A DNA stretch of 64,000 bases from Microlunatus sp. Gsoil 973 (lineage in GTDB: Bacteria > Actinomycetota > Actinomycetes > Propionibacteriales > Propionibacteriaceae), in assembly GCF_009707365.1 (NCBI RefSeq), contig NZ_CP046122.1, forward strand, positions 4,464,001-4,528,000, read 5' to 3'. Position numbers and translations under genes: made by a program. Of this stretch, positions 1 to 64,000 are shown piece after piece. The notes under the pieces were generated by a model. The model was not told the origin of the DNA. It made no database searches and worked only from the letters and a program-made list of their open reading frames with translations. The number at the start of each line of letters is the position of its first letter. The first letter of the stretch is position 1.

Positions 1-834
1 GATCCAGACCATCACGAAGCCGATCCATCGACCGGCGGGCATCTGCTCACCGAAGTAGAGCACGCCCAGCAGGAACATCACGGTCGGTGCGATGTACTGC
101 AACATGCCGACCACGCTCAGCGGGATCCTGGTCGCCGCGGCGCTGAACAGCAGCAGCGGCACGAGCGTCACCAGGCCGCCGGCGGCCAGCAGCAGGCTGT
201 GCAGCAAACCGAGCTGTCCGAAGGTCAGCGTGCCGCGTGCCTGGAGGATGATCAGAAAGACGACCGCAGGCAGGAACATGAAGCCGGATTCGATCACCAG
301 CGTCTGCACCGCACCAGCGCGGACGCGGTTCTTGATCAGGCCATAGGAACCGAACGAGAACGCCAGCACCAATGCGATCCACGGCAACTTGCCGTACTCG
401 ATCGTCATCACCACGACAGCGGCCACCGCCGGGGCGATCGCCACCCACTGCCAGCGCGCCAGGCGCTCGCGGAGCAACAGCACGCCGAACAGGATCGACA
501 CGATCGGGTTGATGTAGTAGCCGAGTGCGGTCTCGGTGACGTGGCCGTGATTGGTGGCCCAGATGAAAGTGCCCCAGTTGATCGACACGACGGCCGACGC
601 CGCAGCCAGTAACAGCAACGTGCGCCGGGTTGCCATCCTGCGGAACCAGTCGCGGGGCAGGATGATCAGCGACAGGATGGCGGCGAAGACCAGGGACCAG
701 ACCATCCGCATGCCGAGGATCTCACCGGCCGACGCGTCGTCGAGCAACCGCCAGAACAAAGGGACCAGGCCCCAGATGCCGTAGGCACCCAGGCCGTAGA
801 GCAGGCCGGGTTTGTCGACCTTCGTCTCAGTCAA
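1..834 (-). CDS. rarD: RarD/EamA-family permease, C terminus cut by window edge
   Basis: The minus strand is open from 834 to the window edge (about 278 residues visible). The translation is a string of hydrophobic helices with the EamA layout, including GLLYGLGAYGIWGLVPLF near the N terminus and ALGYYINPIVSILFGVLLL before the second repeat, which match RarD-type transporters (about 300 aa, ten TM helices, drug/metabolite transporter superfamily). Substrate cannot be read from sequence; the RarD name comes from a chloramphenicol phenotype. I chose the TTG at 834 because it overlaps the korB stop (827-829) and no ATG/GTG occurs before the first helix; this implies translational coupling to korB. 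Start is therefore the weakest part of the call. Confidence 0.8.
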   Translation of the reverse strand, partial: MTETKVDKPGLLYGLGAYGIWGLVPLFWRLLDDASAGEILGMRMVWSLVFAAILSLIILPRDWFRRMATRRTLLLLAAASAVVSINWGTFIWATNHGHVTETALGYYINPIVSILFGVLLLRERLARWQWVAIAPAVAAVVVMTIEYGKLPWIALVLAFSFGSYGLIKNRVRAGAVQTLVIESGFMFLPAVVFLIILQARGTLTFGQLGLLHSLLLAAGGLVTLVPLLLFSAAATRIPLSVVGMLQYIAPTVMFLLGVLYFGEQMPAGRWIGFVMVWI

Positions 835-1919
835 CGGTCCACGTGTCGCGGCCGTTGATCATCTGCTGCAGGGCGCCGTCGTCGGAGTCGTACTTGGAGC
901 GGGCGGTCTCGACCTGCTCCCGGGCGAGATCGTCGTAGGCCGGGGCGTCGACGCTGCGGAAGATGCCGATCGGTGCTCGCTCCAGAACGCCCGGCGTGGT
1001 CAGTCGGGACAGTCCGAACGCGTAGGCCGGGTCCTTGTGATGGGCGTCGTGGACGACGATGTTCTCCAGGCCAACCTCGGCGACTTCGGCGATCTTGAGC
1101 TCACCGGTCTGCCGATCACGGGTGACGCCGAGGCGGTTGTCGATGCCGAACAGGATCGGCTCACCGTGGGTCAGCGGGATGATCGCTTCTGCCTTGCTGT
1201 CCTTGTCCTTGACCGCGGCAAAGGCGTCGTCGTTGAAGATCGGGCAGTTCTGGTAGATCTCGATGAACGACGCGCCGCGGTGCTCGGCCGCCGCCTTCAG
1301 GGTCGCAGTGAGGTGCTTACGATCGGAGTCGATCGTCCGGGCGACGAAGGTCGCCTCCGCGCCGAGCGCCAGCGAGAGCGGGTTGAACGGATTGTCCAGC
1401 GAGCCGTACGGCGTCGACTTGGTGATCTTGCCCAACTCGGAGGTGGGTGAGTACTGGCCCTTGGTCAGACCGTAGATCCGGTTGTTGAACAGCAGGATCG
1501 TGAAGTTGACATTGCGGCGCAGCGCATGGATGAGGTGGTTGCCGCCGATCGACAGCGCGTCACCGTCACCGGTCACCACCCAGACACCAAGATCGGGCCG
1601 GGACGTCGCGACACCGGTCGCGATCGCCGGTGCGCGGCCATGGATCGAGTGCATCCCGTAGGAGTTGACGTAGTACGGGAAGCGTGAGGAGCAGCCGATA
1701 CCGGAGATGATCACCGTGTTCTCACGCCTGATCCCGGCCTCGGGCATGAATCCCTGGAAGGCCGACAACACGGCATAGTCACCGCAGCCCGGGCACCAGC
1801 GAACCTCCTGGTCGCTGGTGAAATCCCTTCCGGTTCAGCGGTTCCAGGGCGAGCGGAACCCCGGCGAGGCCGCTGCGATGTCCGTTGTGTCCGTTCGTTG
1901 TAGTGATCTCGACGCTCAC
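827..1919 (-). CDS. korB: 2-oxoacid:ferredoxin oxidoreductase beta subunit (KorB), with an apparent frameshift
   Basis: The beta subunit binds thiamine diphosphate and a 4Fe-4S cluster and, with KorA, decarboxylates 2-oxoglutarate to succinyl-CoA while reducing ferredoxin. Visible are CPGCGDY (cluster cysteines), GIGCSSRFPYY, the TPP motif GDGDALSIGGNH, and IYQNCPIFND with the last cluster Cys. The start is a GTG at 1919 that overlaps the korA stop as GTGA. The N-terminal ~30 residues read in one frame to NRKG, then the family-typical DFTSDQEVRWCPGCG continues in the next frame. The break is in the CCC at 1825-1827 (GGG in the mRNA), where GG would restore AAG-GAT-TTC. Corrected length is about 363 aa, normal for KorB. 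Either a sequence error or a recent null mutation. Confidence 0.88.
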
Positions 1920-3805
1920 GCGTTCGCTCCAGCGGGGTTGTGATCAGCGAGCTGATCGATCTCTGTCTGCAGATCCTCGGCCAGCTCCGACAACGAGATC
2001 GGCAGGCCACGGACCCGAGAGTAGGACTGCACGTCGACCAGGTACTTGCCGCGCAGCAACAGCGACAGCTGGCCGAGATTCATCTCCGGAACGATCACGC
2101 GATCGTAGCTCCGGAGCACCTCACCCAGATTGGCCGGGAAGGGATTCAGGTGCCGCAGGTGGGCCTGCGCCACCGCCCGGCCGGTGGCACGCACCCGGCG
2201 CACCGCGGCAGTGATCGGGCCGAAGGTCGAACCCCAACCGAGCACCAACAACCTGGCCTCACCCGACGGATCATCGACCTCGACATCGGGCACGTCCTGC
2301 ACGACGCCGTCGATCTTGGCCTGCCGGATCCGGACCATGGCGTCATGGTTGGCCGGGTCGTAGGACACGTTGCCGGTGCCGTCGGACTTCTCGATTCCGC
2401 CGATCCGATGCTCAAGACCAGCGGTGCCGGGAACCGCCCAGGGTCGGGCCAGCGTCTCCGGGTCGCGCTTGTACGGCAGGAAATCGCCGTTCTCACCGTT
2501 GGGCTCGGTTGCGAATCCCGGATCGATCGGACCGATCCCCGACAGGTCAGGAACCTGCCACGGCTCGGCACCGTTGGCCAGATACCCGTCGGACAGCACG
2601 AAGACCGGTGTCCGGTATTTCACGGCGATGCGGACGGCCTCAACGGCGGTGTCGAAACAGTCGGACGGCGACTTGGCCGCGATCACTGGCACCGGCGCCT
2701 CGCCGTTACGGCCGTACATGACCTGCAACAGGTCGGCCTGTTCGGTCTTGGTCGGCATCCCGGTCGAGGGGCCGGCGCGCTGGATGTCACAGATCACCAG
2801 CGGCAGCTCGGTCATCACACCGAGGCTGATGGTTTCCATCTTCAACGAGATGCCCGGGCCGGAACTCGTGGTCACCCCGAGATGTCCCGCGAAGCTCGCG
2901 CCCAGCGCGGCGCCGACCCCGGCGATCTCGTCCTCGGCCTGGAAGGTGGTCACGCCGAACCGCTTGTGCTTGCTCAGCTCGTGCAGCACATCGGAGGCCG
3001 GGGTGATCGGGTACGCACCCAAGAACAGCGGCAGTCCGGCCTTGCGAGCGCCGGCGATCAGGCCGTAGGCCAGGGCCAGGTTTCCCGAGATCTGCCGGTA
3101 GGTGCCCTTCGGCATCGGAGCCGGCGCGACTTCGTAGCTGTAGGCGAAGACCTCGGTCGTCTCCCCGAACGCGTACCCGGTACGGAAGGCTTTGATGTTG
3201 GAGTCGCGGATCTGCGGCTTGGTCGCGAACTTGTTCTCCAGAAAGCCGATCGTGCCGTCGACCGGACGATGGTAGAGCCAGGAGAGCAGCCCGAGCGCGA
3301 ACATGTTCTTGCTCCGCGCGGCGTCCTTGCGGGTCAGCCCGAACTCCTTGACCGCCTCTGCGGTCATGCCCGTCAGGTCGAGCGCGTGCACCTGGTAGTC
3401 GGCGAGCGAGCCGTCCTCCAGAGGGCTGGAGCTGTAACCGACCTTGTCCAGGTTTCGCTTGGTGAAGTCGGCTGTGTCGGCGATGATCACACCGCCGCGG
3501 ACAAGATCACCGACGTTGGCCTTGAGTGCGGCAGGATTCATCGCGACCAGCACATCCGGCCGGTCGCCCGGGGTCATGATGTCGTAGTTGGCGAAATGCA
3601 GCTGGAAGCTGGACACGCCCGGAAGTGTCCCGGCAGGTGCCCGGATCTCGGCGGGGAAGTTCGGCAAGGTCGAAATGTCGTTGCCGAAGATCGCGGTCTC
3701 CGCGGTGAACCTGTCACCGGTCAGCTGCATGCCGTCGCCGGAATCACCGGCGAACCGGATCACCACCCGGTCGAGGGTCTTGACCTCCGAGGCGGCTGTT
3801 GTCAC
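1916..3805 (-). CDS. korA: 2-oxoacid:ferredoxin oxidoreductase alpha subunit (fused gamma-alpha KorA)
   Basis: 629 aa. Residues ~10-190 are the gamma domain (FAGDSGDGMQLTGDRFT) and ~230-620 the alpha domain, with GAYPITPASDVLH, FQAEDEIAGVGAALGASF and TSSGPGISLKMETI, the canonical order of the actinobacterial KorA fusion. It forms a heterotetramer with KorB and provides an oxygen-tolerant alternative to 2-oxoglutarate dehydrogenase. Start is GTG at 3805 with GGTAGGG upstream; the ATG further upstream hits a stop at once. It overlaps korB by 4 bp, so the two are co-translated. The divergent neighbour is a nuoB-like gene, with about 186 bp between for both promoters. Confidence 0.93.
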   Translation of the reverse strand: MTTAASEVKTLDRVVIRFAGDSGDGMQLTGDRFTAETAIFGNDISTLPNFPAEIRAPAGTLPGVSSFQLHFANYDIMTPGDRPDVLVAMNPAALKANVGDLVRGGVIIADTADFTKRNLDKVGYSSSPLEDGSLADYQVHALDLTGMTAEAVKEFGLTRKDAARSKNMFALGLLSWLYHRPVDGTIGFLENKFATKPQIRDSNIKAFRTGYAFGETTEVFAYSYEVAPAPMPKGTYRQISGNLALAYGLIAGARKAGLPLFLGAYPITPASDVLHELSKHKRFGVTTFQAEDEIAGVGAALGASFAGHLGVTTSSGPGISLKMETISLGVMTELPLVICDIQRAGPSTGMPTKTEQADLLQVMYGRNGEAPVPVIAAKSPSDCFDTAVEAVRIAVKYRTPVFVLSDGYLANGAEPWQVPDLSGIGPIDPGFATEPNGENGDFLPYKRDPETLARPWAVPGTAGLEHRIGGIEKSDGTGNVSYDPANHDAMVRIRQAKIDGVVQDVPDVEVDDPSGEARLLVLGWGSTFGPITAAVRRVRATGRAVAQAHLRHLNPFPANLGEVLRSYDRVIVPEMNLGQLSLLLRGKYLVDVQSYSRVRGLPISLSELAEDLQTEIDQLADHNPAGANA

Positions 3806-3991
3806 TTGGTGTTCCCTACCTCATAGCTGTGTGGCTGCCGTGTGGTTGTTGTTGGCAACCCGATCCATAGTACGGGCGACCTAGCAGGCCCGACGCCGTC
3901 GTCCGGAGGACGGTCACCTACCCCCAGGGTAAACCTCCATCAAGGTTGAGGCTCAAGTCCGGGCTGTCGCTGGGACAGTAGGGTTCCCCCT

Positions 3992-4426
3992 GTGGCGGGA
4001 ATGCAGTTCTGGGACTGGTACGGCGACGGGTCGACCTACCTCGTCGACATCGGTCTGGCCTGCTGCACCCTGGAATTCGAGGCGGCCGCCAACGGTAGAC
4101 GGCGAGCGTCGACCCGGAGCATCGAGGACCTGCCGCCCGGTGTGCGGGTCGTCGTTGTGGTCTCGGGCACCGTCACCGACAGACTCACCGACGCTGTTGT
4201 GACCTGCATCTCCCGGATCAGGTCGGCGGCCCCGGCTGCCCGGGTCGTTGCCTTCGGCGCGTGCGCTTCGGCCGGGGGTCCGTACTGGGACAGCTACGCC
4301 GTTACCAAGGGGATCGACCAGCTGGTCGAGGTGGACGCGTACGTGCCCGGTTGCCCGCCGCCGCCCGCGGCGTTGGCAGGCGTCGTCGACGAGCTGAGCG
4401 GGCTGAGTGAGCGCAGCCGTGGCTGA
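3992..4426 (+). CDS. NuoB-like 4Fe-4S subunit (orphan complex I-like)
   Basis: 144 aa, resembling the 20-kDa NuoB/PSST subunit that carries cluster N2. The four cluster ligands are all present: the adjacent pair in ACCTLEF, GACASAGG, and VPGCPPPP. GTG at 3992 gives the listed product; an ATG at 4001 (MQFWDWYGDG) is an alternative. NuoB normally has ~160-180 aa, and this copy is shorter at the N terminus. It is the first gene of a three-gene set (nuoB-, nuoC-, nuoI-like) without nuoD, NADH-binding or membrane subunits nearby, so it is not a normal complex I operon. Its divergent arrangement with korAB suggests a ferredoxin-linked role (inference). Confidence 0.82.
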   Translation: MAGMQFWDWYGDGSTYLVDIGLACCTLEFEAAANGRRRASTRSIEDLPPGVRVVVVVSGTVTDRLTDAVVTCISRIRSAAPAARVVAFGACASAGGPYWDSYAVTKGIDQLVEVDAYVPGCPPPPAALAGVVDELSGLSERSRG

Positions 4427-4973
4427 GCAGACCCGGACTGTTCCCGCCGACCAGTGGCGCTCTGCAGTGGCGGCGGCCAAGGAGGAGGGATATGACTACT
4501 TCGATTGGCTGGGTGCTGTCGATCTGATCGGCCGGACCGACGATTTCGAAGTGGTGCTGCGGCTGATCGACCTCGACGCGCAGCGCGCCGTGCTGCTGCG
4601 CACCACGATCCCGCGGGACGATCCCCACCTGGACAGCATCGCCGACATCTTCGCCGGTGCCGGCTGGCATGAGCGCGAATCCGGCGAGCTCTTCGCGATC
4701 AGGTTCACCGGCGGTGACCCGCGCCGGCTGTTGTTGCCCGAGGATCATGTCGGTGCGCCGTTGCGCAAGGACACAGTGCTGGCGGCTCGCGCCGGGATCG
4801 ACTGGCCCGGCGCCAAGGAACCCGGTGGGGCGCCGAGCCGCCGGCGCATGGTGCCGCCGGGCGTGCCGGAGCCGGAGATCTGGGGCGATCGCGACCCATC
4901 CGGTCCGCAGCCGGCGTCGGAGGAGATCGCCGGATCCGCGGTGGGCGGCCGGGTCCGTAGGAGACGGCGATGA
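4419..4973 (+). CDS. NuoC-like 30-kDa subunit (orphan complex I-like)
   Basis: About 184 aa. The core of the 30-kDa subunit family is clear: YDYFDWLGAVDL near residue 25, GWHERESGELFAIRFTGG, and LLLPEDHVGAPLRKD, matching the family's W-E-R-E and G-x-PLRKD signatures. The last ~50 residues are Pro/Gly/Arg-rich and look disordered. GTG at 4419 overlaps the nuoB-like stop (4424-4426); a GTG at 4407 in the same frame is the alternative start. In complex I this subunit pairs with NuoD in the peripheral arm; no NuoD is present here. It overlaps the next gene by ATGA. Confidence 0.8.
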   Translation: MAEQTRTVPADQWRSAVAAAKEEGYDYFDWLGAVDLIGRTDDFEVVLRLIDLDAQRAVLLRTTIPRDDPHLDSIADIFAGAGWHERESGELFAIRFTGGDPRRLLLPEDHVGAPLRKDTVLAARAGIDWPGAKEPGGAPSRRRMVPPGVPEPEIWGDRDPSGPQPASEEIAGSAVGGRVRRRRR

Positions 4974-5275
4974 GTCACGGCGCCATCAAGCTGATCGAGG
5001 CGAACTGCACGTCGTGCATGATCTGTGCCCGGGAGTGCCCGAGCTGGTGCATCCGGATCGACTCGCACACCGAGCCGATCCGTGATCTCCCGGCTGGAGC
5101 GCGCGAGCGCACGGTCAATGTGCTCGATCGGTTCGCGATCGACTGGTCGCTGTGCATGTACTGCGGGATCTGCGTCGAGGAGTGCCCGTTCGACGCCCTG
5201 GAGTGGGCTTCGGATCCGGTGCCCGGCACGACGTCGGCGGCCGGGCTGCGCCACGAGATCGAGGATCTGGGCTGA
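4970..5275 (+). CDS. NuoI-like 2x[4Fe-4S] ferredoxin
   Basis: 101 aa with two CxxCxxCxxxCP cluster motifs: CTSCMICARECP near residue 13 and CMYCGICVEECP near residue 62. The order and the 49-residue spacing resemble the NuoI/TYKY subunit of complex I, but a free 8Fe ferredoxin is equally possible. The ATG at 4970 overlaps the nuoC-like stop by 4 bp. As the last gene of the trio it could take electrons from ferredoxin or from KorAB and pass them to the NuoB-like cluster (inference). The downstream gene is convergent, so the operon ends here. Confidence 0.85.
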   Translation: MSHGAIKLIEANCTSCMICARECPSWCIRIDSHTEPIRDLPAGARERTVNVLDRFAIDWSLCMYCGICVEECPFDALEWASDPVPGTTSAAGLRHEIEDLG

Positions 5276-5288
5276 TCGACCGGGCGGG

Positions 5289-6452
5289 CTAGCCGAGTTT
5301 GGCCAGCCGCGCCGCCGCCTCGGCCAGCACCTCGGGCTGCTTGGAGAAGGCGAAGCGTACGTAGCTCTTCGCCGGTCCGGGATCGGTGTAGAAGACCCGG
5401 CTCGGGACCGCGACCACGCCGACCTTCTTGGGCAGGTCGAAGCAGAAGTCCACACCGTCGGCGTAGCCCAACGGCGAGACGTCGGCGGTCAGGAAGTAGG
5501 TGCCCTGGCAGATGAAGGGCGGGATGCCGGCGGCGATCAGCCCTTCGGTGAGTTGATCACGACCGGCGCGGAGCCGGTCGCGGACTTCGGTGATGCGATC
5601 GGCCGGCAGCCGGAGCCCTTCGGCCACCGCATACTGAAGCGGGCCTGCGTTGACGTAGGTCAGGAACTGCTTGGTCGTGGTGACCGCGGTGATCAACTCC
5701 GGTGTCGAGCAGGCCCAGCCGACCTTCCAGCCCGTGACGGCGAAGGTCTTGCCGGCCGAGGAAATCTGGATGGTTCGCTCCCGCATTCCCGGGAAGGTCG
5801 CCAACGGCCGGTGCACTCCGTCGAAGACGAGGTGTTCGTACACCTCGTCGGTGATCACGACCAGATCGCGTTCGACGGCAAGATCACGGATCCAGCCCAG
5901 TTCGGTCTCGGTGAGCACCCGGCCGGTCGGGTTGTGTGGCGAGTTGATCAACAACACCTTGGTCCGGTCGGTGACCTGGGCCAGCAGCCGGTCGTGATCA
6001 ACTGCGAAGTCCGGACCGTCCAGGCGTACCGGCTTGAGCACCGCATGGGCCATCGCGATCGACGCCGCATAGGAGTCGTAGGTCGGCTCGAAGGCGATCA
6101 CCTCGTCACCCGGCTCGCACAACGCAAGGATGGCGGCGGTGATCGCCTCGGTCGCTCCAGCCGTGACCAGCACCTCACCGTCGGGCTGGTAATCCAGCCC
6201 GTAGTAGTTGCTCTGATGTTCCGCGATGGCCTCACGGAGCGACCGCACCCCCGGTCCGGGCGGATACTGGTTGTGTCCGGAATTGATCGAGCGGATGGCC
6301 GCGTCCAGGATCTCCCGCGGGCCGTCGGTGTCCGGGAAACCCTGACCGAGATTGATCGAGCCCGTTTCGACTGCCAGCGCAGACATCTCGGCGAAGATCG
6401 TGGTGCCGAACGCGCGCATGCGCTCGACCAGGTGCTGGTTGGTCATGGCCAC
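5289..6452 (-). CDS. Class I/II PLP-dependent aminotransferase (DapC/YbdL-like)
   Basis: 387 aa fold-type I aminotransferase. Landmarks are NLGQGFPDTDGP near residue 35, NQYPPGPGVRSLREAI, the NSPHNPTGRV segment, TDEVYEHLVFDG, and the Schiff-base lysine in SSAGKTFAVTGWKVGW (~residue 235). The family includes methionine/kynurenine aminotransferases (YbdL) and actinobacterial N-succinyldiaminopimelate aminotransferase (DapC); the sequence alone does not separate these. Start could be 6452 (MAMTN) or the second ATG at 6446. It converges on the nuoI-like gene with a 13-bp gap. Confidence 0.87.
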   Translation of the reverse strand: MAMTNQHLVERMRAFGTTIFAEMSALAVETGSINLGQGFPDTDGPREILDAAIRSINSGHNQYPPGPGVRSLREAIAEHQSNYYGLDYQPDGEVLVTAGATEAITAAILALCEPGDEVIAFEPTYDSYAASIAMAHAVLKPVRLDGPDFAVDHDRLLAQVTDRTKVLLINSPHNPTGRVLTETELGWIRDLAVERDLVVITDEVYEHLVFDGVHRPLATFPGMRERTIQISSAGKTFAVTGWKVGWACSTPELITAVTTTKQFLTYVNAGPLQYAVAEGLRLPADRITEVRDRLRAGRDQLTEGLIAAGIPPFICQGTYFLTADVSPLGYADGVDFCFDLPKKVGVVAVPSRVFYTDPGPAKSYVRFAFSKQPEVLAEAAARLAKLG

Positions 6453-6470
6453 CTGCCTATCACGTTCCGA

Positions 6471-9131
6471 TCACGCCTGCCCGGTTGCCCCGTTCTCCGC
6501 GTTGTTCCCCGTCCCGTTCGCTGGTTCCGGCGCCCTCGGGACGGGGTTGACCTCGTGCTCGACCAGGTTCACTTCGGTGATCGGCCGGTCCGGGTCAGCG
6601 GGTACACGGAACGTTCTCAGCCGGTACGGCGCCAGCTCGCAATCGAAGTCCCGGCCGACGATCGGCAGTCGGACGGTTGCCGTCGCCGTCCGCCCGGAGG
6701 TCTCGGACAGTCGCACGATCAGCTCGGTTCCACCGTCAGGGCCCGGATCCTCGGCCCCCTTGATCGCCGTCGCCACCACCTGACCGTCGCCCTCGGTGGT
6801 GATCACCTCGGCGAAGCTGCCGGTCGGCGGCAGGACTCCGTCGTGGAAGCTCTCCAGCATGGCCCGCGGCGCAGACCCGAGCTCGGCCGCCCGCCGGGTG
6901 GCCTGCACCGAGCGCCAGTCACCGTCGTGGGGGATCAGAAGATAGCGAAACTCCTGGATGCCCTGGGCCTGATAGCTGTAGATCCCGTCCGGATCCAGCT
7001 CTTTGGGGTCGTGCCAGGCGTACACCGGGCTGCGGACCGCCGTGATGCCGATGCTCGGATGGGTTGCCGGCACGGGCCAGTCCGCCGGAGAGGTGTCGTA
7101 GCCGTGCTTGGCGTTGTTGATCACGGTCAGGCCGACCCGCCGTGCCGAGCCGTCGGACGCCTCGCCGGTCAGGTCGACCCAGGACTGGGCCGGCTCCTCG
7201 GCCCCGTCGACGGGACGTTCCAGGGTCGCGAACGGAATCTCGAAGGTGGCCGACGGGTCAGTCACCGCAACAGGGAAGCGCAGCTTCATCAGATGTGCGG
7301 GTTCCCGCCAGTCCAACCCGACCCGTACTTCGAGCGCAGTGCTGTCCGCGCCGAGCAGGAACGTCTCGGTCAGGGTCGACCGACCCCACGCATGTTCCAC
7401 CCTGACGGCCGCCCGGACCGGGCCGTCCTCGACGATCCGCAGCCCGCTTACCGGCATGTCCTCGCCCGGCCAGGCGTACGACACCACCCGGTGTCCCCAG
7501 GTGTCGGTGGGGTCGGAGCAGATCTGCAGATGCGGCCCGCGGCCCGCCAGATCGACACCGGTCCGCCGGTCCAGCAATGATGACAGCCAACCGGTCCGCG
7601 GATCGATCGTGACGCGCAGCGCCGGGTTCTGCAGCACGACGGCTCCGTCGTCGGCCCGGGTCACCGAGAGATCGGTCGGGGGTGCGTACGACCCCGACCG
7701 GATCCGGTAGAGCCGGTAACCCAAGGCGGGCAGTTCGGCGGTGAAGAGGGCCGCCCCCCTGCCGCGGTCGTTGGTGGTCGACATCGGCTGGACCGGCTGA
7801 CTGTTGATCTTGGTGCCGGCGGCGTCGGTGAGGTGGGCACCGCCCGGTTGGCCGCTGTAGTTGATCTCCAGCTGAGTGGTCACCGGCCACGGATGGGGGT
7901 TGAAGACGACGACCGGCTGGGCGTCAGCGATCATCGGGATGTCGATCGAGCGGGCGATCAGGTTGTGCGATCGGACGATGGCGCGTTTGCTGATCGCCAT
8001 CGCTTCGCCGAGTTGGTCCCGGGCGTCGTCATAGGCGGATTCGATGGCTGATCCTGGAAGCACGTCGTGGAACTGGTTGAACAGCACCTGTTTCCAGGCC
8101 CGTTCAAGATCATCTCTCGGGTAGCGTGCCGCAGGGTTCTCATTCCCGTACAGCAGATCGGCGACCACGGCCCACCGCTCGGCGGAGAGAACGGCATGCT
8201 GGGCGCGGCGCTGCCAGGACTTGATGCCGGAATGGGCCGAGTAGCATCCGGCGGCGTGATGTTGCAGGTCACCGAACCAGGTGGGCAGGTCGGCGCTGTG
8301 TTCGGCGACCTCGTCGAAGAACGTGCGCGGCGAGCTCATGATCAACTCTCCGAAGGTGCCCATCCGCTGATACTTGCCGATGGATTCGATGTTGGCCTTG
8401 GTGGGACCGCCACCATGGTTACCTACGCCGTAGAACACCATCATCGGTGTGAAGCTGCGATCCAGCTGGCCCAGTGCCTTCTCGGCCTGCCCGGCAACGT
8501 CGCCCGGTGGCGAGCAGTACTCGAACGGGATCCTGGCGGCGAGCACCCGGGAACCATCCGGCGACTGCCACCAGAACGGGACGTCGTACAGGTCGGCCTC
8601 GTGCGGGCCGGGCCGCAGGAAGGTGTAGCCGTCCATGCCCTGGCCGCGCAGGATGGCCGGGATCATCGCGTTGTGCCCGAACGGGTCGACGTTCATCCCG
8701 ACGGTCGCCGGCTGACCGAATTCCTTGATCAGAAATCGCTGACCGTACAGACCTTGTCTGGCGAAGGACTCGCCCATCGGGGCGTTGCAGTCCGGCTCGA
8801 CCCACCAGCCGCCGACGTTGACCCACCGGCCCTCGGCTGCGCGCCGCCGAATCTGCTCGAACAGTTCCGGGTCGGATTCCTTGACCCAGCTGAGCAACAC
8901 GACCTGGTCGCAGGTGAACACGAAGTCGTCGTATTCGTCCATCCGGTCGACGGCCGAGCGGAAGGTTGCCCGCGCCTCGGCGTACCCCTCCTGCCAGGGC
9001 CACAGCCAGACCGGATCCAGATGGGCGTTGCCGATCATGTGGATCCGGTACGGTGCCGCGGCCCGGGGCGGGAGTTCGGGCAGACCGGGGGCGGGCTTGC
9101 TGTTGGTCGGCTCGTCGAGCTGTTCGGTCAT
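6471..9131 (-). CDS. Alpha-mannosidase, GH38
   Basis: 886 aa cytosolic glycoside hydrolase of family 38. Zn site NAHLDPVW (His37, Asp39) and the nucleophile segment VDPFGHN are clear, followed by GGWWVEPDCN upstream, FNQFHDVLPGSAI, and a long C-terminal beta-sandwich. There is no signal peptide. I placed the start at the ATG at 9131, which has GGAGAGG upstream; the longer open frame to 9470 runs antisense through the GH20 gene. It lies just downstream of the GH20 hexosaminidase on the same strand, suggesting joint turnover of imported mannose/GlcNAc glycans. The tail (last ~35 aa, rich in N, G, A) looks unstructured. Confidence 0.92.
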   Translation of the reverse strand: MTEQLDEPTNSKPAPGLPELPPRAAAPYRIHMIGNAHLDPVWLWPWQEGYAEARATFRSAVDRMDEYDDFVFTCDQVVLLSWVKESDPELFEQIRRRAAEGRWVNVGGWWVEPDCNAPMGESFARQGLYGQRFLIKEFGQPATVGMNVDPFGHNAMIPAILRGQGMDGYTFLRPGPHEADLYDVPFWWQSPDGSRVLAARIPFEYCSPPGDVAGQAEKALGQLDRSFTPMMVFYGVGNHGGGPTKANIESIGKYQRMGTFGELIMSSPRTFFDEVAEHSADLPTWFGDLQHHAAGCYSAHSGIKSWQRRAQHAVLSAERWAVVADLLYGNENPAARYPRDDLERAWKQVLFNQFHDVLPGSAIESAYDDARDQLGEAMAISKRAIVRSHNLIARSIDIPMIADAQPVVVFNPHPWPVTTQLEINYSGQPGGAHLTDAAGTKINSQPVQPMSTTNDRGRGAALFTAELPALGYRLYRIRSGSYAPPTDLSVTRADDGAVVLQNPALRVTIDPRTGWLSSLLDRRTGVDLAGRGPHLQICSDPTDTWGHRVVSYAWPGEDMPVSGLRIVEDGPVRAAVRVEHAWGRSTLTETFLLGADSTALEVRVGLDWREPAHLMKLRFPVAVTDPSATFEIPFATLERPVDGAEEPAQSWVDLTGEASDGSARRVGLTVINNAKHGYDTSPADWPVPATHPSIGITAVRSPVYAWHDPKELDPDGIYSYQAQGIQEFRYLLIPHDGDWRSVQATRRAAELGSAPRAMLESFHDGVLPPTGSFAEVITTEGDGQVVATAIKGAEDPGPDGGTELIVRLSETSGRTATATVRLPIVGRDFDCELAPYRLRTFRVPADPDRPITEVNLVEHEVNPVPRAPEPANGTGNNAENGATGQA

Positions 9132-9177
9132 CGGTTGCGACCTCTCCTTCGCCCCGGGACGTGGACGGCCGGCGGGG

Positions 9178-10758
9178 TCAGCCGCGCGGCGTCGTGTTGC
9201 GGTGCTGCTCGGGCCGCTGCCAGGCGCCGGTGCCGCCCTGCTGCCACGGCAGCGGACCCGACTCCGGACGATAGTTGATGCCGAGGGCGTCCAGCCGCGC
9301 CAGATGTCCTTCCAGACGGCCGGAGAACTCCTCCCAGCTGCGTCCCTCCGGATCGGACCAGGCGACCTCGCTGTGTGCGCATGCCCGGGGATAGAGCATG
9401 TACTGCACGCGCCGGGTGGACGGCATGTATTCGGTCCACACCTGGCATTGCGTGCCGAGAATCCGATCATGGAGTTCGCTCGGGATGCCGTCGATCGGTT
9501 CCAGGCTGTAGGCGCGCTCGGTGGTGATCAGGTTTCCGATGCTGTACGGCTCATCATCGCCGGCGCCGGGGTAATAGTCGAAGTAGGTCTTGCTGACCGG
9601 GGACATGATCACCTGGCCGCCAGCCTTCGCCGCGGTCACGCCGTACTTCTCGTCGCGCCAGGCCATCGTCACGGCGCCCTCGAGGATGCCCTCGTCGTTG
9701 ATCTCGTCCCAGCCGACCAACTGCCGACCACGCTCGGCCAGCCAGTCGCGCAGCTTCTCGGTGAACCAGCGCTGCAGATGATCGACATCGGGCAGCCCGC
9801 GTTCGGCGGCGAGCTGCTTGGCCGCCTCCGACTCACGCCACTCGTCGCGCGGGCACTCGTCACCGCCGACGTGGATGTACTTGCTGGGAAAGATGTCCAG
9901 GACCTCTTCCCAGATGTCGAAGGCGAACTGCAGCGAGGCGTCGGTCATGTTCAGCACCTCGGGGAACACCCCCCAGGTGGTCGCCGCTCCGGGTGCCCGG
10001 TCGGGATGGTTGCCGAGGTCCGGGAAGGCCGCCAACATCGCCCGCACGTGGCCGGGGAACTCGATCTCCGGGACCACGTTGATGCCCCGCCGGGCCGCGT
10101 ACGCGACGATCGCCCGCAACTGGTCCTGGCTGTAGTAGCCGCCGTGCGGAGTTCCGTCGCCGGACTCCCAGTACGGGTTCTTGGTCTCGGTGCGCCAGGT
10201 GGCGTGCTGGGTCAGCTGCGGATACTTCTTCGACTCGAAGCGCCAGCCCTGGTCCTCGGTGAGGTGCAGGTGGAAGGTGTTGTACTTGTGCATCGCCAGC
10301 AGGTCGAGAAAGGCGATCACGTCGGCGTACGGCATGAAGTGCCGGCCGGTGTCCAGCATCACACCGCGCCAGGCGAACCGCGGCTCGTCCTCGATCTCCA
10401 CCAGCGGGACGGCGATGTCGGTGCTGATCGGAGCCGGACCGAAGTTCTCGATCGGCAGCAGTTGACGCAGCGTCTGCGACGCCCAGTTCACACCGCGGTC
10501 GTCGGCTGCAGTGATGCTGATGCCGTCGGAGGTCACCGACAGCCGGTACGCCTCGGCGGGCAGGCTGTCATCCTTGATCAACTTCAACGCGCCGCCTTCG
10601 GCGGGCAACAGGTCGAGGCCGGTTCCGGGTGTGATCAGGCGGCGGACGATCGCCGCCCATTCGGCCGGTCCGGAGACTGCGAGGTCGCTGGGCAGGGTGA
10701 AGGTGCCGTCGCCGGCGGTGACGGACTTCGGGCGGGGTAGCAGATCGAGCTGTGGCAT
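9178..10758 (-). CDS. Beta-N-acetylhexosaminidase, GH20
   Basis: 526 aa. N-terminal ~120 residues form the GH20b-like alpha/beta domain, followed by the TIM barrel with RGVMLDTGRHFMP, HLHLTEDQGWR, VPEIEFPGH, and the catalytic Asp-Glu pair in HVGGDECPR (~residue 300); later WDEI and the active-site tryptophan segment VWTEYMPS. It releases terminal GlcNAc/GalNAc by substrate-assisted catalysis. No signal peptide is present, so it acts on imported oligosaccharides. It precedes the GH38 gene by a ~46 bp gap on the same strand, a likely two-gene glycan-degrading unit. Confidence 0.93.
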   Translation of the reverse strand: MPQLDLLPRPKSVTAGDGTFTLPSDLAVSGPAEWAAIVRRLITPGTGLDLLPAEGGALKLIKDDSLPAEAYRLSVTSDGISITAADDRGVNWASQTLRQLLPIENFGPAPISTDIAVPLVEIEDEPRFAWRGVMLDTGRHFMPYADVIAFLDLLAMHKYNTFHLHLTEDQGWRFESKKYPQLTQHATWRTETKNPYWESGDGTPHGGYYSQDQLRAIVAYAARRGINVVPEIEFPGHVRAMLAAFPDLGNHPDRAPGAATTWGVFPEVLNMTDASLQFAFDIWEEVLDIFPSKYIHVGGDECPRDEWRESEAAKQLAAERGLPDVDHLQRWFTEKLRDWLAERGRQLVGWDEINDEGILEGAVTMAWRDEKYGVTAAKAGGQVIMSPVSKTYFDYYPGAGDDEPYSIGNLITTERAYSLEPIDGIPSELHDRILGTQCQVWTEYMPSTRRVQYMLYPRACAHSEVAWSDPEGRSWEEFSGRLEGHLARLDALGINYRPESGPLPWQQGGTGAWQRPEQHRNTTPRG

Positions 10759-10852
10759 GCGCTGAGCCTATCGGGCGGTTGTCGTTTCGTGTGCGGCCCG
10801 GGTCGAATCGTGCAGAATCGCGCATCAAGCTCCGGTTCAGAGCAGGCTCGGT

Positions 10853-11701
10853 TCAAAGGCGGTAGTCGACGACGACCGGTGAGTGATCACTCATTCGTGC
10901 CTGGTAGCTCGGCTCGCGATCGGTGCCGCCGACGACCGCTGCACGAGCCAGTTCGGGAGTGGCCAGCTGATAGTCGATCCGCCAGCCGGTGTCCTGGTCG
11001 AACGCCCGGCCGCGCCAGGTCCACCAGCTGTAGGGGCCGTTCTGCTCGCCGTGCAGCCGGCGCACCACGTCGACCAGCGTCCGCGGCCCGAGGATCGAGG
11101 TGAACCACTCCCGTTCGTCGGGCAGGAATCCCGAATTGCGTTGGTTGGCGGAGGCGTTCCGCAGATCGAGCGCGGTGTGGGCGATGTTGAAATCTCCCAT
11201 GATCAGGAACTCCCGGTCCGCTGCTCGGGCCGCCCGTCGGGCTCGCCCGAGGTGGGCCCGCAGCGAGCGCATGAAGGCGATCTTGCGCCGATGCTTGGCC
11301 GCCGCACTCGGACCGTCGACCGGACGGTCTCCCTTGGGCAGGTAGAGCGACGCGATGGTCAGGCCGGGCCGGCCGCGCGACGGTGCAAGATCGACTTCGA
11401 GGTAGCGGCCCTCCGGATCGAAGCGCTGATTGCCGAATCCGAGCCGTACGGCCACCGGTGCGTCCTTGGTCAGCACGGCCACGCCGTTCCGCCCGGCGAG
11501 CGCACCCGGGTGATAGCTGCTGTGGTAGCCGTCGAGGAGCGGGAGTTGGTCGACCGTGGCCCGCACCTCCTGCAGCCCGACGATGTCGGGATCGCGATCC
11601 TTCAGCCACCCGTCGAAGCCTCGGCGGACCGCGGCCCGGAGGCCGTTGGCGTTGAAGGAGGCGACCCGCAGATCCGCCCCGGGCTTCCCGGCGTCATTCA
11701 T
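10853..11701 (-). CDS. xthA: Exodeoxyribonuclease III (AP endonuclease)
   Basis: About 282 aa endonuclease/exonuclease/phosphatase-fold enzyme for base-excision repair. Motifs in order: VASFNANGLRAAVRRGF, DIVGLQEVRA (metal Glu), SLYLPKGDR, IMGDFNIAHTALDLRN, WRIDYQLATP, and the C-terminal MSDHSPVVVDY with the catalytic Asp-His. The ATG at 11701 overlaps the end of the upstream permease (stop 11694-11696) and gives the best N terminus; an in-frame ATG at 11725 lies within the permease gene. Translational coupling to the permease is implied although the functions are unrelated. Confidence 0.92.
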   Translation of the reverse strand: MNDAGKPGADLRVASFNANGLRAAVRRGFDGWLKDRDPDIVGLQEVRATVDQLPLLDGYHSSYHPGALAGRNGVAVLTKDAPVAVRLGFGNQRFDPEGRYLEVDLAPSRGRPGLTIASLYLPKGDRPVDGPSAAAKHRRKIAFMRSLRAHLGRARRAARAADREFLIMGDFNIAHTALDLRNASANQRNSGFLPDEREWFTSILGPRTLVDVVRRLHGEQNGPYSWWTWRGRAFDQDTGWRIDYQLATPELARAAVVGGTDREPSYQARMSDHSPVVVDYRL

Positions 11702-13025
11702 CACCGGGCATTCTGCCCGAGGCAAGCACCCGCTCCACCAGAGGTTGGCTGAGCTGGACGGCCACCAGCACGAGGGCGAGCGACACGACGATGCCGCCGG
11801 CGAAGGTGGCGATGCCGCCCGGAGCCTGGCCGATCAGCATGATTCCGAACGGGGCCACCATGATCAGCGAGATGATCGCGGCGATCGCCACCGAGGCGAT
11901 CAGCGGCAGTGCCGTCTCGCGGAGCCGGGCCTGTTTGAGGACCGGTACGTCGGTGCCGATCAGGTGCAGCATCTGATACTGGTCACGGAGATCGTAGACC
12001 CGCGCCGCCTGGTTGACGCCCACCGAGACGGCCGCCAGCAGTGCCGCGATCACCAGGGTGACCAGGGATCCGGTCATCATGTCCGCGGGCAGGTAGGCCA
12101 CCGCCGGGTCGGTACCGCTCGGCTGGTTCGCGGCGATCGCCGGGCCGATGCTCAGCACACCGGCGATGAAGGTGGCCAGCGTCACGCCGGCGACCGGACG
12201 CCAGGCCGACCGGGGATCCTCGGTCAACCGCCGGGCGGCGAGCAACTTGGGCACGGTGTTGGCGCGACTGACACCGAGCCTGCCGATCAGGCCGAGAACG
12301 AACGGCCCGATCAGGTTCAGCACGGCGAAGCACAGGCCGAAGACGATCATGCCGACGATCAGTCCGGCGTCGGAGCCGAGCAGCTTGGTGACCGGAGCCC
12401 ACGCCAGCAGCACGACCAGCGCAACACCGATCCGGATCGCACTGACCCGCTTGGGCGAACTGCGCCGAGCCACGCCGAGTGGGCTGACCGCGATCCGGGC
12501 CAGGGTGAGACAGGCCGACACGGTGGCCAACCCGACGACTCCGACGATGGTCAATGCCAGGACGGCCGGAGTGACCAGGAGTTCGGACCATGCGAACGGG
12601 CGGCCCTGGAAGGTGATCAGGGCGACACCCGGTACGGCGATCAGGTAGAGCAGGACGCCCAGCAACGCACCGGCCAACGCCTGAGCTGCCGCGTCGGCGA
12701 CCGCTATCGCGCCCACCTGGACGTTGGTGGCGCCGGCCAGCCGGAGCGCGGCGAGCCGGTCGTCGCGCCGGGAGATCGAAAGTCGTGCGGCAGAGCCGCC
12801 GAGGGTGATCACCGGGATGATCAAAATCACTGTTGCGATCTGGGCGAGCAGAACGTACAACCCGCCGCTGTCGTCGGTGCTGCGACCGATGAACGCGCCG
12901 AGCCCGCCGAGGACGGTGAGCAGCGCGCCGGTCGTGACGCCGAAGGCGACCAGTGCGAGCAGGATCGTCAACCGTTGGTCGGTCTGACGACGCAGCAGCA
13001 GCCACCACAGCCGGAGCGCGATCAT
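11694..13025 (-). CDS. FtsX-like ABC transporter permease
   Basis: 443 aa with about ten hydrophobic segments arranged as two repeats separated by a large loop. The first repeat has the FtsX-type coupling motif ISRRDDRLAALRLAGAT and the second YDLRDQYQMLHLIGTD, both typical of MacB/LolE/BceB-like exporter permeases. It overlaps the ATPase gene upstream as ATGA (13022-13025), so the two form one exporter. Substrate is unknown; close relatives export antimicrobial peptides, lipoproteins or act in peptide sensing. No two-component genes are adjacent. Confidence 0.85.
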   Translation of the reverse strand: MIALRLWWLLLRRQTDQRLTILLALVAFGVTTGALLTVLGGLGAFIGRSTDDSGGLYVLLAQIATVILIIPVITLGGSAARLSISRRDDRLAALRLAGATNVQVGAIAVADAAAQALAGALLGVLLYLIAVPGVALITFQGRPFAWSELLVTPAVLALTIVGVVGLATVSACLTLARIAVSPLGVARRSSPKRVSAIRIGVALVVLLAWAPVTKLLGSDAGLIVGMIVFGLCFAVLNLIGPFVLGLIGRLGVSRANTVPKLLAARRLTEDPRSAWRPVAGVTLATFIAGVLSIGPAIAANQPSGTDPAVAYLPADMMTGSLVTLVIAALLAAVSVGVNQAARVYDLRDQYQMLHLIGTDVPVLKQARLRETALPLIASVAIAAIISLIMVAPFGIMLIGQAPGGIATFAGGIVVSLALVLVAVQLSQPLVERVLASGRMPGDE

Positions 13026-13728
13026 GCCATCACCGTCGGTTCCGCGGTGACCGGCGCGTGGTACTCCGCGACGATGTGCCCGTCCCGCATCAGCACCGTA
13101 CGGTTGCAGTGCCGGGCGATGCCGGGATCGTGGGTCACGACCACGAGTGCGGCGCCGCCCGGGACGTTGCCCCGGCCAGGACCTGCATGATCTCCTGACC
13201 GGTGTTCTGGTCCAGGGCACCGGTCGGCTCGTCGGCGAAGACGACCGCCGGTTCGGCCACCAGCGCCCGCGCGATCGCCACGCGTTGCGCCTGGCCACCG
13301 GAGAGCTGTCCCGGCCGACGGCTCTCCAGACCGGCGAGCCCCACCAGCGTCAGGCAGTGATCTGCGCGGCCGATGGCGGCGCGGTGCGCCATACCGTCCA
13401 GCATCAGCGGAAGGGCGACGTTCTCGTTGGCCGGCAGTTCGGCGACGAGTTGGCCGGACTGGAACACGAAGCCGAAGTCCCGTCTCCGTAGTGCCGTCCG
13501 TTCCCTGTCCGACATCGTCCCGAGGTCTGCGCCGCGGAGGCGTACCGATCCGCCGGTCGGGCGCTGGATACCGGCCAGACAGTGCAACAGGGTCGTCTTG
13601 CCGGAACCGGACGGTCCCATGATCGCCAAGGAACCGGGTTCGACGTCGAGATTGACTCCGGCCAGGGCGTGGGCGGCGGCGTCGCCGGCGCCGTACGTCA
13701 TGACGAGATTGCGAGCGCTGAGGATCAT
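13022..13728 (-). CDS. ABC transporter ATPase (MacB/LolD-like), apparent frameshift
   Basis: Partner ATPase of the FtsX-like permease. Walker [17 protein letters not shown], the Q-loop VFQSGQLV, signature [15 protein letters not shown] and Walker [13 protein letters not shown] are all in the first frame from ATG 13728. After the LAGATSR segment the reading frame breaks: the H-loop [13 protein letters not shown] and the C terminus ending at the ATGA overlap with the permease continue in another frame. The break lies in CCCGGG at 13158-13163; one added C or G restores a normal ~235 aa ATPase. Both halves are well conserved, which favours a sequence error over a decayed gene. Confidence 0.82.
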
Positions 13729-13859
13729 GGTCACCAGCCTCGACGACGGTGACCGGGCACACATCCGGCCGCGGCCCCACCGGCACCGGCGGCGGCTCCG
13801 CCCCTGGTCCGATCCGGGCGCAACGGGGGTCGTAGGCGGGGTCCATCTAGACTCGGATC

Positions 13860-15899
13860 GTGGACTTCTCCAACGCGTACGCCCAGGGCTTCGCCCGGGT
13901 CGCCGCGTGTACGGTGCCGGTCGCCATCGCGGACCCGGCGGCCAATGCGGCCGTCGTCTGGGACCAAGCGATGGCGTGTCACGAGGAATCGGTCGCGGTG
14001 GCGATCTTTCCCGAGCTGTGCCTGACCGGCTATGCGACCGATGATCTCTTCCTGCAGGATGCGCTGCTGCGCCAGGTCGAGCAGTCGATCGTGGAGTTGG
14101 CGAGTGCATCGAAGGACCTGATGCCGGTGCTCGTCGTCGGCGCGCCGCTGGTGTACGGGCATCGGGTGCTGAACACGGCCGTCGTGATCCATCGCGGCCG
14201 GGTGTTGGGCGTCGTGCCGAAGGTCTATCTGCCGACCTACCGGGAGTTCTACGACCGGCGTTGGTTCGGTTCCGGCGACGGCATCACCGGAATGATCACC
14301 ATCGGCGATCATCAGGTCCCGATCGGCTCCGACCTGCTGTTCGCTGCCAGCGACGTTCGGGGGCTGGTGCTGCATGTCGAGGTCTGTGAGGACATGTGGA
14401 TACCGGTGCCGCCGAGCGCCGAGGCCGCGCTCGCCGGGGCAACCGTCCTGGCCAACATCTCCGGCAGCCCGATCACGGTCGGCCGGGCCGAGGACCGGCG
14501 GCTGCTGGTCCGGTCGGCGTCGGCCCGCTGCCTGTCCGCCTACCTGTATGCGGCGGCCGGGCAGGGGGAGTCCTCGACGGATCTGTCCTGGGACGGGCAG
14601 ACGATGATCTACGAGATGGGCGAGTTGCTGGCCGAGGGCGACCGCTTCCCCGAGGACGCACGCCGGACGGTCGCCGATGTCGATCTTGACCGGATCCGGA
14701 TGGATCGGGTCAGGATGGGCACGTTCGACGACAACGCCCGCTCGGTCGCCCGCCGCCGCGGCGACCAGCAGTTCCGGGTGATCGACTTCGAGCTTGCTGC
14801 GCCCGCCGGTGATCTTGGACTTCGCCGGGTGGTCAGCCGGTTCCCGTTCGTGCCGGACGATCCGGAGCGGTTGGCGCTGGACTGCTACGAGGCGTACAAC
14901 ATCCAGGTCTCCGGGCTGGAGCAGCGGATGCGGGCGATCGGTAAGCCCAAGATCGTGATCGGCGTCTCCGGTGGGCTCGACTCCACCCACGCGTTGATCG
15001 TTGCCGCGAATGCGATGGACCGGCTCGGCCGGCCGCGCAGCGACATCCTGGCCTTCACCATGCCGGGGTTCGCCACCAGCGACGCCACCCGGTCCAACGC
15101 GGTGGCGCTGATGGAGGCGATCGGGGCGACCTATGAGACTGTCGACATCCGGCCGGCGGCGACCCAGATGTTGCGGGACATGGGGCATCCGTTCGGCCGT
15201 GGTGAGCCGGTCTACGACGTGACCTTCGAGAATGTCCAGGCCGGGATGCGATACGACTACCTGTTCCGGCTGGCCAACCAACGCGGCGGCATCGTGCTCG
15301 GCACCGGTGATCTCTCTGAGCTGGCGCTGGGTTGGGCGACCTACGGTGTCGGTGATCAAATGTCGCATTACGCGATCAACACCGGGGTGCCGAAAACCCT
15401 GATCCAGCACCTGATCCGCTGGGTGATCAGCACCGAGCAGTTCGAACCCGAGACCGACAAGGTGTTGCAGCGGATCCTCGAACAGGAGATCTCGCCCGAG
15501 CTCGTGCCGGCCCGCGAGGACGAGCGGCCGCAGAGCACCGAGGACTCCGTCGGACCGTACGCCCTGCAGGACTTCACGCTGTTCAACGTGCTGCGGTACG
15601 GATTCACGCCGAGCCGGATCGCCTTCCTGGCCTGGCACGCCTGGCGGGACATCGACGCCGGGGCGTGGCCGCCGGAGTTCCCGCCGGCCAAGCGGACGGC
15701 GTACGACCTGTCGACGATCAAGGGCTGGCTCGAGGTCTTCATCAAGCGTTTCTTCGCCAATCAGTTCAAACGGTCGGCCATTCCGAACGGACCGAAGGTG
15801 AGCTACGGCGGCACCTTGTCGCCGCGGGGCGACTGGCGGATGCCGTCAGACGCCAAGGGCACGACCTGGCTGGCGGATCTGGCGAACGTTCCGGACTGA
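13860..15899 (+). CDS. nadE: Glutamine-dependent NAD(+) synthetase
   Basis: 679 aa, the length of the two-domain actinobacterial enzyme. The N-terminal nitrilase-type glutaminase has Glu52 (FPELCLTGY), Lys121 (VPKVYLP) and Cys176 (EVCEDMW), the catalytic triad at the positions used in the mycobacterial enzyme. The C-terminal synthetase begins near residue 360 with the ATP-binding SGGLDSTH. It amidates deamido-NAD to NAD in the cytoplasm. Start is GTG at 13860 with no obvious Shine-Dalgarno, so possibly leaderless; it is divergent from the ABC ATPase gene with about 130 bp between. Confidence 0.95.
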
Positions 15900-15924
15900 G
15901 GCGTTCGGCGATCACGGGCCTTCC

Positions 15925-15958
15925 GGATTGAAACTGTTCCCGAGAAGCGTTTCAATCC
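15925..15958. promoter_or_regulatory. 10-bp inverted repeat between nadE and the permease gene
   Basis: GGATTGAAAC at 15925-15934 is repeated in inverted orientation as GTTTCAATCC at 15949-15958 with a 14-bp spacer. It lies 25 bp after the nadE stop and 48 bp before the permease ATG. It could be a transcription-factor operator or an mRNA hairpin; there is no T-run, so it is not a standard intrinsic terminator. Confidence 0.4.
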
Positions 15959-16006
15959 TCCATCGGGCTGGGTAAAGCGGGCGATGTTGACGTAAGGAGA
16001 CACCGC

Positions 16007-17668
16007 ATGGCAACCACGACGCCCGCCCGCCGCGAGGACCTGAACCTCAAGCAGTCTCTTGGTTACTGGTCGCTGGTCGCCACCGGGATCGGCAGCGTGA
16101 TCGGCTCCGGATGGCTGTTCTCGGCAATGTACGCGGCCCAGGGTGCCGGGCCGGCGTCGCTGGTGGCCTGGGTGATCGGTGGGGCGTTGATGTTGGCCGT
16201 AGCCTTGGTCTTCGCCGAGCTGGGCATGGTCCATCCGGAGTCCGGTGGCCTGGTCCGGTATCCGCTCTATTCCAATGGCCGGATGGCCGCCGGCATCGTC
16301 GGCTGGTGCATGTGGGTCACCTACGTCGGCAATCCGCCGACCGAGGCCGCGGGCGTCGTGCAGTACGCCAGCTCCTACATCCCGGCGCTCTTCCAGGATG
16401 ATCAACTGACCTTCATCGGTATCCTGGCTGCCATCGCGTTGATGGCAGTCTTCGTTGTGATCAACTACTTCGGCGTGCAACTCTTCGCACGCAGCAACAA
16501 CATCGTCACCGCGGTCAAGGTCTTCATCCCCACGTTGTGCATCATCTCGTTGTTGATCAGCGGCTTCGACCACCGTGGTGGGGCCGGAGGGCCGAGCAAC
16601 ATCGCGGCAGGCGGCGGGTTCGCGCCGTACGGCTTCGGTGCCGCACTGGGCACCATCGCCACCGCGGGTATGGTCTTCGCCTACACCGGTTTCCGCAACA
16701 TCATCGAACTGTCCGGTGAGGTCCGTAACCCGCGTCGCAACATCCCCGCGTCCTTGATCACGACGATCCTGGCCACGATCGTGCTCTACCTGGCACTCCA
16801 GATCGCGTTCCTGTTCGGGGTGCCGCAGCACCTGCTCGGTCACGGCTGGAGCGGGATCAACTTCGACTCGCCGTTCGCCGAACTCGCGAAGCTGGTCGGG
16901 TTCATGTGGCTCTACTGGATCCTGATCGCCGATTCCATGGTGTCGCCGTCGGGATCCGGCATCGTCTTCACGGCGGCCAATGCCCGCAATGTGTTCGGAC
17001 TCTCCAAGAACGGTTTCTTCCCGACCTGGTTGGAGAAGGTGAACCAGCGGTGGGGCGTGCCGCGACGTGGTCTGATCTTCAACTTCCTGCTCGGCATCCT
17101 GTTCCTGCTGCCGCTGCCCAGCTGGCACGCCATCATCGGCGTGACCGGCACCTTGATCGCGTTCACCTTCTCGATCGGCTCGATCTCGCTGTTGGCCTTC
17201 CGGCGCGCTGGGTTGGCCGTCAAGGGCAGCGGGTTGCCCGGGATGGGCGCCGTGGCGCCGCTGGCCTTCGTGATCAGCGCGCTGGTGATCTACTGGGTGA
17301 CCTGGTCGGAGTTGCGGCTCACCATTCCGATCGTCGTCGCCGGTGTGATCTGGTACGTCGTCACGTACTTCCTGCAGCACCACGGTGTCCGCGAGTTGAC
17401 CGGGGGTTGGTGGCTGGTCGTCTACCTGATCGCGATGTACGTGTTGTCCTACATCGGCAGTTTCGGCGGCAAGAACCTGATCCCCTCGCCGTGGGACTCC
17501 GTGGTGGTTGCCGCCGTGGCATTCGCGATCTATTTCTGGGGCGTCTCGTCCGGTGCCAACTACCTGATCGGGCGGCCGGACGTCATCGAGGACATGCGGG
17601 ACCAGCAGAAGGCACGCGGGCAGGGTGATGAGACACCGGAACGCGTCGGTGCCGGCGTCGGAGATTAG
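16007..17668 (+). CDS. APC-family amino acid permease
   Basis: 553 aa polytopic membrane protein with about 12-14 hydrophobic segments. The N-terminal LVATGIGSVIGSGWLFSA is the glycine-rich TM1 motif of the amino acid-polyamine-organocation superfamily; FAYTGFRNIIELSGEVRNPRRNIP is the conserved TM6-loop signature. It most resembles the subgroup that includes aspartate/proton symporters, but substrate is not determinable here. Start ATG 16007 follows the strong site AAGGAGACACCGC. Its stop is 21 bp from the convergent yajQ stop. Confidence 0.9.
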   Translation: MATTTPARREDLNLKQSLGYWSLVATGIGSVIGSGWLFSAMYAAQGAGPASLVAWVIGGALMLAVALVFAELGMVHPESGGLVRYPLYSNGRMAAGIVGWCMWVTYVGNPPTEAAGVVQYASSYIPALFQDDQLTFIGILAAIALMAVFVVINYFGVQLFARSNNIVTAVKVFIPTLCIISLLISGFDHRGGAGGPSNIAAGGGFAPYGFGAALGTIATAGMVFAYTGFRNIIELSGEVRNPRRNIPASLITTILATIVLYLALQIAFLFGVPQHLLGHGWSGINFDSPFAELAKLVGFMWLYWILIADSMVSPSGSGIVFTAANARNVFGLSKNGFFPTWLEKVNQRWGVPRRGLIFNFLLGILFLLPLPSWHAIIGVTGTLIAFTFSIGSISLLAFRRAGLAVKGSGLPGMGAVAPLAFVISALVIYWVTWSELRLTIPIVVAGVIWYVVTYFLQHHGVRELTGGWWLVVYLIAMYVLSYIGSFGGKNLIPSPWDSVVVAAVAFAIYFWGVSSGANYLIGRPDVIEDMRDQQKARGQGDETPERVGAGVGD

Positions 17669-17689
17669 TCGGCTCGGCGGGAACCGGGC

Positions 17690-18181
17690 TCAGCGGTAGT
17701 TGCTGAACTGCACCGCGAAGTCGTAGTCCTGTTCCTTGATCAACGACTGGACCGTCTGCAGTGCGTCCCGGCTCTTGCTGCTGACCCGTAGCTCGTCGCC
17801 CTGGATCTGGGCCTTGACGCCCTTGGGGCCGTCGTCGCGGATGAGTTTGGAGATCTTCTTGGCGTTCTCGGAGCTGATGCCTTCCTTGATCGAGGCGGTG
17901 ATCCGGGCGACCTTGCCCGAGATCCGGGGCTCGCCGGTGTCGAGCGCCTTCAGGCTCACTCCGCGCCGAATCAGCTTGGACTGGAACACGTCCAGCACGG
18001 CCTTGACCCGCTCCTCGGTGTTGGCCTCCATCTCGATGACCTCTCCCGACCAGCTGATCGAAGCATCGGTGTTCTTGAAGTCGAACCGCTGACGAACCTC
18101 CTTGGCAGCCTGGTTGACCGCGTTGTCGACCTCCTGCCGGTCGACCTTGCTGACGATGTCGAACGAGCTCTCCGAGGCCAT
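17690..18181 (-). CDS. yajQ: YajQ-family nucleotide-binding protein
   Basis: 163 aa, the full family length, with two ferredoxin-like repeats. Diagnostic segments: [18 protein letters not shown] at the N terminus, [28 protein letters not shown], and [21 protein letters not shown]-like strand (here [12 protein letters not shown]) near the end. Members bind nucleotides including c-di-GMP in some bacteria; cellular role in actinobacteria is unsettled. It has its own upstream region next to the tRNA-Tyr gene. Confidence 0.95.
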
Positions 18182-18298
18182 CTCTTCTCCTTGGTCTGCA
18201 GCGTCGCCGCGGGTGGGTTGGATCAGATTATTCCCGGTTCGCGTTGGAGGCTGCGGTGTTGCTATCGTTTCCTCTCGCTGCCACTGAGGTGACAGCGC

Positions 18299-18380
18299 GG
18301 CAGGTTGCCCGAGTGGCCAAAGGGAGCGGTCTGTAAAACCGTCGGCTCAGCCTACGTTGGTTCGAATCCAACACCTGCCA
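18299..18380 (+). tRNA. tRNA-Tyr (GTA)
   Basis: Acceptor GGCAGGT at 18299-18305 pairs with ACCTGCC at 18373-18379, with discriminator A at 18380. Anticodon GTA is at 18333-18335 in the loop CTGTAAA, closed by CGGT/ACCG-type pairing; a long variable arm (class II tRNA) and the T-loop GGTTCGAATCC follow. CCA is not encoded. The last 27 bp including the T arm are duplicated at 22260-22286, marking this gene as the integration site of the downstream island. Confidence 0.95.
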
Positions 18381-18381
18381 C
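18355..18381 (+). repeat. Attachment-site direct repeat, left copy (in tRNA-Tyr)
   Basis: 27 bp covering the T arm and 3' acceptor of tRNA-Tyr, identical to 22260-22286. Identity begins at C18355 and stops at A18382 versus C22287. This is the hallmark of integration into a tRNA 3' end in which the incoming element restores the tRNA. Confidence 0.85.
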
Positions 18382-18463
18382 ACGTCGTGAAACCGGTCCC
18401 GGACCGGGTGGAACGCCGGTTCGGGACCGTTCGCCCCTGTCCGGACGCGTTCAGGCCGATCTC

Positions 18464-19159
18464 GTGGACGCCGTGGGTACGACTCTTGACGTATTCGCAG
18501 ACGTGTTCAGCGGCGCTACACCCAAGACGGCGGTGCCGATTCAATGGGACGGCGAGGGACCGGTGACGACTCTGGGTCGGGACCGTCGTGGATGTCTAGG
18601 ATCGGGCCCGCTCCTCGATGCTGATGTCGTTGCCAGCGAGCAGCCGTTGACATTGTGCCTGATCCGAGGCAGCCAGAGTAAGGTTCGTGCCTACGGCGAG
18701 GAGGCCTCTGTGCGGCGTGAAGAGCTGGTCCGACGAGCTGGTGAGGCGCTTGGAGTGCGGATGTCGGCGGGCAGTGCTCACGTTGAGCCGGTCGACGACA
18801 CCCGGAGCGCTCGGCGGTTCATGATCAGTACTCTTGATTCGGCCGGGGTGACGCGTTCGGTTGTTGTTGACGACGAGTCGGGTGACGCCACTGTGACCCC
18901 GGTGCGTGGCCATACTCAGCTGACTGACCTTGAGCGACGAACGGCAGCGCAGATTGCGATTCGGGACCCAAGGTCACAGGCCTTCTTGGACGGCCGCGAG
19001 GCCCATGCGTTGGCACGGCTCGCGGTCAGCGCTGCCGACCTCGGCCGGCGCGCCGTGGTCTTCTTGCGACCAGACGATGAGCATCGTGCTTATGTGATCG
19101 TCGACCTTCTGGCCGGTGCCGTGATGGGGTGGACCGATCGGTCGAATGGAGATCGATGA
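18464..19159 (+). CDS. Island protein, possible copper amine oxidase N-domain-like
   Basis: 231 aa from GTG 18464 (GTG 18473 is an alternative); the open frame extends back through the tRNA, which cannot be coding. I do not recognise a definite family. The C-terminal ~75 residues (LTDLERRTAAQIAIRDPRS, then RAVVFLRPDDEHRAYVIVDL) have the helix-then-sheet pattern and the VVFL...AYVIVDL strands of the small N2/N3 domains of copper amine oxidases, and the next gene resembles the catalytic sandwich of the same enzymes. The stop overlaps the next start as ATGA, so the two products are made together. No signal peptide or TM segment. Function unknown. Confidence 0.55.
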   Translation: MDAVGTTLDVFADVFSGATPKTAVPIQWDGEGPVTTLGRDRRGCLGSGPLLDADVVASEQPLTLCLIRGSQSKVRAYGEEASVRREELVRRAGEALGVRMSAGSAHVEPVDDTRSARRFMISTLDSAGVTRSVVVDDESGDATVTPVRGHTQLTDLERRTAAQIAIRDPRSQAFLDGREAHALARLAVSAADLGRRAVVFLRPDDEHRAYVIVDLLAGAVMGWTDRSNGDR

Positions 19160-19953
19160 GGGTCCGAACGCAGCGGGTCGAGCAGGCCGGATGGTCGGTG
19201 GATGTTCGCTTGACCGCCCGCGGGGGCATGGTTCTCCGGGACGTTCGGTTTCATGATCAGCGGGTCCTTCAGTCCGCGTCGACCCCTTTCGTCTATGTGG
19301 ATTACATCGGTCTGGGCATTGGCGCCTTCACCGACCATCTCGGCACGACGACTGCGGTGCCCGAGGTGCGCGCGACCGTTGACGGCTTCGACATCGCGGT
19401 GCGCTACGACGCCGCGGGGCCGGACTACCTTTACGAGCACATCTGGAGGTTCTTCGGCGATGGTCAGTTCGGTTGCCGGATGGTCGTCCACGGTCCAGGC
19501 GAGGAGCATTCGGGCGGCCACACCTACTTCGTGCCGTTCCGCCTCGATATCGACTGTGGCAGCGGTCTGCGTGACTCGGTCGACGCCTGGTTCGGGCCGC
19601 CCGCTGCCGGCACGTGGAGTGCCCAGACCACTGAAGGGGAGTTGCTGCACGCTCCGAGAAGTCGGTGGGACTGGTCCGTGGTCGACCGGGCAGCAGGACG
19701 CCGGGTGCTGCTCCGCGCGACCGATCCCGCCCATGACCGGTGTTGGGCGGTGCGCTATCGGCCGGAGGAGAGCTTCGGTGCTCTGGGGGTGATCCAGCCT
19801 GGCGCTCCGGGAACCGCCGGGAGTGTTCCTGTGGTGTATGTCGGCGACGAAAGCCTTCAGAACAGCGACGTTGTGCTCTGGTACGTGGCCCAAGTCGACG
19901 CTAAACCTTATGTCGTTACCTGCGGCCCCTGGCTTGGGCTGCAGGGTTACTGA
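19156..19953 (+). CDS. Island protein, degenerate copper amine oxidase-like sandwich domain
   Basis: 265 aa; start ATG 19156 overlaps the previous stop and has GGAG 5 nt upstream. Several segments parallel the supersandwich domain of copper amine oxidases: QAGWSVDVRLTARGGMVLRDV with RRVLxSAS-like strand (RVLQSAS), YLYEHIWRFFGDGQF where the enzyme has N-Y-[DE]-Y...F.xDG, and GHTYFVPFRLDIDCG where it has H-x-H...FRLDxDxDG. The asparagine before the cofactor Tyr and the second copper His are not conserved (Leu and Tyr here), and the protein is less than half the enzyme's length, so oxidase activity is unlikely. Family assignment is by eye. Could be a scaffold or binding protein with the old fold. 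Confidence 0.5.
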   Translation: MRVRTQRVEQAGWSVDVRLTARGGMVLRDVRFHDQRVLQSASTPFVYVDYIGLGIGAFTDHLGTTTAVPEVRATVDGFDIAVRYDAAGPDYLYEHIWRFFGDGQFGCRMVVHGPGEEHSGGHTYFVPFRLDIDCGSGLRDSVDAWFGPPAAGTWSAQTTEGELLHAPRSRWDWSVVDRAAGRRVLLRATDPAHDRCWAVRYRPEESFGALGVIQPGAPGTAGSVPVVYVGDESLQNSDVVLWYVAQVDAKPYVVTCGPWLGLQGY

Positions 19954-19977
19954 CCTTGGAGAGAATGGGGCAACCAG

Positions 19978-20601
19978 ATGCCGGCGACCGGTCACAAGCA
20001 CGGTTGGAAGACCAAGAAGAAGCGTCGGAAGTTCAAGAACTGCGAGGATGCCGGACGGCAGATGCAGGAAGATGCCGCAAACGGTGTTCACTGGGGTGAG
20101 GCGAATTGGGATGTCTCCGCGACAACCTCCCACAGTCAGGTGAAGAAGAACGATGACGGAACCTGGACTGCCAGTACCACGGTTCACCGGACCCTCAACC
20201 AGCGAGGATCTTCGGTCGTCGTCGATCAGCCCTATTGGCCCGGCATGACATCCGACGACCACGACGCCGTCGATGCGGCGACCGGTGGCCTGGAGGACCA
20301 CGAGAACGGGCACCTGGAGATTGCCAAAGACTTCGCCGACAGCTGGGGCGACGGAGATGGCAACACCTCCCTGACCGGAACAGGCTCGACGCGTCAGGAC
20401 GCCGTAAATGATCTTCGCGACAAGATTTCCCAAGATGCCAAGGACTTCACCGATGGCCTGCAGAAGCGCGAGGACGATTACGACGACTTCACCGACCACG
20501 GAACCAAGCAATCCGACGGTCCGGACCACAAGGACGCAGACGGCGATGACGACCCCTACCCAGGCGGCGACGACAGCAAGCTGAACTGTCCCGGCAGGTG
20601 A
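19978..20601 (+). CDS. Island HExxH putative metallopeptidase (DUF922-like)
   Basis: 207 aa, ATG 19978 with GGAGAGAATGGGG upstream, 24 bp after the previous gene. Residues 108-112 are HENGH inside LEDHENGHLEIAKDF, a zincin HExxH helix. The preceding region (VHWGEANWDVSATTSHSQV, then GTWTASTTVHR and PYWPGM) has the beta-rich pattern with W/PxW motifs seen before the HExxH in the DUF922 family of predicted Zn proteases. The N terminus is Lys-rich and the C terminus very acidic (Asp-rich, ~50 residues); no signal peptide. Role unknown; it is probably part of one operon with the two amine-oxidase-like genes. Confidence 0.5.
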   Translation: MPATGHKHGWKTKKKRRKFKNCEDAGRQMQEDAANGVHWGEANWDVSATTSHSQVKKNDDGTWTASTTVHRTLNQRGSSVVVDQPYWPGMTSDDHDAVDAATGGLEDHENGHLEIAKDFADSWGDGDGNTSLTGTGSTRQDAVNDLRDKISQDAKDFTDGLQKREDDYDDFTDHGTKQSDGPDHKDADGDDDPYPGGDDSKLNCPGR

Positions 20602-20770
20602 GGCGCTGCTTGGATTGATCAAAGCTCTCTACGCGTACTGAGGGGCTCGGGAACCGAAGTCTGACCCCGGCCCATTTCTGGACGCCCAATGCGGCGATAT
20701 GCGCGCCACCGAGTGACGATCCACACATCCAGCTGGAATGTGACTCAGGCGCATGCCCGACCTTGCAGAA

Positions 20771-21286
20771 TCATCGTCGCGCCGCCTTGAGATCTGCGAT
20801 CAGTTTGGCTGAGGATGACAATGCCACCAGCCCGAGGACTGCGACCGCGGTGATCAACAGGGACTTGGCGACAGGGTTCGGTTTCTGCGTTGTCGCGTCA
20901 ACGAGAAAGCGCATCAGCGCGAACACTCCCGAAGCGATAGTTGCGAGCCATGTGGTGACAGCGACGAGGGCGGCTGTCTTGATTCCTGGCCTGTACCAAA
21001 TCCGGCGGAATGGGCCAGCTTCGGCGAGCTCTATGCCGATGCCCTCGATCCCACTGTTTCCATCCGCGACTGCGGCAAAGTCTTTCATGCTCAGGACCAT
21101 GTCCTGGTCTTCTCCCGCCCGGGAGAAGGTTCGCAGGACAAGGGGGCGTGCCTTCGAACCGCGGGGTCGCACGAGGACGAAGGGAAAGAGGTCCGGCTGA
21201 CCTCGGCGTCCTGCCCGCGAATAGCCCAGTTGACCGTCGCGACCGAGTACCGGATTTGGAAAGGCCTCCGCCGAGATCCATCGCAT
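20771..21286 (-). CDS. Island membrane protein of unknown function
   Basis: 171 aa. The N-terminal ~100 residues are soluble; two hydrophobic helices follow (TAALVAVTTWLATIASGVFA and SLLITAVAVLGLVALSS), so the protein probably sits in the membrane as a hairpin with both ends in the cytoplasm. I do not recognise a family. It begins 4 bp after the stop of the Cys-rich gene, so the two are one transcriptional unit facing the amine-oxidase-like module. Such a pairing could be a sensor/effector or toxin/immunity pair, but nothing in the sequence decides this. Confidence 0.6.
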   Translation of the reverse strand: MRWISAEAFPNPVLGRDGQLGYSRAGRRGQPDLFPFVLVRPRGSKARPLVLRTFSRAGEDQDMVLSMKDFAAVADGNSGIEGIGIELAEAGPFRRIWYRPGIKTAALVAVTTWLATIASGVFALMRFLVDATTQKPNPVAKSLLITAVAVLGLVALSSSAKLIADLKAARR

Positions 21287-21290
21287 AGGT

Positions 21291-22139
21291 TCAGGCGACT
21301 GCCGGGACGGATTGGCTATAGGTCTCTCCCAAGACCACCAGCGAGGCGTCAGCGCCGGCCACCACGTCGAGACGTCGGAACGGAGTCTCCTCTACATGCA
21401 TGTTCCAGCTGTATGCATGCAAGCCGAGCGCGTCTGCTAGGAGAAGGGTGTCCACTGCGCCACCTGATTGGTCCCGATCACCCACCCATACGTCGGCATC
21501 GAGGACCGGGTAGATGCTCGCGAGCCAAGGTTCAAGTTGATCTTCCAGCCAATGACCAAACCGTTGAACGATCGCTTCGGTCTCAGCACGAGCCGCCCCA
21601 TCGACCCCACCGAGCCCATCCCAATAGCGATTCGCATTTTCGCGCTGCCGGATCTGACGGAAGACGTCATCACGGACCGGCTCGCCTACCTCTTCTGAGA
21701 TCCGACCGAGAAACTTCCCCCTCGCTCCCTCGGAGTCGTTCACGAGGTCGAAGAGTCGCCGAACCGCACGCCGAACCGTTTCAAGATCAACCTCCCCGCG
21801 GTGCCCGATCGAAGCTTGACCCACGTGCGGCATCTGGGACTCAAAATCCAGGCTGCTCTCAAACTCGGGCTCAGCTTTGACACCGGGGCCATCCCCAACA
21901 TTGGGTCCATTCCCGGGTCCACGCCCTCCACCGCTGCCAGGCCCCCGAGGTCCGCCACCACCGGCGCTTCGTGTCAGAATCCCAGGAAGACAGCGACTAC
22001 AGATGAACCGCGGCTGCTGGCGGTGAAGACCGCCGTGCTCGGGGCAACTGATGCAGTTGCAGAGCTGGCATACACCGATCCCTCGCGTTGCAGTGCCCGA
22101 GCCGGTCCCCGAGACACACTGGTAGCACATCGAATACAT
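21291..22139 (-). CDS. Island Cys-rich (zinc-ribbon-like) protein of unknown function
   Basis: 282 aa. The first ~55 residues contain CYQC, CQLCNCISCPEHGG and CSRCLP, a treble-clef or B-box-like zinc module. A Gly/Pro-rich linker (~residues 58-85) leads to a ~180-residue acidic domain with VDLETVRRAVRRLFDLV and SWNMHVEETPFRRLD; no family recognised. The gene starts about 120 bp inside the right boundary repeat of the island and is transcribed inward, followed at 4 bp by the membrane protein gene. Base composition looks less GC-rich than the flanks (impression, not measured). Confidence 0.6.
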   Translation of the reverse strand: MYSMCYQCVSGTGSGTATRGIGVCQLCNCISCPEHGGLHRQQPRFICSRCLPGILTRSAGGGGPRGPGSGGGRGPGNGPNVGDGPGVKAEPEFESSLDFESQMPHVGQASIGHRGEVDLETVRRAVRRLFDLVNDSEGARGKFLGRISEEVGEPVRDDVFRQIRQRENANRYWDGLGGVDGAARAETEAIVQRFGHWLEDQLEPWLASIYPVLDADVWVGDRDQSGGAVDTLLLADALGLHAYSWNMHVEETPFRRLDVVAGADASLVVLGETYSQSVPAVA

Positions 22140-22259
22140 GTCGAACCGCCCCCGGTGTAGGTCTGCCTCATTATGCCGCCAGGGGGCGCAACACAGGAGG
22201 ATAGAGGTCTCGCATCCAGCTGCCTACAAGAACCCGTCGGGGCGGCGAAATCCGCACCC

Positions 22260-22286
22260 CGTTGGTTCGAATCCAACACCTGCCAC
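22260..22286 (+). repeat. Attachment-site direct repeat, right copy
   Basis: 27 bp identical to the tRNA-Tyr 3' end at 18355-18381. No tRNA can be folded from the sequence before it (no matching acceptor, D arm or GTA loop), so it is a boundary remnant and not a second tRNA gene. Confidence 0.85.
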
Positions 22287-22309
22287 CAGGCCAGGTATTG
22301 TCGGCCGGC

Positions 22310-22845
22310 GTGGATGTCGAGTTGCGGCTGGTTCGTCGGACGATGCTGTTGCCGTCGCCAGCCTGCTCCGGACCAACCGAGCCTTCCTCGCACGGTGGGA
22401 CCCAGTTCGGGACGATGCCTGGTTCACGGAGAAGGGACAGCGCGCAGAGCTCGAACAGGCCCTCGCGCGACACGATCAAGGCCTGGTCGTCCCGTACGTC
22501 ATCCATGCCGACGGCCAGACCGTCGGGCGGCTCAACATCAACAACATCGTCCGTGGTGCGTTCCAGTCCGCGCATCTGGGCTACTGGGTCGACCAAGCGA
22601 TCAACGGTCGAGGGGTGGCCACGGCAGCGGTCGCCGAAGCGGTCCGCAGGGCATTCGGCGAGCTTCAGCTGCATCGCCTTCAGGCCGACACTCTCGTCCA
22701 CAACGTCGCTTCCCAGCGGGTCCTGGCCCACAACGACTTCACTCGAATCGGTCTGGCTCCGCGGTACCTGCGCATCGCCGGCTGTTGGCAGGACCACCTG
22801 CTTCATCAGCGCCTGAACGCGCAGTGGACCAAGCTGCCCGGCTGA
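22310..22845 (+). CDS. GNAT-family N-acetyltransferase (RimJ/RimL-like), apparent frameshift
   Basis: Acetyl-CoA-dependent acetyltransferase; the RimJ/RimL-like features are LGYWVDQAINGRGVATAAV (motif A, CoA pyrophosphate binding) and ELQLHRLQADTLVHN with VLAHNDFTRIGLAPRYL. The natural N terminus VDVELRLVR starts at GTG 22310, 24 bp after the island boundary, but the frame then shifts. Adding one C at 22337 gives LVRPDDAVAVASLLRTN, the classic GNAT beginning, so a missing C in a CC run is likely. The downstream frame alone has no good start codon. Target is unknown. This was presumably the original neighbour of tRNA-Tyr before the island arrived. Confidence 0.78.
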
Positions 22846-22957
22846 CCGTAGCCAGGCAGTGCTCACCGATCGATTGCCCGATCGGGCGAGGATCGGCTCA
22901 CCCATCTCTGCGCCGAAGGTGGGGGCCAATAGCCGCGGCTCGCTCTAGTGTGCGCGG

Positions 22958-24562
22958 ATGGACTGGTGGGACAGGGCCCCGGACAGATCGCGTCGACCCA
23001 TCCGCGTTCCGACCCCTGTGACCCGGTACGAGCAGGGCGCGACCGTCGCGCCATGGGGACCGCGTCGGGCGCTGGATCTCCAGCCATTGATCGGCAACCG
23101 GGCGGTGGCCCAACGCGTCGCACAGGAAGCGAAGACTGCGCCGACTGCCAAGCCCAAGCCCTCGATCAACAAGACCGGCTTCATCGACAACGACGATGGG
23201 TCCAACATCCGTACCGGACCAGCCGAATCCGGCGGCCTGGCCCTGACTGACGCGCCGATGCCACCAGCCACCCGAGTCTTCGTATCCGGCACCCATCCGG
23301 AGGCGCCCGAGTGGTGGTACGTGACCGCATTCCTCGGCGAGACGCTGGTCCGCGGCTACGTGCAAGGTTTCCGCGTCAACATCTCACCGCCAGAGCCGCT
23401 CGCCAAGCTCTATCAGATCAAACCCGGGGACACCGCCGAAGGGCTCGCCGTACAGGAGTTCAAACAGGCGGTCCGTGATGGTCACGATCTCCGCTACTAC
23501 GAGAACGTCCTCCTCTACGTCAATCGCCAGGCCGGCCGAGCGGGGGTCCGGGGCGACTATCAGGATCCGGGGCTCTTGGGTGGTGGCGCGAACAACGTTC
23601 AGCTCGAGGCCGGACGGCGGATCTGGCTGATCAGTCCGACCTACGCACGGGCGCTGGAGCAGGTCGTCCCGGACGGATCCTTCTCGAACGGGATGTACGC
23701 GAAGGTCAAGCGCTTCGTGCAGCACATCGAGGACATCTTCCAGAGCGTCACTGATTCACCCGACTACCTCGACGACGTGGCCGGTGAGTTCGCGGAAGTG
23801 ATCCGCGAGCACAAGGCGGAGATCATCGGCATCGTCATCGCCTTCCTCACTGCGGAGGCTGCCTCGGCGTTGCTGGCCGCCTCACCGACGGGGGTCGGCC
23901 AGATCGCAGCGGCTCTCATCCAGCTCGTTCTCGCCGCCTTCGGCGCCGCCGGGATGGTGCAGGCGGTGGTGGGCGCGCTGAAACACGCCTCCCAGTGGCT
24001 CAATCTTGCGTGGACGGCGAAGGGCGACGCGAAACAGATCATGGAAGCCAGCAAGGAGTTCCTTCGGATGCTGGTCAGCATCGCGATGGCGGCGGCCGCC
24101 TACATCGGTGTCAAGGGAAACTTCGCGACGGCGGTGAAGATCGGCAACTCGATCGATATGGGCGGCAACGCGGCATTCGCGCTCGCGGGTGGCGGAACGA
24201 TGACAAGTGGAGAGGCGGCAGCAGCAGCGGCCGCCGGCAAACCCAAGTTCGGTGGTGCGATCGGATCCGGAACTGCTTCGGCGATGTCTGGTAAGGACCG
24301 CGACAAGGATTGGTACGAGGACGAATACGGTGATGATCCCCGCAACCAGTTACCGAAGCGGCAACGCATCAGTGACGGCAACAAGGTCGAGCTCGAGGAC
24401 TCCGGGTGGTTGAGGAAGAAGCTGCCCGACGCGGACCGGCGTCGCGAATTCATGAAGTGGCTCGAGGCGAATCACAAGCTGGGCGAAGCACACGAGCACC
24501 TCAGGCCAGGTTCGCCGCAGGCCGAGGAGATGCTCCGGCGATTTCTGGCCGAGAACCCGTGA
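22958..24562 (+). CDS. Putative contractile-injection-system (eCIS)-type effector/toxin
   Basis: 534 aa, no signal peptide. Residues 41-53 (LQPLIGNRAVAQR) match the L-Q..xGNxAVxxL peptide that recurs near the N terminus of proteins carried by extracellular contractile injection systems, often next to DUF4157. An SH3-like stretch (~75-145) and a LysM-like segment (KLYQIKPGDTAEGLAVQEF, ~150) follow. Residues ~287-345 are a long hydrophobic helical region reminiscent of colicin-type translocation/pore segments, then a flexible Ala/Gly tract and a charged C-terminal ~100 residues ending HEHLRPGSPQ. No sheath, tube or AAA genes are nearby, so it would act with a system elsewhere. The family link is by motif only. 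Confidence 0.5.
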   Translation: MDWWDRAPDRSRRPIRVPTPVTRYEQGATVAPWGPRRALDLQPLIGNRAVAQRVAQEAKTAPTAKPKPSINKTGFIDNDDGSNIRTGPAESGGLALTDAPMPPATRVFVSGTHPEAPEWWYVTAFLGETLVRGYVQGFRVNISPPEPLAKLYQIKPGDTAEGLAVQEFKQAVRDGHDLRYYENVLLYVNRQAGRAGVRGDYQDPGLLGGGANNVQLEAGRRIWLISPTYARALEQVVPDGSFSNGMYAKVKRFVQHIEDIFQSVTDSPDYLDDVAGEFAEVIREHKAEIIGIVIAFLTAEAASALLAASPTGVGQIAAALIQLVLAAFGAAGMVQAVVGALKHASQWLNLAWTAKGDAKQIMEASKEFLRMLVSIAMAAAAYIGVKGNFATAVKIGNSIDMGGNAAFALAGGGTMTSGEAAAAAAAGKPKFGGAIGSGTASAMSGKDRDKDWYEDEYGDDPRNQLPKRQRISDGNKVELEDSGWLRKKLPDADRRREFMKWLEANHKLGEAHEHLRPGSPQAEEMLRRFLAENP

Positions 24563-24606
24563 GTATCTCGTTATCCTGCTTAATGATCACGCCACAAGGA
24601 CCCAGC

Positions 24607-25395
24607 ATGGACATGCCGACAGCGCTGCGACAACTCGGGGCAACCGAGGACGTGCTCGACGCGGACACCCGCAAACGGCTCGACGACGACGGCTTCGTCC
24701 CGTTGCCTGGAATTCTGGACCCGACCCAGGTGGAAGCGTTCCGTGCCCGGCTCGCGGAACTGACCGCTGCAGAAGGCGACCGCGCAGGCCGGGAGGTGCA
24801 TCAGGAAGCCGGCACCGATCGGCTGTCCGACCTGGTGAACAAGGACCCGATGTTCGACATCTGCTTCACCCACCCGACAGTGCTGGCCGCGGTAGCCCAC
24901 GTGCTCGGGGACTTCAAACTCTCATCACTGAACAGCCGAGCCGCGCTACCCGGGCAGGGCCACCAAGCACTGCACACCGATTGGGGCGACCCCGTGCCGG
25001 CCGACGACTACCAGGTCTGCAACTCCATCTGGCTGCTCGACGACTTCACTGCGGACAACGGCGCTACTCGAGTCGTCCCCGGATCTCATCGATGGGGCGA
25101 ACGCCCATCCGACGTCATGGCCGACCCAGCCGATGAGCACCCCGACCAGGTCCAGCAGCTGGCACCGGCAGGAACGGTCGTGATCTTCAACAGTCACCTC
25201 TGGCACGGCGGCACCCTGAACCGGTCGACCGAGCCACGCCGCGCGATGCACTCCTACTTCACCCGGCGCCACCAGCCCCAACAGTTGGATCAAACGAAGT
25301 ACCTACGCCCCGAGACCGAACGACGACTGGATGATCCCGCACTCTTCGTGCTCGGCGTCTCTGCCAACCCAGCGAGCAGGGCCGCAGGACACTGA
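24607..25395 (+). CDS. Phytanoyl-CoA dioxygenase (PhyH)-family protein
   Basis: 262 aa Fe(II)/2-oxoglutarate-dependent dioxygenase fold. The 2-His-1-Asp site is visible: HTDWGD (~residue 123) and the distal His in SHLWHGGTLNRSTEPRRAM, with the Arg that binds 2-oxoglutarate in the same stretch; GATRVVPGSH is the other family hallmark. The start ATG 24607 has ACAAGGA upstream; the longer frame overlaps the effector gene. Substrate unknown; many relatives hydroxylate small natural products. Confidence 0.85.
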   Translation: MDMPTALRQLGATEDVLDADTRKRLDDDGFVPLPGILDPTQVEAFRARLAELTAAEGDRAGREVHQEAGTDRLSDLVNKDPMFDICFTHPTVLAAVAHVLGDFKLSSLNSRAALPGQGHQALHTDWGDPVPADDYQVCNSIWLLDDFTADNGATRVVPGSHRWGERPSDVMADPADEHPDQVQQLAPAGTVVIFNSHLWHGGTLNRSTEPRRAMHSYFTRRHQPQQLDQTKYLRPETERRLDDPALFVLGVSANPASRAAGH

Positions 25396-25407
25396 GCGAC
25401 CGCGACG

Positions 25408-25429
25408 GCCGCCGAACCGAACCGGCGGC
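25408..25429. terminator. GC hairpin between dioxygenase and lipoprotein genes
   Basis: GCCGCCG (25408-25414) and CGGCGGC (25423-25429) form a perfect 7-bp stem with an 8-nt loop, 12 bp after the dioxygenase stop. No U-tract follows, so termination is possible but unproven. Confidence 0.3.
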
Positions 25430-25441
25430 AATCGCGTAGTC

Positions 25442-26311
25442 ATGGGCGTGGTGGGGTTCACGCGGGCCGCTGTGGTCCTGCGGTGTGCGCTGCTCGTGGC
25501 GTCCACGCTGCTGGTCGGCTGCACCGTCGACCGAGCGGCCAGCGCGTCGGCTCCCTCCGGCCCGGCGGTGAGCATCCTCCAGCTGAATCTGTGCGACAGC
25601 GGGCTCGCGCCCTGCTACACCGCGGGCCGCGCAGTGGTGATGGCGGCCACGCTGATCCGGGAACGGAGGCCGGACATCGTCACTGTCGACGAGGTCTGCC
25701 GGGCTGACGTCTCAGCGCTCAGGACAGCAATGTCGGCGACCTTCGGCGACCGCCGGGTCGCCGCCGCGTTCAGACCCGCGATGGACCGGCGCACCGGAGG
25801 ACCGTACCTGTGCCGGAACGGCGACCAGTACGGCATCGGCGTGCTCACGGCGATCCCGACCAGCTCGCAGTCCTCAGCACGGGCACTGCACCAAACGATC
25901 AGCGGGGTGTACCCGACCCAGGATGGCAACGATCCCGAGGAAAGGGTGTGGGTGTGCATCGACGCGGCCGCCATGTACACCGCGTGCGCCACGCACCTGG
26001 CGAGCACCGCGGTCACGATCGCCTACGCGCAATGTCGCTACTTCCTGCGCTCCGCCATCCCGATCCTGCCGACCAGGACTGATCACGCCCCCGTCATCCT
26101 CGCCGGGGACCTCAACCTGCTCGGCCGCGGACCGCTGGGCGTCCAGTCCTGTCTGCTGCCCGGCTACCAACGAGTCGGCGACGGCGCGCTGCAGCACGTG
26201 ATCACAAGTCCCGGTACCGCCGTGCTGTCCAGCGCGCACATCGACATGAACGGGACGACCGATCACCCTGGCCTCCTGGTGCACGTGGGGCTGCCGAGAA
26301 GCCCGCGGTAG
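25442..26311 (+). CDS. Secreted lipoprotein with endonuclease/exonuclease/phosphatase fold
   Basis: 289 aa. Signal peptide with lipobox STLLVGC (Cys ~25), so exported and lipid-anchored. The mature part has the EEP-fold landmarks: LQLNLCDSG, RPDIVTVDEVC (metal Glu), ILAGDLNLLG (catalytic Asp/Asn) and the terminal TDHPGLLVHV His. Six further cysteines suggest disulfides. Could be an extracellular nuclease or phosphodiesterase; the substrate cannot be told. ATG 25442 is the only start that yields the signal sequence. Confidence 0.85.
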   Translation: MGVVGFTRAAVVLRCALLVASTLLVGCTVDRAASASAPSGPAVSILQLNLCDSGLAPCYTAGRAVVMAATLIRERRPDIVTVDEVCRADVSALRTAMSATFGDRRVAAAFRPAMDRRTGGPYLCRNGDQYGIGVLTAIPTSSQSSARALHQTISGVYPTQDGNDPEERVWVCIDAAAMYTACATHLASTAVTIAYAQCRYFLRSAIPILPTRTDHAPVILAGDLNLLGRGPLGVQSCLLPGYQRVGDGALQHVITSPGTAVLSSAHIDMNGTTDHPGLLVHVGLPRSPR

Positions 26312-26468
26312 AAGCGACCGATCCAGCGTCATCGACTCTGCAGCCGGACACCTCCAACCCAGGGGCCGGGCCAGATCACTCGGGCACATCAACGGTGCCG
26401 ACCCGCGACGATTGACGCAACGACCCCGATCCGTACTGATCAACGTCTCTCCGGTCGCGTCCGAGGGA

Positions 26469-27176
26469 TCACGCTGCCGGCGGGCGGATGACGACACAGC
26501 AGTGGCCCGGCCGAGGAGCGAGGTCCGCCCGGCCCGGATCTTCATCACAGCCGATCAGGCAGCCGCGGAGTAGCGCGTGGTTCAGGTTGCAGACCAGATC
26601 GGTGTGTTGCCTGGCCAGTCGGTGGAACGGGCAGTTGCGCAGGGTGATGTTGCCGCCGTCGTCGATGTCGGGTTCGTATCCCCGCGTCATCAGGACGGTG
26701 ATCAGATCCTGGTCGGTCGCTGCTGCGGATCGCCCTTCGGCCTCGGCGGCGGCGGTCAGCGCCGCGCCGAGTGCGCTGCCAGTGCCGTCGGAATCGTCGG
26801 CTGCGATCGCCTCGGCCAGCAGCCGGGCCAAGATGTCGTAGCTGCGGGGTGGGACGGTTACCGCGACTTCCTCGTCGGCCCGTTCGTAGTGTTTGGCCGG
26901 ACGTCCGGCGCCGGGACCGGTCCGGCCGCTGGTCCGAGCGTAGCTGGTGGTGAGCAATCCGGCCTCGGTGAGCCGGTCGAGGTGATAGGCGGCCAGTGTG
27001 CGGCTGATACCTGCGGCGGTCGCGGCTTCTTCACGTCGGGTCGGCCCCTCGTGGGCGGCAACGTAATCGTAGAGGCGCCGTCGGACCGGATCGGACAAGA
27101 CCGTGAGCCGGGCCCACGTGTCACCACTTGTCTCCGGCCGGGTTGCCTCCGGCCCGGTCACCTCCGGACGGCTCAT
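26469..27176 (-). CDS. HTH transcriptional regulator with C-terminal cysteine cluster
   Basis: 235 aa. Residues ~20-95 form a winged helix of the ArsR/SufR type (TVLSDPVRRRLYDYVAAHEG, GISRTLAAYHLDRLTEAGLL). The C-terminal third carries NCPFHRLARQHTDLVC, then GCLIGCDED and GHCCV. Cys spacing (C-x13-C-x9-C-x3-C) is close to, but not the same as, the Fe-S ligand pattern of SufR-like repressors. It therefore probably senses iron, redox or NO through a metal centre (inference). It is divergent from folE, with the shared promoter in the ~90 bp between, and is the best candidate regulator of the folE/reductase genes. Confidence 0.85.
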   Translation of the reverse strand: MSRPEVTGPEATRPETSGDTWARLTVLSDPVRRRLYDYVAAHEGPTRREEAATAAGISRTLAAYHLDRLTEAGLLTTSYARTSGRTGPGAGRPAKHYERADEEVAVTVPPRSYDILARLLAEAIAADDSDGTGSALGAALTAAAEAEGRSAAATDQDLITVLMTRGYEPDIDDGGNITLRNCPFHRLARQHTDLVCNLNHALLRGCLIGCDEDPGRADLAPRPGHCCVVIRPPAA

Positions 27177-27266
27177 CCCAGAATTCTAACACCAATCAAC
27201 CTTGACATACATGCGAAGACGTGACAGTGTCTAAGTAGTATCGTCATTTGTTATAGAGGAGTCTCG
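27177..27266 (+). promoter_or_regulatory. Divergent promoter region, HTH regulator / folE
   Basis: AT-rich compared with the surroundings. Contains TTGACA at 27202-27207 and a short dyad GACA-G-TGTC at 27223-27231. No -10 box at proper spacing stands out. GAGGAG just before 27267 is the ribosome site of the leader ORF. Confidence 0.4.
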
Positions 27267-27323
27267 ATGACTGGCGACCCGACCGATGTCCTGAATGCCG
27301 GCTCGCAGGCCGGTGTCCGATGA
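27267..27323 (+). CDS. 18-residue leader ORF translationally coupled to folE
   Basis: ATG at 27267 follows a strong ribosome site (AGAGGAG, 7 nt). It encodes MTGDPTDVLNAGSQAGVR and its TGA (27321-27323) overlaps the folE ATG as ATGA. folE itself has no Shine-Dalgarno, so ribosomes probably arrive by reinitiation. The peptide shows no obvious attenuator codons. Whether it is a real small protein or only an entry site is unknown. Confidence 0.45.
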   Translation: MTGDPTDVLNAGSQAGVR

Positions 27324-27988
27324 CCGATCCAGTGGCTCTGCGCCTGCCGGTGGCCGATGGGGACGACATCGACGAAGACTTCGCCGCCGATGTTCCGGCC
27401 CTGCATGTGGCGGCGCCCGCGGACGATCGGGTGGACCTGGAACGCGCCGAGCAGGCCGCAGCCGACTTCTTGCGGGCCCTGGGCGTGGGAATCGAGTCGG
27501 AGCATCTGCGCCGGACCCCCGCACGAATGGCACAGGCGTGGGCCGAGATGCTCACCCCGCGGCCGTTCGACCTGACCACGTTCCCCAACGAAGAGCAGTA
27601 CGACGAGTTGGTGCTGGCCCGCGACATCGGCTTCCGGTCGGTCTGCGAACATCATCTGCTGCCGTTCACCGGCCGGGCCTGTGTCGGTTACCTCCCCGGC
27701 GATCGGATCCTGGGGCTGTCGAAGTTGGCCCGGGTGGTCGAACACTTCGCCTGCCGGCCGCAGACCCAGGAACGGATGACCAAACAGATCGCTGATTGGC
27801 TCCAGCAGCAGCTCAGGCCCCGGGCGGTCGGCGTCCTGATTGCCGCCGAACACTCCTGTATGACCTTGCGCGGCGCTCAGGCCGTCGGGTCGAGCACGGT
27901 GACGTCCAGCCTGCTGGGCAGGTTGCGGACCGACGCCGCGTCCCGGCAGGAATTCATGGCTCTGGCCGGCACCCTCCGAGCAAGCTGA
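27320..27988 (+). CDS. folE: GTP cyclohydrolase I
   Basis: 222 aa. Zn ligands are present in SVCEHHLLPFTGRA and EHSCMTLRGAQ, with the substrate loop VGYLPGDRILGLSKLARVV and the family helix HLRRTPARMAQAW. It converts GTP to dihydroneopterin triphosphate for folate or pteridine synthesis. The N-terminal ~40 acidic residues are an extension. Position next to a Cys-rich regulator and a ferredoxin reductase, instead of other fol genes, suggests a second, conditionally expressed copy (inference). 13 bp separate it from the reductase gene. Confidence 0.93.
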   Translation: MTDPVALRLPVADGDDIDEDFAADVPALHVAAPADDRVDLERAEQAAADFLRALGVGIESEHLRRTPARMAQAWAEMLTPRPFDLTTFPNEEQYDELVLARDIGFRSVCEHHLLPFTGRACVGYLPGDRILGLSKLARVVEHFACRPQTQERMTKQIADWLQQQLRPRAVGVLIAAEHSCMTLRGAQAVGSSTVTSSLLGRLRTDAASRQEFMALAGTLRAS

Positions 27989-28001
27989 AGGAGAACAGAT
28001 T

Positions 28002-29228
28002 ATGACCAGCCCGCAGCGAATCGTCGTCGTGGGTGGAGGCCTGGCCGGCGCCAAGAGCGTCGAGGCCCTCCGCGAGCTGACGTCCGACGCCACTATCACC
28101 CTCGTGGCCGCAGAGCCACACCTTCCCTACGAACGGCCACCGCTGTCCAAGAGTTACCTCGCCGGTCAGACCCCGTTCGACGAAGCCGTCGTGCACACCC
28201 GCGATTGGTACGCAGACCAGCACATCGACCTGAGGCTGAACACTCGGGCCACGGCCATCGATGCGGTGGGCCATGTCGTCAGGCTGACCGACGAATCCAC
28301 CCTGGGGTACGACAAACTCATCCTGGCAACGGGCTCGACACCCCGCCGGCTTGCCATCCCCGGTGCCGACGCGGACGGCGTCGCAACACTGCGCACCCGG
28401 GACGACGCCGACCTGATCGCCAGCTGGTTCGGCCGCGACAAACACCTCGCGATCATCGGTGCAGGCTGGATCGGGCTGGAAGTCGCCGCCGCCGCCCGCG
28501 CCGCCGACACCCACGTCACCGTCCTGGAATCGGCCGACCTGCCCTTGCTCCGTGTCCTCGGCCCCGACGTGGCTCGAGTGTTCGCCGATCTCCACCGGGC
28601 CAACGACGTCGACCTTCGCACCGCAACCGGCGTCGCGGCGATCACCACGAGCGGCGAAAGAGTCAGTGGGGTGGGCCTGACCGACGGTAGCCACATCGCT
28701 GCGGATCACGTCCTCATCGGCGTCGGGGCTGCGCCGGACGTGTCCCTGGCCGAGTCGGCCGGGATAGTCGTCGACAACGGGGTTCTGGTCGACTCGACAC
28801 TGCAGTCCAGCGACCCCGACATCTATGCCGTCGGCGACATCGCCAACCACGACCATCCAGTCCTCGGCCGTCGTGTCCGCGTCGAGCACTGGGCCACCGC
28901 GCTCAACCAGCCGGCCGCGGCCGCCGCCTCCCTTCTCGGCCGCCCAACGCCCTACACCGAGCTGCCGTACTTCTTCACCGACCAATACGACCTCGGCATG
29001 GAATACATCGGCCACGCCGACCCCAGCAACACCCGACTCGTCATCCGCGGGAATCTCGCCAAGAGAGAGTTCATCGCGTTCTGGCTGGACGCCGACCACC
29101 ACATCCAAGCCGCCATGAATGTCAACGTCTGGGACGTACCCGACCAGATCAAGCCCCTCATCGTCGCCGGCACCGCGGTCGACCCGGAGCAGCTCGCGGA
29201 CACCGGCATCCCATTGCCGCGGGCCTGA
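28002..29228 (+). CDS. FAD-dependent ferredoxin/rubredoxin reductase
   Basis: 408 aa pyridine nucleotide-disulfide-type oxidoreductase of the rhodocoxin/putidaredoxin-reductase group. FAD site VVVGGGLAGAKSVEALR, PYERPPLSKSYLAG, NAD(P)H site IIGAGWIGLEVAAAAR, and the second FAD motif IYAVGDIANH are all clear, plus the C-terminal VEHWATALNQ. It transfers electrons from NAD(P)H to a small Fe-S protein that feeds a P450 or Rieske oxygenase. GGAGAA precedes the ATG. The Rieske ferredoxin at 33821-34267 is the only possible partner in the window. Confidence 0.92.
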   Translation: MTSPQRIVVVGGGLAGAKSVEALRELTSDATITLVAAEPHLPYERPPLSKSYLAGQTPFDEAVVHTRDWYADQHIDLRLNTRATAIDAVGHVVRLTDESTLGYDKLILATGSTPRRLAIPGADADGVATLRTRDDADLIASWFGRDKHLAIIGAGWIGLEVAAAARAADTHVTVLESADLPLLRVLGPDVARVFADLHRANDVDLRTATGVAAITTSGERVSGVGLTDGSHIAADHVLIGVGAAPDVSLAESAGIVVDNGVLVDSTLQSSDPDIYAVGDIANHDHPVLGRRVRVEHWATALNQPAAAAASLLGRPTPYTELPYFFTDQYDLGMEYIGHADPSNTRLVIRGNLAKREFIAFWLDADHHIQAAMNVNVWDVPDQIKPLIVAGTAVDPEQLADTGIPLPRA

Positions 29229-29236
29229 CCGATGGG

Positions 29237-30325
29237 CTACACCGTTGAGGCCCTTCGCTCCATCTGTCGCAGCACCGACTCCGGAATCTCGATACCCCAA
29301 CCCGGAGCCTCGGACACGATGATCTCACCTCCGCGAGCGACGGGAAACGGCTCGTAGAAGTGCATGTCGGAGACGTCCTCGATGGTCCACTCGTGAAACA
29401 GGCTGCAGGCCGGCATCGCCGTCACCAGGTGCAGCGTGAAGATCGCGGTCAGTGATCGTCCCGAGGAGTGGGGAACGCACGGCACGCCGGCGAGATTGGC
29501 GAGGTCGGCGACCTGGCGGGCTCGGGTGATGCCGCCGAGGTAGCCAACATCGGGCTGGATGACGTCGGCCATCCCGGCTGTGACGAGCCGCCGCAGGTTC
29601 TCAACAGAGAACTCCTGCTCGCCGAGACCGATCGGGATGTCCAGCGCCGCGGCGATCCGTTCGGCGTTCTCGTACTCCCAATAGGGCACCGGCTCTTCGA
29701 AGTGCAGGTAGTCGTACTCCTCGAGCAATCGTCCGATCCGAACGGCTTGTCCGGGTGAGTAGGCGCCGTTCGCATCAGCACTGATCTCGATCTCCTCCCC
29801 GAGTTCCTTCCGCAACAGGGGCACGAGTCGCGACGTGCGGCCCGAACGAGGTTCCCCGTCGCGACCGTTTCGCTCACCGATCTTGACCTTGACCGCGCCG
29901 AAGCCGTGTTCGGCGACAGCAGTGATCATGCGATCGACCTCATCCTCCGGGGTCGTGTCGCGGCGCATCGCCGACCCGTACACCGGCACAGCGGGGCGTG
30001 CCTTGCCGCCGAGTAGTTGGTAGACCGGTTGGGACTTGGCCCTGCCGACGAGATCCCAGAGCGCGGTGTCAACGCCGGCCAGCGCACGGAACAGGAATCC
30101 GCCGAAATACTTGTACTCCGCACGGGCACACGAGTCGGCCAGCGTCACGACGTCGAACGGGTCGCGACCCAGATAGTTGCGCGCCACCAGGCTGTGCAGC
30201 ACCTCGGCGGTGATCTTGGCTTCCGAGTGTGCCGTCTGGCCGATGCCTTCCAGACCGTCATCCGTGCGGACGCGAACGATGCATCCGTGCCCCTCGAAAG
30301 TCTCGATGGAGATGATCTTGGTCAC
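29237..30325 (-). CDS. Mandelate racemase/muconate lactonizing enzyme family protein
   Basis: 362 aa enolase-superfamily enzyme. KVKIGER supplies the K-x-K catalytic lysine; metal ligands are in SADANGAY (Asp), HFEEPVP (Glu) and GLGEQEF (Glu); VPHSSG holds the opposite-face His. This set suits acid-sugar dehydratases or racemases, but specificity is open. Start GTG 30325 begins TKIISIETF. It is the last gene of the minus-strand operon that starts at 37570 and comes 25 bp after the first amidohydrolase gene. Confidence 0.88.
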   Translation of the reverse strand: MTKIISIETFEGHGCIVRVRTDDGLEGIGQTAHSEAKITAEVLHSLVARNYLGRDPFDVVTLADSCARAEYKYFGGFLFRALAGVDTALWDLVGRAKSQPVYQLLGGKARPAVPVYGSAMRRDTTPEDEVDRMITAVAEHGFGAVKVKIGERNGRDGEPRSGRTSRLVPLLRKELGEEIEISADANGAYSPGQAVRIGRLLEEYDYLHFEEPVPYWEYENAERIAAALDIPIGLGEQEFSVENLRRLVTAGMADVIQPDVGYLGGITRARQVADLANLAGVPCVPHSSGRSLTAIFTLHLVTAMPACSLFHEWTIEDVSDMHFYEPFPVARGGEIIVSEAPGWGIEIPESVLRQMERRASTV

Positions 30326-30350
30326 GTTGCTCTCTGTTCCGGGGTGATGG

Positions 30351-31463
30351 TCATCGAATCTTGGTTGCCCCGGCCGGAAGCTTGTAGAACGCGCGCGCAT
30401 TCTCGGTGTAGATCTTCTCCCGCTGATCTGCGGGGAGCCGCACCTGGAAGGCGTGCAGCGGGTGATCGAAGTCCCAGTGCGGGTAGTCGGTGGAGAACAT
30501 CACCTTGTCGACCCCACCGAGTTGCTCGAACACCTTGTGCAGATCCGCAGGCCGGTGTGGCTCCTCGATCGGCTGGGTCGTCATCCAGAAGTGCTCCCAC
30601 AGATACTCCGACGGCCGGCGAGGGACGTGCGGAACTTCGGACCGGAAGCGTTTCCAATGGGTGTCCATCCGCCAGGCGAGTGACGGCAGCCAGGCGAAGC
30701 CCCCTTCGATCAGCGCGATCCGCAGGTTCGGCACGCGCTCGAAGATTCCACTGAAGATCAGGCTCGCGACGTGGGCCTGGAACGCGGCGGACATTCCGGT
30801 GTGGTCCTCCAGGTAGAAGGAGGGCCATCCTGTCGCACTGATCGGGAAGCCTCGGACGCCGCCGCCGTAATGGATCCCGACCGGAAGATCGTGGCGCGCG
30901 GCCGTCTCATACATCTTCCAGTAGCGCCGGTCACCGAGCGGGGCAGTGCTTCGCGCGACGAGCAGCACCTGGACGAAGCCGGGATGACCTGCCAGGCGTT
31001 CGATCTCAGCGACCGCCTGTTCACTGTGCTCGGCTGGAACGATCATGCCCGCTCGTAGACGGTCTTCGGGTTCCAGCCATTCCTTGATCTGCCAGTCGTT
31101 GGTCGCGGTTGACAGCGCTGCGGAGAATTCCGGATCGAGTTGACTTCCGGCGCCGCTCAACGGGCCGAGGATTCCGTATTCGACATTCAGCGCGTCGAGG
31201 TGCTGGACCTGCATGAAGCCGAGATCGGCGCCCGGCTGGAGACCTGACGGGGGGAACGCATCCCAGCGTGCGGGTGACCCCTTGGGGTAGACGTTGCCCG
31301 AGTGCTGCCGTGAGCCGAAGGTGCGCAGGTGCCGGAGCCACCGGTTCGGCAGGTAGGGATGGAGAGAGTCGGGCGACATGACGTTGTGGATGTCGCAGTC
31401 GATGATCATCTGCTTGGCCGGCCGGCGATGGCTGGTTCGCGGTCGGGTGACTGTGTCGGTCAC
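30351..31463 (-). CDS. Amidohydrolase family protein (ACMSD-like), copy 1
   Basis: 370 aa metal-dependent TIM-barrel hydrolase of the amidohydrolase-2 (ACMSD) group. IDCDIHNVMSPDSL carries the first metal motif (D-x-H), VGIHYGGGVRG the central His, and MFSTDYPHWDFD the catalytic Asp. YLPNRWLRHL and SRQHSGNVYPKGSP are shared with copy 2. Members hydrolyse or decarboxylate small aromatic or heterocyclic acids. Very similar to copy 2 along its length (by eye), so the two arose by tandem duplication. Confidence 0.87.
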   Translation of the reverse strand: MTDTVTRPRTSHRRPAKQMIIDCDIHNVMSPDSLHPYLPNRWLRHLRTFGSRQHSGNVYPKGSPARWDAFPPSGLQPGADLGFMQVQHLDALNVEYGILGPLSGAGSQLDPEFSAALSTATNDWQIKEWLEPEDRLRAGMIVPAEHSEQAVAEIERLAGHPGFVQVLLVARSTAPLGDRRYWKMYETAARHDLPVGIHYGGGVRGFPISATGWPSFYLEDHTGMSAAFQAHVASLIFSGIFERVPNLRIALIEGGFAWLPSLAWRMDTHWKRFRSEVPHVPRRPSEYLWEHFWMTTQPIEEPHRPADLHKVFEQLGGVDKVMFSTDYPHWDFDHPLHAFQVRLPADQREKIYTENARAFYKLPAGATKIR

Positions 31464-31505
31464 GGTCGGGCAACCTTCCTCGGGTGCAATAGGAGTGGTC
31501 TGTGT

Positions 31506-32634
31506 CTAGTTCTGATGCGTCGCGCGTGCGGGCAGCCGGTAGAACGCTCGGGCGTTCTCGGTGTAGATCTTCTCCCGCTGATCCTGCGGAATCCGGACCT
31601 GGAAGGCGTGAACGGGCGAATCGAAGTCCCAGTGCGGATAGTCGGTGGAGAACATGATCTTGTCCACTCCGCCGAGGTGGTCGAACACTGTGAGCAGGTC
31701 AGCGGCGCGATGCGGTTCCTCGATCGGCTGGGTGGTGAACCACATTCGTTCGGCGACATATTCGCTCGGTCGTCGACGTACCTGCGGCGTCTCTGACCCG
31801 AACCGGTGCCATTGCTGGTCCATGCGCCAGGTCAGGGACGGCAACCACGCGAAACCGCCCTCGATCATCGCGAACCTGAGTGCAGGCAGTTTCTCGAAGA
31901 TGCCGGAGAACACCAGGCTTGCCACGTGCGCTTGGAAGGCGGTGGACATCACTGCATGGTCCTCGAGGTAGTAGGAGGGCCATCCGGCGGCAGTGACCGG
32001 AACGCCACGGGCGCCGCCGCCGAAGTGCACACCCACCGGAAGATCATGACGGGCCGCTGCCTCGTAGATCTTCCAATACCGCCGATCACCCAGCGGTGCC
32101 GACGTGCGCGCCACCAGCAGCACCTGGACGAACGCCGGATGCCCGGCTACCCGGTCGATCTCGTCGGCCGCGAGTTCCGCGTCCTCCATCGGTACGACGA
32201 TCCCGCAGCGGAGGCGGGAGTCCTTCTCGTACCACTCATCGACCTGCCAATCGTTGGTCGCTCTGCACAGCGCCGCGCCGTATTCCCTGGTTGAGCTGTG
32301 CCGGGCCGCCACCCAGGCAGTTCAGGACACCGAATTCGACGCCCATCGGGTCGAGGTGCTGTTGCTGCATGAATCCAAGATCAGCGCCCGCTGCGAGGCC
32401 TGACGGCGGAGCTGCATCCGCACGGGCGGCACCCGGCGATCCCTTCGGGTAGACGGCGCCGGTGTGCTGGCGCGATCCGTACAGCCGATGATGTTGGAGC
32501 CACCGGTTGGGTAGGTACGGATCCAGCGAGGTCGGCGAAATCACGTTGTGGATGTCGCAATCGATGATCGTCAGACGGGATGGCCGGTCACGGTCCGGGG
32601 TGCGGGTCGGGTTCAGTGTGCTGGTGTTGGACAC
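31506..32634 (-). CDS. Amidohydrolase family protein (ACMSD-like), copy 2, apparent frameshift
   Basis: Paralogue of the downstream gene. The N-terminal part (TIIDCDIHNVISPTSL to GGGPAQLNQ) and the rest (EYGAALCRATNDWQVDEW to the end, with VGVHFGGGARG and MFSTDYPHWDFD) are in different frames. The break is in CCC at 32285-32287 (GGG in mRNA); GG would read QLNQEYGAAL, matching QLDPEFSAAL in copy 1. The corrected protein is about 375 aa. All catalytic residues are intact, so a sequence error is likely. Confidence 0.82.
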
Positions 32635-32644
32635 GGTCGTCCTG

Positions 32645-33739
32645 TCATGGAAGCCGGTAGGTGGCCAGCGCGTTGCCTGACATGATCTTGGTCAGCAGCG
32701 CATCCGACAGTCCGTGCGGCAGCGCGTCAGCGGGATCGTCGAAGTGGGCCTGCGGGTAATCGGTCGAGAACATCAGCATCTCGTCGCAGAGCAGCTGATC
32801 GATGACCTGCAGCATGAACTCGGGCGTATCGGGATGGTCAAGGGGAGCGATCGTCATCCGGATGTGATCACGCACGATCTCCGACGGTGGTCGATCGACC
32901 CAGGGCACCTCTCGACGCAGCCCTTTCCAGTCCTTGTCGAAGCGCCACAGCAATGCCGGCAACCAGGTGAAGCCGCCTTCGATGGTCACCATCTTCAGAT
33001 CGGGGAACTGGACGAAGACCCCCTCGGTCACCAGGCTCAGCAGTTGCGCCTGGAAGGCCAGCGGCACGTCGACGTAGTCCTCGACGAAATAGGTCGGCCA
33101 GCCCACCGGTGTCAGGGGGTTACCGCTCAGGCCCCCTGCCTGGATGCCGACGACGAGACCCGCCCGTTGCGCTGCTTCATAGATCGGCCAGAATGCCCGG
33201 CGGCCGAGTGGCTCCCGGCTCCGCGAGGGAACCGTCACCTGGACGAACTGGCTGTGCTGTGACGCCCACTCGACCTCTCTGGCCGCGAACCCGGGATTCT
33301 GCAGCGGAAGTACGGCGGCCCCGCGGAGTCGAGGATCCCGTTCAAGGAATTCGTGGAGTTGCCACTCATTCAGAGCGCGAGCCAGCGCAGCGGCGAGGTC
33401 GTCGTTGTGCACGGAGTCGACGGCGTAGGTGCAGTTCACCAGCGCATACGTCAGATCCCATGGATCCAGAAGCTGAGCCTGCAACAGCTCCAGGCTCGAG
33501 CCCGGCGGTCCCTGTTCGGGTTTCGAGCCCGGGAGAAACATGTTCGGCGCGTTGGGCGGGTAGAGATTCGACGGCAGTCCACCCATCCCGGACTCGGTGA
33601 TGTAGTCCTGCCACCGCTCAGCCAGATAGGGAAACAGTGTCTTCAGCCCGGGCAGGTTGATGTGGACATCCGTGTCGATCAGGGGATGACCGGACCATTG
33701 CTCCGGCCTGGCGAACCTTTCGATCTGCTGTGTGGTCAC
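32645..33739 (-). CDS. Amidohydrolase family protein (ACMSD-like), copy 3
   Basis: 364 aa, more distant from copies 1 and 2. Metal motif LIDTDVHINLPG, central VVGIQAGGLSG in which the His of copies 1 and 2 is replaced by Gln, VTIEGGFTWLPALLWRFD, and MFSTDYPQAHFDDP. The missing His could change metal binding or reaction type. It lies directly upstream of copy 2 (10 bp) and downstream of the Rieske gene in the same operon. Confidence 0.85.
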   Translation of the reverse strand: MTTQQIERFARPEQWSGHPLIDTDVHINLPGLKTLFPYLAERWQDYITESGMGGLPSNLYPPNAPNMFLPGSKPEQGPPGSSLELLQAQLLDPWDLTYALVNCTYAVDSVHNDDLAAALARALNEWQLHEFLERDPRLRGAAVLPLQNPGFAAREVEWASQHSQFVQVTVPSRSREPLGRRAFWPIYEAAQRAGLVVGIQAGGLSGNPLTPVGWPTYFVEDYVDVPLAFQAQLLSLVTEGVFVQFPDLKMVTIEGGFTWLPALLWRFDKDWKGLRREVPWVDRPPSEIVRDHIRMTIAPLDHPDTPEFMLQVIDQLLCDEMLMFSTDYPQAHFDDPADALPHGLSDALLTKIMSGNALATYRLP

Positions 33740-33820
33740 CGTCGGGTCTCACTTTCGTGGTGCGGACAGGCATGGCTCGGCGTCGGCAGGGTCCGGGGGT
33801 GCGCGGCGCCCAGCAGCGGT

Positions 33821-34267
33821 TCAGAGATTGATGATGACGTAATCACGATCCACCTCGACCTCGTAGGTCTCTCCCGCGTACGGACCGGGCTGGTAGCCGG
33901 CTGCCTGCAACTCGGGATTCTTCGCCAGGATCTCGCCGGGTTCGACACTCGTCGGGTACGCCCGGACCTTGGTCTTCGCGGGGTCGAACCAGGATTGACC
34001 GGTGGCGATCTCGAATTCCCAACCGTGCCACGGGCACCGGATGATCTCGCCGCGCATGACGTAGTCGTAGACGCCAGGTTGATCGGAGCGCACGAGTCCT
34101 GACGTCACGCCCTCGCACATCGGTCCGCCGGCATGCGGACACTTGTTGCGGATGGCATAGAAGCTGCCCTTCACATTGAAGACGCCGATCGACCGCCTGG
34201 CGATCTCGACCACCTTGCGATGGCCGGGAGGGATTTCGTCGACGGTTGCAACCACGTATTTCGGCAC
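33821..34267 (-). CDS. Rieske [2Fe-2S] ferredoxin-like protein
   Basis: 148 aa single-domain Rieske protein. NKCPHAGGPMCEG gives C-x-H and CPWHGWEFEIATG gives C-x2-H, the complete cluster set. Length and lack of a catalytic domain fit an electron-transfer component, not an oxygenase. No oxygenase alpha subunit is present; the only reductase in the window is at 28002. It sits between the ABC permease and the amidohydrolase genes. Confidence 0.9.
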   Translation of the reverse strand: MPKYVVATVDEIPPGHRKVVEIARRSIGVFNVKGSFYAIRNKCPHAGGPMCEGVTSGLVRSDQPGVYDYVMRGEIIRCPWHGWEFEIATGQSWFDPAKTKVRAYPTSVEPGEILAKNPELQAAGYQPGPYAGETYEVEVDRDYVIINL

Positions 34268-34308
34268 GTGCTATCTCCTTGTTCCGACGGCCTCGCCTGC
34301 CGTCTTCA

Positions 34309-35238
34309 TCATTTGATCCCAGTCATCGAGATCCCTCGGGTGAAGTACTTCTGAGCGAAGACGAAGACCGCGACGGTTGGGATGATCGCCAGAGTCGCCC
34401 CCGCCATCAGCGGGCCGTACTGGGTGCTTTCGTTGGTCTGGAAGAACGCGAGGCCGACCGGGATGGTGAACTTGTCGACATCGTTCAGGTAGATCAACGG
34501 ACCGAAGAAGTCGTTCCAGACGTTGACGAAGGTCAGCACCGCGAGCGTCGCAAGGGCCGGTTTCGACAGCGGCAGGATGATCTGGAAGAAGATCCGGAAG
34601 TGGCTCGCACCATCCACCAGCGCCGCCTCGTCGTACTCCTTGGGGATCGACATGAAGAACTGGCGAAGCAGGAACGTGCCGAAGGTGTTGGCGACGATCG
34701 GCGGCACGATCAACGGAAAATGCGTGTTGATCAGTCCGGCCTTGACGTAGGCGGAGTACAGCGGCAGCACCATCAACATGTCCGGGATCATCAATGATGC
34801 CAGGAGCATTGCGAAGGCGGCATCCCTGCCACGGAACTGCAGTCTGGCGAACCCGTAGGCTCCCAACGCGCAGACGAACAGGCGACCGATGATCACCAGA
34901 ACGGTGATGTAGGCGCTGTTGCCGAGGAACCGGACGAAGGGCAGGATGCCGTTGCTGACCAGGTAGGTGTAGTTCTCGACCGTGAAGGGACGGGGGATGA
35001 GCCGGGGGGTCAGGCTGATCACGTCCGTCGGGTCCTTGAAGGAACTCGACACCATCCAGACGAACGGGCCGACCGCGACCGCAGCGACCACGATGCAGCC
35101 GAGGTAGGTCATGGTCGATGAGAGCAGGCGGCTCGACCGGACTCCTAGCCGTGCGGGTCCACTGCCGACTGATGCCCGATCAGCCGGATCCCGACCCGCG
35201 GCACGTCCTACGGTCGCCTGTGCCTCGTTCACGCTCAC
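34309..35238 (-). CDS. Carbohydrate ABC transporter permease (MalG type)
   Basis: 309 aa inner-membrane permease with six hydrophobic helices; the EAA loop is YDEAALVDGASHFRIFFQIILPL. Start GTG 35238 overlaps the stop of the MalF-type gene as GTGA. The N-terminal ~40 residues are a cytoplasmic tail. Works with the next two upstream genes; no ATPase is encoded here, so a shared MsiK-like ATPase elsewhere is expected, as is usual for actinobacterial sugar importers. Confidence 0.92.
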   Translation of the reverse strand: MSVNEAQATVGRAAGRDPADRASVGSGPARLGVRSSRLLSSTMTYLGCIVVAAVAVGPFVWMVSSSFKDPTDVISLTPRLIPRPFTVENYTYLVSNGILPFVRFLGNSAYITVLVIIGRLFVCALGAYGFARLQFRGRDAAFAMLLASLMIPDMLMVLPLYSAYVKAGLINTHFPLIVPPIVANTFGTFLLRQFFMSIPKEYDEAALVDGASHFRIFFQIILPLSKPALATLAVLTFVNVWNDFFGPLIYLNDVDKFTIPVGLAFFQTNESTQYGPLMAGATLAIIPTVAVFVFAQKYFTRGISMTGIK

Positions 35239-36173
35239 TGGTAGAACACCCACTTCCTGGACAGCCGGCTCTGCAACCAGGTGATCGCGACGAGGACCAC
35301 GAAGAGCAGGATCGCCAGCGCCGAGGCGTAACCCATCTTTCGCAGCGTGAATGCCTCGTACCACAAGTGGTAGATGTACACGTAGGTGGCGTCGCCCGGC
35401 CCACCGCTGGTCATCACCATGATCAGGGCGAACACCTGGAACGAGCCGATCGTCTGCAGGATCAGGAGCAGAAAGATCGTCGGTGTCAGAAACGGGATCG
35501 TGACGTGTATGAACCGGGCGAACCGACCCGCACCATCGAGGGTCGCCGCCTCGATCAGCGTCTCCGGGACGCCTTGCAGGCCGGCCAGCACAACGATCAT
35601 GTTGAAGCCCATGTTCGCCCAGATGGCGGTGATGATCACGGCTGCCATCGCCGAACCCGGCTGGCCGAGCCAGTGCGGTCCAGTGATGCCGACCGCGGCC
35701 AGTAACCCGTTGATGACTCCGTACTGATCGCTGAAGACCCACCGGGCGACGATGCCGACCGCAACGAGTGAGGTGACGTAGGGAAGGAAGATCAGAGCCC
35801 TGAACACCGGCATCCCCGGCAGGCGGTTGTTGACCAGTACGGCCAGGCCGATCCCGATCGCGATGCCGACCGGTACATAGCCGATGGTGTAGACGATCGT
35901 GTTGATCAGGCTGCGAGAGAACAGCGGGTCGGCCCCGCTGAACATCTCCTGGTAGTTCCCCAGCCCGATGAAGTGCGGCGCGGTCAGGCCGTTCCAGTCC
36001 GCGAAGCTCGTCACGAGCGTCGGAATGATCGGGAGGACATTGAAGATCAACGTCCCCAGCACCACCGGCCCGATGAACATCCAGCCGCGCACTGTGGTTC
36101 GTCCGAGCGCTCGGCGACGAGCCCCTGGCTGCACGACGACGGATGGACGGTCGACGGCGCGTTCAATGATCAT
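35235..36173 (-). CDS. Carbohydrate ABC transporter permease (MalF type)
   Basis: 312 aa, six TM helices, EAA loop LIEAATLDGAGRFARFIHVTIPF. The ATG at 36173 overlaps the substrate-binding protein stop as ATGA. Pairs with the MalG-type subunit to form the membrane channel. Confidence 0.92.
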   Translation of the reverse strand: MIIERAVDRPSVVVQPGARRRALGRTTVRGWMFIGPVVLGTLIFNVLPIIPTLVTSFADWNGLTAPHFIGLGNYQEMFSGADPLFSRSLINTIVYTIGYVPVGIAIGIGLAVLVNNRLPGMPVFRALIFLPYVTSLVAVGIVARWVFSDQYGVINGLLAAVGITGPHWLGQPGSAMAAVIITAIWANMGFNMIVVLAGLQGVPETLIEAATLDGAGRFARFIHVTIPFLTPTIFLLLILQTIGSFQVFALIMVMTSGGPGDATYVYIYHLWYEAFTLRKMGYASALAILLFVVLVAITWLQSRLSRKWVFYQ

Positions 36174-37570
36174 TGCAGGACCCTGGTGTCGGGATCGGTC
36201 AGCGCCCCTCCCTTCTCGAGCAGCTCCTTGCCTTTGCTGACGTTCCAGCCGCGCTTCCTGATCTCCGCGTTGACGGCGGCACGGCCCTTCCTGATGTAGT
36301 CAGCGGTGGGCAACTTGCCGCTCATCAAGCCGTCGGCGTTCACGCCCTCGACGAACGAATCGGCGAGCGCGGTGCCGATCGGGCCACGCGGGAACGGAAT
36401 GTCCACCGGGCGCCCGTTCACCTTGCCCAGGGTCTCGGCCCACACCTTGGGCGTCGCCGGGTAGGGGTGATCAGTGAACGCGGCACTCTCGGCCGATTCG
36501 GTCAGCGCCGGAACCGCGAACTGCGACTTCGCCATCACATCCTGGGCGGCCTTGCCGCAGAGGGCCTTCAGGGCCTGGTAGGCGGCCTCGGGAGCCTTCG
36601 ACGCCTTGGGGATCACCCAGGTCCTGGCGTAGTTCTTGGTCATCGCGAACAGTGGTGTCTTCGGCCAGGGCATGATGTCCCACTCGATGTCCTTGCTGAT
36701 CTGAGCTCCGAGGTCCATGCCCTGCCAGGTCATCGCGAGCTTTCCGCCGTTGAACAGCGGGAGGAAGTCGACGTCGACGGTCGGCGCGTACCCTTCGCGA
36801 ATGTAGGAGATCTGCTTGTCGATGGCCTCCAGCGTCGCCGGCTTGGCGTAACCGCACTCGGTCTGGTCCTCGTTGAGGGCTGTGTCACCCGCACCGTAGG
36901 CAGTGGCTTGGATCGTGTTCACGGCGAACTGCAGGCCGTAGACATCGGTGCGGCCGCCCTCCTTCTTCGTCAGCCTCTTGACCGCAGCGTCGAATTGATC
37001 CCAGCTCCAGGCGTCGTCCCAGGACGTGGGCGCCTCGATGCCGGCGGCCGCGAAGAGCTTCTTGTTGTAATACAGCACGTTGGCGCTCATCCCCGGCGTG
37101 ACGGAGAACTGGTACCCCTCCACGGCGACCTTGCTGGCGAACGTCGGACTGTACTTGGAGAGATCAAAGCCGGTGCTCTTGTCGCTCATCCACTTGTCGA
37201 GCTGGTGGATCTTTCCGCTCGTGGCCAGGTCGTAGACCCGGTCGTCGTCGATACGTTGGATGTCTGCCGTGGTGCCGGAGCTGAACTGCAACATCACACT
37301 CGCCCAGTCGTCACCCGGCGCAGGCTTCCAAATGATCTTGATCCGCTGGTCGTCCAGACTTTCCTTCTGGGCAGCGGCGATCATGTCCTGGAACATCTTC
37401 TGTGACGTGGTGTCACCGATGGAGCTGAAGGTGACCCCGGTCCAGCCGCGAGGGACGCTCGAGGCACTGGTGCCGCAGGCGGCGAGCGTTCCGGCCGAGA
37501 CTCCTGCGGCGGCCAACCCCAAGCCGCCCTGCAGTAGTCGCCGACGAGTGATAGCAGCCCCGGAACCCAT
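36170..37570 (-). CDS. ABC transporter substrate-binding lipoprotein (solute-binding family 1)
   Basis: 466 aa. The N terminus has a twin-arginine-like TRRRLLQGG followed by a hydrophobic stretch and lipobox LAACG, so a Tat-exported lipoprotein. The mature part has the extracellular solute-binding family 1 layout (NVLYYNKKLFAAAGIEAP, PTSWDDAWSWDQFD, NGGKLAMTWQGMD). AAGGAGACATCAGC precedes the ATG at 37570. First gene of the eight-gene minus-strand operon. Ligand unknown; downstream enzymes point to an organic acid or sugar-acid rather than a simple sugar (inference). Confidence 0.92.
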   Translation of the reverse strand: MGSGAAITRRRLLQGGLGLAAAGVSAGTLAACGTSASSVPRGWTGVTFSSIGDTTSQKMFQDMIAAAQKESLDDQRIKIIWKPAPGDDWASVMLQFSSGTTADIQRIDDDRVYDLATSGKIHQLDKWMSDKSTGFDLSKYSPTFASKVAVEGYQFSVTPGMSANVLYYNKKLFAAAGIEAPTSWDDAWSWDQFDAAVKRLTKKEGGRTDVYGLQFAVNTIQATAYGAGDTALNEDQTECGYAKPATLEAIDKQISYIREGYAPTVDVDFLPLFNGGKLAMTWQGMDLGAQISKDIEWDIMPWPKTPLFAMTKNYARTWVIPKASKAPEAAYQALKALCGKAAQDVMAKSQFAVPALTESAESAAFTDHPYPATPKVWAETLGKVNGRPVDIPFPRGPIGTALADSFVEGVNADGLMSGKLPTADYIRKGRAAVNAEIRKRGWNVSKGKELLEKGGALTDPDTRVLQ

Positions 37571-37700
37571 GCTGATGTCTCCTTCGACACGCGGTTCGCC
37601 CGGAGCATGGGGCGCGGAGGCCACTGCAAGCTGCGAGCCAAAGATATTCCGTCCGCCACAGTCTCGGCCCGCGCGTCGACAACTGTCAAGTACTATCCGG

Positions 37701-37724
37701 AACTTAAGTTTCAATTGGTGAAAC
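37701..37724. promoter_or_regulatory. Operator-like dyads upstream of the ABC/amidohydrolase operon
   Basis: The ~307-bp gap 37571-37877 contains AACTTAAGTT (37701-37710, perfect palindrome) overlapping GTTTCA-ATTGG-TGAAAC (37708-37724, perfect 6-bp arms). Their position ~130 bp before the binding-protein start suits a repressor/activator site. No regulator gene is adjacent. The rest of the gap shows nothing I can interpret. Confidence 0.45.
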
Positions 37725-37877
37725 CAACGCCGCCCCATGCGGATCTGCCGGCAGGGCCGGCTCTCGCGGTGAGGCCCGTCCTGTGGAGACGCGCCGGACA
37801 GAGGCTGGTCAACCAGCACCCGCACAAGCCGATCTTGTGGGACGATTCAGCAGGCAGTCTCGGGAGCGGGGGATCTG

Positions 37878-38868
37878 ATGACAATACGCAGGGCTTTGGC
37901 GACGATGGGTGCGGCAGGGATGCTGTGCGCGGCGGTGGCGGTTGCCCCGGCGACGGGGGGCACCGGTCACCAGGATCGTGAATACGGTGCGGGACGTGTC
38001 CTGCGTGTTCGAGACGGTGCAGGGTGACTTGATCTTCTTCACCGCCGGAGGGTCCACACTGGAGGGCGGCTCGGGTTCGTCGATGTTCGTCGAGACGCCG
38101 GACTTCGAACTGGTCCTCGACGGTCAGGGCGGTACCGCCGATTTCGCGGATACCACGCTGACCGCGTCAGTACCGCTGGTGGACGTTGCGAGCCAGCAAC
38201 CGGCCGGCTCGGCAACCGTCGTCGCCGACCGGATCAGGCTGGGGCAGCCGACCACCGAAGAGATTCGGGAACGGAGCGGCAACAGCTGGACCACCGGCAC
38301 CCTGACGACGACGGATTACCGACTCCACGTCACGTCGGTGATCGTTCCCGGCTACGACGTGCTGCTCGACGGCAATGACTGCACAGGGCAGGATCTCGCC
38401 TTCGACGTCAAGACCACGAACCCGACCGCGCAGATCTATTCGTCGGTCGACTTCGGCTCGGACATCTGTGATCTCGACGGCCTACCCGACGGACAGGTCC
38501 GGCTGACCGGGCAGCCGAAGCGGCCGTTCTTCGAGGTTGTCATCGACGACGGGTCGACGCCGCTGAAGGCCAGTGGCGATCTTGAGCTCAAGGGCCGGAG
38601 CGGGAGCGCGACAGCCGAGTTGATCGATCTGACCACGGAACAACCGGTCGCCGAGCTGTCCATCACCGTGGAACTGGAGAAGATCGGACGTGCCGAGCGC
38701 GACGCCCAGACCGATGGTCGCGTGACCGAGCGAATGACCAGGGTCCCCTACCGCGCAACGATCACCGTGAGCACCAGTGACCGACGATCCGGTCGCGCCG
38801 ACTGCTTCGCCGAGGAGTCGCAGACCAAGATCATCGTTCGTCCAGAGTCTGTGGCCGGCCGGCCGTAG
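37878..38868 (+). CDS. Secreted protein of unknown function, apparent frameshift
   Basis: An ATG at 37878 starts a signal peptide (MTIRRALATMGAAG, then AAVAVAPATG) in one frame; the ~300-residue body beginning TRIVNTVRDVSCVFETVQG is in the next frame. Reducing the six G at 37955-37960 to five joins them as APATGAPVTRIVNTV with a good cleavage site. The body is beta-rich, acidic and Thr/Ser-rich, with four widely spaced Cys (DVSCVF, GNDCTG, SDICDL, RADCFA) suggestive of two disulfides. No family recognised. Exported role inferred from the signal peptide. Confidence 0.65.
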
Positions 38869-39006
38869 ACAGTTGCGCTCTCGCGCCCTGTTGTCTAGGC
38901 CGCCAGCGGCTTCGAACTCGCTGCTGTAGTCAGCGACTGGGCACGGATCCCCGACAGACACGAGCGCTATCGGGGACCACAATGCCCGTGCATCGCCGGT
39001 TGGAGT

Positions 39007-39418
39007 TCAGACGGCGATGCGTCCGCCGTCCACCGGCACCACGGCGCCGTGGACCCAGCTGGCAGATCCCGATGCCAGGAAGCTCACCGCGGCGGCGATC
39101 TCCTCTCAGTGCTCTCGTGGGTAGGCCCGAACGGGTACACCCGGGCGTTGTTGGCCAGGATGTCGATCTTGCCGCGACCTCGACAGCCCGTCGGGCCAGC
39201 TCCCGCGCCGTCTGCTCGTCGTTGAGTCGAGTGGCGACGAAGTCGGCCCTGCCTCCGTCAGCGCGGATCTCGTCACCGACCCGGCTGCCCCGGATCCCCT
39301 CCCGCCCGGTGAAGACGACGTGGGCTCCGAGTCGGGCCAGTTGAACGGCAACGGCCCGTCCGATGCCGCTGTTACCGCCCGTCACCAGGGCGGATCTTCC
39401 GGTGAGTTCTGAACTCAT
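39007..39418 (-). pseudogene. Short-chain dehydrogenase/reductase remnant
   Basis: SDR with the NAD(P) motif TGGNSGIGRAVA at the N terminus, ILANNARVYPFG in a second frame, and the family C terminus EIAAAVSFLASGSASWVHG in a third. The middle ~90 residues, including the catalytic Y-x3-K, are deleted at the ACTGAGAGGAGATC junction (~39098-39105), and a further one-base shift occurs near 39172. Total length is about half that of an active SDR (~250 aa). Clearly nonfunctional. Divergent from a LysR fragment, as in typical LysR-SDR pairs. Confidence 0.82.
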
Positions 39419-39454
39419 GATCATCCTTTCGCAGTTCTGATTGCGTCGATCCAA

Positions 39455-40030
39455 CGTTCCACCCGAATTGCCGGTGGCGTTCCTCCCGAGGTCGTGGCGG
39501 TCCTTCGCCGAACCTCGCCGGGAGTCGTGATCGAGCCCAGCCATCGGTCGACGGCGAACCAGTGGGTGTCGCTGCGCCTGGCCGGCGAGCAGGAGACCAT
39601 CGGTCTGGCGCAACTCGGCGGTCTCAGCTGGAACGGATTTCCGCGCTCCGACCCGCCCTCGTGGCATGATCACGTCTCCGCGACATTGAAAGCCCACGAG
39701 ATACGCCTGTCGATGAGTGATCCCGATGATCATCGGCCGGTCACTCGGGAGGTCAAACTCGCCGCCGTCGGCGACGGCACGCGCTTCGCGCTGGCCGCTC
39801 CCGGGATCCCTCTTCCCGCCGGGTTGCGGTGGCATCGTTTGGCCGGCCGTCCGTTGGCGCGCCGTACCTGGGCCGTTTGGCCTGCGGCGTCACGCAGTGC
39901 GGCTCTTGCCGCAGTTGTCGCTGCGCCGGAGCTTCGTCTATCCGATCTGCCATGCCTGACCGACGAGATCGGCCGATCCGATGGGAAGGGCGGCGCGTAC
40001 CTTCGAGGCGATCGAGCACATCGTCGGTAA
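39455..40030 (+). pseudogene. LysR-type regulator fragment (effector-binding domain only)
   Basis: The frame reads RIAGGVPPEVVAVLRRTSPG, then GLSWNGFPRSDPPSW and RRTWAVWPAASR, the pattern of the LysR effector-binding domain. The N-terminal helix-turn-helix (~90 aa) is absent: upstream DNA runs straight into the SDR remnant. Only a late GTG (39494) is available as start. Probably a decayed partner of the SDR pseudogene. Confidence 0.65.
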
Positions 40031-40075
40031 GTGGACTATCGGACCCAGACCTATCCCGTCGCCTCGCTCGACACG

Positions 40076-40648
40076 TCACCCATGCGGGTCAGCCGGGAGC
40101 ATTCCCGGTCGCGGTGTGGCGGGGAGCAGCTGGGTGATGTCCTTGGTCAGCCAGATGATCAAGGAATGGTCGATGAGCACCACCTGCCCCTCGCGCAGCG
40201 GTTCACGTCCCCGGCACGCGCCCCTGCCGTCGGGCAGGTAACCGCGCTGGGCGTACAGCCGCTGCGCGGGGCCGTACTCGTCGAACAGGCCGACGGTGAT
40301 CCCGATGGCCCGGCGGCCGCGGCGAGCCGCCGAAAGTTCCGCGGCGTCCAAAAGGGCAGTTCCGATGCCCTTGCGTCGAAAGTGTGGTTCGACCATTAGT
40401 TGGTGAATGAGAGGGATCTTGCGATCGGCGAACGCTGGATTGTTCGAGGTCCAACGCACGGTGATGAGGCCGGCGATCCGGCCGCTGATTCTGGCCGTGA
40501 GCGTGGTCCCCTGACCGTTGGTGTGGTCGGCCACGTGCTGTTCGGCGCCAGCGCGGTCTCCGCTCACCCACGCCTCGAGGAAGTCAAGCACGGCGCCGCG
40601 TTGCGGGTCCGTCCGAAAGTCGGTGATCGCCAAAGCACTGCGAGCCAT
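40076..40648 (-). CDS. GNAT-family N-acetyltransferase
   Basis: 190 aa. Motif A is HQLMVEPHFRRKGIGTALLDAAE, followed by GITVGLFDEYGPAQRLYAQRGYLPDG (motif B with the Tyr general acid region). Start ATG 40648 gives MARSALAITDF; an upstream in-frame ATG would add ~12 residues. Substrate unknown. Convergent with the LysR fragment. Confidence 0.85.
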   Translation of the reverse strand: MARSALAITDFRTDPQRGAVLDFLEAWVSGDRAGAEQHVADHTNGQGTTLTARISGRIAGLITVRWTSNNPAFADRKIPLIHQLMVEPHFRRKGIGTALLDAAELSAARRGRRAIGITVGLFDEYGPAQRLYAQRGYLPDGRGACRGREPLREGQVVLIDHSLIIWLTKDITQLLPATPRPGMLPADPHG

Positions 40649-41003
40649 GGCTTCAGGGTGGCCCGGACGCGACCGGCAGCGCAACCGATCGGATCCGGGC
40701 TGGCGCGTGGAGGCGCAGGCGTAGCGGGCCAGCGCCGAAAGTTTCGAAAATATGCCGAAAGTTGAGAAGGGTCTTGTGCCGGGGCCGGTTGTCGGCGGTA
40801 GTGTTCGGGCTCAGTTCCTCATCGGAACTACATTGACTTGTTAGTCACCCTATTTTTGGTGTTGAAGCGACCGTCAAAGTCGACGTCCTTCAGCGGTGGC
40901 GCTTTCAGCGTCTTCCGCCGGGCTGTCGACCCCCCGGCCATCAATACCGAATATGCCGCGCCTGGGCCATCGCCGCCCCTGTCGCAGAAAGGTTCGGTCG
41001 AAG
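40649..41003 (+). promoter_or_regulatory. Regulatory region of the oligopeptide ABC operon with two dyads
   Basis: 355-bp gap without a gene. Contains AGTTCC-TCATC-GGAACT (40813-40829) and, 5 bp later, TGACT-TGTT-AGTCA (40834-40847), both perfect inverted repeats, next to an AT-rich TATTTTT (40851-40857). This suggests regulator binding over the promoter; GntR/LacI-type sites are possible but not assigned. Confidence 0.45.
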
Positions 41004-43070
41004 ATGAAGAGAAGGCGCCCGCCCCTTCTGATCGCGATCGCGTCGCTCAGCCTCCTGCTTGCCGCCTGTCATCCGGGGAAATCCGACTCCGGGGCGAACG
41101 GGCAGATCAAGTCCTCGCCGCAGTCAGAGATCACCATCGGTGTCGGTCAGACCGGGAACGCGATCTCAACGCTCGACCCGTCCCAATGGGGTGCGCAGAT
41201 CCTGATCGACCAGGGCACGGTGATGGAGGGTCTGTACGGCTACGGCACCGACGGCAAGCTGGTTCCCAAGATCGCCACCCATTACAAGACGTCCAAGGAC
41301 GGCAGGGTCTGGACCTTCTACCTGCGCAAGGACGCCAAGTGGTCCAACGGCAAGCCGGTGACCGCCAACGACTTCTACTACTCGTGGATGCGCACCGCAT
41401 CGCCCAAGAACGCCAATGACGCGCTCTGGGCCAGCGTGATGACCTATGTCAACAACGCCTGGACCTATCACGCCGGCGGTGTCGGAGAGAAGGAGGTCGG
41501 CGTCAAGGTCGTCAACGACTACGAGATCCGGCTGACCCTGACCTCTCCGCACAACATCCTCGGCGCCATGGCCATCTCGGGCTCGATGCCGCTGTACGGC
41601 CCGTCGGTCGACGCTAGCCCGGACAAGTGGTTCATGCCGGAGAACTTCGTCGGCAACGGTCCGTACGTCGTCAAGTCGTTCGTGCCGAACGGCAAGATCA
41701 CGTTGGAGAAGAACCTGAAGTACGTCGGCGCACCCGGCCAGACCAACGTCGGCAACATCAAGACGATCAACGTCATCCCGACGCCGAACGTCCCGGTTCC
41801 GGACTTCTTGGCCAAGAAGCTCAGTGCCGCCGTCATCCAGCAGCCGGCGGACTACAAGTACGTCATGACTCATCCCGACCTCAAGGCCCTCCTGCACTCC
41901 CAGGCCGACAACATCGTCACCTACCTGGAGTGGGACAAGTCGGTCGAGGCCTCACCGCTGGACGACATCAAGGTGCGTCAGGCGGTCGGGATGGCCATCA
42001 ACCGGAAGCCGATCGTCGAGAACGTCCTCAACGGACTCGGCGGTGTCACCTCGACCTTCGGGTTCCCGGGTTGGCCGACCAACGACATGCAGCACCCGCT
42101 GCCGGAGGACCTGAACAAGGCCAAGAGTCTGCTCGCCGAAGCCGGCTACCCGGGCGGCAAGGGCATACCAACGCTGTACCTCTACTGCCGGACCGCGGCC
42201 GACGACCCGACCGGCATTCCGGTGGCCGAGGCCATCCAGCAGGAGCTGAAGGAAGGCCTGGGCATCCAGACCAAGATCGTGCCGCAGCCGTCGACCATCT
42301 ACGGCAACATCACCTGGGGCGGCATCAACCCTGACGTCCATCCGGGCTACGTGATCGGCGGCGGTACGCCGAACTGGAACGACTTCACCAGCCTGCCGAT
42401 CCAGGCCAACCAGCAGATCCTGTTCCACGGCACGCAGGGCACGATCGAGTACCGCAAGCACGCGGCCAACTACTACCTGCCCAAGTACGACCCGAATGAC
42501 GTCGCTCAGTTGGGCAATCCCGACGACAAGAAGGCCGGGACGACGCAGGCGGACTGGGACAGGCTCGACAAGGCGGCCAAGGGTTACATCGCCTACCTCG
42601 ACGAGTGGACCAAGCAGCAGCCCGAGGACTATCAGAAGGTACTGGTCATCCCCGGCGCGGCGACCAACGCCGACCAATGGGACAACTACACCAAGGCTTG
42701 GAAGGACGCCAAGAAGCCGGCGGACAAGCACGACGCGTGGGTGGCAGCCTGGAAGTTCGTCGGGAACTGGAGTGCGGGCAACGGCGGCGCGAACGTCGGA
42801 CTCAGCGGCCAGGCGTGGGACAACAAGCACATGAGCCAGGACTGGCATGACGCCGTGATGTGGAACGCCGAGCTGAACGCCGCGATCGATCAGAACAAGG
42901 CGAACGAGTTGACCGCCAACATCGACAACTACGTGCTGAACAACGGCTACGGAGTGCCGCTGTACTACGCCAAGACGTTCTACCTGTCGCAGCCGGGACT
43001 CACCGGCATCCAGGCCAACCCGTGGTCGTGGGGTGGGCTGTTCCAGCTCCAGTACGCCACCTGGAAATAA
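41004..43070 (+). CDS. Oligopeptide/dipeptide-type ABC transporter substrate-binding lipoprotein
   Basis: 688 aa. Signal peptide with lipobox SLLLAAC (Cys ~22). The mature protein is a solute-binding family 5 protein: TLDPSQWGAQILIDQGTVMEGL, HYKTSKDGRVWTFYLRKDAKWSNGKPVTANDF (family signature), VRQAVGMAINRKPIVENV. It has an unusual Lys/Trp/Asp-rich insert at ~residues 490-600. First gene of a six-gene run with two permeases, two ATPases and a PhyH gene. Cargo may be a peptide, oligosaccharide or other organic solute. Confidence 0.93.
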   Translation: MKRRRPPLLIAIASLSLLLAACHPGKSDSGANGQIKSSPQSEITIGVGQTGNAISTLDPSQWGAQILIDQGTVMEGLYGYGTDGKLVPKIATHYKTSKDGRVWTFYLRKDAKWSNGKPVTANDFYYSWMRTASPKNANDALWASVMTYVNNAWTYHAGGVGEKEVGVKVVNDYEIRLTLTSPHNILGAMAISGSMPLYGPSVDASPDKWFMPENFVGNGPYVVKSFVPNGKITLEKNLKYVGAPGQTNVGNIKTINVIPTPNVPVPDFLAKKLSAAVIQQPADYKYVMTHPDLKALLHSQADNIVTYLEWDKSVEASPLDDIKVRQAVGMAINRKPIVENVLNGLGGVTSTFGFPGWPTNDMQHPLPEDLNKAKSLLAEAGYPGGKGIPTLYLYCRTAADDPTGIPVAEAIQQELKEGLGIQTKIVPQPSTIYGNITWGGINPDVHPGYVIGGGTPNWNDFTSLPIQANQQILFHGTQGTIEYRKHAANYYLPKYDPNDVAQLGNPDDKKAGTTQADWDRLDKAAKGYIAYLDEWTKQQPEDYQKVLVIPGAATNADQWDNYTKAWKDAKKPADKHDAWVAAWKFVGNWSAGNGGANVGLSGQAWDNKHMSQDWHDAVMWNAELNAAIDQNKANELTANIDNYVLNNGYGVPLYYAKTFYLSQPGLTGIQANPWSWGGLFQLQYATWK

Positions 43071-43129
43071 GTGAATGGCTCGGGTGCCACGGACCAGCAC
43101 AAGCACAGTCGGAAAGGTCAGGTGGCGGC

Positions 43130-44095
43130 GTGGGCGTCGCGAAGTTCCTAGGTAAGCGCCTCGTCGCGCTGGTCGTCACGATCGCGGTCGTGCTGGCCGT
43201 GGCGTACCTGCTGATGTACGCAGCTCCCGGGTCGTTCTTCAACTCGACTAACATCGGGGCGAGCCTCGGGCAGCTGCGGCTTCAGAATCCGGAGCTCTAC
43301 CGGCAATACGTCCAGCAGTTCGAGAGCCGGTACGGGTTGGACCAGCCGTTGTGGGCACAGACCCTGAAGTACGTCTGGCATTCGTTGACGTTCGACTTCG
43401 GCACGTCGTTCGCCAACCCGTCGGTGCCGATCATGCATCAGCTGCGCAGCGCCTTCCCGATCAGCGCCATCCTGGCGATCGGGTCGATAGTGCTGTCGAT
43501 CGTGATCGGCATCCCGCTCGGGGTGGTTGCGGCGCTCAAGCGCAACACGTGGCTCGACTCGACGCTGACCACGCTCTCGGTCGCCGGCCAGGCCATCCCG
43601 TCCTACGTGCTGGCCGTGCTCATGGTGCTGCTCTTCGGGGTCGCCATGCCGGGCGTCGTTCCGATCAACGGCTGGGGTACCGCCGGAGAGGCGATTCTGC
43701 CGATCGTCGCGCTCTCGGCCGGCAACGTCGGGGTGATCACCCGCTACATGCGCGGCTCGTTGATCGAGGTGCTCCGGCAGGAGTATGTGCGGACCGCCGA
43801 GGCCAAAGGCGTTCCGCGGTTCAAGGTCATCACCCGCCATGCGATGCGCAACTCACTGACCGCACTGATCACCGTGGTCGGGCCGACATTCGCCTTCACG
43901 GTGGTCAGCACGGTCTGGGTCGAGCAGATCTTCTCGATCCCGGGCATGGGCAACCTGATGGGGTCGGCGTTCCCGACCAAGGACGTACCCCTGTCGATCA
44001 CGTCGATCTACATCCTGTCGTTGATGGTGATGGGGATGAACCTGGTCGTCGACGTGCTCTACCGGGCCTTCGACCCGCGGGTGGCGCTGGAGTGA
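43130..44095 (+). CDS. Peptide-type ABC transporter permease (DppB-like)
   Basis: 321 aa. Six TM segments, periplasmic loop between TM1 and TM2, and the BPD_transp_1 EAA loop YVRTAEAKGVPRFKVITRHAMRNSL; C terminus DVLYRAFDPRVALE is characteristic of DppB. Start GTG 43130 with AAAGGTCAGG upstream. Confidence 0.92.
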   Translation: MGVAKFLGKRLVALVVTIAVVLAVAYLLMYAAPGSFFNSTNIGASLGQLRLQNPELYRQYVQQFESRYGLDQPLWAQTLKYVWHSLTFDFGTSFANPSVPIMHQLRSAFPISAILAIGSIVLSIVIGIPLGVVAALKRNTWLDSTLTTLSVAGQAIPSYVLAVLMVLLFGVAMPGVVPINGWGTAGEAILPIVALSAGNVGVITRYMRGSLIEVLRQEYVRTAEAKGVPRFKVITRHAMRNSLTALITVVGPTFAFTVVSTVWVEQIFSIPGMGNLMGSAFPTKDVPLSITSIYILSLMVMGMNLVVDVLYRAFDPRVALE

Positions 44096-44171
44096 CGAAA
44101 GCAATGCCAAGAGGTTGGCCGACCCGAGGCCGGACGATCGGATCTGGAGAACAAGAGAGAGTGACACAACC

Positions 44172-45065
44172 GTGGCAGTGACAGAGCTCGCGCTCGGAGT
44201 GGTCGGGGATGAGCCGTTCCGGCGCACCTCCCAGGCTCAGCTCGCTTGGCGGCGGTACCGGCGCAACTGGCTGCCGGTCGCCGGGGGTGTATGGGTGTTG
44301 ATCTTCGTGCTCGCCGGCATCTTCGGCCCGTGGGTGGCACCGCATCACTACACCGACACCGACTTCCTCAACGCCAACCAGGGGCCATCCTGGGAGTTCC
44401 CGATGGGGACCGACGGGCTGGGCCACGACATGTTCAGCCAGATCCTCTGGAGCATCCGCAATGCCCTGGAGATCGCCGTCGGCGCCACCGCGGTGAGTTT
44501 CGTGATCGGCTGCGTACTTGGGTTGTGGGCCGGCTTGCGGGGTGGTCTCGCCGATCAGGCGATCATGCGCGTGGTGGACTTCATGTTCGCCTTCCCCAGC
44601 TACTTCCTCAACCTGATCCTTGTGGTGACTCTCGGCCGGGGCATGTTCCCGATCTTGATCGCCATCGGTATCACCGGCTGGGCCTCCTACGCCCGGCTGA
44701 TCAGGGGCCTGGTGCTCAACATGCGCAACGGGGAGATGGTTGAGGCTGCTCGGTCGCTCGGCGCGACGTGGCCGCACATAGCCCGCAGGTATCTGCTGCC
44801 CAACGTGCTGAGCAGCATGCTGGTGGCGCTGGCGTTCGGGATCCCCGCGGACCTGGTGATCATGGCCGCGCTCAGCCTGGTCGGCCTCGGTCTGCTGCCA
44901 CCGCTGCCCAGCTTCGGCAACCTGATCGCCCAGGCCGGCCCGAACGTACTCGGATACCCCTGGCTGCTCTACTTCCCGGCCGGGATCTTCGCACTGACGC
45001 TGCTGTCGTTCCTGTTCGTTGCCGACGGGCTGCAGGAAGCGTTCGATCCCAAGGGAGGATCATAA
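44172..45065 (+). CDS. Peptide-type ABC transporter permease (DppC-like)
   Basis: 297 aa. N-terminal cytoplasmic stretch with AWRRYRRNWLPVAGG (OppC_N), then FPMGTDGLGHDMFSQILW, the DppC hallmark, and the EAA loop MVEAARSLGATWPHIARRYLLPN. GTG 44172 is the start; a GTG at 44161 is quickly stopped. Ends one codon before the ATG of the ATPase gene. Confidence 0.92.
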   Translation: MAVTELALGVVGDEPFRRTSQAQLAWRRYRRNWLPVAGGVWVLIFVLAGIFGPWVAPHHYTDTDFLNANQGPSWEFPMGTDGLGHDMFSQILWSIRNALEIAVGATAVSFVIGCVLGLWAGLRGGLADQAIMRVVDFMFAFPSYFLNLILVVTLGRGMFPILIAIGITGWASYARLIRGLVLNMRNGEMVEAARSLGATWPHIARRYLLPNVLSSMLVALAFGIPADLVIMAALSLVGLGLLPPLPSFGNLIAQAGPNVLGYPWLLYFPAGIFALTLLSFLFVADGLQEAFDPKGGS

Positions 45066-46049
45066 ATGGCTGACGACCTGCTGACGGTCGAGAACCTGCA
45101 GACCAGATTCCGTCGCGCCGACGAGACGATCTACGCCGTCAACGGTGTGAGTTTCTCGGTGGCACCGGGCGAAACGCTCGGCATCGTCGGGGAGAGTGGC
45201 TCCGGCAAGTCGGTTTCGCTGCTGTCAACGCTCGGGTTGGTGCGCGGTGCCCGGTCGGTGACCGGGTCGGCCAGATTCATGGGCACGGAATTGCTCAAGT
45301 TGCGGCGCAAGCAGCTCGAGGACATCCGAGGTCGCGACATCGGAGTGATCTTCCAGGACCCGATGACCAGCCTCAACCCGACGATGCGCATCGGCGACCA
45401 GATCATGGAAGCGATGATCACCCACCAGTACACCAACCGGCGGGGTGCCTTCGCGCGGACCCTGGAACTGCTGGACAAGGTGGGCATTCCCGAACCCCGG
45501 GCGCGGTTCAAGAGCTACCCGCACGAGTTCTCCGGCGGGATGAGGCAGCGGGCCATGATCGCCATGGCGATCGCCTGCGAGCCGCAACTGTTGATCGCCG
45601 ACGAGGCGACGACCGCGGTTGACGTGACCGTCCAGGCGCAGATCCTCGCGCTGCTGGACGATCTCCGCCAGGAGCGGAAGATGAGCATCATCCTGATCAC
45701 CCACGACTTCGGGGTAGCCACCAACTTCTGCGATCGGATCGTCGTGCTGTACGCCGGCAAGGTGATGGAGAGCGCCCGCCTGGAGGAGTTCCTTGTTCGT
45801 CCGGCACACCCGTACACACTCGGGCTGAAGGCCTCGGTGATCGAGGTCGGTCAGCGTGGCCGGGACCTTGTGCCGGTCCCGGGCATGGCGACCACCGTGA
45901 CCGAGCCACCCAGCAGCTGTCCGTTCGCCCCGCGGTGCAGCATGGCCGTCGAACGTTGTCACCGGGAGGTACCCCCATTGCGGTCCATGGGCCAGGGTCA
46001 CGCCGTGGCGTGCCACCGCGCAGAAGAGGTGATGGCTCGTGCCAGCTGA
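45066..46049 (+). CDS. Peptide-type ABC transporter ATPase (DppD-like)
   Basis: 327 aa. Walker A GESGSGKSVSLL, signature FSGGMRQRAMIAMA, Walker B LLIADEATTAVD, H-loop ITHDFG; the C-terminal oligopeptide-transporter extension with CPFAPRCSMAVERC is present (Fe-S-like Cys cluster in DppD/F). Overlaps the following ATPase gene by 11 bp. Confidence 0.93.
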   Translation: MADDLLTVENLQTRFRRADETIYAVNGVSFSVAPGETLGIVGESGSGKSVSLLSTLGLVRGARSVTGSARFMGTELLKLRRKQLEDIRGRDIGVIFQDPMTSLNPTMRIGDQIMEAMITHQYTNRRGAFARTLELLDKVGIPEPRARFKSYPHEFSGGMRQRAMIAMAIACEPQLLIADEATTAVDVTVQAQILALLDDLRQERKMSIILITHDFGVATNFCDRIVVLYAGKVMESARLEEFLVRPAHPYTLGLKASVIEVGQRGRDLVPVPGMATTVTEPPSSCPFAPRCSMAVERCHREVPPLRSMGQGHAVACHRAEEVMARAS

Positions 46050-47088
46050 TCCGTTGTTGCAGGTCGAGTCGGTCTCCAAGCGGTTCAAGGTCGGCGGGCG
46101 GATGCTGCGTGCCGTCGAGTCGGTGTCGTTCGAGGTGTCGGCGGGGCAGACCCTGGGAGTCGTCGGGGAGAGCGGATCGGGCAAGTCGACGCTCGGCCGG
46201 GTGGCCTTGCGGCTGCTTCCCGCTGACTCCGGACGGGTGCTGTTCGACGGGCAGGATCTGGCGGATCTGAACCCGAAGGAACTGCGGTCCGTTCGTCGGC
46301 GAATGCAGATGATCTTCCAGAATCCGCTGGCCAGCCTGAATCCGCGGATGACCATCGGCGCCGCGATCGAGGATGCGATGATCATCCAGAAGAGCGGCGG
46401 ATCGGCCAATGCCCGGCGAGCGCGGGTCGGTGATCTGCTGGAGCGGGTCGGCCTGCCCCGGTCGGCCGCCGATGCCCACCCGTTCGAACTGTCCGGCGGT
46501 CAGCAGCAGCGAGTCGGCATCGCGCGGGCCCTGGCGCTTTCGCCCGGGCTGGTGGTCTGCGACGAGCCGGTCTCTGCGGTCGACGTCTCGATCCAGGTGC
46601 AGATCATCGAACTGCTGAAGGAGTTGCAGCAGGAGCTGGGCATGGCGTACATGTTCATCTCCCACAACCTGGCCGTCGTCCAATATCTCAGCGACATGGT
46701 GCTGGTGCTCTATCTGGGTCAGGTGGTCGAGCAGGCGCCCGCCGACCAATTGTTCGACGCGCCGCGGCATCCGTACACCAAGGCACTGATCGATTCGGTG
46801 TTGACGATTCCGAAGAGTGCCGCCGATCGACGGCTCATCCGGCCGCCGCGGGGTGAGATCCCCTCGCCGCTGTCGCCACCCAGCGGTTGCCCGTATCACC
46901 CGCGTTGCCCGATCGCGACCAGCAAGTGTCGGGAGGAGAAGCCGGCGCTGCGCGCGGTGGGCCAAGGACGATTGGCTGCCTGTCATTATCCGCTCGCCGA
47001 CACCGGTGCGCCCGCTCTCGTCAGCGTCGACGCAGGGGAGGAGGCGCTCAAGCCGAGCGAGCGTGCGACGTCGGAGATCGGCGCCTGA
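46039..47088 (+). CDS. Peptide-type ABC transporter ATPase (DppF-like)
   Basis: 349 aa. Walker A GESGSGKSTLGRVAL, signature LSGGQQQRVGIARAL, Walker B LVVCDEPVSAVDVS and CPYHPRCPIATSKC at the C terminus. GTG 46039 start within the end of the DppD-like gene. With DppD it forms the heterodimeric ATPase of this importer. The last ~35 residues are extra. Confidence 0.93.
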   Translation: MPADPLLQVESVSKRFKVGGRMLRAVESVSFEVSAGQTLGVVGESGSGKSTLGRVALRLLPADSGRVLFDGQDLADLNPKELRSVRRRMQMIFQNPLASLNPRMTIGAAIEDAMIIQKSGGSANARRARVGDLLERVGLPRSAADAHPFELSGGQQQRVGIARALALSPGLVVCDEPVSAVDVSIQVQIIELLKELQQELGMAYMFISHNLAVVQYLSDMVLVLYLGQVVEQAPADQLFDAPRHPYTKALIDSVLTIPKSAADRRLIRPPRGEIPSPLSPPSGCPYHPRCPIATSKCREEKPALRAVGQGRLAACHYPLADTGAPALVSVDAGEEALKPSERATSEIGA

Positions 47089-47141
47089 TGGCACTCCGGG
47101 TTGTCCCAGCACACATGTACTAGTTGGAAGAAGGCTGACCC

Positions 47142-48029
47142 TTGAAGTACGAAGTCCTCGACGCAACCCAGCGCGAGCAGTTTCTTGATCAAGGATTCGT
47201 TCGTGTCGACAACTGCTTCACTCCCGAAGCGGCTGCCGAGTACACCTCCGAGATCTGGACCCGCCTCGGCTACAGCCCGGATGATCAGTCCACCTGGGCC
47301 GAATCGTCGATCCACATGCCGACCCATCACACGTTCGACGTCAAGACGTTCGCGCCGAAGGCCTGGCAGGCCGCCTGCGAGCTGGTCGGCGGCGAGGATC
47401 GGGTGAAGCAGCCGTACACCTGGGGCGACGGCTTCATCGTCAACCTGTACGAGGGGGCCGATCGGCCCTGGGAGGATGCCTCATCCAAGGCGCCCGGTTG
47501 GCACAAGGACGGTGACTTCTTCCGGCACTTCCTGGACTCGCCCGAACAAGGTCTGCTCACCCTGGTGCTGTGGTCGGAGGTCAAGCATCAGGGCGGCGCG
47601 ACGTTCGTTGCCACCGATTCGGTGGGACACGTGGCCCGATTCCTGGCCCAGCATCCCGAAGGCGTGCTGCCGAACGCATTCTCAGCGGCGGGATTGATCA
47701 ACCAGTGTGTTGGCTTCGCGGAGGCGACCGGCGAGGTCGGCACCGTCTATCTGCTGCACCCATACATCCTGCATGCCAAGGCACAGAACGTGACCCGGAC
47801 GCCGCGCTACATCACGAATCCGCCGATCCAGTTGCGCGAGCCGATGCGGTTCGACCGGGAGGACCCGTCCGATCACTCTTTGGTTGAGCAGGCGGTCCTC
47901 CGCGCGCTCGGCACCGAGCGCTACCACTTCGAGGCGTCCCACCCCCGAGAGGCGATCGTGCCGGCTCGGGTCAGGGCGCAGCAGGCGAGGAAGGAAGAGG
48001 AGCTCCGCCGGCTGCAGTCGACGAACTGA
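47142..48029 (+). CDS. Phytanoyl-CoA dioxygenase (PhyH)-family protein at end of ABC operon
   Basis: 295 aa. The Fe(II) site is GWHKDGDFFRHF (H-x-D) and the distal His in LLHPYILHAKAQNVTRTPRY with the 2-oxoglutarate Arg. Start is TTG 47142 behind GGAAGAAGG. The gene lies 53 bp after the ATPase genes on the same strand, so the dioxygenase likely modifies the imported compound (inference). It differs from the PhyH protein at 24607. Confidence 0.85.
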   Translation: MKYEVLDATQREQFLDQGFVRVDNCFTPEAAAEYTSEIWTRLGYSPDDQSTWAESSIHMPTHHTFDVKTFAPKAWQAACELVGGEDRVKQPYTWGDGFIVNLYEGADRPWEDASSKAPGWHKDGDFFRHFLDSPEQGLLTLVLWSEVKHQGGATFVATDSVGHVARFLAQHPEGVLPNAFSAAGLINQCVGFAEATGEVGTVYLLHPYILHAKAQNVTRTPRYITNPPIQLREPMRFDREDPSDHSLVEQAVLRALGTERYHFEASHPREAIVPARVRAQQARKEEELRRLQSTN

Positions 48030-48054
48030 AGGTTCTGGCCTTCACTTCGATTCC

Positions 48055-48837
48055 TCACCGCGACACGTCCAACCGGAGTTTGACCTGTCGCGGTCCCGGC
48101 GGAAGCCGAACCTCGGCGAGATTGCGCCGACGGTACTCCAGCGGTGTCACGCCGTGGTGACGGGTGAATTCGTTGGAAAGGTGGCTCTGGTCGTAGAAGC
48201 CTGTCTGGTGGGCAATGGCAGACAGCGGCAGGTCAGTGGTGCAGAGCAGCTCGTCGACCGCCATCAGCCGGACCGACCGGAGGTAGCGGTGTGGCGTCGT
48301 CCCGAAATGCTTCTTGAACTGTCGGTTGAAGTAGCTCGGTGACATGCCCGCGGCGGAGGCGAGCTCCTGGATGTCAAGCTTGCGCTGGTACGCCTCGGCC
48401 ATCAGCTCGATGGCCGGTGTCAACGGGAGCAGGCCGTCGCGGACGCTGTGCGCCGGCCGCAGACTGCGGATCACGCCTGCAATCCCGACGATCGCACCGC
48501 CCTGTCGTAATGGCCATTTCGTCGTCGCGAACCAGTCGAACGACCCGTTGACGTTGCGCACGAGTTCGACGAGCTCCACGATCCGCTCTCCGTGCTGCAG
48601 GATCCGCTCGTCGTAACGTCGGTAGTGATCGACCAGGTGGGGCGGTGAGAGGTCCTCGTCGCGTAGCCCGATGACCTGGCGCGGACTGCGGTATCCAAGA
48701 TGATGGACGAGAGCGTCGGTGCAGAGCACGAACCGGCGCTCCTGATCCTTCACGAAGTACAGAACCCCGAGCTCATTCATCGCGTCCAGCCCTGCCCCGT
48801 GCAAGAGGTCGAAACTCTGGTCGATCGTGACAGCCAT
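48055..48837 (-). CDS. AraC-family regulator with N-terminal PAS domain
   Basis: 260 aa. Residues ~18-135 are PAS-like (LGVLYFVKDQERRFVLCTDAL, IGLRDEDLSPPHLVDHYR, GSFDWFATTKWPL), followed by two helix-turn-helix units (LDIQELASAAGMSPSYFNRQFKKHFG and LSAIAHQTGFYDQSHLSNEF with the AraC C-terminal signature TPLEYRR). It is divergent from the rare-sugar operon across 273 bp and is its probable regulator. Confidence 0.88.
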   Translation of the reverse strand: MAVTIDQSFDLLHGAGLDAMNELGVLYFVKDQERRFVLCTDALVHHLGYRSPRQVIGLRDEDLSPPHLVDHYRRYDERILQHGERIVELVELVRNVNGSFDWFATTKWPLRQGGAIVGIAGVIRSLRPAHSVRDGLLPLTPAIELMAEAYQRKLDIQELASAAGMSPSYFNRQFKKHFGTTPHRYLRSVRLMAVDELLCTTDLPLSAIAHQTGFYDQSHLSNEFTRHHGVTPLEYRRRNLAEVRLPPGPRQVKLRLDVSR

Positions 48838-49110
48838 AGTGTGGTCACCAAATTTCCATGAACAACAGGGTTGGGTCCAGGCTTGACATCGATCGAGCGG
48901 CGCCTGACATTGCGAGAATATAACGAAGAACATCGCTGAACGTTGTTGCTCCGCGCTTCAGGCCCTTGCCGAAGCCGTGACCTTGGGGCTCGTTTTTTCC
49001 AATATCTGTACTGTGATTTGCAAGCTTGTCATCGCCGCGTTCGGTGATAGTTGCAGGACAGCGTTGCCCGCCGAAGGCGCGGGCACGTACCGACCAAGGC
49101 TGAGAAGACG
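48838..49110. promoter_or_regulatory. Divergent promoter region, AraC-type regulator / sugar operon
   Basis: 273 bp without a gene. AT-richer than the flanks, with TTGACA at ~48885 and TATAAC at ~48918 on the plus strand (31 bp apart, so not one promoter), and an imperfect AACAtCG...CGtTGTT dyad around 48930-48948. Binding of the AraC-type regulator is plausible. Confidence 0.35.
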
Positions 49111-50106
49111 ATGACGTTGACTCGCGAAACCAAGGGCCAGACCGGTCATCGGTTGCGGAGGCGCCGGATGGCCCGGAGCCACGACAGTGCCACTCCGGTC
49201 GGCCCGTCCCCACGGCGCCGGATGACGCGTGCGGGCCGCAAGGAAGCCGTTGCCGGATACGCCTTCCTGCTGCCGAACTTTCTCGGGTTCCTGGCCTTCA
49301 GCCTGATCCCGATCGGATTCTGCATCTGGCTGACTTTCACCAAGTGGAATCTTGTCCTGCCGCCGCAGGCGAACGGCCTGCAGAACTACCGAGACATGGT
49401 CAGCGACAGGCTCTTCTGGAAGACGCTGTGGAACAGCGTCTACTACACGGTGGGCGCAGTTCCAGCCGGCATCTTCATCGCATTCTGGCTCGCACTGCTG
49501 TTGAACCGCGGTATGCGTGGTGTCCGCATCTTCCGGACCGTCTACTTCCTCCCCTATGTGACGCTCACCGTCGCAATCGCCATCGTGTGGTCCTGGATCT
49601 ACAACCCTGATCTGGGCCTCTTGAACTTCCTGCTTGGCAAGATCGGCATCAACGGGCCGGCCTGGTTGCAGGACCCGAACTGGGCTATGCCGGCGATCAT
49701 CATCATGAGCAATTGGAAGGGCATCGGTTATCCGATGCTGATCTTCCTCGCCGCCCTGCAGGGAGTCCCCGAGGAGTATTACGAGTCGGCGCGACTGGAC
49801 GGGGCGAGCTGGCTGCAGCAGATCCGCCATGTGACCGTGCCCGGTGTCGCGCCGGCAACCTTCTACGTCGTGGTGATCTCGTTCATCGGGGCGATGCAGG
49901 GCTTCGACCAGTTCTATGTCATGACCCAGGGCGGTCCGGCGTACGCCACCACCACCATCGTCATGTACATCTATCAACAGGGATTCCAGTGGTTCAACAT
50001 GGGATACGCCGCAACCCTTGCGGTCGCCCTGTTCTTCCTGATTGCGGTCGTCACCGCACTGATCTGGCGCAGCCAGGCACGTAGTGCTGCGCTGACGGCG
50101 AACTGA
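49111..50106 (+). CDS. Carbohydrate ABC transporter permease (MalF type)
   Basis: 331 aa. Arg-rich cytoplasmic tail of ~45 residues, six TM segments, EAA loop YYESARLDGASWLQQIRHVTVPG. First gene of the rare-sugar operon; ATG 49111 chosen. No ATPase gene is nearby. Confidence 0.92.
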   Translation: MTLTRETKGQTGHRLRRRRMARSHDSATPVGPSPRRRMTRAGRKEAVAGYAFLLPNFLGFLAFSLIPIGFCIWLTFTKWNLVLPPQANGLQNYRDMVSDRLFWKTLWNSVYYTVGAVPAGIFIAFWLALLLNRGMRGVRIFRTVYFLPYVTLTVAIAIVWSWIYNPDLGLLNFLLGKIGINGPAWLQDPNWAMPAIIIMSNWKGIGYPMLIFLAALQGVPEEYYESARLDGASWLQQIRHVTVPGVAPATFYVVVISFIGAMQGFDQFYVMTQGGPAYATTTIVMYIYQQGFQWFNMGYAATLAVALFFLIAVVTALIWRSQARSAALTAN

Positions 50107-50149
50107 CGACTTCGGCCACCTTGATCATCAACTGACACAGGGAGACGTC

Positions 50150-51049
50150 GTGGCAACCACAGTCGAGCCGACACACTCAGTCCGGCTCACCGAGCCGCGG
50201 CCACGCGTGCGAAGCATGCGGCGGCGGCGACTGGTCGGCGACATCATCGCAATCATCGGCGCGTCGATCATCGGCGTGATCTTCGCCATGCCGTTCCTCT
50301 GGATGGTCTCCAGCTCGTTGAAAGACATCTCCGAGATATACGGATTCCCACCGAAGTTCATTCCGGAGGCCTTCAAGTGGTCCAACTACGTCGACGCCTG
50401 GCGGGCGCTGCCGTTCAAGACCTTCTTCCTGAACAGCATCTTCGTCTCCGTGCTGACCACCCTCGGCGCCGTGTTGACCTGTTCGCTGGCCGGTTACTCA
50501 TTTGCCAGGCTCCGGTACCCCGGCCGCGACAAGATCTTCCTTGCCTACCTGGCAACGATGATGATTCCGTTCCCGGTGCTCATGGTTCCGTTGTTCGTGA
50601 TCATGAAGAACCTGGGGCTGATCGACACGCTGTGGTCGCTCATCCTCCCCGCCATCTTCACTCCCGCCGGCACCTTCCTGATGCGGCAGTTCATTCTCAC
50701 GCTCCCTCGGGAGCTCGAAGAAGCTGCGCGGGTGGACGGCTGCGGATTCTTCGGCGTCTACTGGCGGATCGTCCTGCCGCTGATGAAGCCGGTGATCGCG
50801 ACCCTGGCGATCTTCACCTTCCTCGGGTCATGGAACGAGTTCCTGTGGCCATTGATCTCGATCAGTTCCATCGATCACAAGACCCTGCCCCTCGGCCTGA
50901 CGATGTTCCAATCACGCATCGCCGGCCGCACGCCCTGGAACCAGGTGATGGCCAGCGCAACCTTCACCATCGTCCCGGTTCTCGTGTTGTTCGTTCTAGG
51001 CCAGAAGTACTACGTCAAAGGAATCGTCACGACCGGCCTCAAAGGCTGA
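50150..51049 (+). CDS. Carbohydrate ABC transporter permease (MalG type)
   Basis: 299 aa, six TM segments, EAA loop LEEAARVDGCGFFGVYWRIVLPL, ending KYYVKGIVTTGLKG as usual for this family. GTG start 50150 behind CAGGGAGACGTC. Confidence 0.92.
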   Translation: MATTVEPTHSVRLTEPRPRVRSMRRRRLVGDIIAIIGASIIGVIFAMPFLWMVSSSLKDISEIYGFPPKFIPEAFKWSNYVDAWRALPFKTFFLNSIFVSVLTTLGAVLTCSLAGYSFARLRYPGRDKIFLAYLATMMIPFPVLMVPLFVIMKNLGLIDTLWSLILPAIFTPAGTFLMRQFILTLPRELEEAARVDGCGFFGVYWRIVLPLMKPVIATLAIFTFLGSWNEFLWPLISISSIDHKTLPLGLTMFQSRIAGRTPWNQVMASATFTIVPVLVLFVLGQKYYVKGIVTTGLKG

Positions 51050-51106
51050 CACCGGCACAATCCCATCTCTCGCGCTCATCGCTGATCGTCATCGAGGAGA
51101 CTCACC

Positions 51107-52487
51107 ATGCCATACATCCCTCATCCGTCCTCCGGACTGAGCCGCCGCCGTCTGCTCGGTGGATCGGCGGCATTGGTCGGCGGACTCGCAGCATCACCAT
51201 TCCTCGCCGCCTGCAGCGGAGAGAAGAACTCACCAGGTCCCGGGGGCAAGGGAAACCGACACCGGGCCATGGAAGGCAATGACCTGGGAGGGCAAGCAGG
51301 AGATGGAGAAGTGGAACCTCCACATCTCCAACTTCTTCAAGAAGTATCCCGATATGAAGCCGTCTGTGGACTACGGGATCGACTGGGACACCTACTGGAC
51401 CAAGCTCCAGACAACGGTCGCCGGCGGCGCTCCTCCGGATATGGCCTGGATGCACGACACCCGCGTCCACCTCTTCGCGTCGCAAGGCCTTCTCGAACCG
51501 TTGGACGACTATCTGAAGAGCGATGTGCCCCAGGGATGGCCGGGCGAGTTCTTCCCGTCCCAGGTGCAAGGCTTCCAGTACGACGGCAAGCAATACGGCT
51601 TCCCGTACGACTGGGCGACCTCGGGCCTCTACATCAACCTCGACTGGCTGGAGGACGCCGGTGTCGATGTGCCAACCGAGGAGTGGACCTACGACCAGCT
51701 GATCCAGGCCGCGGTCAAGCTGACCGAGCACGCCGGCAAGTCCGGCAAGGCGTGGGGAGTTTCATTGCCCACCGACTCCGGCTTCGCGCACCAGGTGATC
51801 AAGGCCTACGGCGGCGACTACGTGACCGGCGACGACCTGACGATGCACTTCACCGAGCCGGGCACGGTCAACGGGTTCCAGCTGCTCTACGACGCGATCT
51901 GGAAACTCCACGTGATGCCGAACCCTGATCAGATCAAGGCGGCGACCGGAGGCACCGGCGACACCGTGGCCTTCTTCTCCAGCGGAAAGGTCGCAATCCT
52001 GCACTCGCTCAACGACGCGGCGTTCGCCGTGGACGAGCTCGTCAAGGGCAAGTTCCGATGGACGGTGGCGCCGATGCCGACGGGGCCGGCAGGACGCTTC
52101 CAGGGCGTCGGTGGATCGGCGTTCTCGATCCCGAAGGGATCACCACATCCGGATCTCACGTACAAGTTCATCAAGTACACGCTGAGTGACCCGGCGAACC
52201 TCCCGGTCACCGCGAAGATGGGTTCGATGTTCGTGTCGAACACCAAGTACGCCCAGTACGGCGTTCCCGACAAGAAGGTGCTTGACCCGGACGTCTACAC
52301 CCATACCTTCTTCGACCTCGGCAAGGCGAACTCCGACCGGCCGCTGTATTGGCCGGCGTACGGCCGCTGGGATCAGTCCGTCTACAACAAGAACATGGAC
52401 AACCTCTGGTCCAACCAGACCTCCGATGTGGCGAAAACGCTTGCCCAGGTGCAGACGGAAACGGAGCCGTTGCTGCAGATGCACTGA
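51107..52487 (+). CDS. ABC transporter substrate-binding lipoprotein, apparent frameshift
   Basis: Solute-binding family 1 protein of the rare-sugar operon. The N terminus (SRRRLLGGSAALVGG, lipobox FLAACSG) is in one frame, the mature body (ETDTGPWKAMTW onward, with TSGLYINLDWLEDAGVDVP) in another. Break at GGG 51250-51252; two Gs read GKETDTGPWK without interruption and give about 459 aa. The twin-arginine-like motif suggests Tat export. Body is otherwise intact, so likely functional if the sequence is corrected. Confidence 0.85.
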
Positions 52488-52529
52488 CGCCGTGTCAATC
52501 ATCGAACCACCAACCCGGAGGAAAACACC

Positions 52530-53468
52530 GTGACCGACCGAACCCAAAGCGGGGCATCGAGTAACCGGCCCTCGCTTTCGTTCGGCTCCTGGGCATTTGC
52601 TTTCGGCCCTTTCGAGCCCGCCCCTTGGCCATTGCAACGGGTCGCGGAGTACCTTGCCGACGCAGGCTACGACGCGATCGAGATCAACGGTTTCCGTCCC
52701 CATCCCCACGACGAGGACTTCGACACTCCCAAGAAATGTGTCCCACTTCGCGAGCTGCTCGACGGTCTCGGCCTGGCCATCTCCGGGTACGCACCGGATT
52801 TCCGCTCGACGCCCCCCGCCGACGTCGCACTGGGGGACTATCTCGCCCGGATCGACAGCGCGCTCGCCTTCTGTCGGAACATGCAGATCTCAATTCTGCG
52901 GACCGACACGGTGTCGCCGCCCGGACCGATGGATGAGGAGCGCTTCGAACGGTTGATCACAGCCTGGCGGGCTGCCGCCGGCCACGCCGAGGACAGCGGA
53001 GTCAGACTGATCTGGGAATTCGAACCGGGTTTCTGGCTGAATCGGCCCAGCCAGGTGGTGCGCGCCGTCGAAGAAGTCGATCACCGGAACTTCTCGGTAT
53101 TGTTCGACAGCTCCCATGCGTTCACGGGCGCGGTGATGGGGGCCCGGCAGGGTGCCGATCCGGAGATCCTGCCCGGCGGCGTCGCCGAGTACGCCCGCCT
53201 GCTGTCCGGGCACATCGGGCACCTTCATCTGATCGACAGCGACGGCTCCTTGCACAACGACGAGACGAGCTCGCACCTCCCGTTCGGCCAAGGCAGGATC
53301 GATTTCGATGAGTTGGTCGAAGCCATTCCCGACGAACTCTTCGCGCTGCCGTTCTGGACCGTCGACTTCTGCTTCTGTGAGACTGCCGAGGCCGACGGTC
53401 GTGATGCCGTTGGATTCGTCAGGGAGTTGCTCAACCACGCTGACGATCCACAGGAGGTCGTGCGATGA
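52530..53468 (+). CDS. Sugar phosphate isomerase/epimerase (xylose isomerase-like TIM barrel), 1
   Basis: 312 aa. AP endonuclease-2 superfamily: YDAIEINGFRPHPHDED near residue 50, RLIWEFEPGFWLN (metal Glu), NFSVLFDSSHAF, GHIGHLHLIDSDGSLH (metal His). GTG start behind GGAGGAAAACACC. It ends in an ATGA overlap with the dehydrogenase gene. Confidence 0.87.
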   Translation: MTDRTQSGASSNRPSLSFGSWAFAFGPFEPAPWPLQRVAEYLADAGYDAIEINGFRPHPHDEDFDTPKKCVPLRELLDGLGLAISGYAPDFRSTPPADVALGDYLARIDSALAFCRNMQISILRTDTVSPPGPMDEERFERLITAWRAAAGHAEDSGVRLIWEFEPGFWLNRPSQVVRAVEEVDHRNFSVLFDSSHAFTGAVMGARQGADPEILPGGVAEYARLLSGHIGHLHLIDSDGSLHNDETSSHLPFGQGRIDFDELVEAIPDELFALPFWTVDFCFCETAEADGRDAVGFVRELLNHADDPQEVVR

Positions 53469-54493
53469 AGGCAGCCGCAATCACCGGGCCGGGGATGATC
53501 GACGTCACGGATCTGCCGGACCCCAGAGCCGGCGGAGACGTCGTGGTCGTGAAGATCCTGGTTGCCCCGCTGTGTACCGAGTTCAAACAACGACGCGACG
53601 GTCGACCGGGAGATCGACTCGGGCACGAGGCCGCTGGTGTCGTTGTCGACCCCGGATCGTCCACGGCGGTTGCTGTGGGAGACCGGGTCGTGGTCATGCC
53701 GCAATACGCGTGCGGCCGTTGCTGGCTCTGCTCCCGCGGGGAACACATCCACTGCCCGAACCAGCGCGATGTTCTCGCCGAGACCGGTTCTGTGGCCGGT
53801 GTCGGCACCATTGCGCAGTACGTCCTCAAGCCGGACTACCTGTTGATCAAGGTTCCTGACGACATCCCGCTGGACCATGCGGCAATGGCCTGCTGCGGGT
53901 TCGGCCCGACGTTCACCGCTCACCTGCGGCTCGGGACATCGGTACTGGACACCACCGTCGTCTCCGGCTGCGGCGCGGTCGGCCTCGGGGCAGTGCTCCA
54001 GGGAGCCACTCGGGGCTCCCGGGTGGTGGCGCTGGACACTCAGCCGTATCGCACTGAACTGGCTCGAAAGCTGGGCGCCGTCGAGGTCCTCGATCCGCTC
54101 AAGGTCGATGTCGCAGCGGCCGTCGAAGACTTGACGGAGGGCCGCGGAGCCGACGGTGGCATCGAAACCAGCGGAGCGCCCGGTGCCGCGGCGGCCCTCG
54201 CCGGGAGCATCCGGGTGCGCGGCGGGTTGGCGTTGGTCGCCTGGACGTCAGAGGTCACCTTCACCACACCGATCCCTGCCGGACTGGACATCTATTCCTG
54301 TTGGCACTGGAACCACGCCGTGAACCTGGCCGGCATGTGGTCGATGATCAGAGCCGCAGCCGCAAGGATCGACATGATGATCACCCACCGGCTCCCCCTC
54401 GATGCGGTCGGCGTCGCGATGGATCTCCAGGATCGCGGCGAATGCGGAAAGGTCATCCTGTATCCCTTCGGAGCCGAGGAGGTGGGTTACTGA
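53465..54493 (+). CDS. Zinc-binding alcohol/polyol dehydrogenase
   Basis: 342 aa medium-chain dehydrogenase. Catalytic Zn region PLCTEFKQ and GHEAAGVVVD, structural Zn cysteines CGRCWLCSRGEHIHC, Rossmann segment GCGAVGLGAVLQGATRG. Related to sorbitol/threonine dehydrogenases; NAD versus NADP not decidable. Probably oxidises a sugar or polyol in the pathway (context). Confidence 0.9.
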   Translation: MKAAAITGPGMIDVTDLPDPRAGGDVVVVKILVAPLCTEFKQRRDGRPGDRLGHEAAGVVVDPGSSTAVAVGDRVVVMPQYACGRCWLCSRGEHIHCPNQRDVLAETGSVAGVGTIAQYVLKPDYLLIKVPDDIPLDHAAMACCGFGPTFTAHLRLGTSVLDTTVVSGCGAVGLGAVLQGATRGSRVVALDTQPYRTELARKLGAVEVLDPLKVDVAAAVEDLTEGRGADGGIETSGAPGAAAALAGSIRVRGGLALVAWTSEVTFTTPIPAGLDIYSCWHWNHAVNLAGMWSMIRAAAARIDMMITHRLPLDAVGVAMDLQDRGECGKVILYPFGAEEVGY

Positions 54494-55197
54494 TGCCTTC
54501 GCAGATCGTGATGCTCGCCGGCGAGCCGGAATACCGGTCTCACCTGACCATGCGACCGATCGCCTCCCTGATGGAACGCGAGCTGGGTGCACGGGTCAGG
54601 TATCACACCCCGTCGTCGATACCGGATGAGCCGGACTTCGCCGAATCGTCCTTCGGCGATCTCAGCGACCTGGAGGATGCCGAACTGTTGATCATCTACA
54701 CCCGCTTCCGGAGACTCCCGGACGATGAGATGAAAGCCCTGGAGTCCTTCCTCGAACGTGGGGGAGCCGTCGTCGGACTGCGCACCTCGACCCATGCCTT
54801 CCGGTTCGCCCCCGAGGAGCCGTGGGCCGACTGGAACCTCGGTTTCGGGCGAGACGTGCTCGGTTCACCGTGGATCAGCCACCACGGCCACGACTCCAGC
54901 ACGGAGGTGACCCTGCGCGCCGACGCTCCGGTCGAGTTCGTCAGAGGGCTACCCGACCAATTCCACGTCCGCTCCTGGCTCTATCACACCGAGCTGCAAC
55001 CGTGGTGCCGGCCGATTCTCGACGGCGCTCCCGTCGATCCACAGTGCCCGCCGACGCCGGGGCCCGTCGCCTGGTATGGGGAACCGGACAATCGACGCCG
55101 TTTCTACACCAGTCTCGGACATGCCGAGGACCTCCAGCAGGAACCCGTCCGACGGTTGCTGTGCAACGCCGTCGGCTGGGCCGTCGGGATATCATGA
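54493..55197 (+). CDS. ThuA-like (trehalose-utilisation family) protein
   Basis: 234 aa. Glutamine-amidotransferase-like fold of the ThuA family: LIIYTRFRRLPDDEM, GGAVVGLRTSTHAFRF, NLGFGRDVLG, and HGHDSSTEVTL. The family includes proteins of 3-keto-glycoside metabolism. ATG 54493 overlaps the dehydrogenase stop (TGATG). Confidence 0.82.
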   Translation: MPSQIVMLAGEPEYRSHLTMRPIASLMERELGARVRYHTPSSIPDEPDFAESSFGDLSDLEDAELLIIYTRFRRLPDDEMKALESFLERGGAVVGLRTSTHAFRFAPEEPWADWNLGFGRDVLGSPWISHHGHDSSTEVTLRADAPVEFVRGLPDQFHVRSWLYHTELQPWCRPILDGAPVDPQCPPTPGPVAWYGEPDNRRRFYTSLGHAEDLQQEPVRRLLCNAVGWAVGIS

Positions 55198-55973
55198 TCA
55201 CCGCCGCAGGGACGGCGGTCGAGCTGTCCTACACGGACACCGGGAGCGGTCCGGCGGTCATCCTGATCATGGGCCTCAACGCGTCCGGCGCTGCATGGCA
55301 GCCGCACGTTGAGCAATGGGAGCGCTCGTTCCGCTGCATCGTCCCCGACAATCGGGGCGCCGGTGCCTCGCCGGCGACTCCAGGTCCGTACCGAACCGCC
55401 GAGCTTGCCGAGGACTATGCCGACCTGATCGGCCGACTGGATCTCGGTGCCTGCAAGGTCGTCGGCATCTCCATGGGCGGCGCGATCGCTCAGGAGCTGG
55501 CGTTGAACCACCCGGAGCTGGTCGAGCGGCTTGTCCTTGTCGCCACCTGGGCGGGGCCGGACGCCTATGTCGCAGACGTACTGCGAGGGATCGGCAGGAT
55601 CCGGACGCTTGCCGAGGAAGCCACCTTCACCAGCCATCTGCAGACCCTGATCTGGACGCCACGCTGGTTCGCCGGTCACCACCAGGACCTGCTGGCCGCC
55701 CGCAAGGTTCCGCCGGACGTCGGCGTCGCGCCCTTGCAGGCGCAGATCGACGCCTGCCTGCGGCACGACACCCGAGGCCGACTCGGCCGGATCGCTGCGC
55801 CGACCCTGGTCACCGCGGGAGGTGAGGACCGGTTCATCCCGCGGCACCTCTCCCGGGAGGTTGCCGATGCCATTCCCGACGCACGGTACGAACTGTTCGA
55901 GCGAACCGGACATGTTCATCACTGGGAGGAACTGGGCCGATTCAACGACCTTGTCGAGGAGTTCCTGTCATGA
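55194..55973 (+). CDS. Alpha/beta hydrolase
   Basis: 259 aa. Nucleophile elbow VVGISMGGAIAQEL (Ser ~91), DNRGAGAS strand 4 loop, acid in TAGGEDRFIP, His in ERTGHVHHWEE. Esterase or lactonase activity in the sugar-acid route is plausible; none proven. ATGA overlaps on both sides show tight coupling. Confidence 0.88.
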   Translation: MITAAGTAVELSYTDTGSGPAVILIMGLNASGAAWQPHVEQWERSFRCIVPDNRGAGASPATPGPYRTAELAEDYADLIGRLDLGACKVVGISMGGAIAQELALNHPELVERLVLVATWAGPDAYVADVLRGIGRIRTLAEEATFTSHLQTLIWTPRWFAGHHQDLLAARKVPPDVGVAPLQAQIDACLRHDTRGRLGRIAAPTLVTAGGEDRFIPRHLSREVADAIPDARYELFERTGHVHHWEELGRFNDLVEEFLS

Positions 55974-56815
55974 TCGAACACAAACCGGATGCCGGGGCGA
56001 AGACACTTTCCGACCTGCGTTACGCCTGTCAGACCTACAGCTGGCAAATGAACCTGGCCACCTATCGCGGACGATTGGATCACATGATCTCCACCGCCGC
56101 GAAGGCTGGTTTCAGAGGATTCGAGCCGGAGGTGGTGATGTTGGGCGACGATTGGAGCCCGGCCGAACTCAAGGACACGCTCGACCGGCACGGTCTCGAG
56201 CTGGCCGCGCTTGTTCTGGTCGAACCGTGGCGGGGAGACCAGGAGTCTCCGGCCGAACGCGGCGACGCCGATACAGTGATCGATTGTGTCGCCGCGATCC
56301 CGGGCGCCAAGATCATCCTGTGTCCGGCACCCGGCGCAGATCGCCGTGATCTGGTCGAACGGCAAGACAACGCTCTCTCCTGCATGGCCGCCGTAGCCCG
56401 TCGGGCTGCGGACCGGGGAATCATCTGTAGCTTTCATCCCAACTCTCCCGGCGGATCGGTCTTCCGAACCGCTGAGGACTACCGACGAATGGCTGACCTG
56501 CTCGACCCCTTGATCAACCTGACGCCGGACCTCGGACACATCGCCCGCGGTGGAATGGATCCATTGACCGTCGTCACGGACTGGGGTGATCGGGTCGATC
56601 ATGTCCACATCAAGGATCTGGCGACGGACGGCACCTGGGCCGAGATCGGCTCCGGCGTGGTCGACGTCCCCGCCGTGCTCGACCACCTCGCTTCCCGCGG
56701 CTTCTCCGGGTGGGTGACTTTCGAGGACGAATCGCCCAGCGCGGAGGACGATCCCGATGCCGCGGTCGCTCGAAACGGGAAATACGTGAGCCGACTGATC
56801 GGAGGTATGGCGTGA
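55970..56815 (+). CDS. Sugar phosphate isomerase/epimerase (xylose isomerase-like TIM barrel), 2
   Basis: 281 aa AP endonuclease-2 superfamily: GFRGFEPEVVMLGDDW, metal-site region ICSFHPNSPGG, NLTPDLGHIARGG, HVHIKDLATDGTW, TFEDESPSAEDDP. Resembles inosose isomerase/dehydratase-type enzymes. Its TGA overlaps the following GTG. Confidence 0.86.
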   Translation: MIEHKPDAGAKTLSDLRYACQTYSWQMNLATYRGRLDHMISTAAKAGFRGFEPEVVMLGDDWSPAELKDTLDRHGLELAALVLVEPWRGDQESPAERGDADTVIDCVAAIPGAKIILCPAPGADRRDLVERQDNALSCMAAVARRAADRGIICSFHPNSPGGSVFRTAEDYRRMADLLDPLINLTPDLGHIARGGMDPLTVVTDWGDRVDHVHIKDLATDGTWAEIGSGVVDVPAVLDHLASRGFSGWVTFEDESPSAEDDPDAAVARNGKYVSRLIGGMA

Positions 56816-57729
56816 CGGGTACCGCATCCTCACCGAGTCGAACCGACGAGCGCATCGTCGAAGCCCTCCCGATCGGGGTGAACACGTTCGTCTGGCATTC
56901 GCCCATCACCGACGAAACACTGCACACGACGCTGGAGAAGATTGCGTCCTGGGGCTATGAAGGGGTGGAGATCGCAACGGAGAACCTTGCCGACTGGGAC
57001 CCGGACCGGGCGAGGCAGACCCTTGACAGCCTCGGGCTGCGTGGGGTGGTCGGTGGTGTCTTCGGTCCGGGCCGGGAACTGACCTGTGCAGCACCCGGAG
57101 TGATCGAGGAGACCCAGGGCTACGTCCGTGGCGCGATCGACCTGGCCGCGCGGGTCGGAGCTCCGTTGGTGATCGGGCCGATGTACACGTCGGTCGGCCG
57201 CACCTGGCGGATGTCGCCCGACGAACGGCGGACCGCAATCACCACGTTGCGCGAGTCGTACCGGCCCTTGGTGGACCACGCCGCGTCGCGCAGCGTCCGG
57301 CTGGCCATCGAGCCACTCAATCGGTACGAGACAAGTCTGCTGACCACGGCAGAGCAGGTGATGGATGCCATCGATCCGCTTCCTCGCGAGGTGATCGGCG
57401 TGAACCTGGACAGCTATCACATGAACATCGAGGAGGGCGACCTCGGTGCTGCATTCGATGTTGTCGGCGACCGGCTGTTACATATGCAGGTCTGCGGCAA
57501 TGACCGGGGTGCGCCGGGAGATGATCACATCGACTGGCCGGCGGTGCGCAGCGGCCTGGAGCGGGTCGGCTACCGCGGAATGCTCGGCTTCGAATCGTTC
57601 ACCGCCGACAACGCCTCGATCGCAACAGCAGCGTCGATCTGGCGTTCCTTCGCGCCGAGCCAGGATGATCTTGCCCGGCGCGCTCTGGAGAACCTGCAAC
57701 GTTGGCGGCGACCATGGAACCTCGGCTGA
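56812..57729 (+). CDS. Ketose 3-epimerase-like protein (D-tagatose/psicose epimerase family)
   Basis: 305 aa. IEPLNRYETSLL (metal Glu, E-x-L-N-R-[YF]-E) and MQVCGNDRGAPGDDHIDW near the C-terminal metal sites, NLDSYHMNIEE (Asp-x-x-His), and FESFTADN are the ketose 3-epimerase set. It would interconvert ketose epimers (for example ribulose/xylulose or psicose/fructose) before phosphorylation by the next gene. Confidence 0.87.
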   Translation: MTGTASSPSRTDERIVEALPIGVNTFVWHSPITDETLHTTLEKIASWGYEGVEIATENLADWDPDRARQTLDSLGLRGVVGGVFGPGRELTCAAPGVIEETQGYVRGAIDLAARVGAPLVIGPMYTSVGRTWRMSPDERRTAITTLRESYRPLVDHAASRSVRLAIEPLNRYETSLLTTAEQVMDAIDPLPREVIGVNLDSYHMNIEEGDLGAAFDVVGDRLLHMQVCGNDRGAPGDDHIDWPAVRSGLERVGYRGMLGFESFTADNASIATAASIWRSFAPSQDDLARRALENLQRWRRPWNLG

Positions 57730-59429
57730 CGTCCGCCCAGCACCATCCCGGATCAGACGTCGATGCGAAAGCTGTCGTTGTCGGGATCGACTTCGGGACG
57801 TTGTCGGGGCGCGCGCTGGTGGTACGGGTCACCGATGGTGCAGAGCTCGGCTCAGCAGTGCAGCCCTACCGCAACGGCGTCGTCGATCGAACACTTCCGG
57901 TCACGGGTGAGGTGCTGCCGCCGGATTGGGCGCTGCAAGTGCCCGACGATTACCGGGACGTACTTCGCCGAGCCGTACCGGAGGCAATCAGGGCGGCAGG
58001 TGTCGATCCCGGTCAGGTGATCGGGATCGGGATCGACTTCACCGCCTGCACCATGGTTCCGACTACAGCCGACGGTACGCCGTTGTGCGAGCTGACCGAC
58101 TACACCGACCGCCCGCATGCCTACCCGAAGCTGTGGCGGCACCACGCCGCCCAGCCGCAGGCCGAACTGATCACCAGGATCGCTGCCGAGCGGGGTGAAC
58201 CATGGCTGTCCCGCTATGGCGGGACGATCTCCAGCGAGTGGGAGTTCGCCAAGGCACTCCAGATCCTGCAGGAAGACCCGACGACATACGCGGCGATCGA
58301 CCGATGGGTCGAAGCCGCGGATTGGATCGTGTGGCAACTGACCGGGCGCTACACCCGCAACGCCTGCAGTGCAGGCTACAAAGGAATCCTGCAGGAGGGC
58401 CGCTACCCGTCCCCGGACTTCCTGTCGAGGCTCGATCCGGAGTTCGCCGGATTCGTGGCCGACAAGCTCGAACAACCGATCATCGGTCTTGGTGAACGGG
58501 CCGGGCGGCTCACCGCACAGGCGGCATCCTGGACCGATCTGCCTGTGGGCATCCCGGTGGCCGCCGGAAACGTCGATGCGCATGTCACCGCTGCCGCCGG
58601 AAATGCGATCACGCCGGGCCAACTGGTGGCGATCATGGGTACCTCGACCTGCCACATCGTCAACGGCAGCGGGTTCTTCGAGGTTCCGGGAATGTGCGGC
58701 GCGGTCGTCGGTGGTGTGGTCTCGGGCTTGTGGGGTTACGAAGCCGGCCAGAGCGGAGTGGGTGACATCTTTGCCTGGTGGGTGGACTGTTGTGTTCCGG
58801 GCTCCTATCGCCAGGAGGCGGATCGGCGCGGCATCGGTGTCCACGAGCTGCTCAGTGAGCTGGCTGAGCAGCAGTCGCCCGGAGAGCACGGGCTACTTGC
58901 GCTTGATTGGCACAGCGGGAACCGGTCGGTGCTGGTTGATCACGATCTTTCGGGCCTGCTCATCGGACAGACGTTGGCCACAAAGGCTGAAGACGTCTAT
59001 CGGGCGTTGATCGAGGCCACGGCCTACGGATCCCGCATGATCGTGGAGGCGTTCAACCGATCGGGCGTTCCCGTCGAGGAGTTCGTCGCTGCCGGCGGTC
59101 TGGTCCGCAACCGAATGCTGATGCAGATCTATGCCGACGTGCTCGGCATGCCGGTGTCGATCATCGGGTCCCGACAGGGGCCCGCGTTGGGCTCGGCCAT
59201 CCACGCTGCTGTGGCCGCGGGCGCCTATCCGGACGTACCCGCCGCTGCATCGGTGATGGGCAGGCTGGACAAGTCGGTGTACGTCCCAGACCCCGAACGG
59301 GCGGCCCGCTACGACGAGCTGTACAGCGAGTACGTGCAGCTGCACGACTACTTCGGGCGGGGCCAGAACTTGGTGATGCACCGGCTCAAAGACATCCGCC
59401 GCCGAGCCAGAAAGGGGCGTGCGGCATGA
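57714..59429 (+). CDS. araB: FGGY-family ribulokinase
   Basis: 571 aa. N-terminal VVGIDFGTLSGRALVVRV (phosphate-1), substrate domain with GIGIDFTACTMVP and TDYTDRPHAYPKLWRHH, characteristic of AraB, MGTSTCHIVNGSG and the C-terminal adenosine motif VAAGGLVRNRMLMQIYADVL. Length equals AraB. ATG 57714 is inside the end of the upstream gene; TTG 57702 is the other option. Phosphorylates L-ribulose (possibly other pentuloses). Confidence 0.9.
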   Translation: MEPRLTSAQHHPGSDVDAKAVVVGIDFGTLSGRALVVRVTDGAELGSAVQPYRNGVVDRTLPVTGEVLPPDWALQVPDDYRDVLRRAVPEAIRAAGVDPGQVIGIGIDFTACTMVPTTADGTPLCELTDYTDRPHAYPKLWRHHAAQPQAELITRIAAERGEPWLSRYGGTISSEWEFAKALQILQEDPTTYAAIDRWVEAADWIVWQLTGRYTRNACSAGYKGILQEGRYPSPDFLSRLDPEFAGFVADKLEQPIIGLGERAGRLTAQAASWTDLPVGIPVAAGNVDAHVTAAAGNAITPGQLVAIMGTSTCHIVNGSGFFEVPGMCGAVVGGVVSGLWGYEAGQSGVGDIFAWWVDCCVPGSYRQEADRRGIGVHELLSELAEQQSPGEHGLLALDWHSGNRSVLVDHDLSGLLIGQTLATKAEDVYRALIEATAYGSRMIVEAFNRSGVPVEEFVAAGGLVRNRMLMQIYADVLGMPVSIIGSRQGPALGSAIHAAVAAGAYPDVPAAASVMGRLDKSVYVPDPERAARYDELYSEYVQLHDYFGRGQNLVMHRLKDIRRRARKGRAA

Positions 59430-60109
59430 GCCTCGCGATCGGCTCAGAGTTGATCAACGCTGTCCGCCGCGAGGTCTGCGAGCTCAATGCCGAACTGGCC
59501 CATCGCGGGTTGGTCTGCTGGACCGACGGCAATGTATCCGCGCGGGTGCCCGGGGCGGATCTGCTCGTGATCAAACCGTCTGGTCTCGACTATGACGCCT
59601 TGACACCGCAGGCGATGCCGGTCTGTGATCTTGACGGCAGGCTGGTCGACGGGGAGTTCGCCCCGTCGTCCGACACGGCAGCCCACGCCTATGTCTATCG
59701 TCATATGCCTGCCGTGGCCGGAGTGGTTCACACCCATTCCAGCTATGCCACTGCGTGGGCAGCCAGTGGTCAGCCGATCCCCTGTGTGCTGACGATGATG
59801 GCCGACGAGTTCGGTGGAGATGTACCGGTGGGGCCGTTCGCCCTGATCGGCGACGACTCGATCGGGCGCGGCATCGTCGAGACCCTTGGCCGGCACCGAT
59901 CTCCGGCGGTACTGATGCGCAACCACGGCGTTTTCACTGTCGGCGTGAGCGCCCTGGAGGCGGTGAAGGCTGCGGTGCTGTGCGAGGAGGTGGCCAGGAC
60001 GGTCCACCTCGCCCGGCAACTCGGTGAGGTCGCGCCCATCGATCCGACAGCGATCGACGCGCTCCACGCCAGATACCAGAATGTCTACGGGCAAAGAGCA
60101 GAGCGCTAG
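59426..60109 (+). CDS. araD: L-ribulose-5-phosphate 4-epimerase (class II aldolase family)
   Basis: 227 aa. GLVCWTDGNVSARVPG, KPSGLDYD, VVHTHSSYATAWA (Zn His pair), RNHGVFTVG (third Zn His). Converts L-ribulose-5-P to D-xylulose-5-P, which fits the upstream ribulokinase and enters the pentose phosphate pathway. ATGA overlap with araB. Its TAG stop (60107-60109) lies in the target duplication of the downstream insertion sequence. Confidence 0.9.
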   Translation: MSLAIGSELINAVRREVCELNAELAHRGLVCWTDGNVSARVPGADLLVIKPSGLDYDALTPQAMPVCDLDGRLVDGEFAPSSDTAAHAYVYRHMPAVAGVVHTHSSYATAWAASGQPIPCVLTMMADEFGGDVPVGPFALIGDDSIGRGIVETLGRHRSPAVLMRNHGVFTVGVSALEAVKAAVLCEEVARTVHLARQLGEVAPIDPTAIDALHARYQNVYGQRAER

Positions 60110-60110
60110 T
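60105..60110. repeat. Target-site duplication GCTAGT, left
   Basis: Six bases directly before the left end of the IS, repeated at 61202-61207. It contains the araD stop codon. Confidence 0.85.
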
Positions 60111-61201
60111 TGTACTCGGCCGGGACGTTGATGACACTCCGCGTCGGTTGTTGACCTGAGGAGGACCTCCGGGTGCGGTGGAGATAGCCGTCTTCACCGT
60201 TCCAGGAGGTCCTCGTGTCCCACCGTAACGCGCGTTTGAATGTTCGTGGCCGCAAGCTGTTGGTCGAACGTGTCTGTGACCAGGGCTGGAAGGTCGCCCA
60301 TGCCGCGAAGGCTCAAGGGGTGTCCCGTCAATGTGCCAGTCGCTGGGTTGGACGGTATCGAGCTGAGGGCGAGGCCGGTCTGGAAGACCGGTCCTCACGT
60401 CCGCATCACTGCCCGAACCGGACTCCGGTAGCGGTGGAGAACAAGATCATCGAGCTGCGCCGGAGCCAACGGCGGGGCCAGGACTGGATTGGTCCCGAGC
60501 TCGGTGTCCCGGCCCGCACCGTGTGCCGGGTCCTGCGCCGTCGCCAGATTCCTTACCTGGCCGACTGTGATCCGTTGACCGGTGAGGTGATCAGAGCCTC
60601 CAAGACCACCACAACCCGCTATGAGCGCGATCGTCCGGGCGAGCTGGTGCACATGGATGTCAAGAAAATAGGCAAAATCCCCGATGGTGGCGGCTGGAAG
60701 GCCCACGGCCGGCAGATGGGCTCAACCGCCGCAGCGAAGAAGGCCCGGATCGGCTACGACTACGTCCACTCGCTTGTCGATGACCACTCCCGGCTGGCCT
60801 ACTCCGAGATCCTGGACGACGAGAAAGGACCTACCTGCGCCAGCTTCCTGGCGCGCGCCGCGCAATACTTCGCCGATCACGGCATCGACCGGATCGAACG
60901 CGTGATCACCGACAATCACTGGTCCTATCGCCGATCAGCCGACCTCGCTGCTGTGATCACGACGATCGGCGCCAAACACAAGTTCATCAAGCCGCACTGC
61001 CCGTGGCAGAACGGCAAAGTCGAACGCTTCAACCGCACCCTGGCCATCGAGTGGGCCTACCACCAAGTCTTCACCAGCAACGCCGAACGCGCAGCGGCCC
61101 TTGCGCCCTGGCTCAACCTCTACAACACTCGACGCCGACACACCGCACTCGGCGGGCTCCCACCGATCAGCCGGCTGTAACCAATCTCGTGGCCGGGTAC
61201 A
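60111..61201 (+). mobile_element. IS481-family insertion sequence (1,091 bp)
   Basis: Complete element. Left end TGTACTCGGCCGGGA matches, inverted, the right end (TGTACCCGGCCACGA read on the minus strand from 61201) at 12 of 15 positions, and further matches (TTG) continue to ~22 bp. It is flanked by GCTAGT on both sides, as expected for IS481 targets of a few to ~15 bp. It encodes one transposase. Both ends and the duplication are intact, so insertion is probably recent. Confidence 0.92.
60215..61180 (+). CDS. IS481-family transposase
   Basis: 321 aa DDE transposase. N-terminal HTH (WKVAHAAKAQGVSRQCASRW), RRQIPYL spacer, then integrase core: VHMDVKKIGKIPDGGG (first Asp), VITDNHWSYR (second Asp), KVERFNRTL (Glu). 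The stop (61178-61180) is immediately before the right inverted repeat. Intact reading frame. Confidence 0.95.
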   Translation: MSHRNARLNVRGRKLLVERVCDQGWKVAHAAKAQGVSRQCASRWVGRYRAEGEAGLEDRSSRPHHCPNRTPVAVENKIIELRRSQRRGQDWIGPELGVPARTVCRVLRRRQIPYLADCDPLTGEVIRASKTTTTRYERDRPGELVHMDVKKIGKIPDGGGWKAHGRQMGSTAAAKKARIGYDYVHSLVDDHSRLAYSEILDDEKGPTCASFLARAAQYFADHGIDRIERVITDNHWSYRRSADLAAVITTIGAKHKFIKPHCPWQNGKVERFNRTLAIEWAYHQVFTSNAERAAALAPWLNLYNTRRRHTALGGLPPISRL

Positions 61202-61207
61202 GCTAGT
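61202..61207. repeat. Target-site duplication GCTAGT, right
   Basis: Copy of 60105-60110 next to the right end of the IS; contains (minus strand) the stop codon of the sulfatase-fold gene (61203-61205). Confidence 0.85.
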
Positions 61208-62519
61208 CGGTGGTTTCGCGGAGCCTGGCCAGGCGGCGCTCCATGAACCTGTCGTAGGGCAGGCTCAGCCCACTGGTCAGGATCGGGTCGGCGCCATCGC
61301 CGACCTCGGCGGTCCGCCACGCGTCGAGCTCGGCGAGCAGAGCCGCGGTGATCTCCGGACGGGCAGCCGCGACATTGCAGCTCTCCGTCGGGTCGACACC
61401 CAGGTCGTACAACTGCGGATCGGGCCGGCGCAACCGCCCGTAGAGGTCAGGCAGTGGGCGGCCGTCGGCGTCCTCGGTGATCGGCAGGATCAACTTGGCC
61501 GATTCGGTACGCAGTGCCAACGACGCCTGTCGGCTGGACTCGACGCAGACGATCCGCTCCCGTCGGCGGCCGGCGAGCGCGTCCTGCCCGGTGATCGGGT
61601 ACTCCGGCAGTGGCAGGTCGGCGAGCGCGCAGAGCGTCGGCAGGACGTCCTCGGTGGAGGTCATCGCCTCGACCCGTCCAGCCGGCTCACCGGGCACCCG
61701 GAGCATCATCGTGATCCTGGTGACGGCGTCGTACAGGCCGTGGTGATCGAAGTACAGACCTCCCTCACCGAACGCCTCACCATGATCGGAGACCAACAGC
61801 ACGATCGCGGGCTCGGGTAGTCCGGCGAGCAGCCGGCCGATCTGCGCGTCGACCTGGCTGATCTCCCCGTCGTACTGGGCAACGACATAGGCATAGTCCT
61901 CGTGCCGCAGATCCATCTCGGCCAGGAAGGCCGTGTAGTACTCGGGATGGATCGCCCGCACATCGGCGAGGTCGACCGGACCCGACCCCGGCTGATAGTG
62001 CATGGTGTCGTACGGCGGCCGCGGACCGTACGGCGTGTGCGGATCCCAGTAGTGCACGAACAGGAACGTCGGCCCGTCGCCCGCCTGGTTCGCCAGCCGC
62101 AGCGCTCGATCGGTGAGGTCGGCGCTCTGCTCGCCGAACGGTTGGTAGACGAAGCCGGTGTAGAAGTCGTAGCCGCGGGCGAACCATGCTCCGCGTCCAC
62201 CACCCTGTACGACCAGGTTGTCGCAGCCGATCGTGGTGTAGCCGGCCGCCTTGGCCAACTGCGGCAGCAAGCGCGTCGATCCGGCCAGATGCTGCCCCGG
62301 GTGGGTCAGGACGCGATGCCGATAGGGATGCAACCCGGTGAGCATGGTGGTGAAGGACGGCGTGGTCGGTATCCCGGCAGCGAAGGCACGATCGAAGACA
62401 AGCGACTCCTCGGCCAGCCGGTCGATGGCCGGCGAGGTCGGTCGGGCATAGCCGTAGCAGCCGAGATGATCCGGGCGCAGCGTGTCGACCGCGATCATGA
62501 CGATGTTCGGACGCGTCAT
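61203..62519 (-). CDS. Sulfatase-fold hydrolase lacking the formylglycine motif
   Basis: 438 aa alkaline phosphatase superfamily. Metal ligands VDTLRPDHLG (Asp12) and VSDHGEAFGEGG are present. At the position of the C/S-x-P-x-R formylglycine motif is Thr52-Thr-Pro-Ser-Phe56 (TTPSFTTMLTG), so it cannot be an ordinary sulfatase; Thr is the nucleophile in related phosphodiesterases and phosphoglycerol transferases. No signal peptide. ATG 62519 overlaps the upstream oxidoreductase stop as ATGA. Originally overlapped araD stop-to-stop until the IS entered. Confidence 0.82.
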   Translation of the reverse strand: MTRPNIVMIAVDTLRPDHLGCYGYARPTSPAIDRLAEESLVFDRAFAAGIPTTPSFTTMLTGLHPYRHRVLTHPGQHLAGSTRLLPQLAKAAGYTTIGCDNLVVQGGGRGAWFARGYDFYTGFVYQPFGEQSADLTDRALRLANQAGDGPTFLFVHYWDPHTPYGPRPPYDTMHYQPGSGPVDLADVRAIHPEYYTAFLAEMDLRHEDYAYVVAQYDGEISQVDAQIGRLLAGLPEPAIVLLVSDHGEAFGEGGLYFDHHGLYDAVTRITMMLRVPGEPAGRVEAMTSTEDVLPTLCALADLPLPEYPITGQDALAGRRRERIVCVESSRQASLALRTESAKLILPITEDADGRPLPDLYGRLRRPDPQLYDLGVDPTESCNVAAARPEITAALLAELDAWRTAEVGDGADPILTSGLSLPYDRFMERRLARLRETTD

Positions 62520-63556
62520 AGCGCGATGCGACGTCCTTCCTCGGCTGACCGGTAGGAGGCCAAGATCATTTCGACGCACACCCTGCCGTCGGCGGCCGTG
62601 GCGATCGGTCCCCGCCTGCCGTGCAGGTAGTCGACGACCGGGCGGGCGACGGCAGCGATCCGGTCGCCCTGCTGGGTCTCGGCCGGAAGCCCGAGGTCGT
62701 GCCAGCGTGGGTCGTCGGTGCGATAGATCTTGAGCGCGATGGGGCTGGGCGGCCGCGGCACGGACGAGGACGGCAGATCGCCGTAGTTCTGAATGATCAC
62801 GCCCTGGTCGCCGTAGATCTCTGTTGTTGCCTCGGCGGCCAGCGTGGTCGAGGAGTTCTCCAGGATGCCGATCTCCTTGTCGGCGAAGCGGAACAGCGCG
62901 ACACCGTTGTCATCGGGTGCGACGTCGGTGATCACGTTGTCGATCTCGGCCATAACGCTGACCGGTCGGCCGAGCATCCAGTAGAACCAGTCAGCGGCAT
63001 GTGACGCGTCGTCGGCGAACATGCCGAGGTTCGCGACGGGATCGATGTGCCAGTTGCCCGGCCGGGCGAAGGCGGGATCGAGCAGCATCGGTATGGCATG
63101 CCGTCGGCGTACGACGGCGATCTTGCCGACTGCACCGTCGTCGACCAGTTGCTTCATCCTCTGGTTCACCGGGTCACAGCGCATCTGGTAGCACATGCTG
63201 AATCCGACGCCGGAGCGCTGTACCGCGTCGACGATCAGGTCGCAGTCGGCAAGGGTCAGCGCCATCGGCTTCTGCAGCAGCACCGTCTTGCCCGCCTGCG
63301 CCGCGGCGACGGCATGTTCGGCATGCCGATTGGTCTGGCTGGTGACGAACACGGCGTCGATGTCGTCCCGAGCGAGCAGCATATCGAGCTCGGGCTCGAA
63401 GGCAAGCTGGTGTCGGTGACACGCCTGCCGGCCGCGTTCGGCATCGTCGTCCCAGCCGGCGACGGCAACCGCATCGTCCATCGCCGCGATGGCGTCGAGG
63501 TAGGCGTGTACGTGGGCGTGGGCGAAACTGACGACGCCGAGCCGAACCGCCATCAC
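62516..63556 (-). CDS. Gfo/Idh/MocA-family oxidoreductase
   Basis: 346 aa. Rossmann domain begins RLGVVSFAHAHVHAYL, where the usual GxGxxG is replaced by SFAHAH, a variant seen in part of the family; AVFVTSQTNRHAEHAVAA follows, and LQKPMAL replaces the common EKP. The C-terminal domain has YGDQGVIIQNYGD. NAD-dependent oxidation of a sugar or inositol-like substrate is likely. Start could be either ATG at 63556 or 63553. Confidence 0.87.
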   Translation of the reverse strand: MMAVRLGVVSFAHAHVHAYLDAIAAMDDAVAVAGWDDDAERGRQACHRHQLAFEPELDMLLARDDIDAVFVTSQTNRHAEHAVAAAQAGKTVLLQKPMALTLADCDLIVDAVQRSGVGFSMCYQMRCDPVNQRMKQLVDDGAVGKIAVVRRRHAIPMLLDPAFARPGNWHIDPVANLGMFADDASHAADWFYWMLGRPVSVMAEIDNVITDVAPDDNGVALFRFADKEIGILENSSTTLAAEATTEIYGDQGVIIQNYGDLPSSSVPRPPSPIALKIYRTDDPRWHDLGLPAETQQGDRIAAVARPVVDYLHGRRGPIATAADGRVCVEMILASYRSAEEGRRIAL

Positions 63557-63563
63557 ACCACCT

Positions 63564-64000
63564 TCAGCACGTGCCGGCGTTCAGCTCGTTCGGATCGGGA
63601 ACGGTCGCCGCCCGGGACCCGACGCGTTCGTGCAGCGGCGTCGCGCCGGCGCCGACCGTCTCGCCGGGGATCGGTTCACCGATCTGCGTGGCACACAGTC
63701 CCTGCACTGCAACGGGATCGGCATCCCGGCCGGTCTCGACCAGCCGCCTGGCGAGCCAGGCGTCGAGCCGCTGCTCCAGATCGGCCACCACCTCCGGGCG
63801 CGCATCGGCAACGTTGTGCTGCTCGTCCGGGTCGGCCGCCAGGTCGAACAGCTCCTTCATCGGTCGTCCGTGCCGGTCCGGCTCGATGGAGCGGATCAGC
63901 TTCCACCGATCTGTTCGCATGCCGCGCTTGACCTGCCAGGTCGCCTCGGACAGGAAGACCTCGGAATAGTTGCCGTCGCGCGCGCCGTACAGGCACGGCA
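63564..64000 (-). CDS. Sulfatase-family protein, C-terminal part at window edge
   Basis: About 145 residues, open to the window edge; the N terminus with the active site is outside. GMRTDRWKLIRS, KELFDLAADPDEQHNVADARP is the C-terminal subdomain typical of arylsulfatases. 7 bp separate its stop from the next gene, so it heads the sulfatase / oxidoreductase / sulfatase-fold set on the minus strand. Confidence 0.85.
   Translation of the reverse strand, partial: PCLYGARDGNYSEVFLSEATWQVKRGMRTDRWKLIRSIEPDRHGRPMKELFDLAADPDEQHNVADARPEVVADLEQRLDAWLARRLVETGRDADPVAVQGLCATQIGEPIPGETVGAGATPLHERVGSRAATVPDPNELNAGTC

What the first reader, a model, noticed from the sequence alone, without database searches (positions are those of the whole stretch)
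18355..22286. Small tRNA-Tyr island without integrase
Identical 27-bp copies of the tRNA-Tyr 3' end (18355-18381, 22260-22286) bound five genes, none a recombinase. The intact tRNA is on the left and the orphan copy on the right, as expected after site-specific integration. A 3.9 kb cargo-only element suggests a trans-mobilised (CIME-like) element or a remnant. The gene next to the right repeat reads like ordinary chromosome.
Basis: partly seen in the sequence, partly recalled or inferred. Interest (0 to 1): 0.72.

Follow-up and report, generated by a model that had tools for sequence, protein, structure and literature searches.

The report
Small leftover island at tRNA-Tyr
A 3.9-kb block of five unusual genes sits between a tyrosine tRNA gene and a displaced copy of that gene's tail, most likely a stripped-down remnant of a mobile element at a spot where DNA has inserted repeatedly in this group of bacteria; the arrangement is real but of a known kind.

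Summary
The tRNA-Tyr tail occurs exactly twice in the 4.91-Mb genome, the intact tRNA is on the left, and none of the five genes between is a recombinase. Comparison changes the interpretation. In 5 of 16 measurable genus genomes tRNA-Tyr is followed within 74-141 bp by tRNA-Thr; here 146.6 kb intervene and elsewhere up to 267 kb. So the right repeat is an internal boundary of a large variable region, and the DNA beyond it is not the ancestral neighbour. Two sister species carry an intact tyrosine integrase beside tRNA-Tyr (G002, G006), one a relic (G012); G004 and some distant taxa show other small segments without an integrase. Eight of ten orphan tails examined start at or just before the anticodon loop; this one keeps only the T-arm and 3' end, so a different recombinase class probably made it. 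This genome has no relative of the sisters' integrase and no integrase in the 146.6 kb. Best reading: an integrase-less, CIME-like remnant at a tRNA-Tyr insertion hotspot, with cargo nearly unique to this genome. New member of a known kind, modest interest.

The parts
17690..18181 (-). yajQ (DUF520), left anchor of the tRNA-Tyr locus
   Evidence: Pfam PF04461 5e-60; found near tRNA-Tyr in 16 of 20 relatives' stretches
18299..18381 (+). intact tRNA-Tyr (GTA)
   Evidence: ARAGORN
18355..18381 (+). left copy of the 27-bp repeat (T-arm to 3' end), putative attL core
18387..18434 (+). terminator-like hairpin after the tRNA
   Evidence: RNA fold -35 kcal/mol, z -2.92
18464..19159 (+). ORF1, about 231 aa, no family match above cut-off; its stop overlaps the ORF2 start (ATGA)
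19156..19953 (+). ORF2, 265 aa, partial match to the copper amine oxidase enzyme domain
   Evidence: PF01179 5.7e-9, 35.8 bits (cut-off 27), best stretch 49 residues; NF008559 3.6e-7, 29 bits, far below its cut-off of 651
19978..20601 (+). ORF3, 207 aa, DUF922 with HENGH (HExxH) motif, possible metalloprotease
   Evidence: PF06037 3.8e-7, 30.8 bits over cut-off 27; motif read
20771..21286 (-). ORF4, 171 aa, no family above cut-off; hydrophobic stretch in its C-terminal half (by eye)
21291..22139 (-). ORF5, 282 aa, cysteine-rich N-terminus, no family; among 57 genomes only in the window genome
22260..22286 (+). right copy of the 27-bp repeat, orphan tRNA-Tyr tail, putative attR core
22312..22845 (+). 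GNAT acetyltransferase frame with disrupted N-terminus
   Evidence: PF13302 2.8e-18; frames compared

Best explanation
The 3.9-kb segment is an integrase-less remnant (CIME-like) that forms the tRNA-proximal layer of a larger insertion hotspot between tRNA-Tyr and tRNA-Thr. Inferred steps: a tyrosine recombinase of the T-arm/3'-end type exchanged strands inside the last 27 bp of tRNA-Tyr; the incoming DNA rebuilt the tRNA; the original tail was displaced to 22260-22286; integrase and transfer genes were later lost, or never lay in this segment, leaving five cargo genes. The 142.7 kb to the right, up to tRNA-Thr, is also non-ancestral and variable. Shown: the repeat pair, the gene content, absence of an integrase, and the variable gap in relatives. 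Inferred: the recombination event, its order and the loss of the integrase.
For: Unique exact pair in the correct orientation. In 5 of 16 genus genomes where both tRNAs lie on one contig the gap to tRNA-Thr is 74-141 bp; in the window genome it is 146,636 bp; the other 10 range from 1.1 to 267 kb. G006 has tRNA-Tyr, an intact Phage_integrase gene, then an orphan tail 166,530 bp on, followed by a degraded copy of the same integrase; G002 has the intact gene at the same place; G012 has a relic beside tRNA-Tyr and an orphan tail on another contig. G004 has a 3.15-kb segment bounded in the same way without an integrase. Of 80 yajQ-anchored loci, 70 have a callable tRNA-Tyr and 6 of these an orphan tail. 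Three of the five ORFs have no family match and the genes are nearly private to this genome. GC is 63.0% against a local mean of 66.5% (81 of 1982 windows as low).
Against: No integrase relic lies in the segment, so decay from a complete element is not directly visible. The core is T-arm only, unlike 8 of 10 orphan tails examined. No genome with the empty site and the same right flank was found. Tetranucleotide composition is not strongly deviant (156 of 1982 windows at least as far). No hairpin follows the orphan (z 0.34) although one follows the 8 other filled-site stretches folded; this is weak evidence either way, because 2 of 6 empty sites folded also lack one.
Confidence: 0.7

Rival explanations
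1. A minimal cargo-only element that still moves, excised and integrated in trans by a T-arm-type integrase of a visiting phage or conjugative element.
For: Both 27-bp copies are perfect, about 90% of the segment is coding, the five ORFs are uninterrupted and no integrase relic is present. Other small segments without a detected integrase occur at the same site in G004 and in distant actinobacteria (L064, L109, L113).
Against: No integrase linked to this core in the genome; no exact 22-bp core in the viral contig collection; no homologous element in 57, 293 or 394 genomes searched with three of its proteins; the small segments elsewhere carry different genes.
Confidence: 0.12
2. The right-hand copy was made by rearrangement, not site-specific integration: a deletion or translocation joined a tRNA-Tyr tail to the acetyltransferase region.
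For: A broken acetyltransferase directly beside the copy; the right flank matches other places in relatives, not their tRNA-Tyr loci; no hairpin after the orphan, though empty sites can lack it too.
Against: The repeat ends one base past the tRNA 3' end; orientation and order fit integration; the site receives integrase-borne islands in sister species.
Confidence: 0.1
3. A decayed island of the same SLP1-like integrase family that serves the sister species, its longer anticodon-loop core having mutated away.
For: Same tRNA gene and genus as G002, G006 and G012, which carry that integrase or its relic.
Against: The 27-mer is untouched while the sequence just left of it shows no similarity beyond shuffles; the motif CCTAGT(C/G)AGA found left of the orphans of G012, G006 and G004 is absent (it is also absent in the 6 non-genus orphans, so this is weak); no relative of that integrase in this genome.
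Confidence: 0.06

Closest known systems
CIME (cis-mobilizable element), as defined in PMC5704250 (passages)
   Same: Lacks integration and transfer genes, keeps direct repeats that look like attL and attR, lies in a stacked region at a tRNA gene
   Different: No neighbouring integrative element with an integrase in the same array; mobilisation never tested
tRNA-borne genomic islands (Islander class with T-stem site J, PMC4383910, passages)
   Same: Intact tRNA plus displaced 3' fragment in the same orientation; short T-arm core
   Different: No integrase in the interval, which the Islander procedure tests for
SLP1-like integrative elements at tRNA-Tyr (SLP1 integrase subfamily named in PMC3218068, passages; tRNA-Tyr as SLP1 target is recalled)
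   Same: Same tRNA gene, same yajQ neighbourhood; integrases 38-41% identical to those of G002/G006 sit there in Streptomyces and Actinomadura records
   Different: This genome has no such integrase and its core is T-arm only. That the sister integrases belong to the SLP1 subfamily proper was not tested by a tree

Membership tests
tRNA-borne genomic island | Intact tRNA gene plus displaced 3' fragment, same orientation, ends matching | tested here: met
tRNA-borne genomic island | Integrase gene inside the interval | tested here: not met
tRNA-borne genomic island | Absent from the same site in relatives (empty site) | tested here: inconclusive
   tRNA-Thr follows tRNA-Tyr within 141 bp in 5 of 16 genus genomes, but none has the window's right flank there
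CIME | No integration or transfer genes | tested here: met
   no integrase in the segment or gap; no FtsK-type gene in the 146.6-kb gap; other transfer systems not searched
CIME | attL and attR retained | tested here: inconclusive
   identical 27-bp cores; arm sites and function unknown
CIME | Moves by recombination with a related element | not testable with these tools
   needs excision assays or reads
SLP1-like element | Related integrase beside tRNA-Tyr | tested here: not met
   no match in G000; intact in G002 and G006, relic in G012
SLP1-like element | Core from about the anticodon loop to the 3' end | tested here: not met
   27 bp only; 8 of 10 orphan tails examined have the longer core

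The most novel reading that the evidence does not exclude
A self-contained cargo cassette of about 3.9 kb, carrying a coupled gene pair (one amine-oxidase-like), a DUF922 protease and two unknown proteins, that travels between actinobacteria at tRNA-Tyr using integrases borrowed from other elements, one of several unrelated minimal cassettes using this site.
Probability: 0.08. Interest if true: 0.6.

Novelty: new member of a known kind. Interest (0 to 1): 0.3.

Why it matters
It shows that a tidy pair of tRNA repeats can mark only the outermost layer of a much larger insertion region: judged alone the island is 3.9 kb, judged against relatives the variable region is 146.6 kb. The tRNA-Tyr to tRNA-Thr gap in this genus (74 bp to 267 kb) is a ready system for studying how islands stack at one site, with intact and decayed copies of one integrase available for comparison.

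Tried and rejected
Considered that the 3.9 kb is a whole island in ordinary chromosome: rejected because tRNA-Thr and tRNA-Met are displaced by 146.6 kb. Considered a resident helper integrase: the genome has 8 Phage_integrase matches; 5 of 8 lie beside tRNA-Ala, -Met, -Thr, -Ile and -Lys, 3 of 8 have no tRNA in the stretch fetched, and the core occurs nowhere else. Considered that the orphan similarity reaches the anticodon loop: not better than shuffles. Considered that a missing hairpin after the orphan proves an altered right side: dropped as proof after the control, since 2 of 6 empty sites also lack it (z -0.12 and 0.03; the other four -2.07 to -4.07). Because of this the rearrangement rival was lowered from 0.12 to 0.10.

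Led nowhere: exact 22-base core in viral contigs, 0 matches; ORF3 in viral contigs, 6 pattern stretches but none confirmed, and in phages and plasmids, none; ORF5 and ORF2 in plasmids, none; solved structures for ORF1, ORF2 and ORF3 gave nothing below E 0.09; AlphaFold models of ORF2 and ORF5 were too poor to use (mean pLDDT 41 and 40), so no fold search was run. The weak matches of ORF2 in G076 and ORF3 in G534 (E 6e-4 and 2.8e-4, with stop codons) were not taken as homologues. Literature searches for Microlunatus with islands and for SLP1 with tRNA listed no paper on this locus; only the first hits were listed. The genus name Microlunatus is a guess from recall; the calls show only that named Propionibacteriaceae have the closest yajQ.
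Full report
What is there. tRNA-Tyr(GTA) lies at 18299-18381. Its last 26 bases plus the next one recur exactly at 22260-22286 in the same orientation, or 27 bases by the gene end that ARAGORN gives. The 26-base core has only these two matches in the 4,913,910-bp single-contig genome with up to 3 mismatches, and about 4e-10 matches to a 27-mer are expected by chance in 202 kb. Between the copies five ORFs cover 3479 of 3878 bp. ORF1 and ORF2 overlap by ATGA, ORF3 follows on the same strand, ORF4 and ORF5 run towards them on the other strand. Pfam gives a partial copper amine oxidase match for ORF2 and DUF922 for ORF3, nothing above cut-off for ORF1, ORF4 and ORF5. NCBIfam adds only a sub-threshold amine oxidase match; PADLOC and PHROGs give nothing for the five. 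No recombinase is present, and tblastn with the two sister-species integrases finds no relic in the segment (best E 0.83).

The right repeat is not the edge of the chromosome. The left neighbour is yajQ, which lies near tRNA-Tyr in 16 of 20 relatives' stretches and in G002 and G009 but not in the stretch held for G006. In the genus, tRNA-Thr(GGT) and tRNA-Met come next. I could measure the gap from tRNA-Tyr to tRNA-Thr in 16 genomes: 74, 75, 76, 138 and 141 bp in five; 1.1, 1.4, 1.7 and 2.7 kb in four; 20.3, 29.6, 38.5, 146.6 (the window genome), 233.5, 238.0 and 267.2 kb in seven. G012 is split over contigs and not counted; G001, G005 and G015 could not be measured. Gene comparison covered the whole gap for the window genome, G003, G004, G008 and G011, parts of it for G006, G012 and G019, and not G002. 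In it the window genome's gap shares, apart from low-identity (22-41%) matches, only two genes with another species: those in the last 1.5 kb before tRNA-Thr, with G012. Other pairs share more: G004 and G008 share a run of genes, G006 shares two or three genes with G011 and G012. DNA from the first 8 kb right of the repeat has matches in 20 of 20 genus genomes (own included), but in none at the tRNA-Tyr locus; one small group of genes is colinear elsewhere in G011, and the 534-aa gene is 76% identical to one in G005. The acetyltransferase beside the repeat is disrupted at its N-terminus.

Who inserts at this tRNA. G012 carries an integrase relic beside tRNA-Tyr. Searched in 197 family genomes, 44 had some match to this fragment; close ones (78% identity, open frames of 541 and 505 aa) only in G002 and G006, a 48% one in G004 elsewhere in its genome, the rest at 46% or less or short; the window genome had none. 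In G002 and G006 the gene stands directly beside tRNA-Tyr and matches Phage_integrase above cut-off. G006 has an orphan tail 166,530 bp further on, followed by a degraded second copy of the integrase, which I read as two stacked islands. Integrases 38-41% identical lie beside yajQ in Streptomyces and Actinomadura records (L073, L081, L084, L095, L106; in 4 of these 5 a tRNA-Tyr was called between). PMC3218068 (passages) names an SLP1 integrase subfamily of actinobacterial elements; that SLP1 itself targets tRNA-Tyr is recalled. No FtsK-type gene lies in the known gap parts of the eight genomes searched, so these islands are not obviously conjugative elements of that type.

Two kinds of core. 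I compared ten orphan tails. Eight (G004, G006, G012, L081, L093, L109, L113, L116) start at or just before the anticodon loop and share about 50-55 bp with their tRNA, some with mismatches. Two, the window genome and L064 of Kribbella steppae, share only the T-arm and 3' end. Islander (PMC4383910, passages) divides tRNA attachment sites into anticodon-loop and T-stem classes. The window segment therefore fits the T-stem class and probably a different recombinase. A motif CCTAGT(C/G)AGA lies 79-90 bases before the tail end in G004, G006 and G012 and in none of the other seven, the window included. Of nine filled-site stretches folded after tRNA or orphan tails, eight form a strong hairpin (z -2.9 to -5.1) and the one after the window's orphan does not (z 0.34). 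As a control I folded six empty sites: z -2.23, -2.81, -4.07, -2.07, -0.12 and 0.03. So a missing hairpin is also seen at untouched sites and proves nothing.

How common is it. In the family 136 of 198 genomes have a match to the tail, and 4 of them have two copies: the window genome, G012, G004 and G287 (the last in two short contigs, unresolved). Of 80 yajQ-anchored loci, 70 had a callable tRNA-Tyr and 6 of these an orphan tail within the stretch held. Small segments without a detected integrase therefore recur: G004, L064, L109 and L113; L116 has a relic. Pfam on 9 ORFs of L064, L109 and L113 gave vanadium-chloroperoxidase-like, RibD, phosphotransferase and cupin domains, no recombinase; G004's ORFs had no family. 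Each has different genes.

The cargo. ORF5 is found only in the window genome among 57, ORF2 in the window genome and one weak interrupted match among 293, ORF3 likewise among 394. Nothing was found for ORF3 in phages, plasmids and viral contigs or for ORF2 and ORF5 in plasmids. ORF1 and ORF4 were not searched beyond family libraries, plus solved structures for ORF1. The amine oxidase resemblance of ORF2 covers only short pieces, so enzyme activity is not implied. AlphaFold models were unusable. What the genes do is unknown; secreted or surface protein processing is a guess.

Verdict. A CIME-like, integrase-less remnant of site-specific insertion at tRNA-Tyr, the outermost layer of a 146.6-kb variable region. 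The CIME definition (PMC5704250, passages) fits for gene content and repeats; mobilisation is untested. The finding is real, the interpretation partly right, the boundary claim wrong, and the kind is known.

Noticed in passing
G006:C1:1011054-1278429 (L191, L192, L170): Apparently two stacked islands at tRNA-Tyr: intact integrase, 166.5 kb, orphan tail, degraded second integrase, then about 100 kb to tRNA-Thr.
   Followed up: partly
G004:C20, between the two tail copies (L032): A 3.15-kb segment without an integrase at the same tRNA-Tyr, with a trypsin-like secreted protease ORF and a lipoprotein-like ORF (read by eye; no Pfam match).
   Followed up: partly
L064, L109, L113, L116: Small orphan-bounded segments of 1.2-3.2 kb after tRNA-Tyr in Kribbella, Actinomadura and Planotetraspora, each with different genes.
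   Followed up: partly
22312-22845: GNAT acetyltransferase frame next to the right repeat has its expected N-terminal peptide in another frame.
   Followed up: partly
22958-24562: 534-aa protein, 76% identical to one in G005, with an N-terminal LIGNRAVAQ motif that by recall resembles proteins near contractile injection systems.
   Followed up: no
G000:C1:4367370-4372272 and 3258862-3263642: Integrase plus FtsK-type gene beside tRNA-Lys and tRNA-Thr, likely integrative elements elsewhere in the same genome.
   Followed up: no
L038, L192, L032, 79-90 bases before the end of the orphan tails: Shared motif CCTAGT(C/G)AGA beside the tail copies of G012, G006 and G004, a possible integrase arm site; absent in the window and in six non-genus orphans.
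   Followed up: partly
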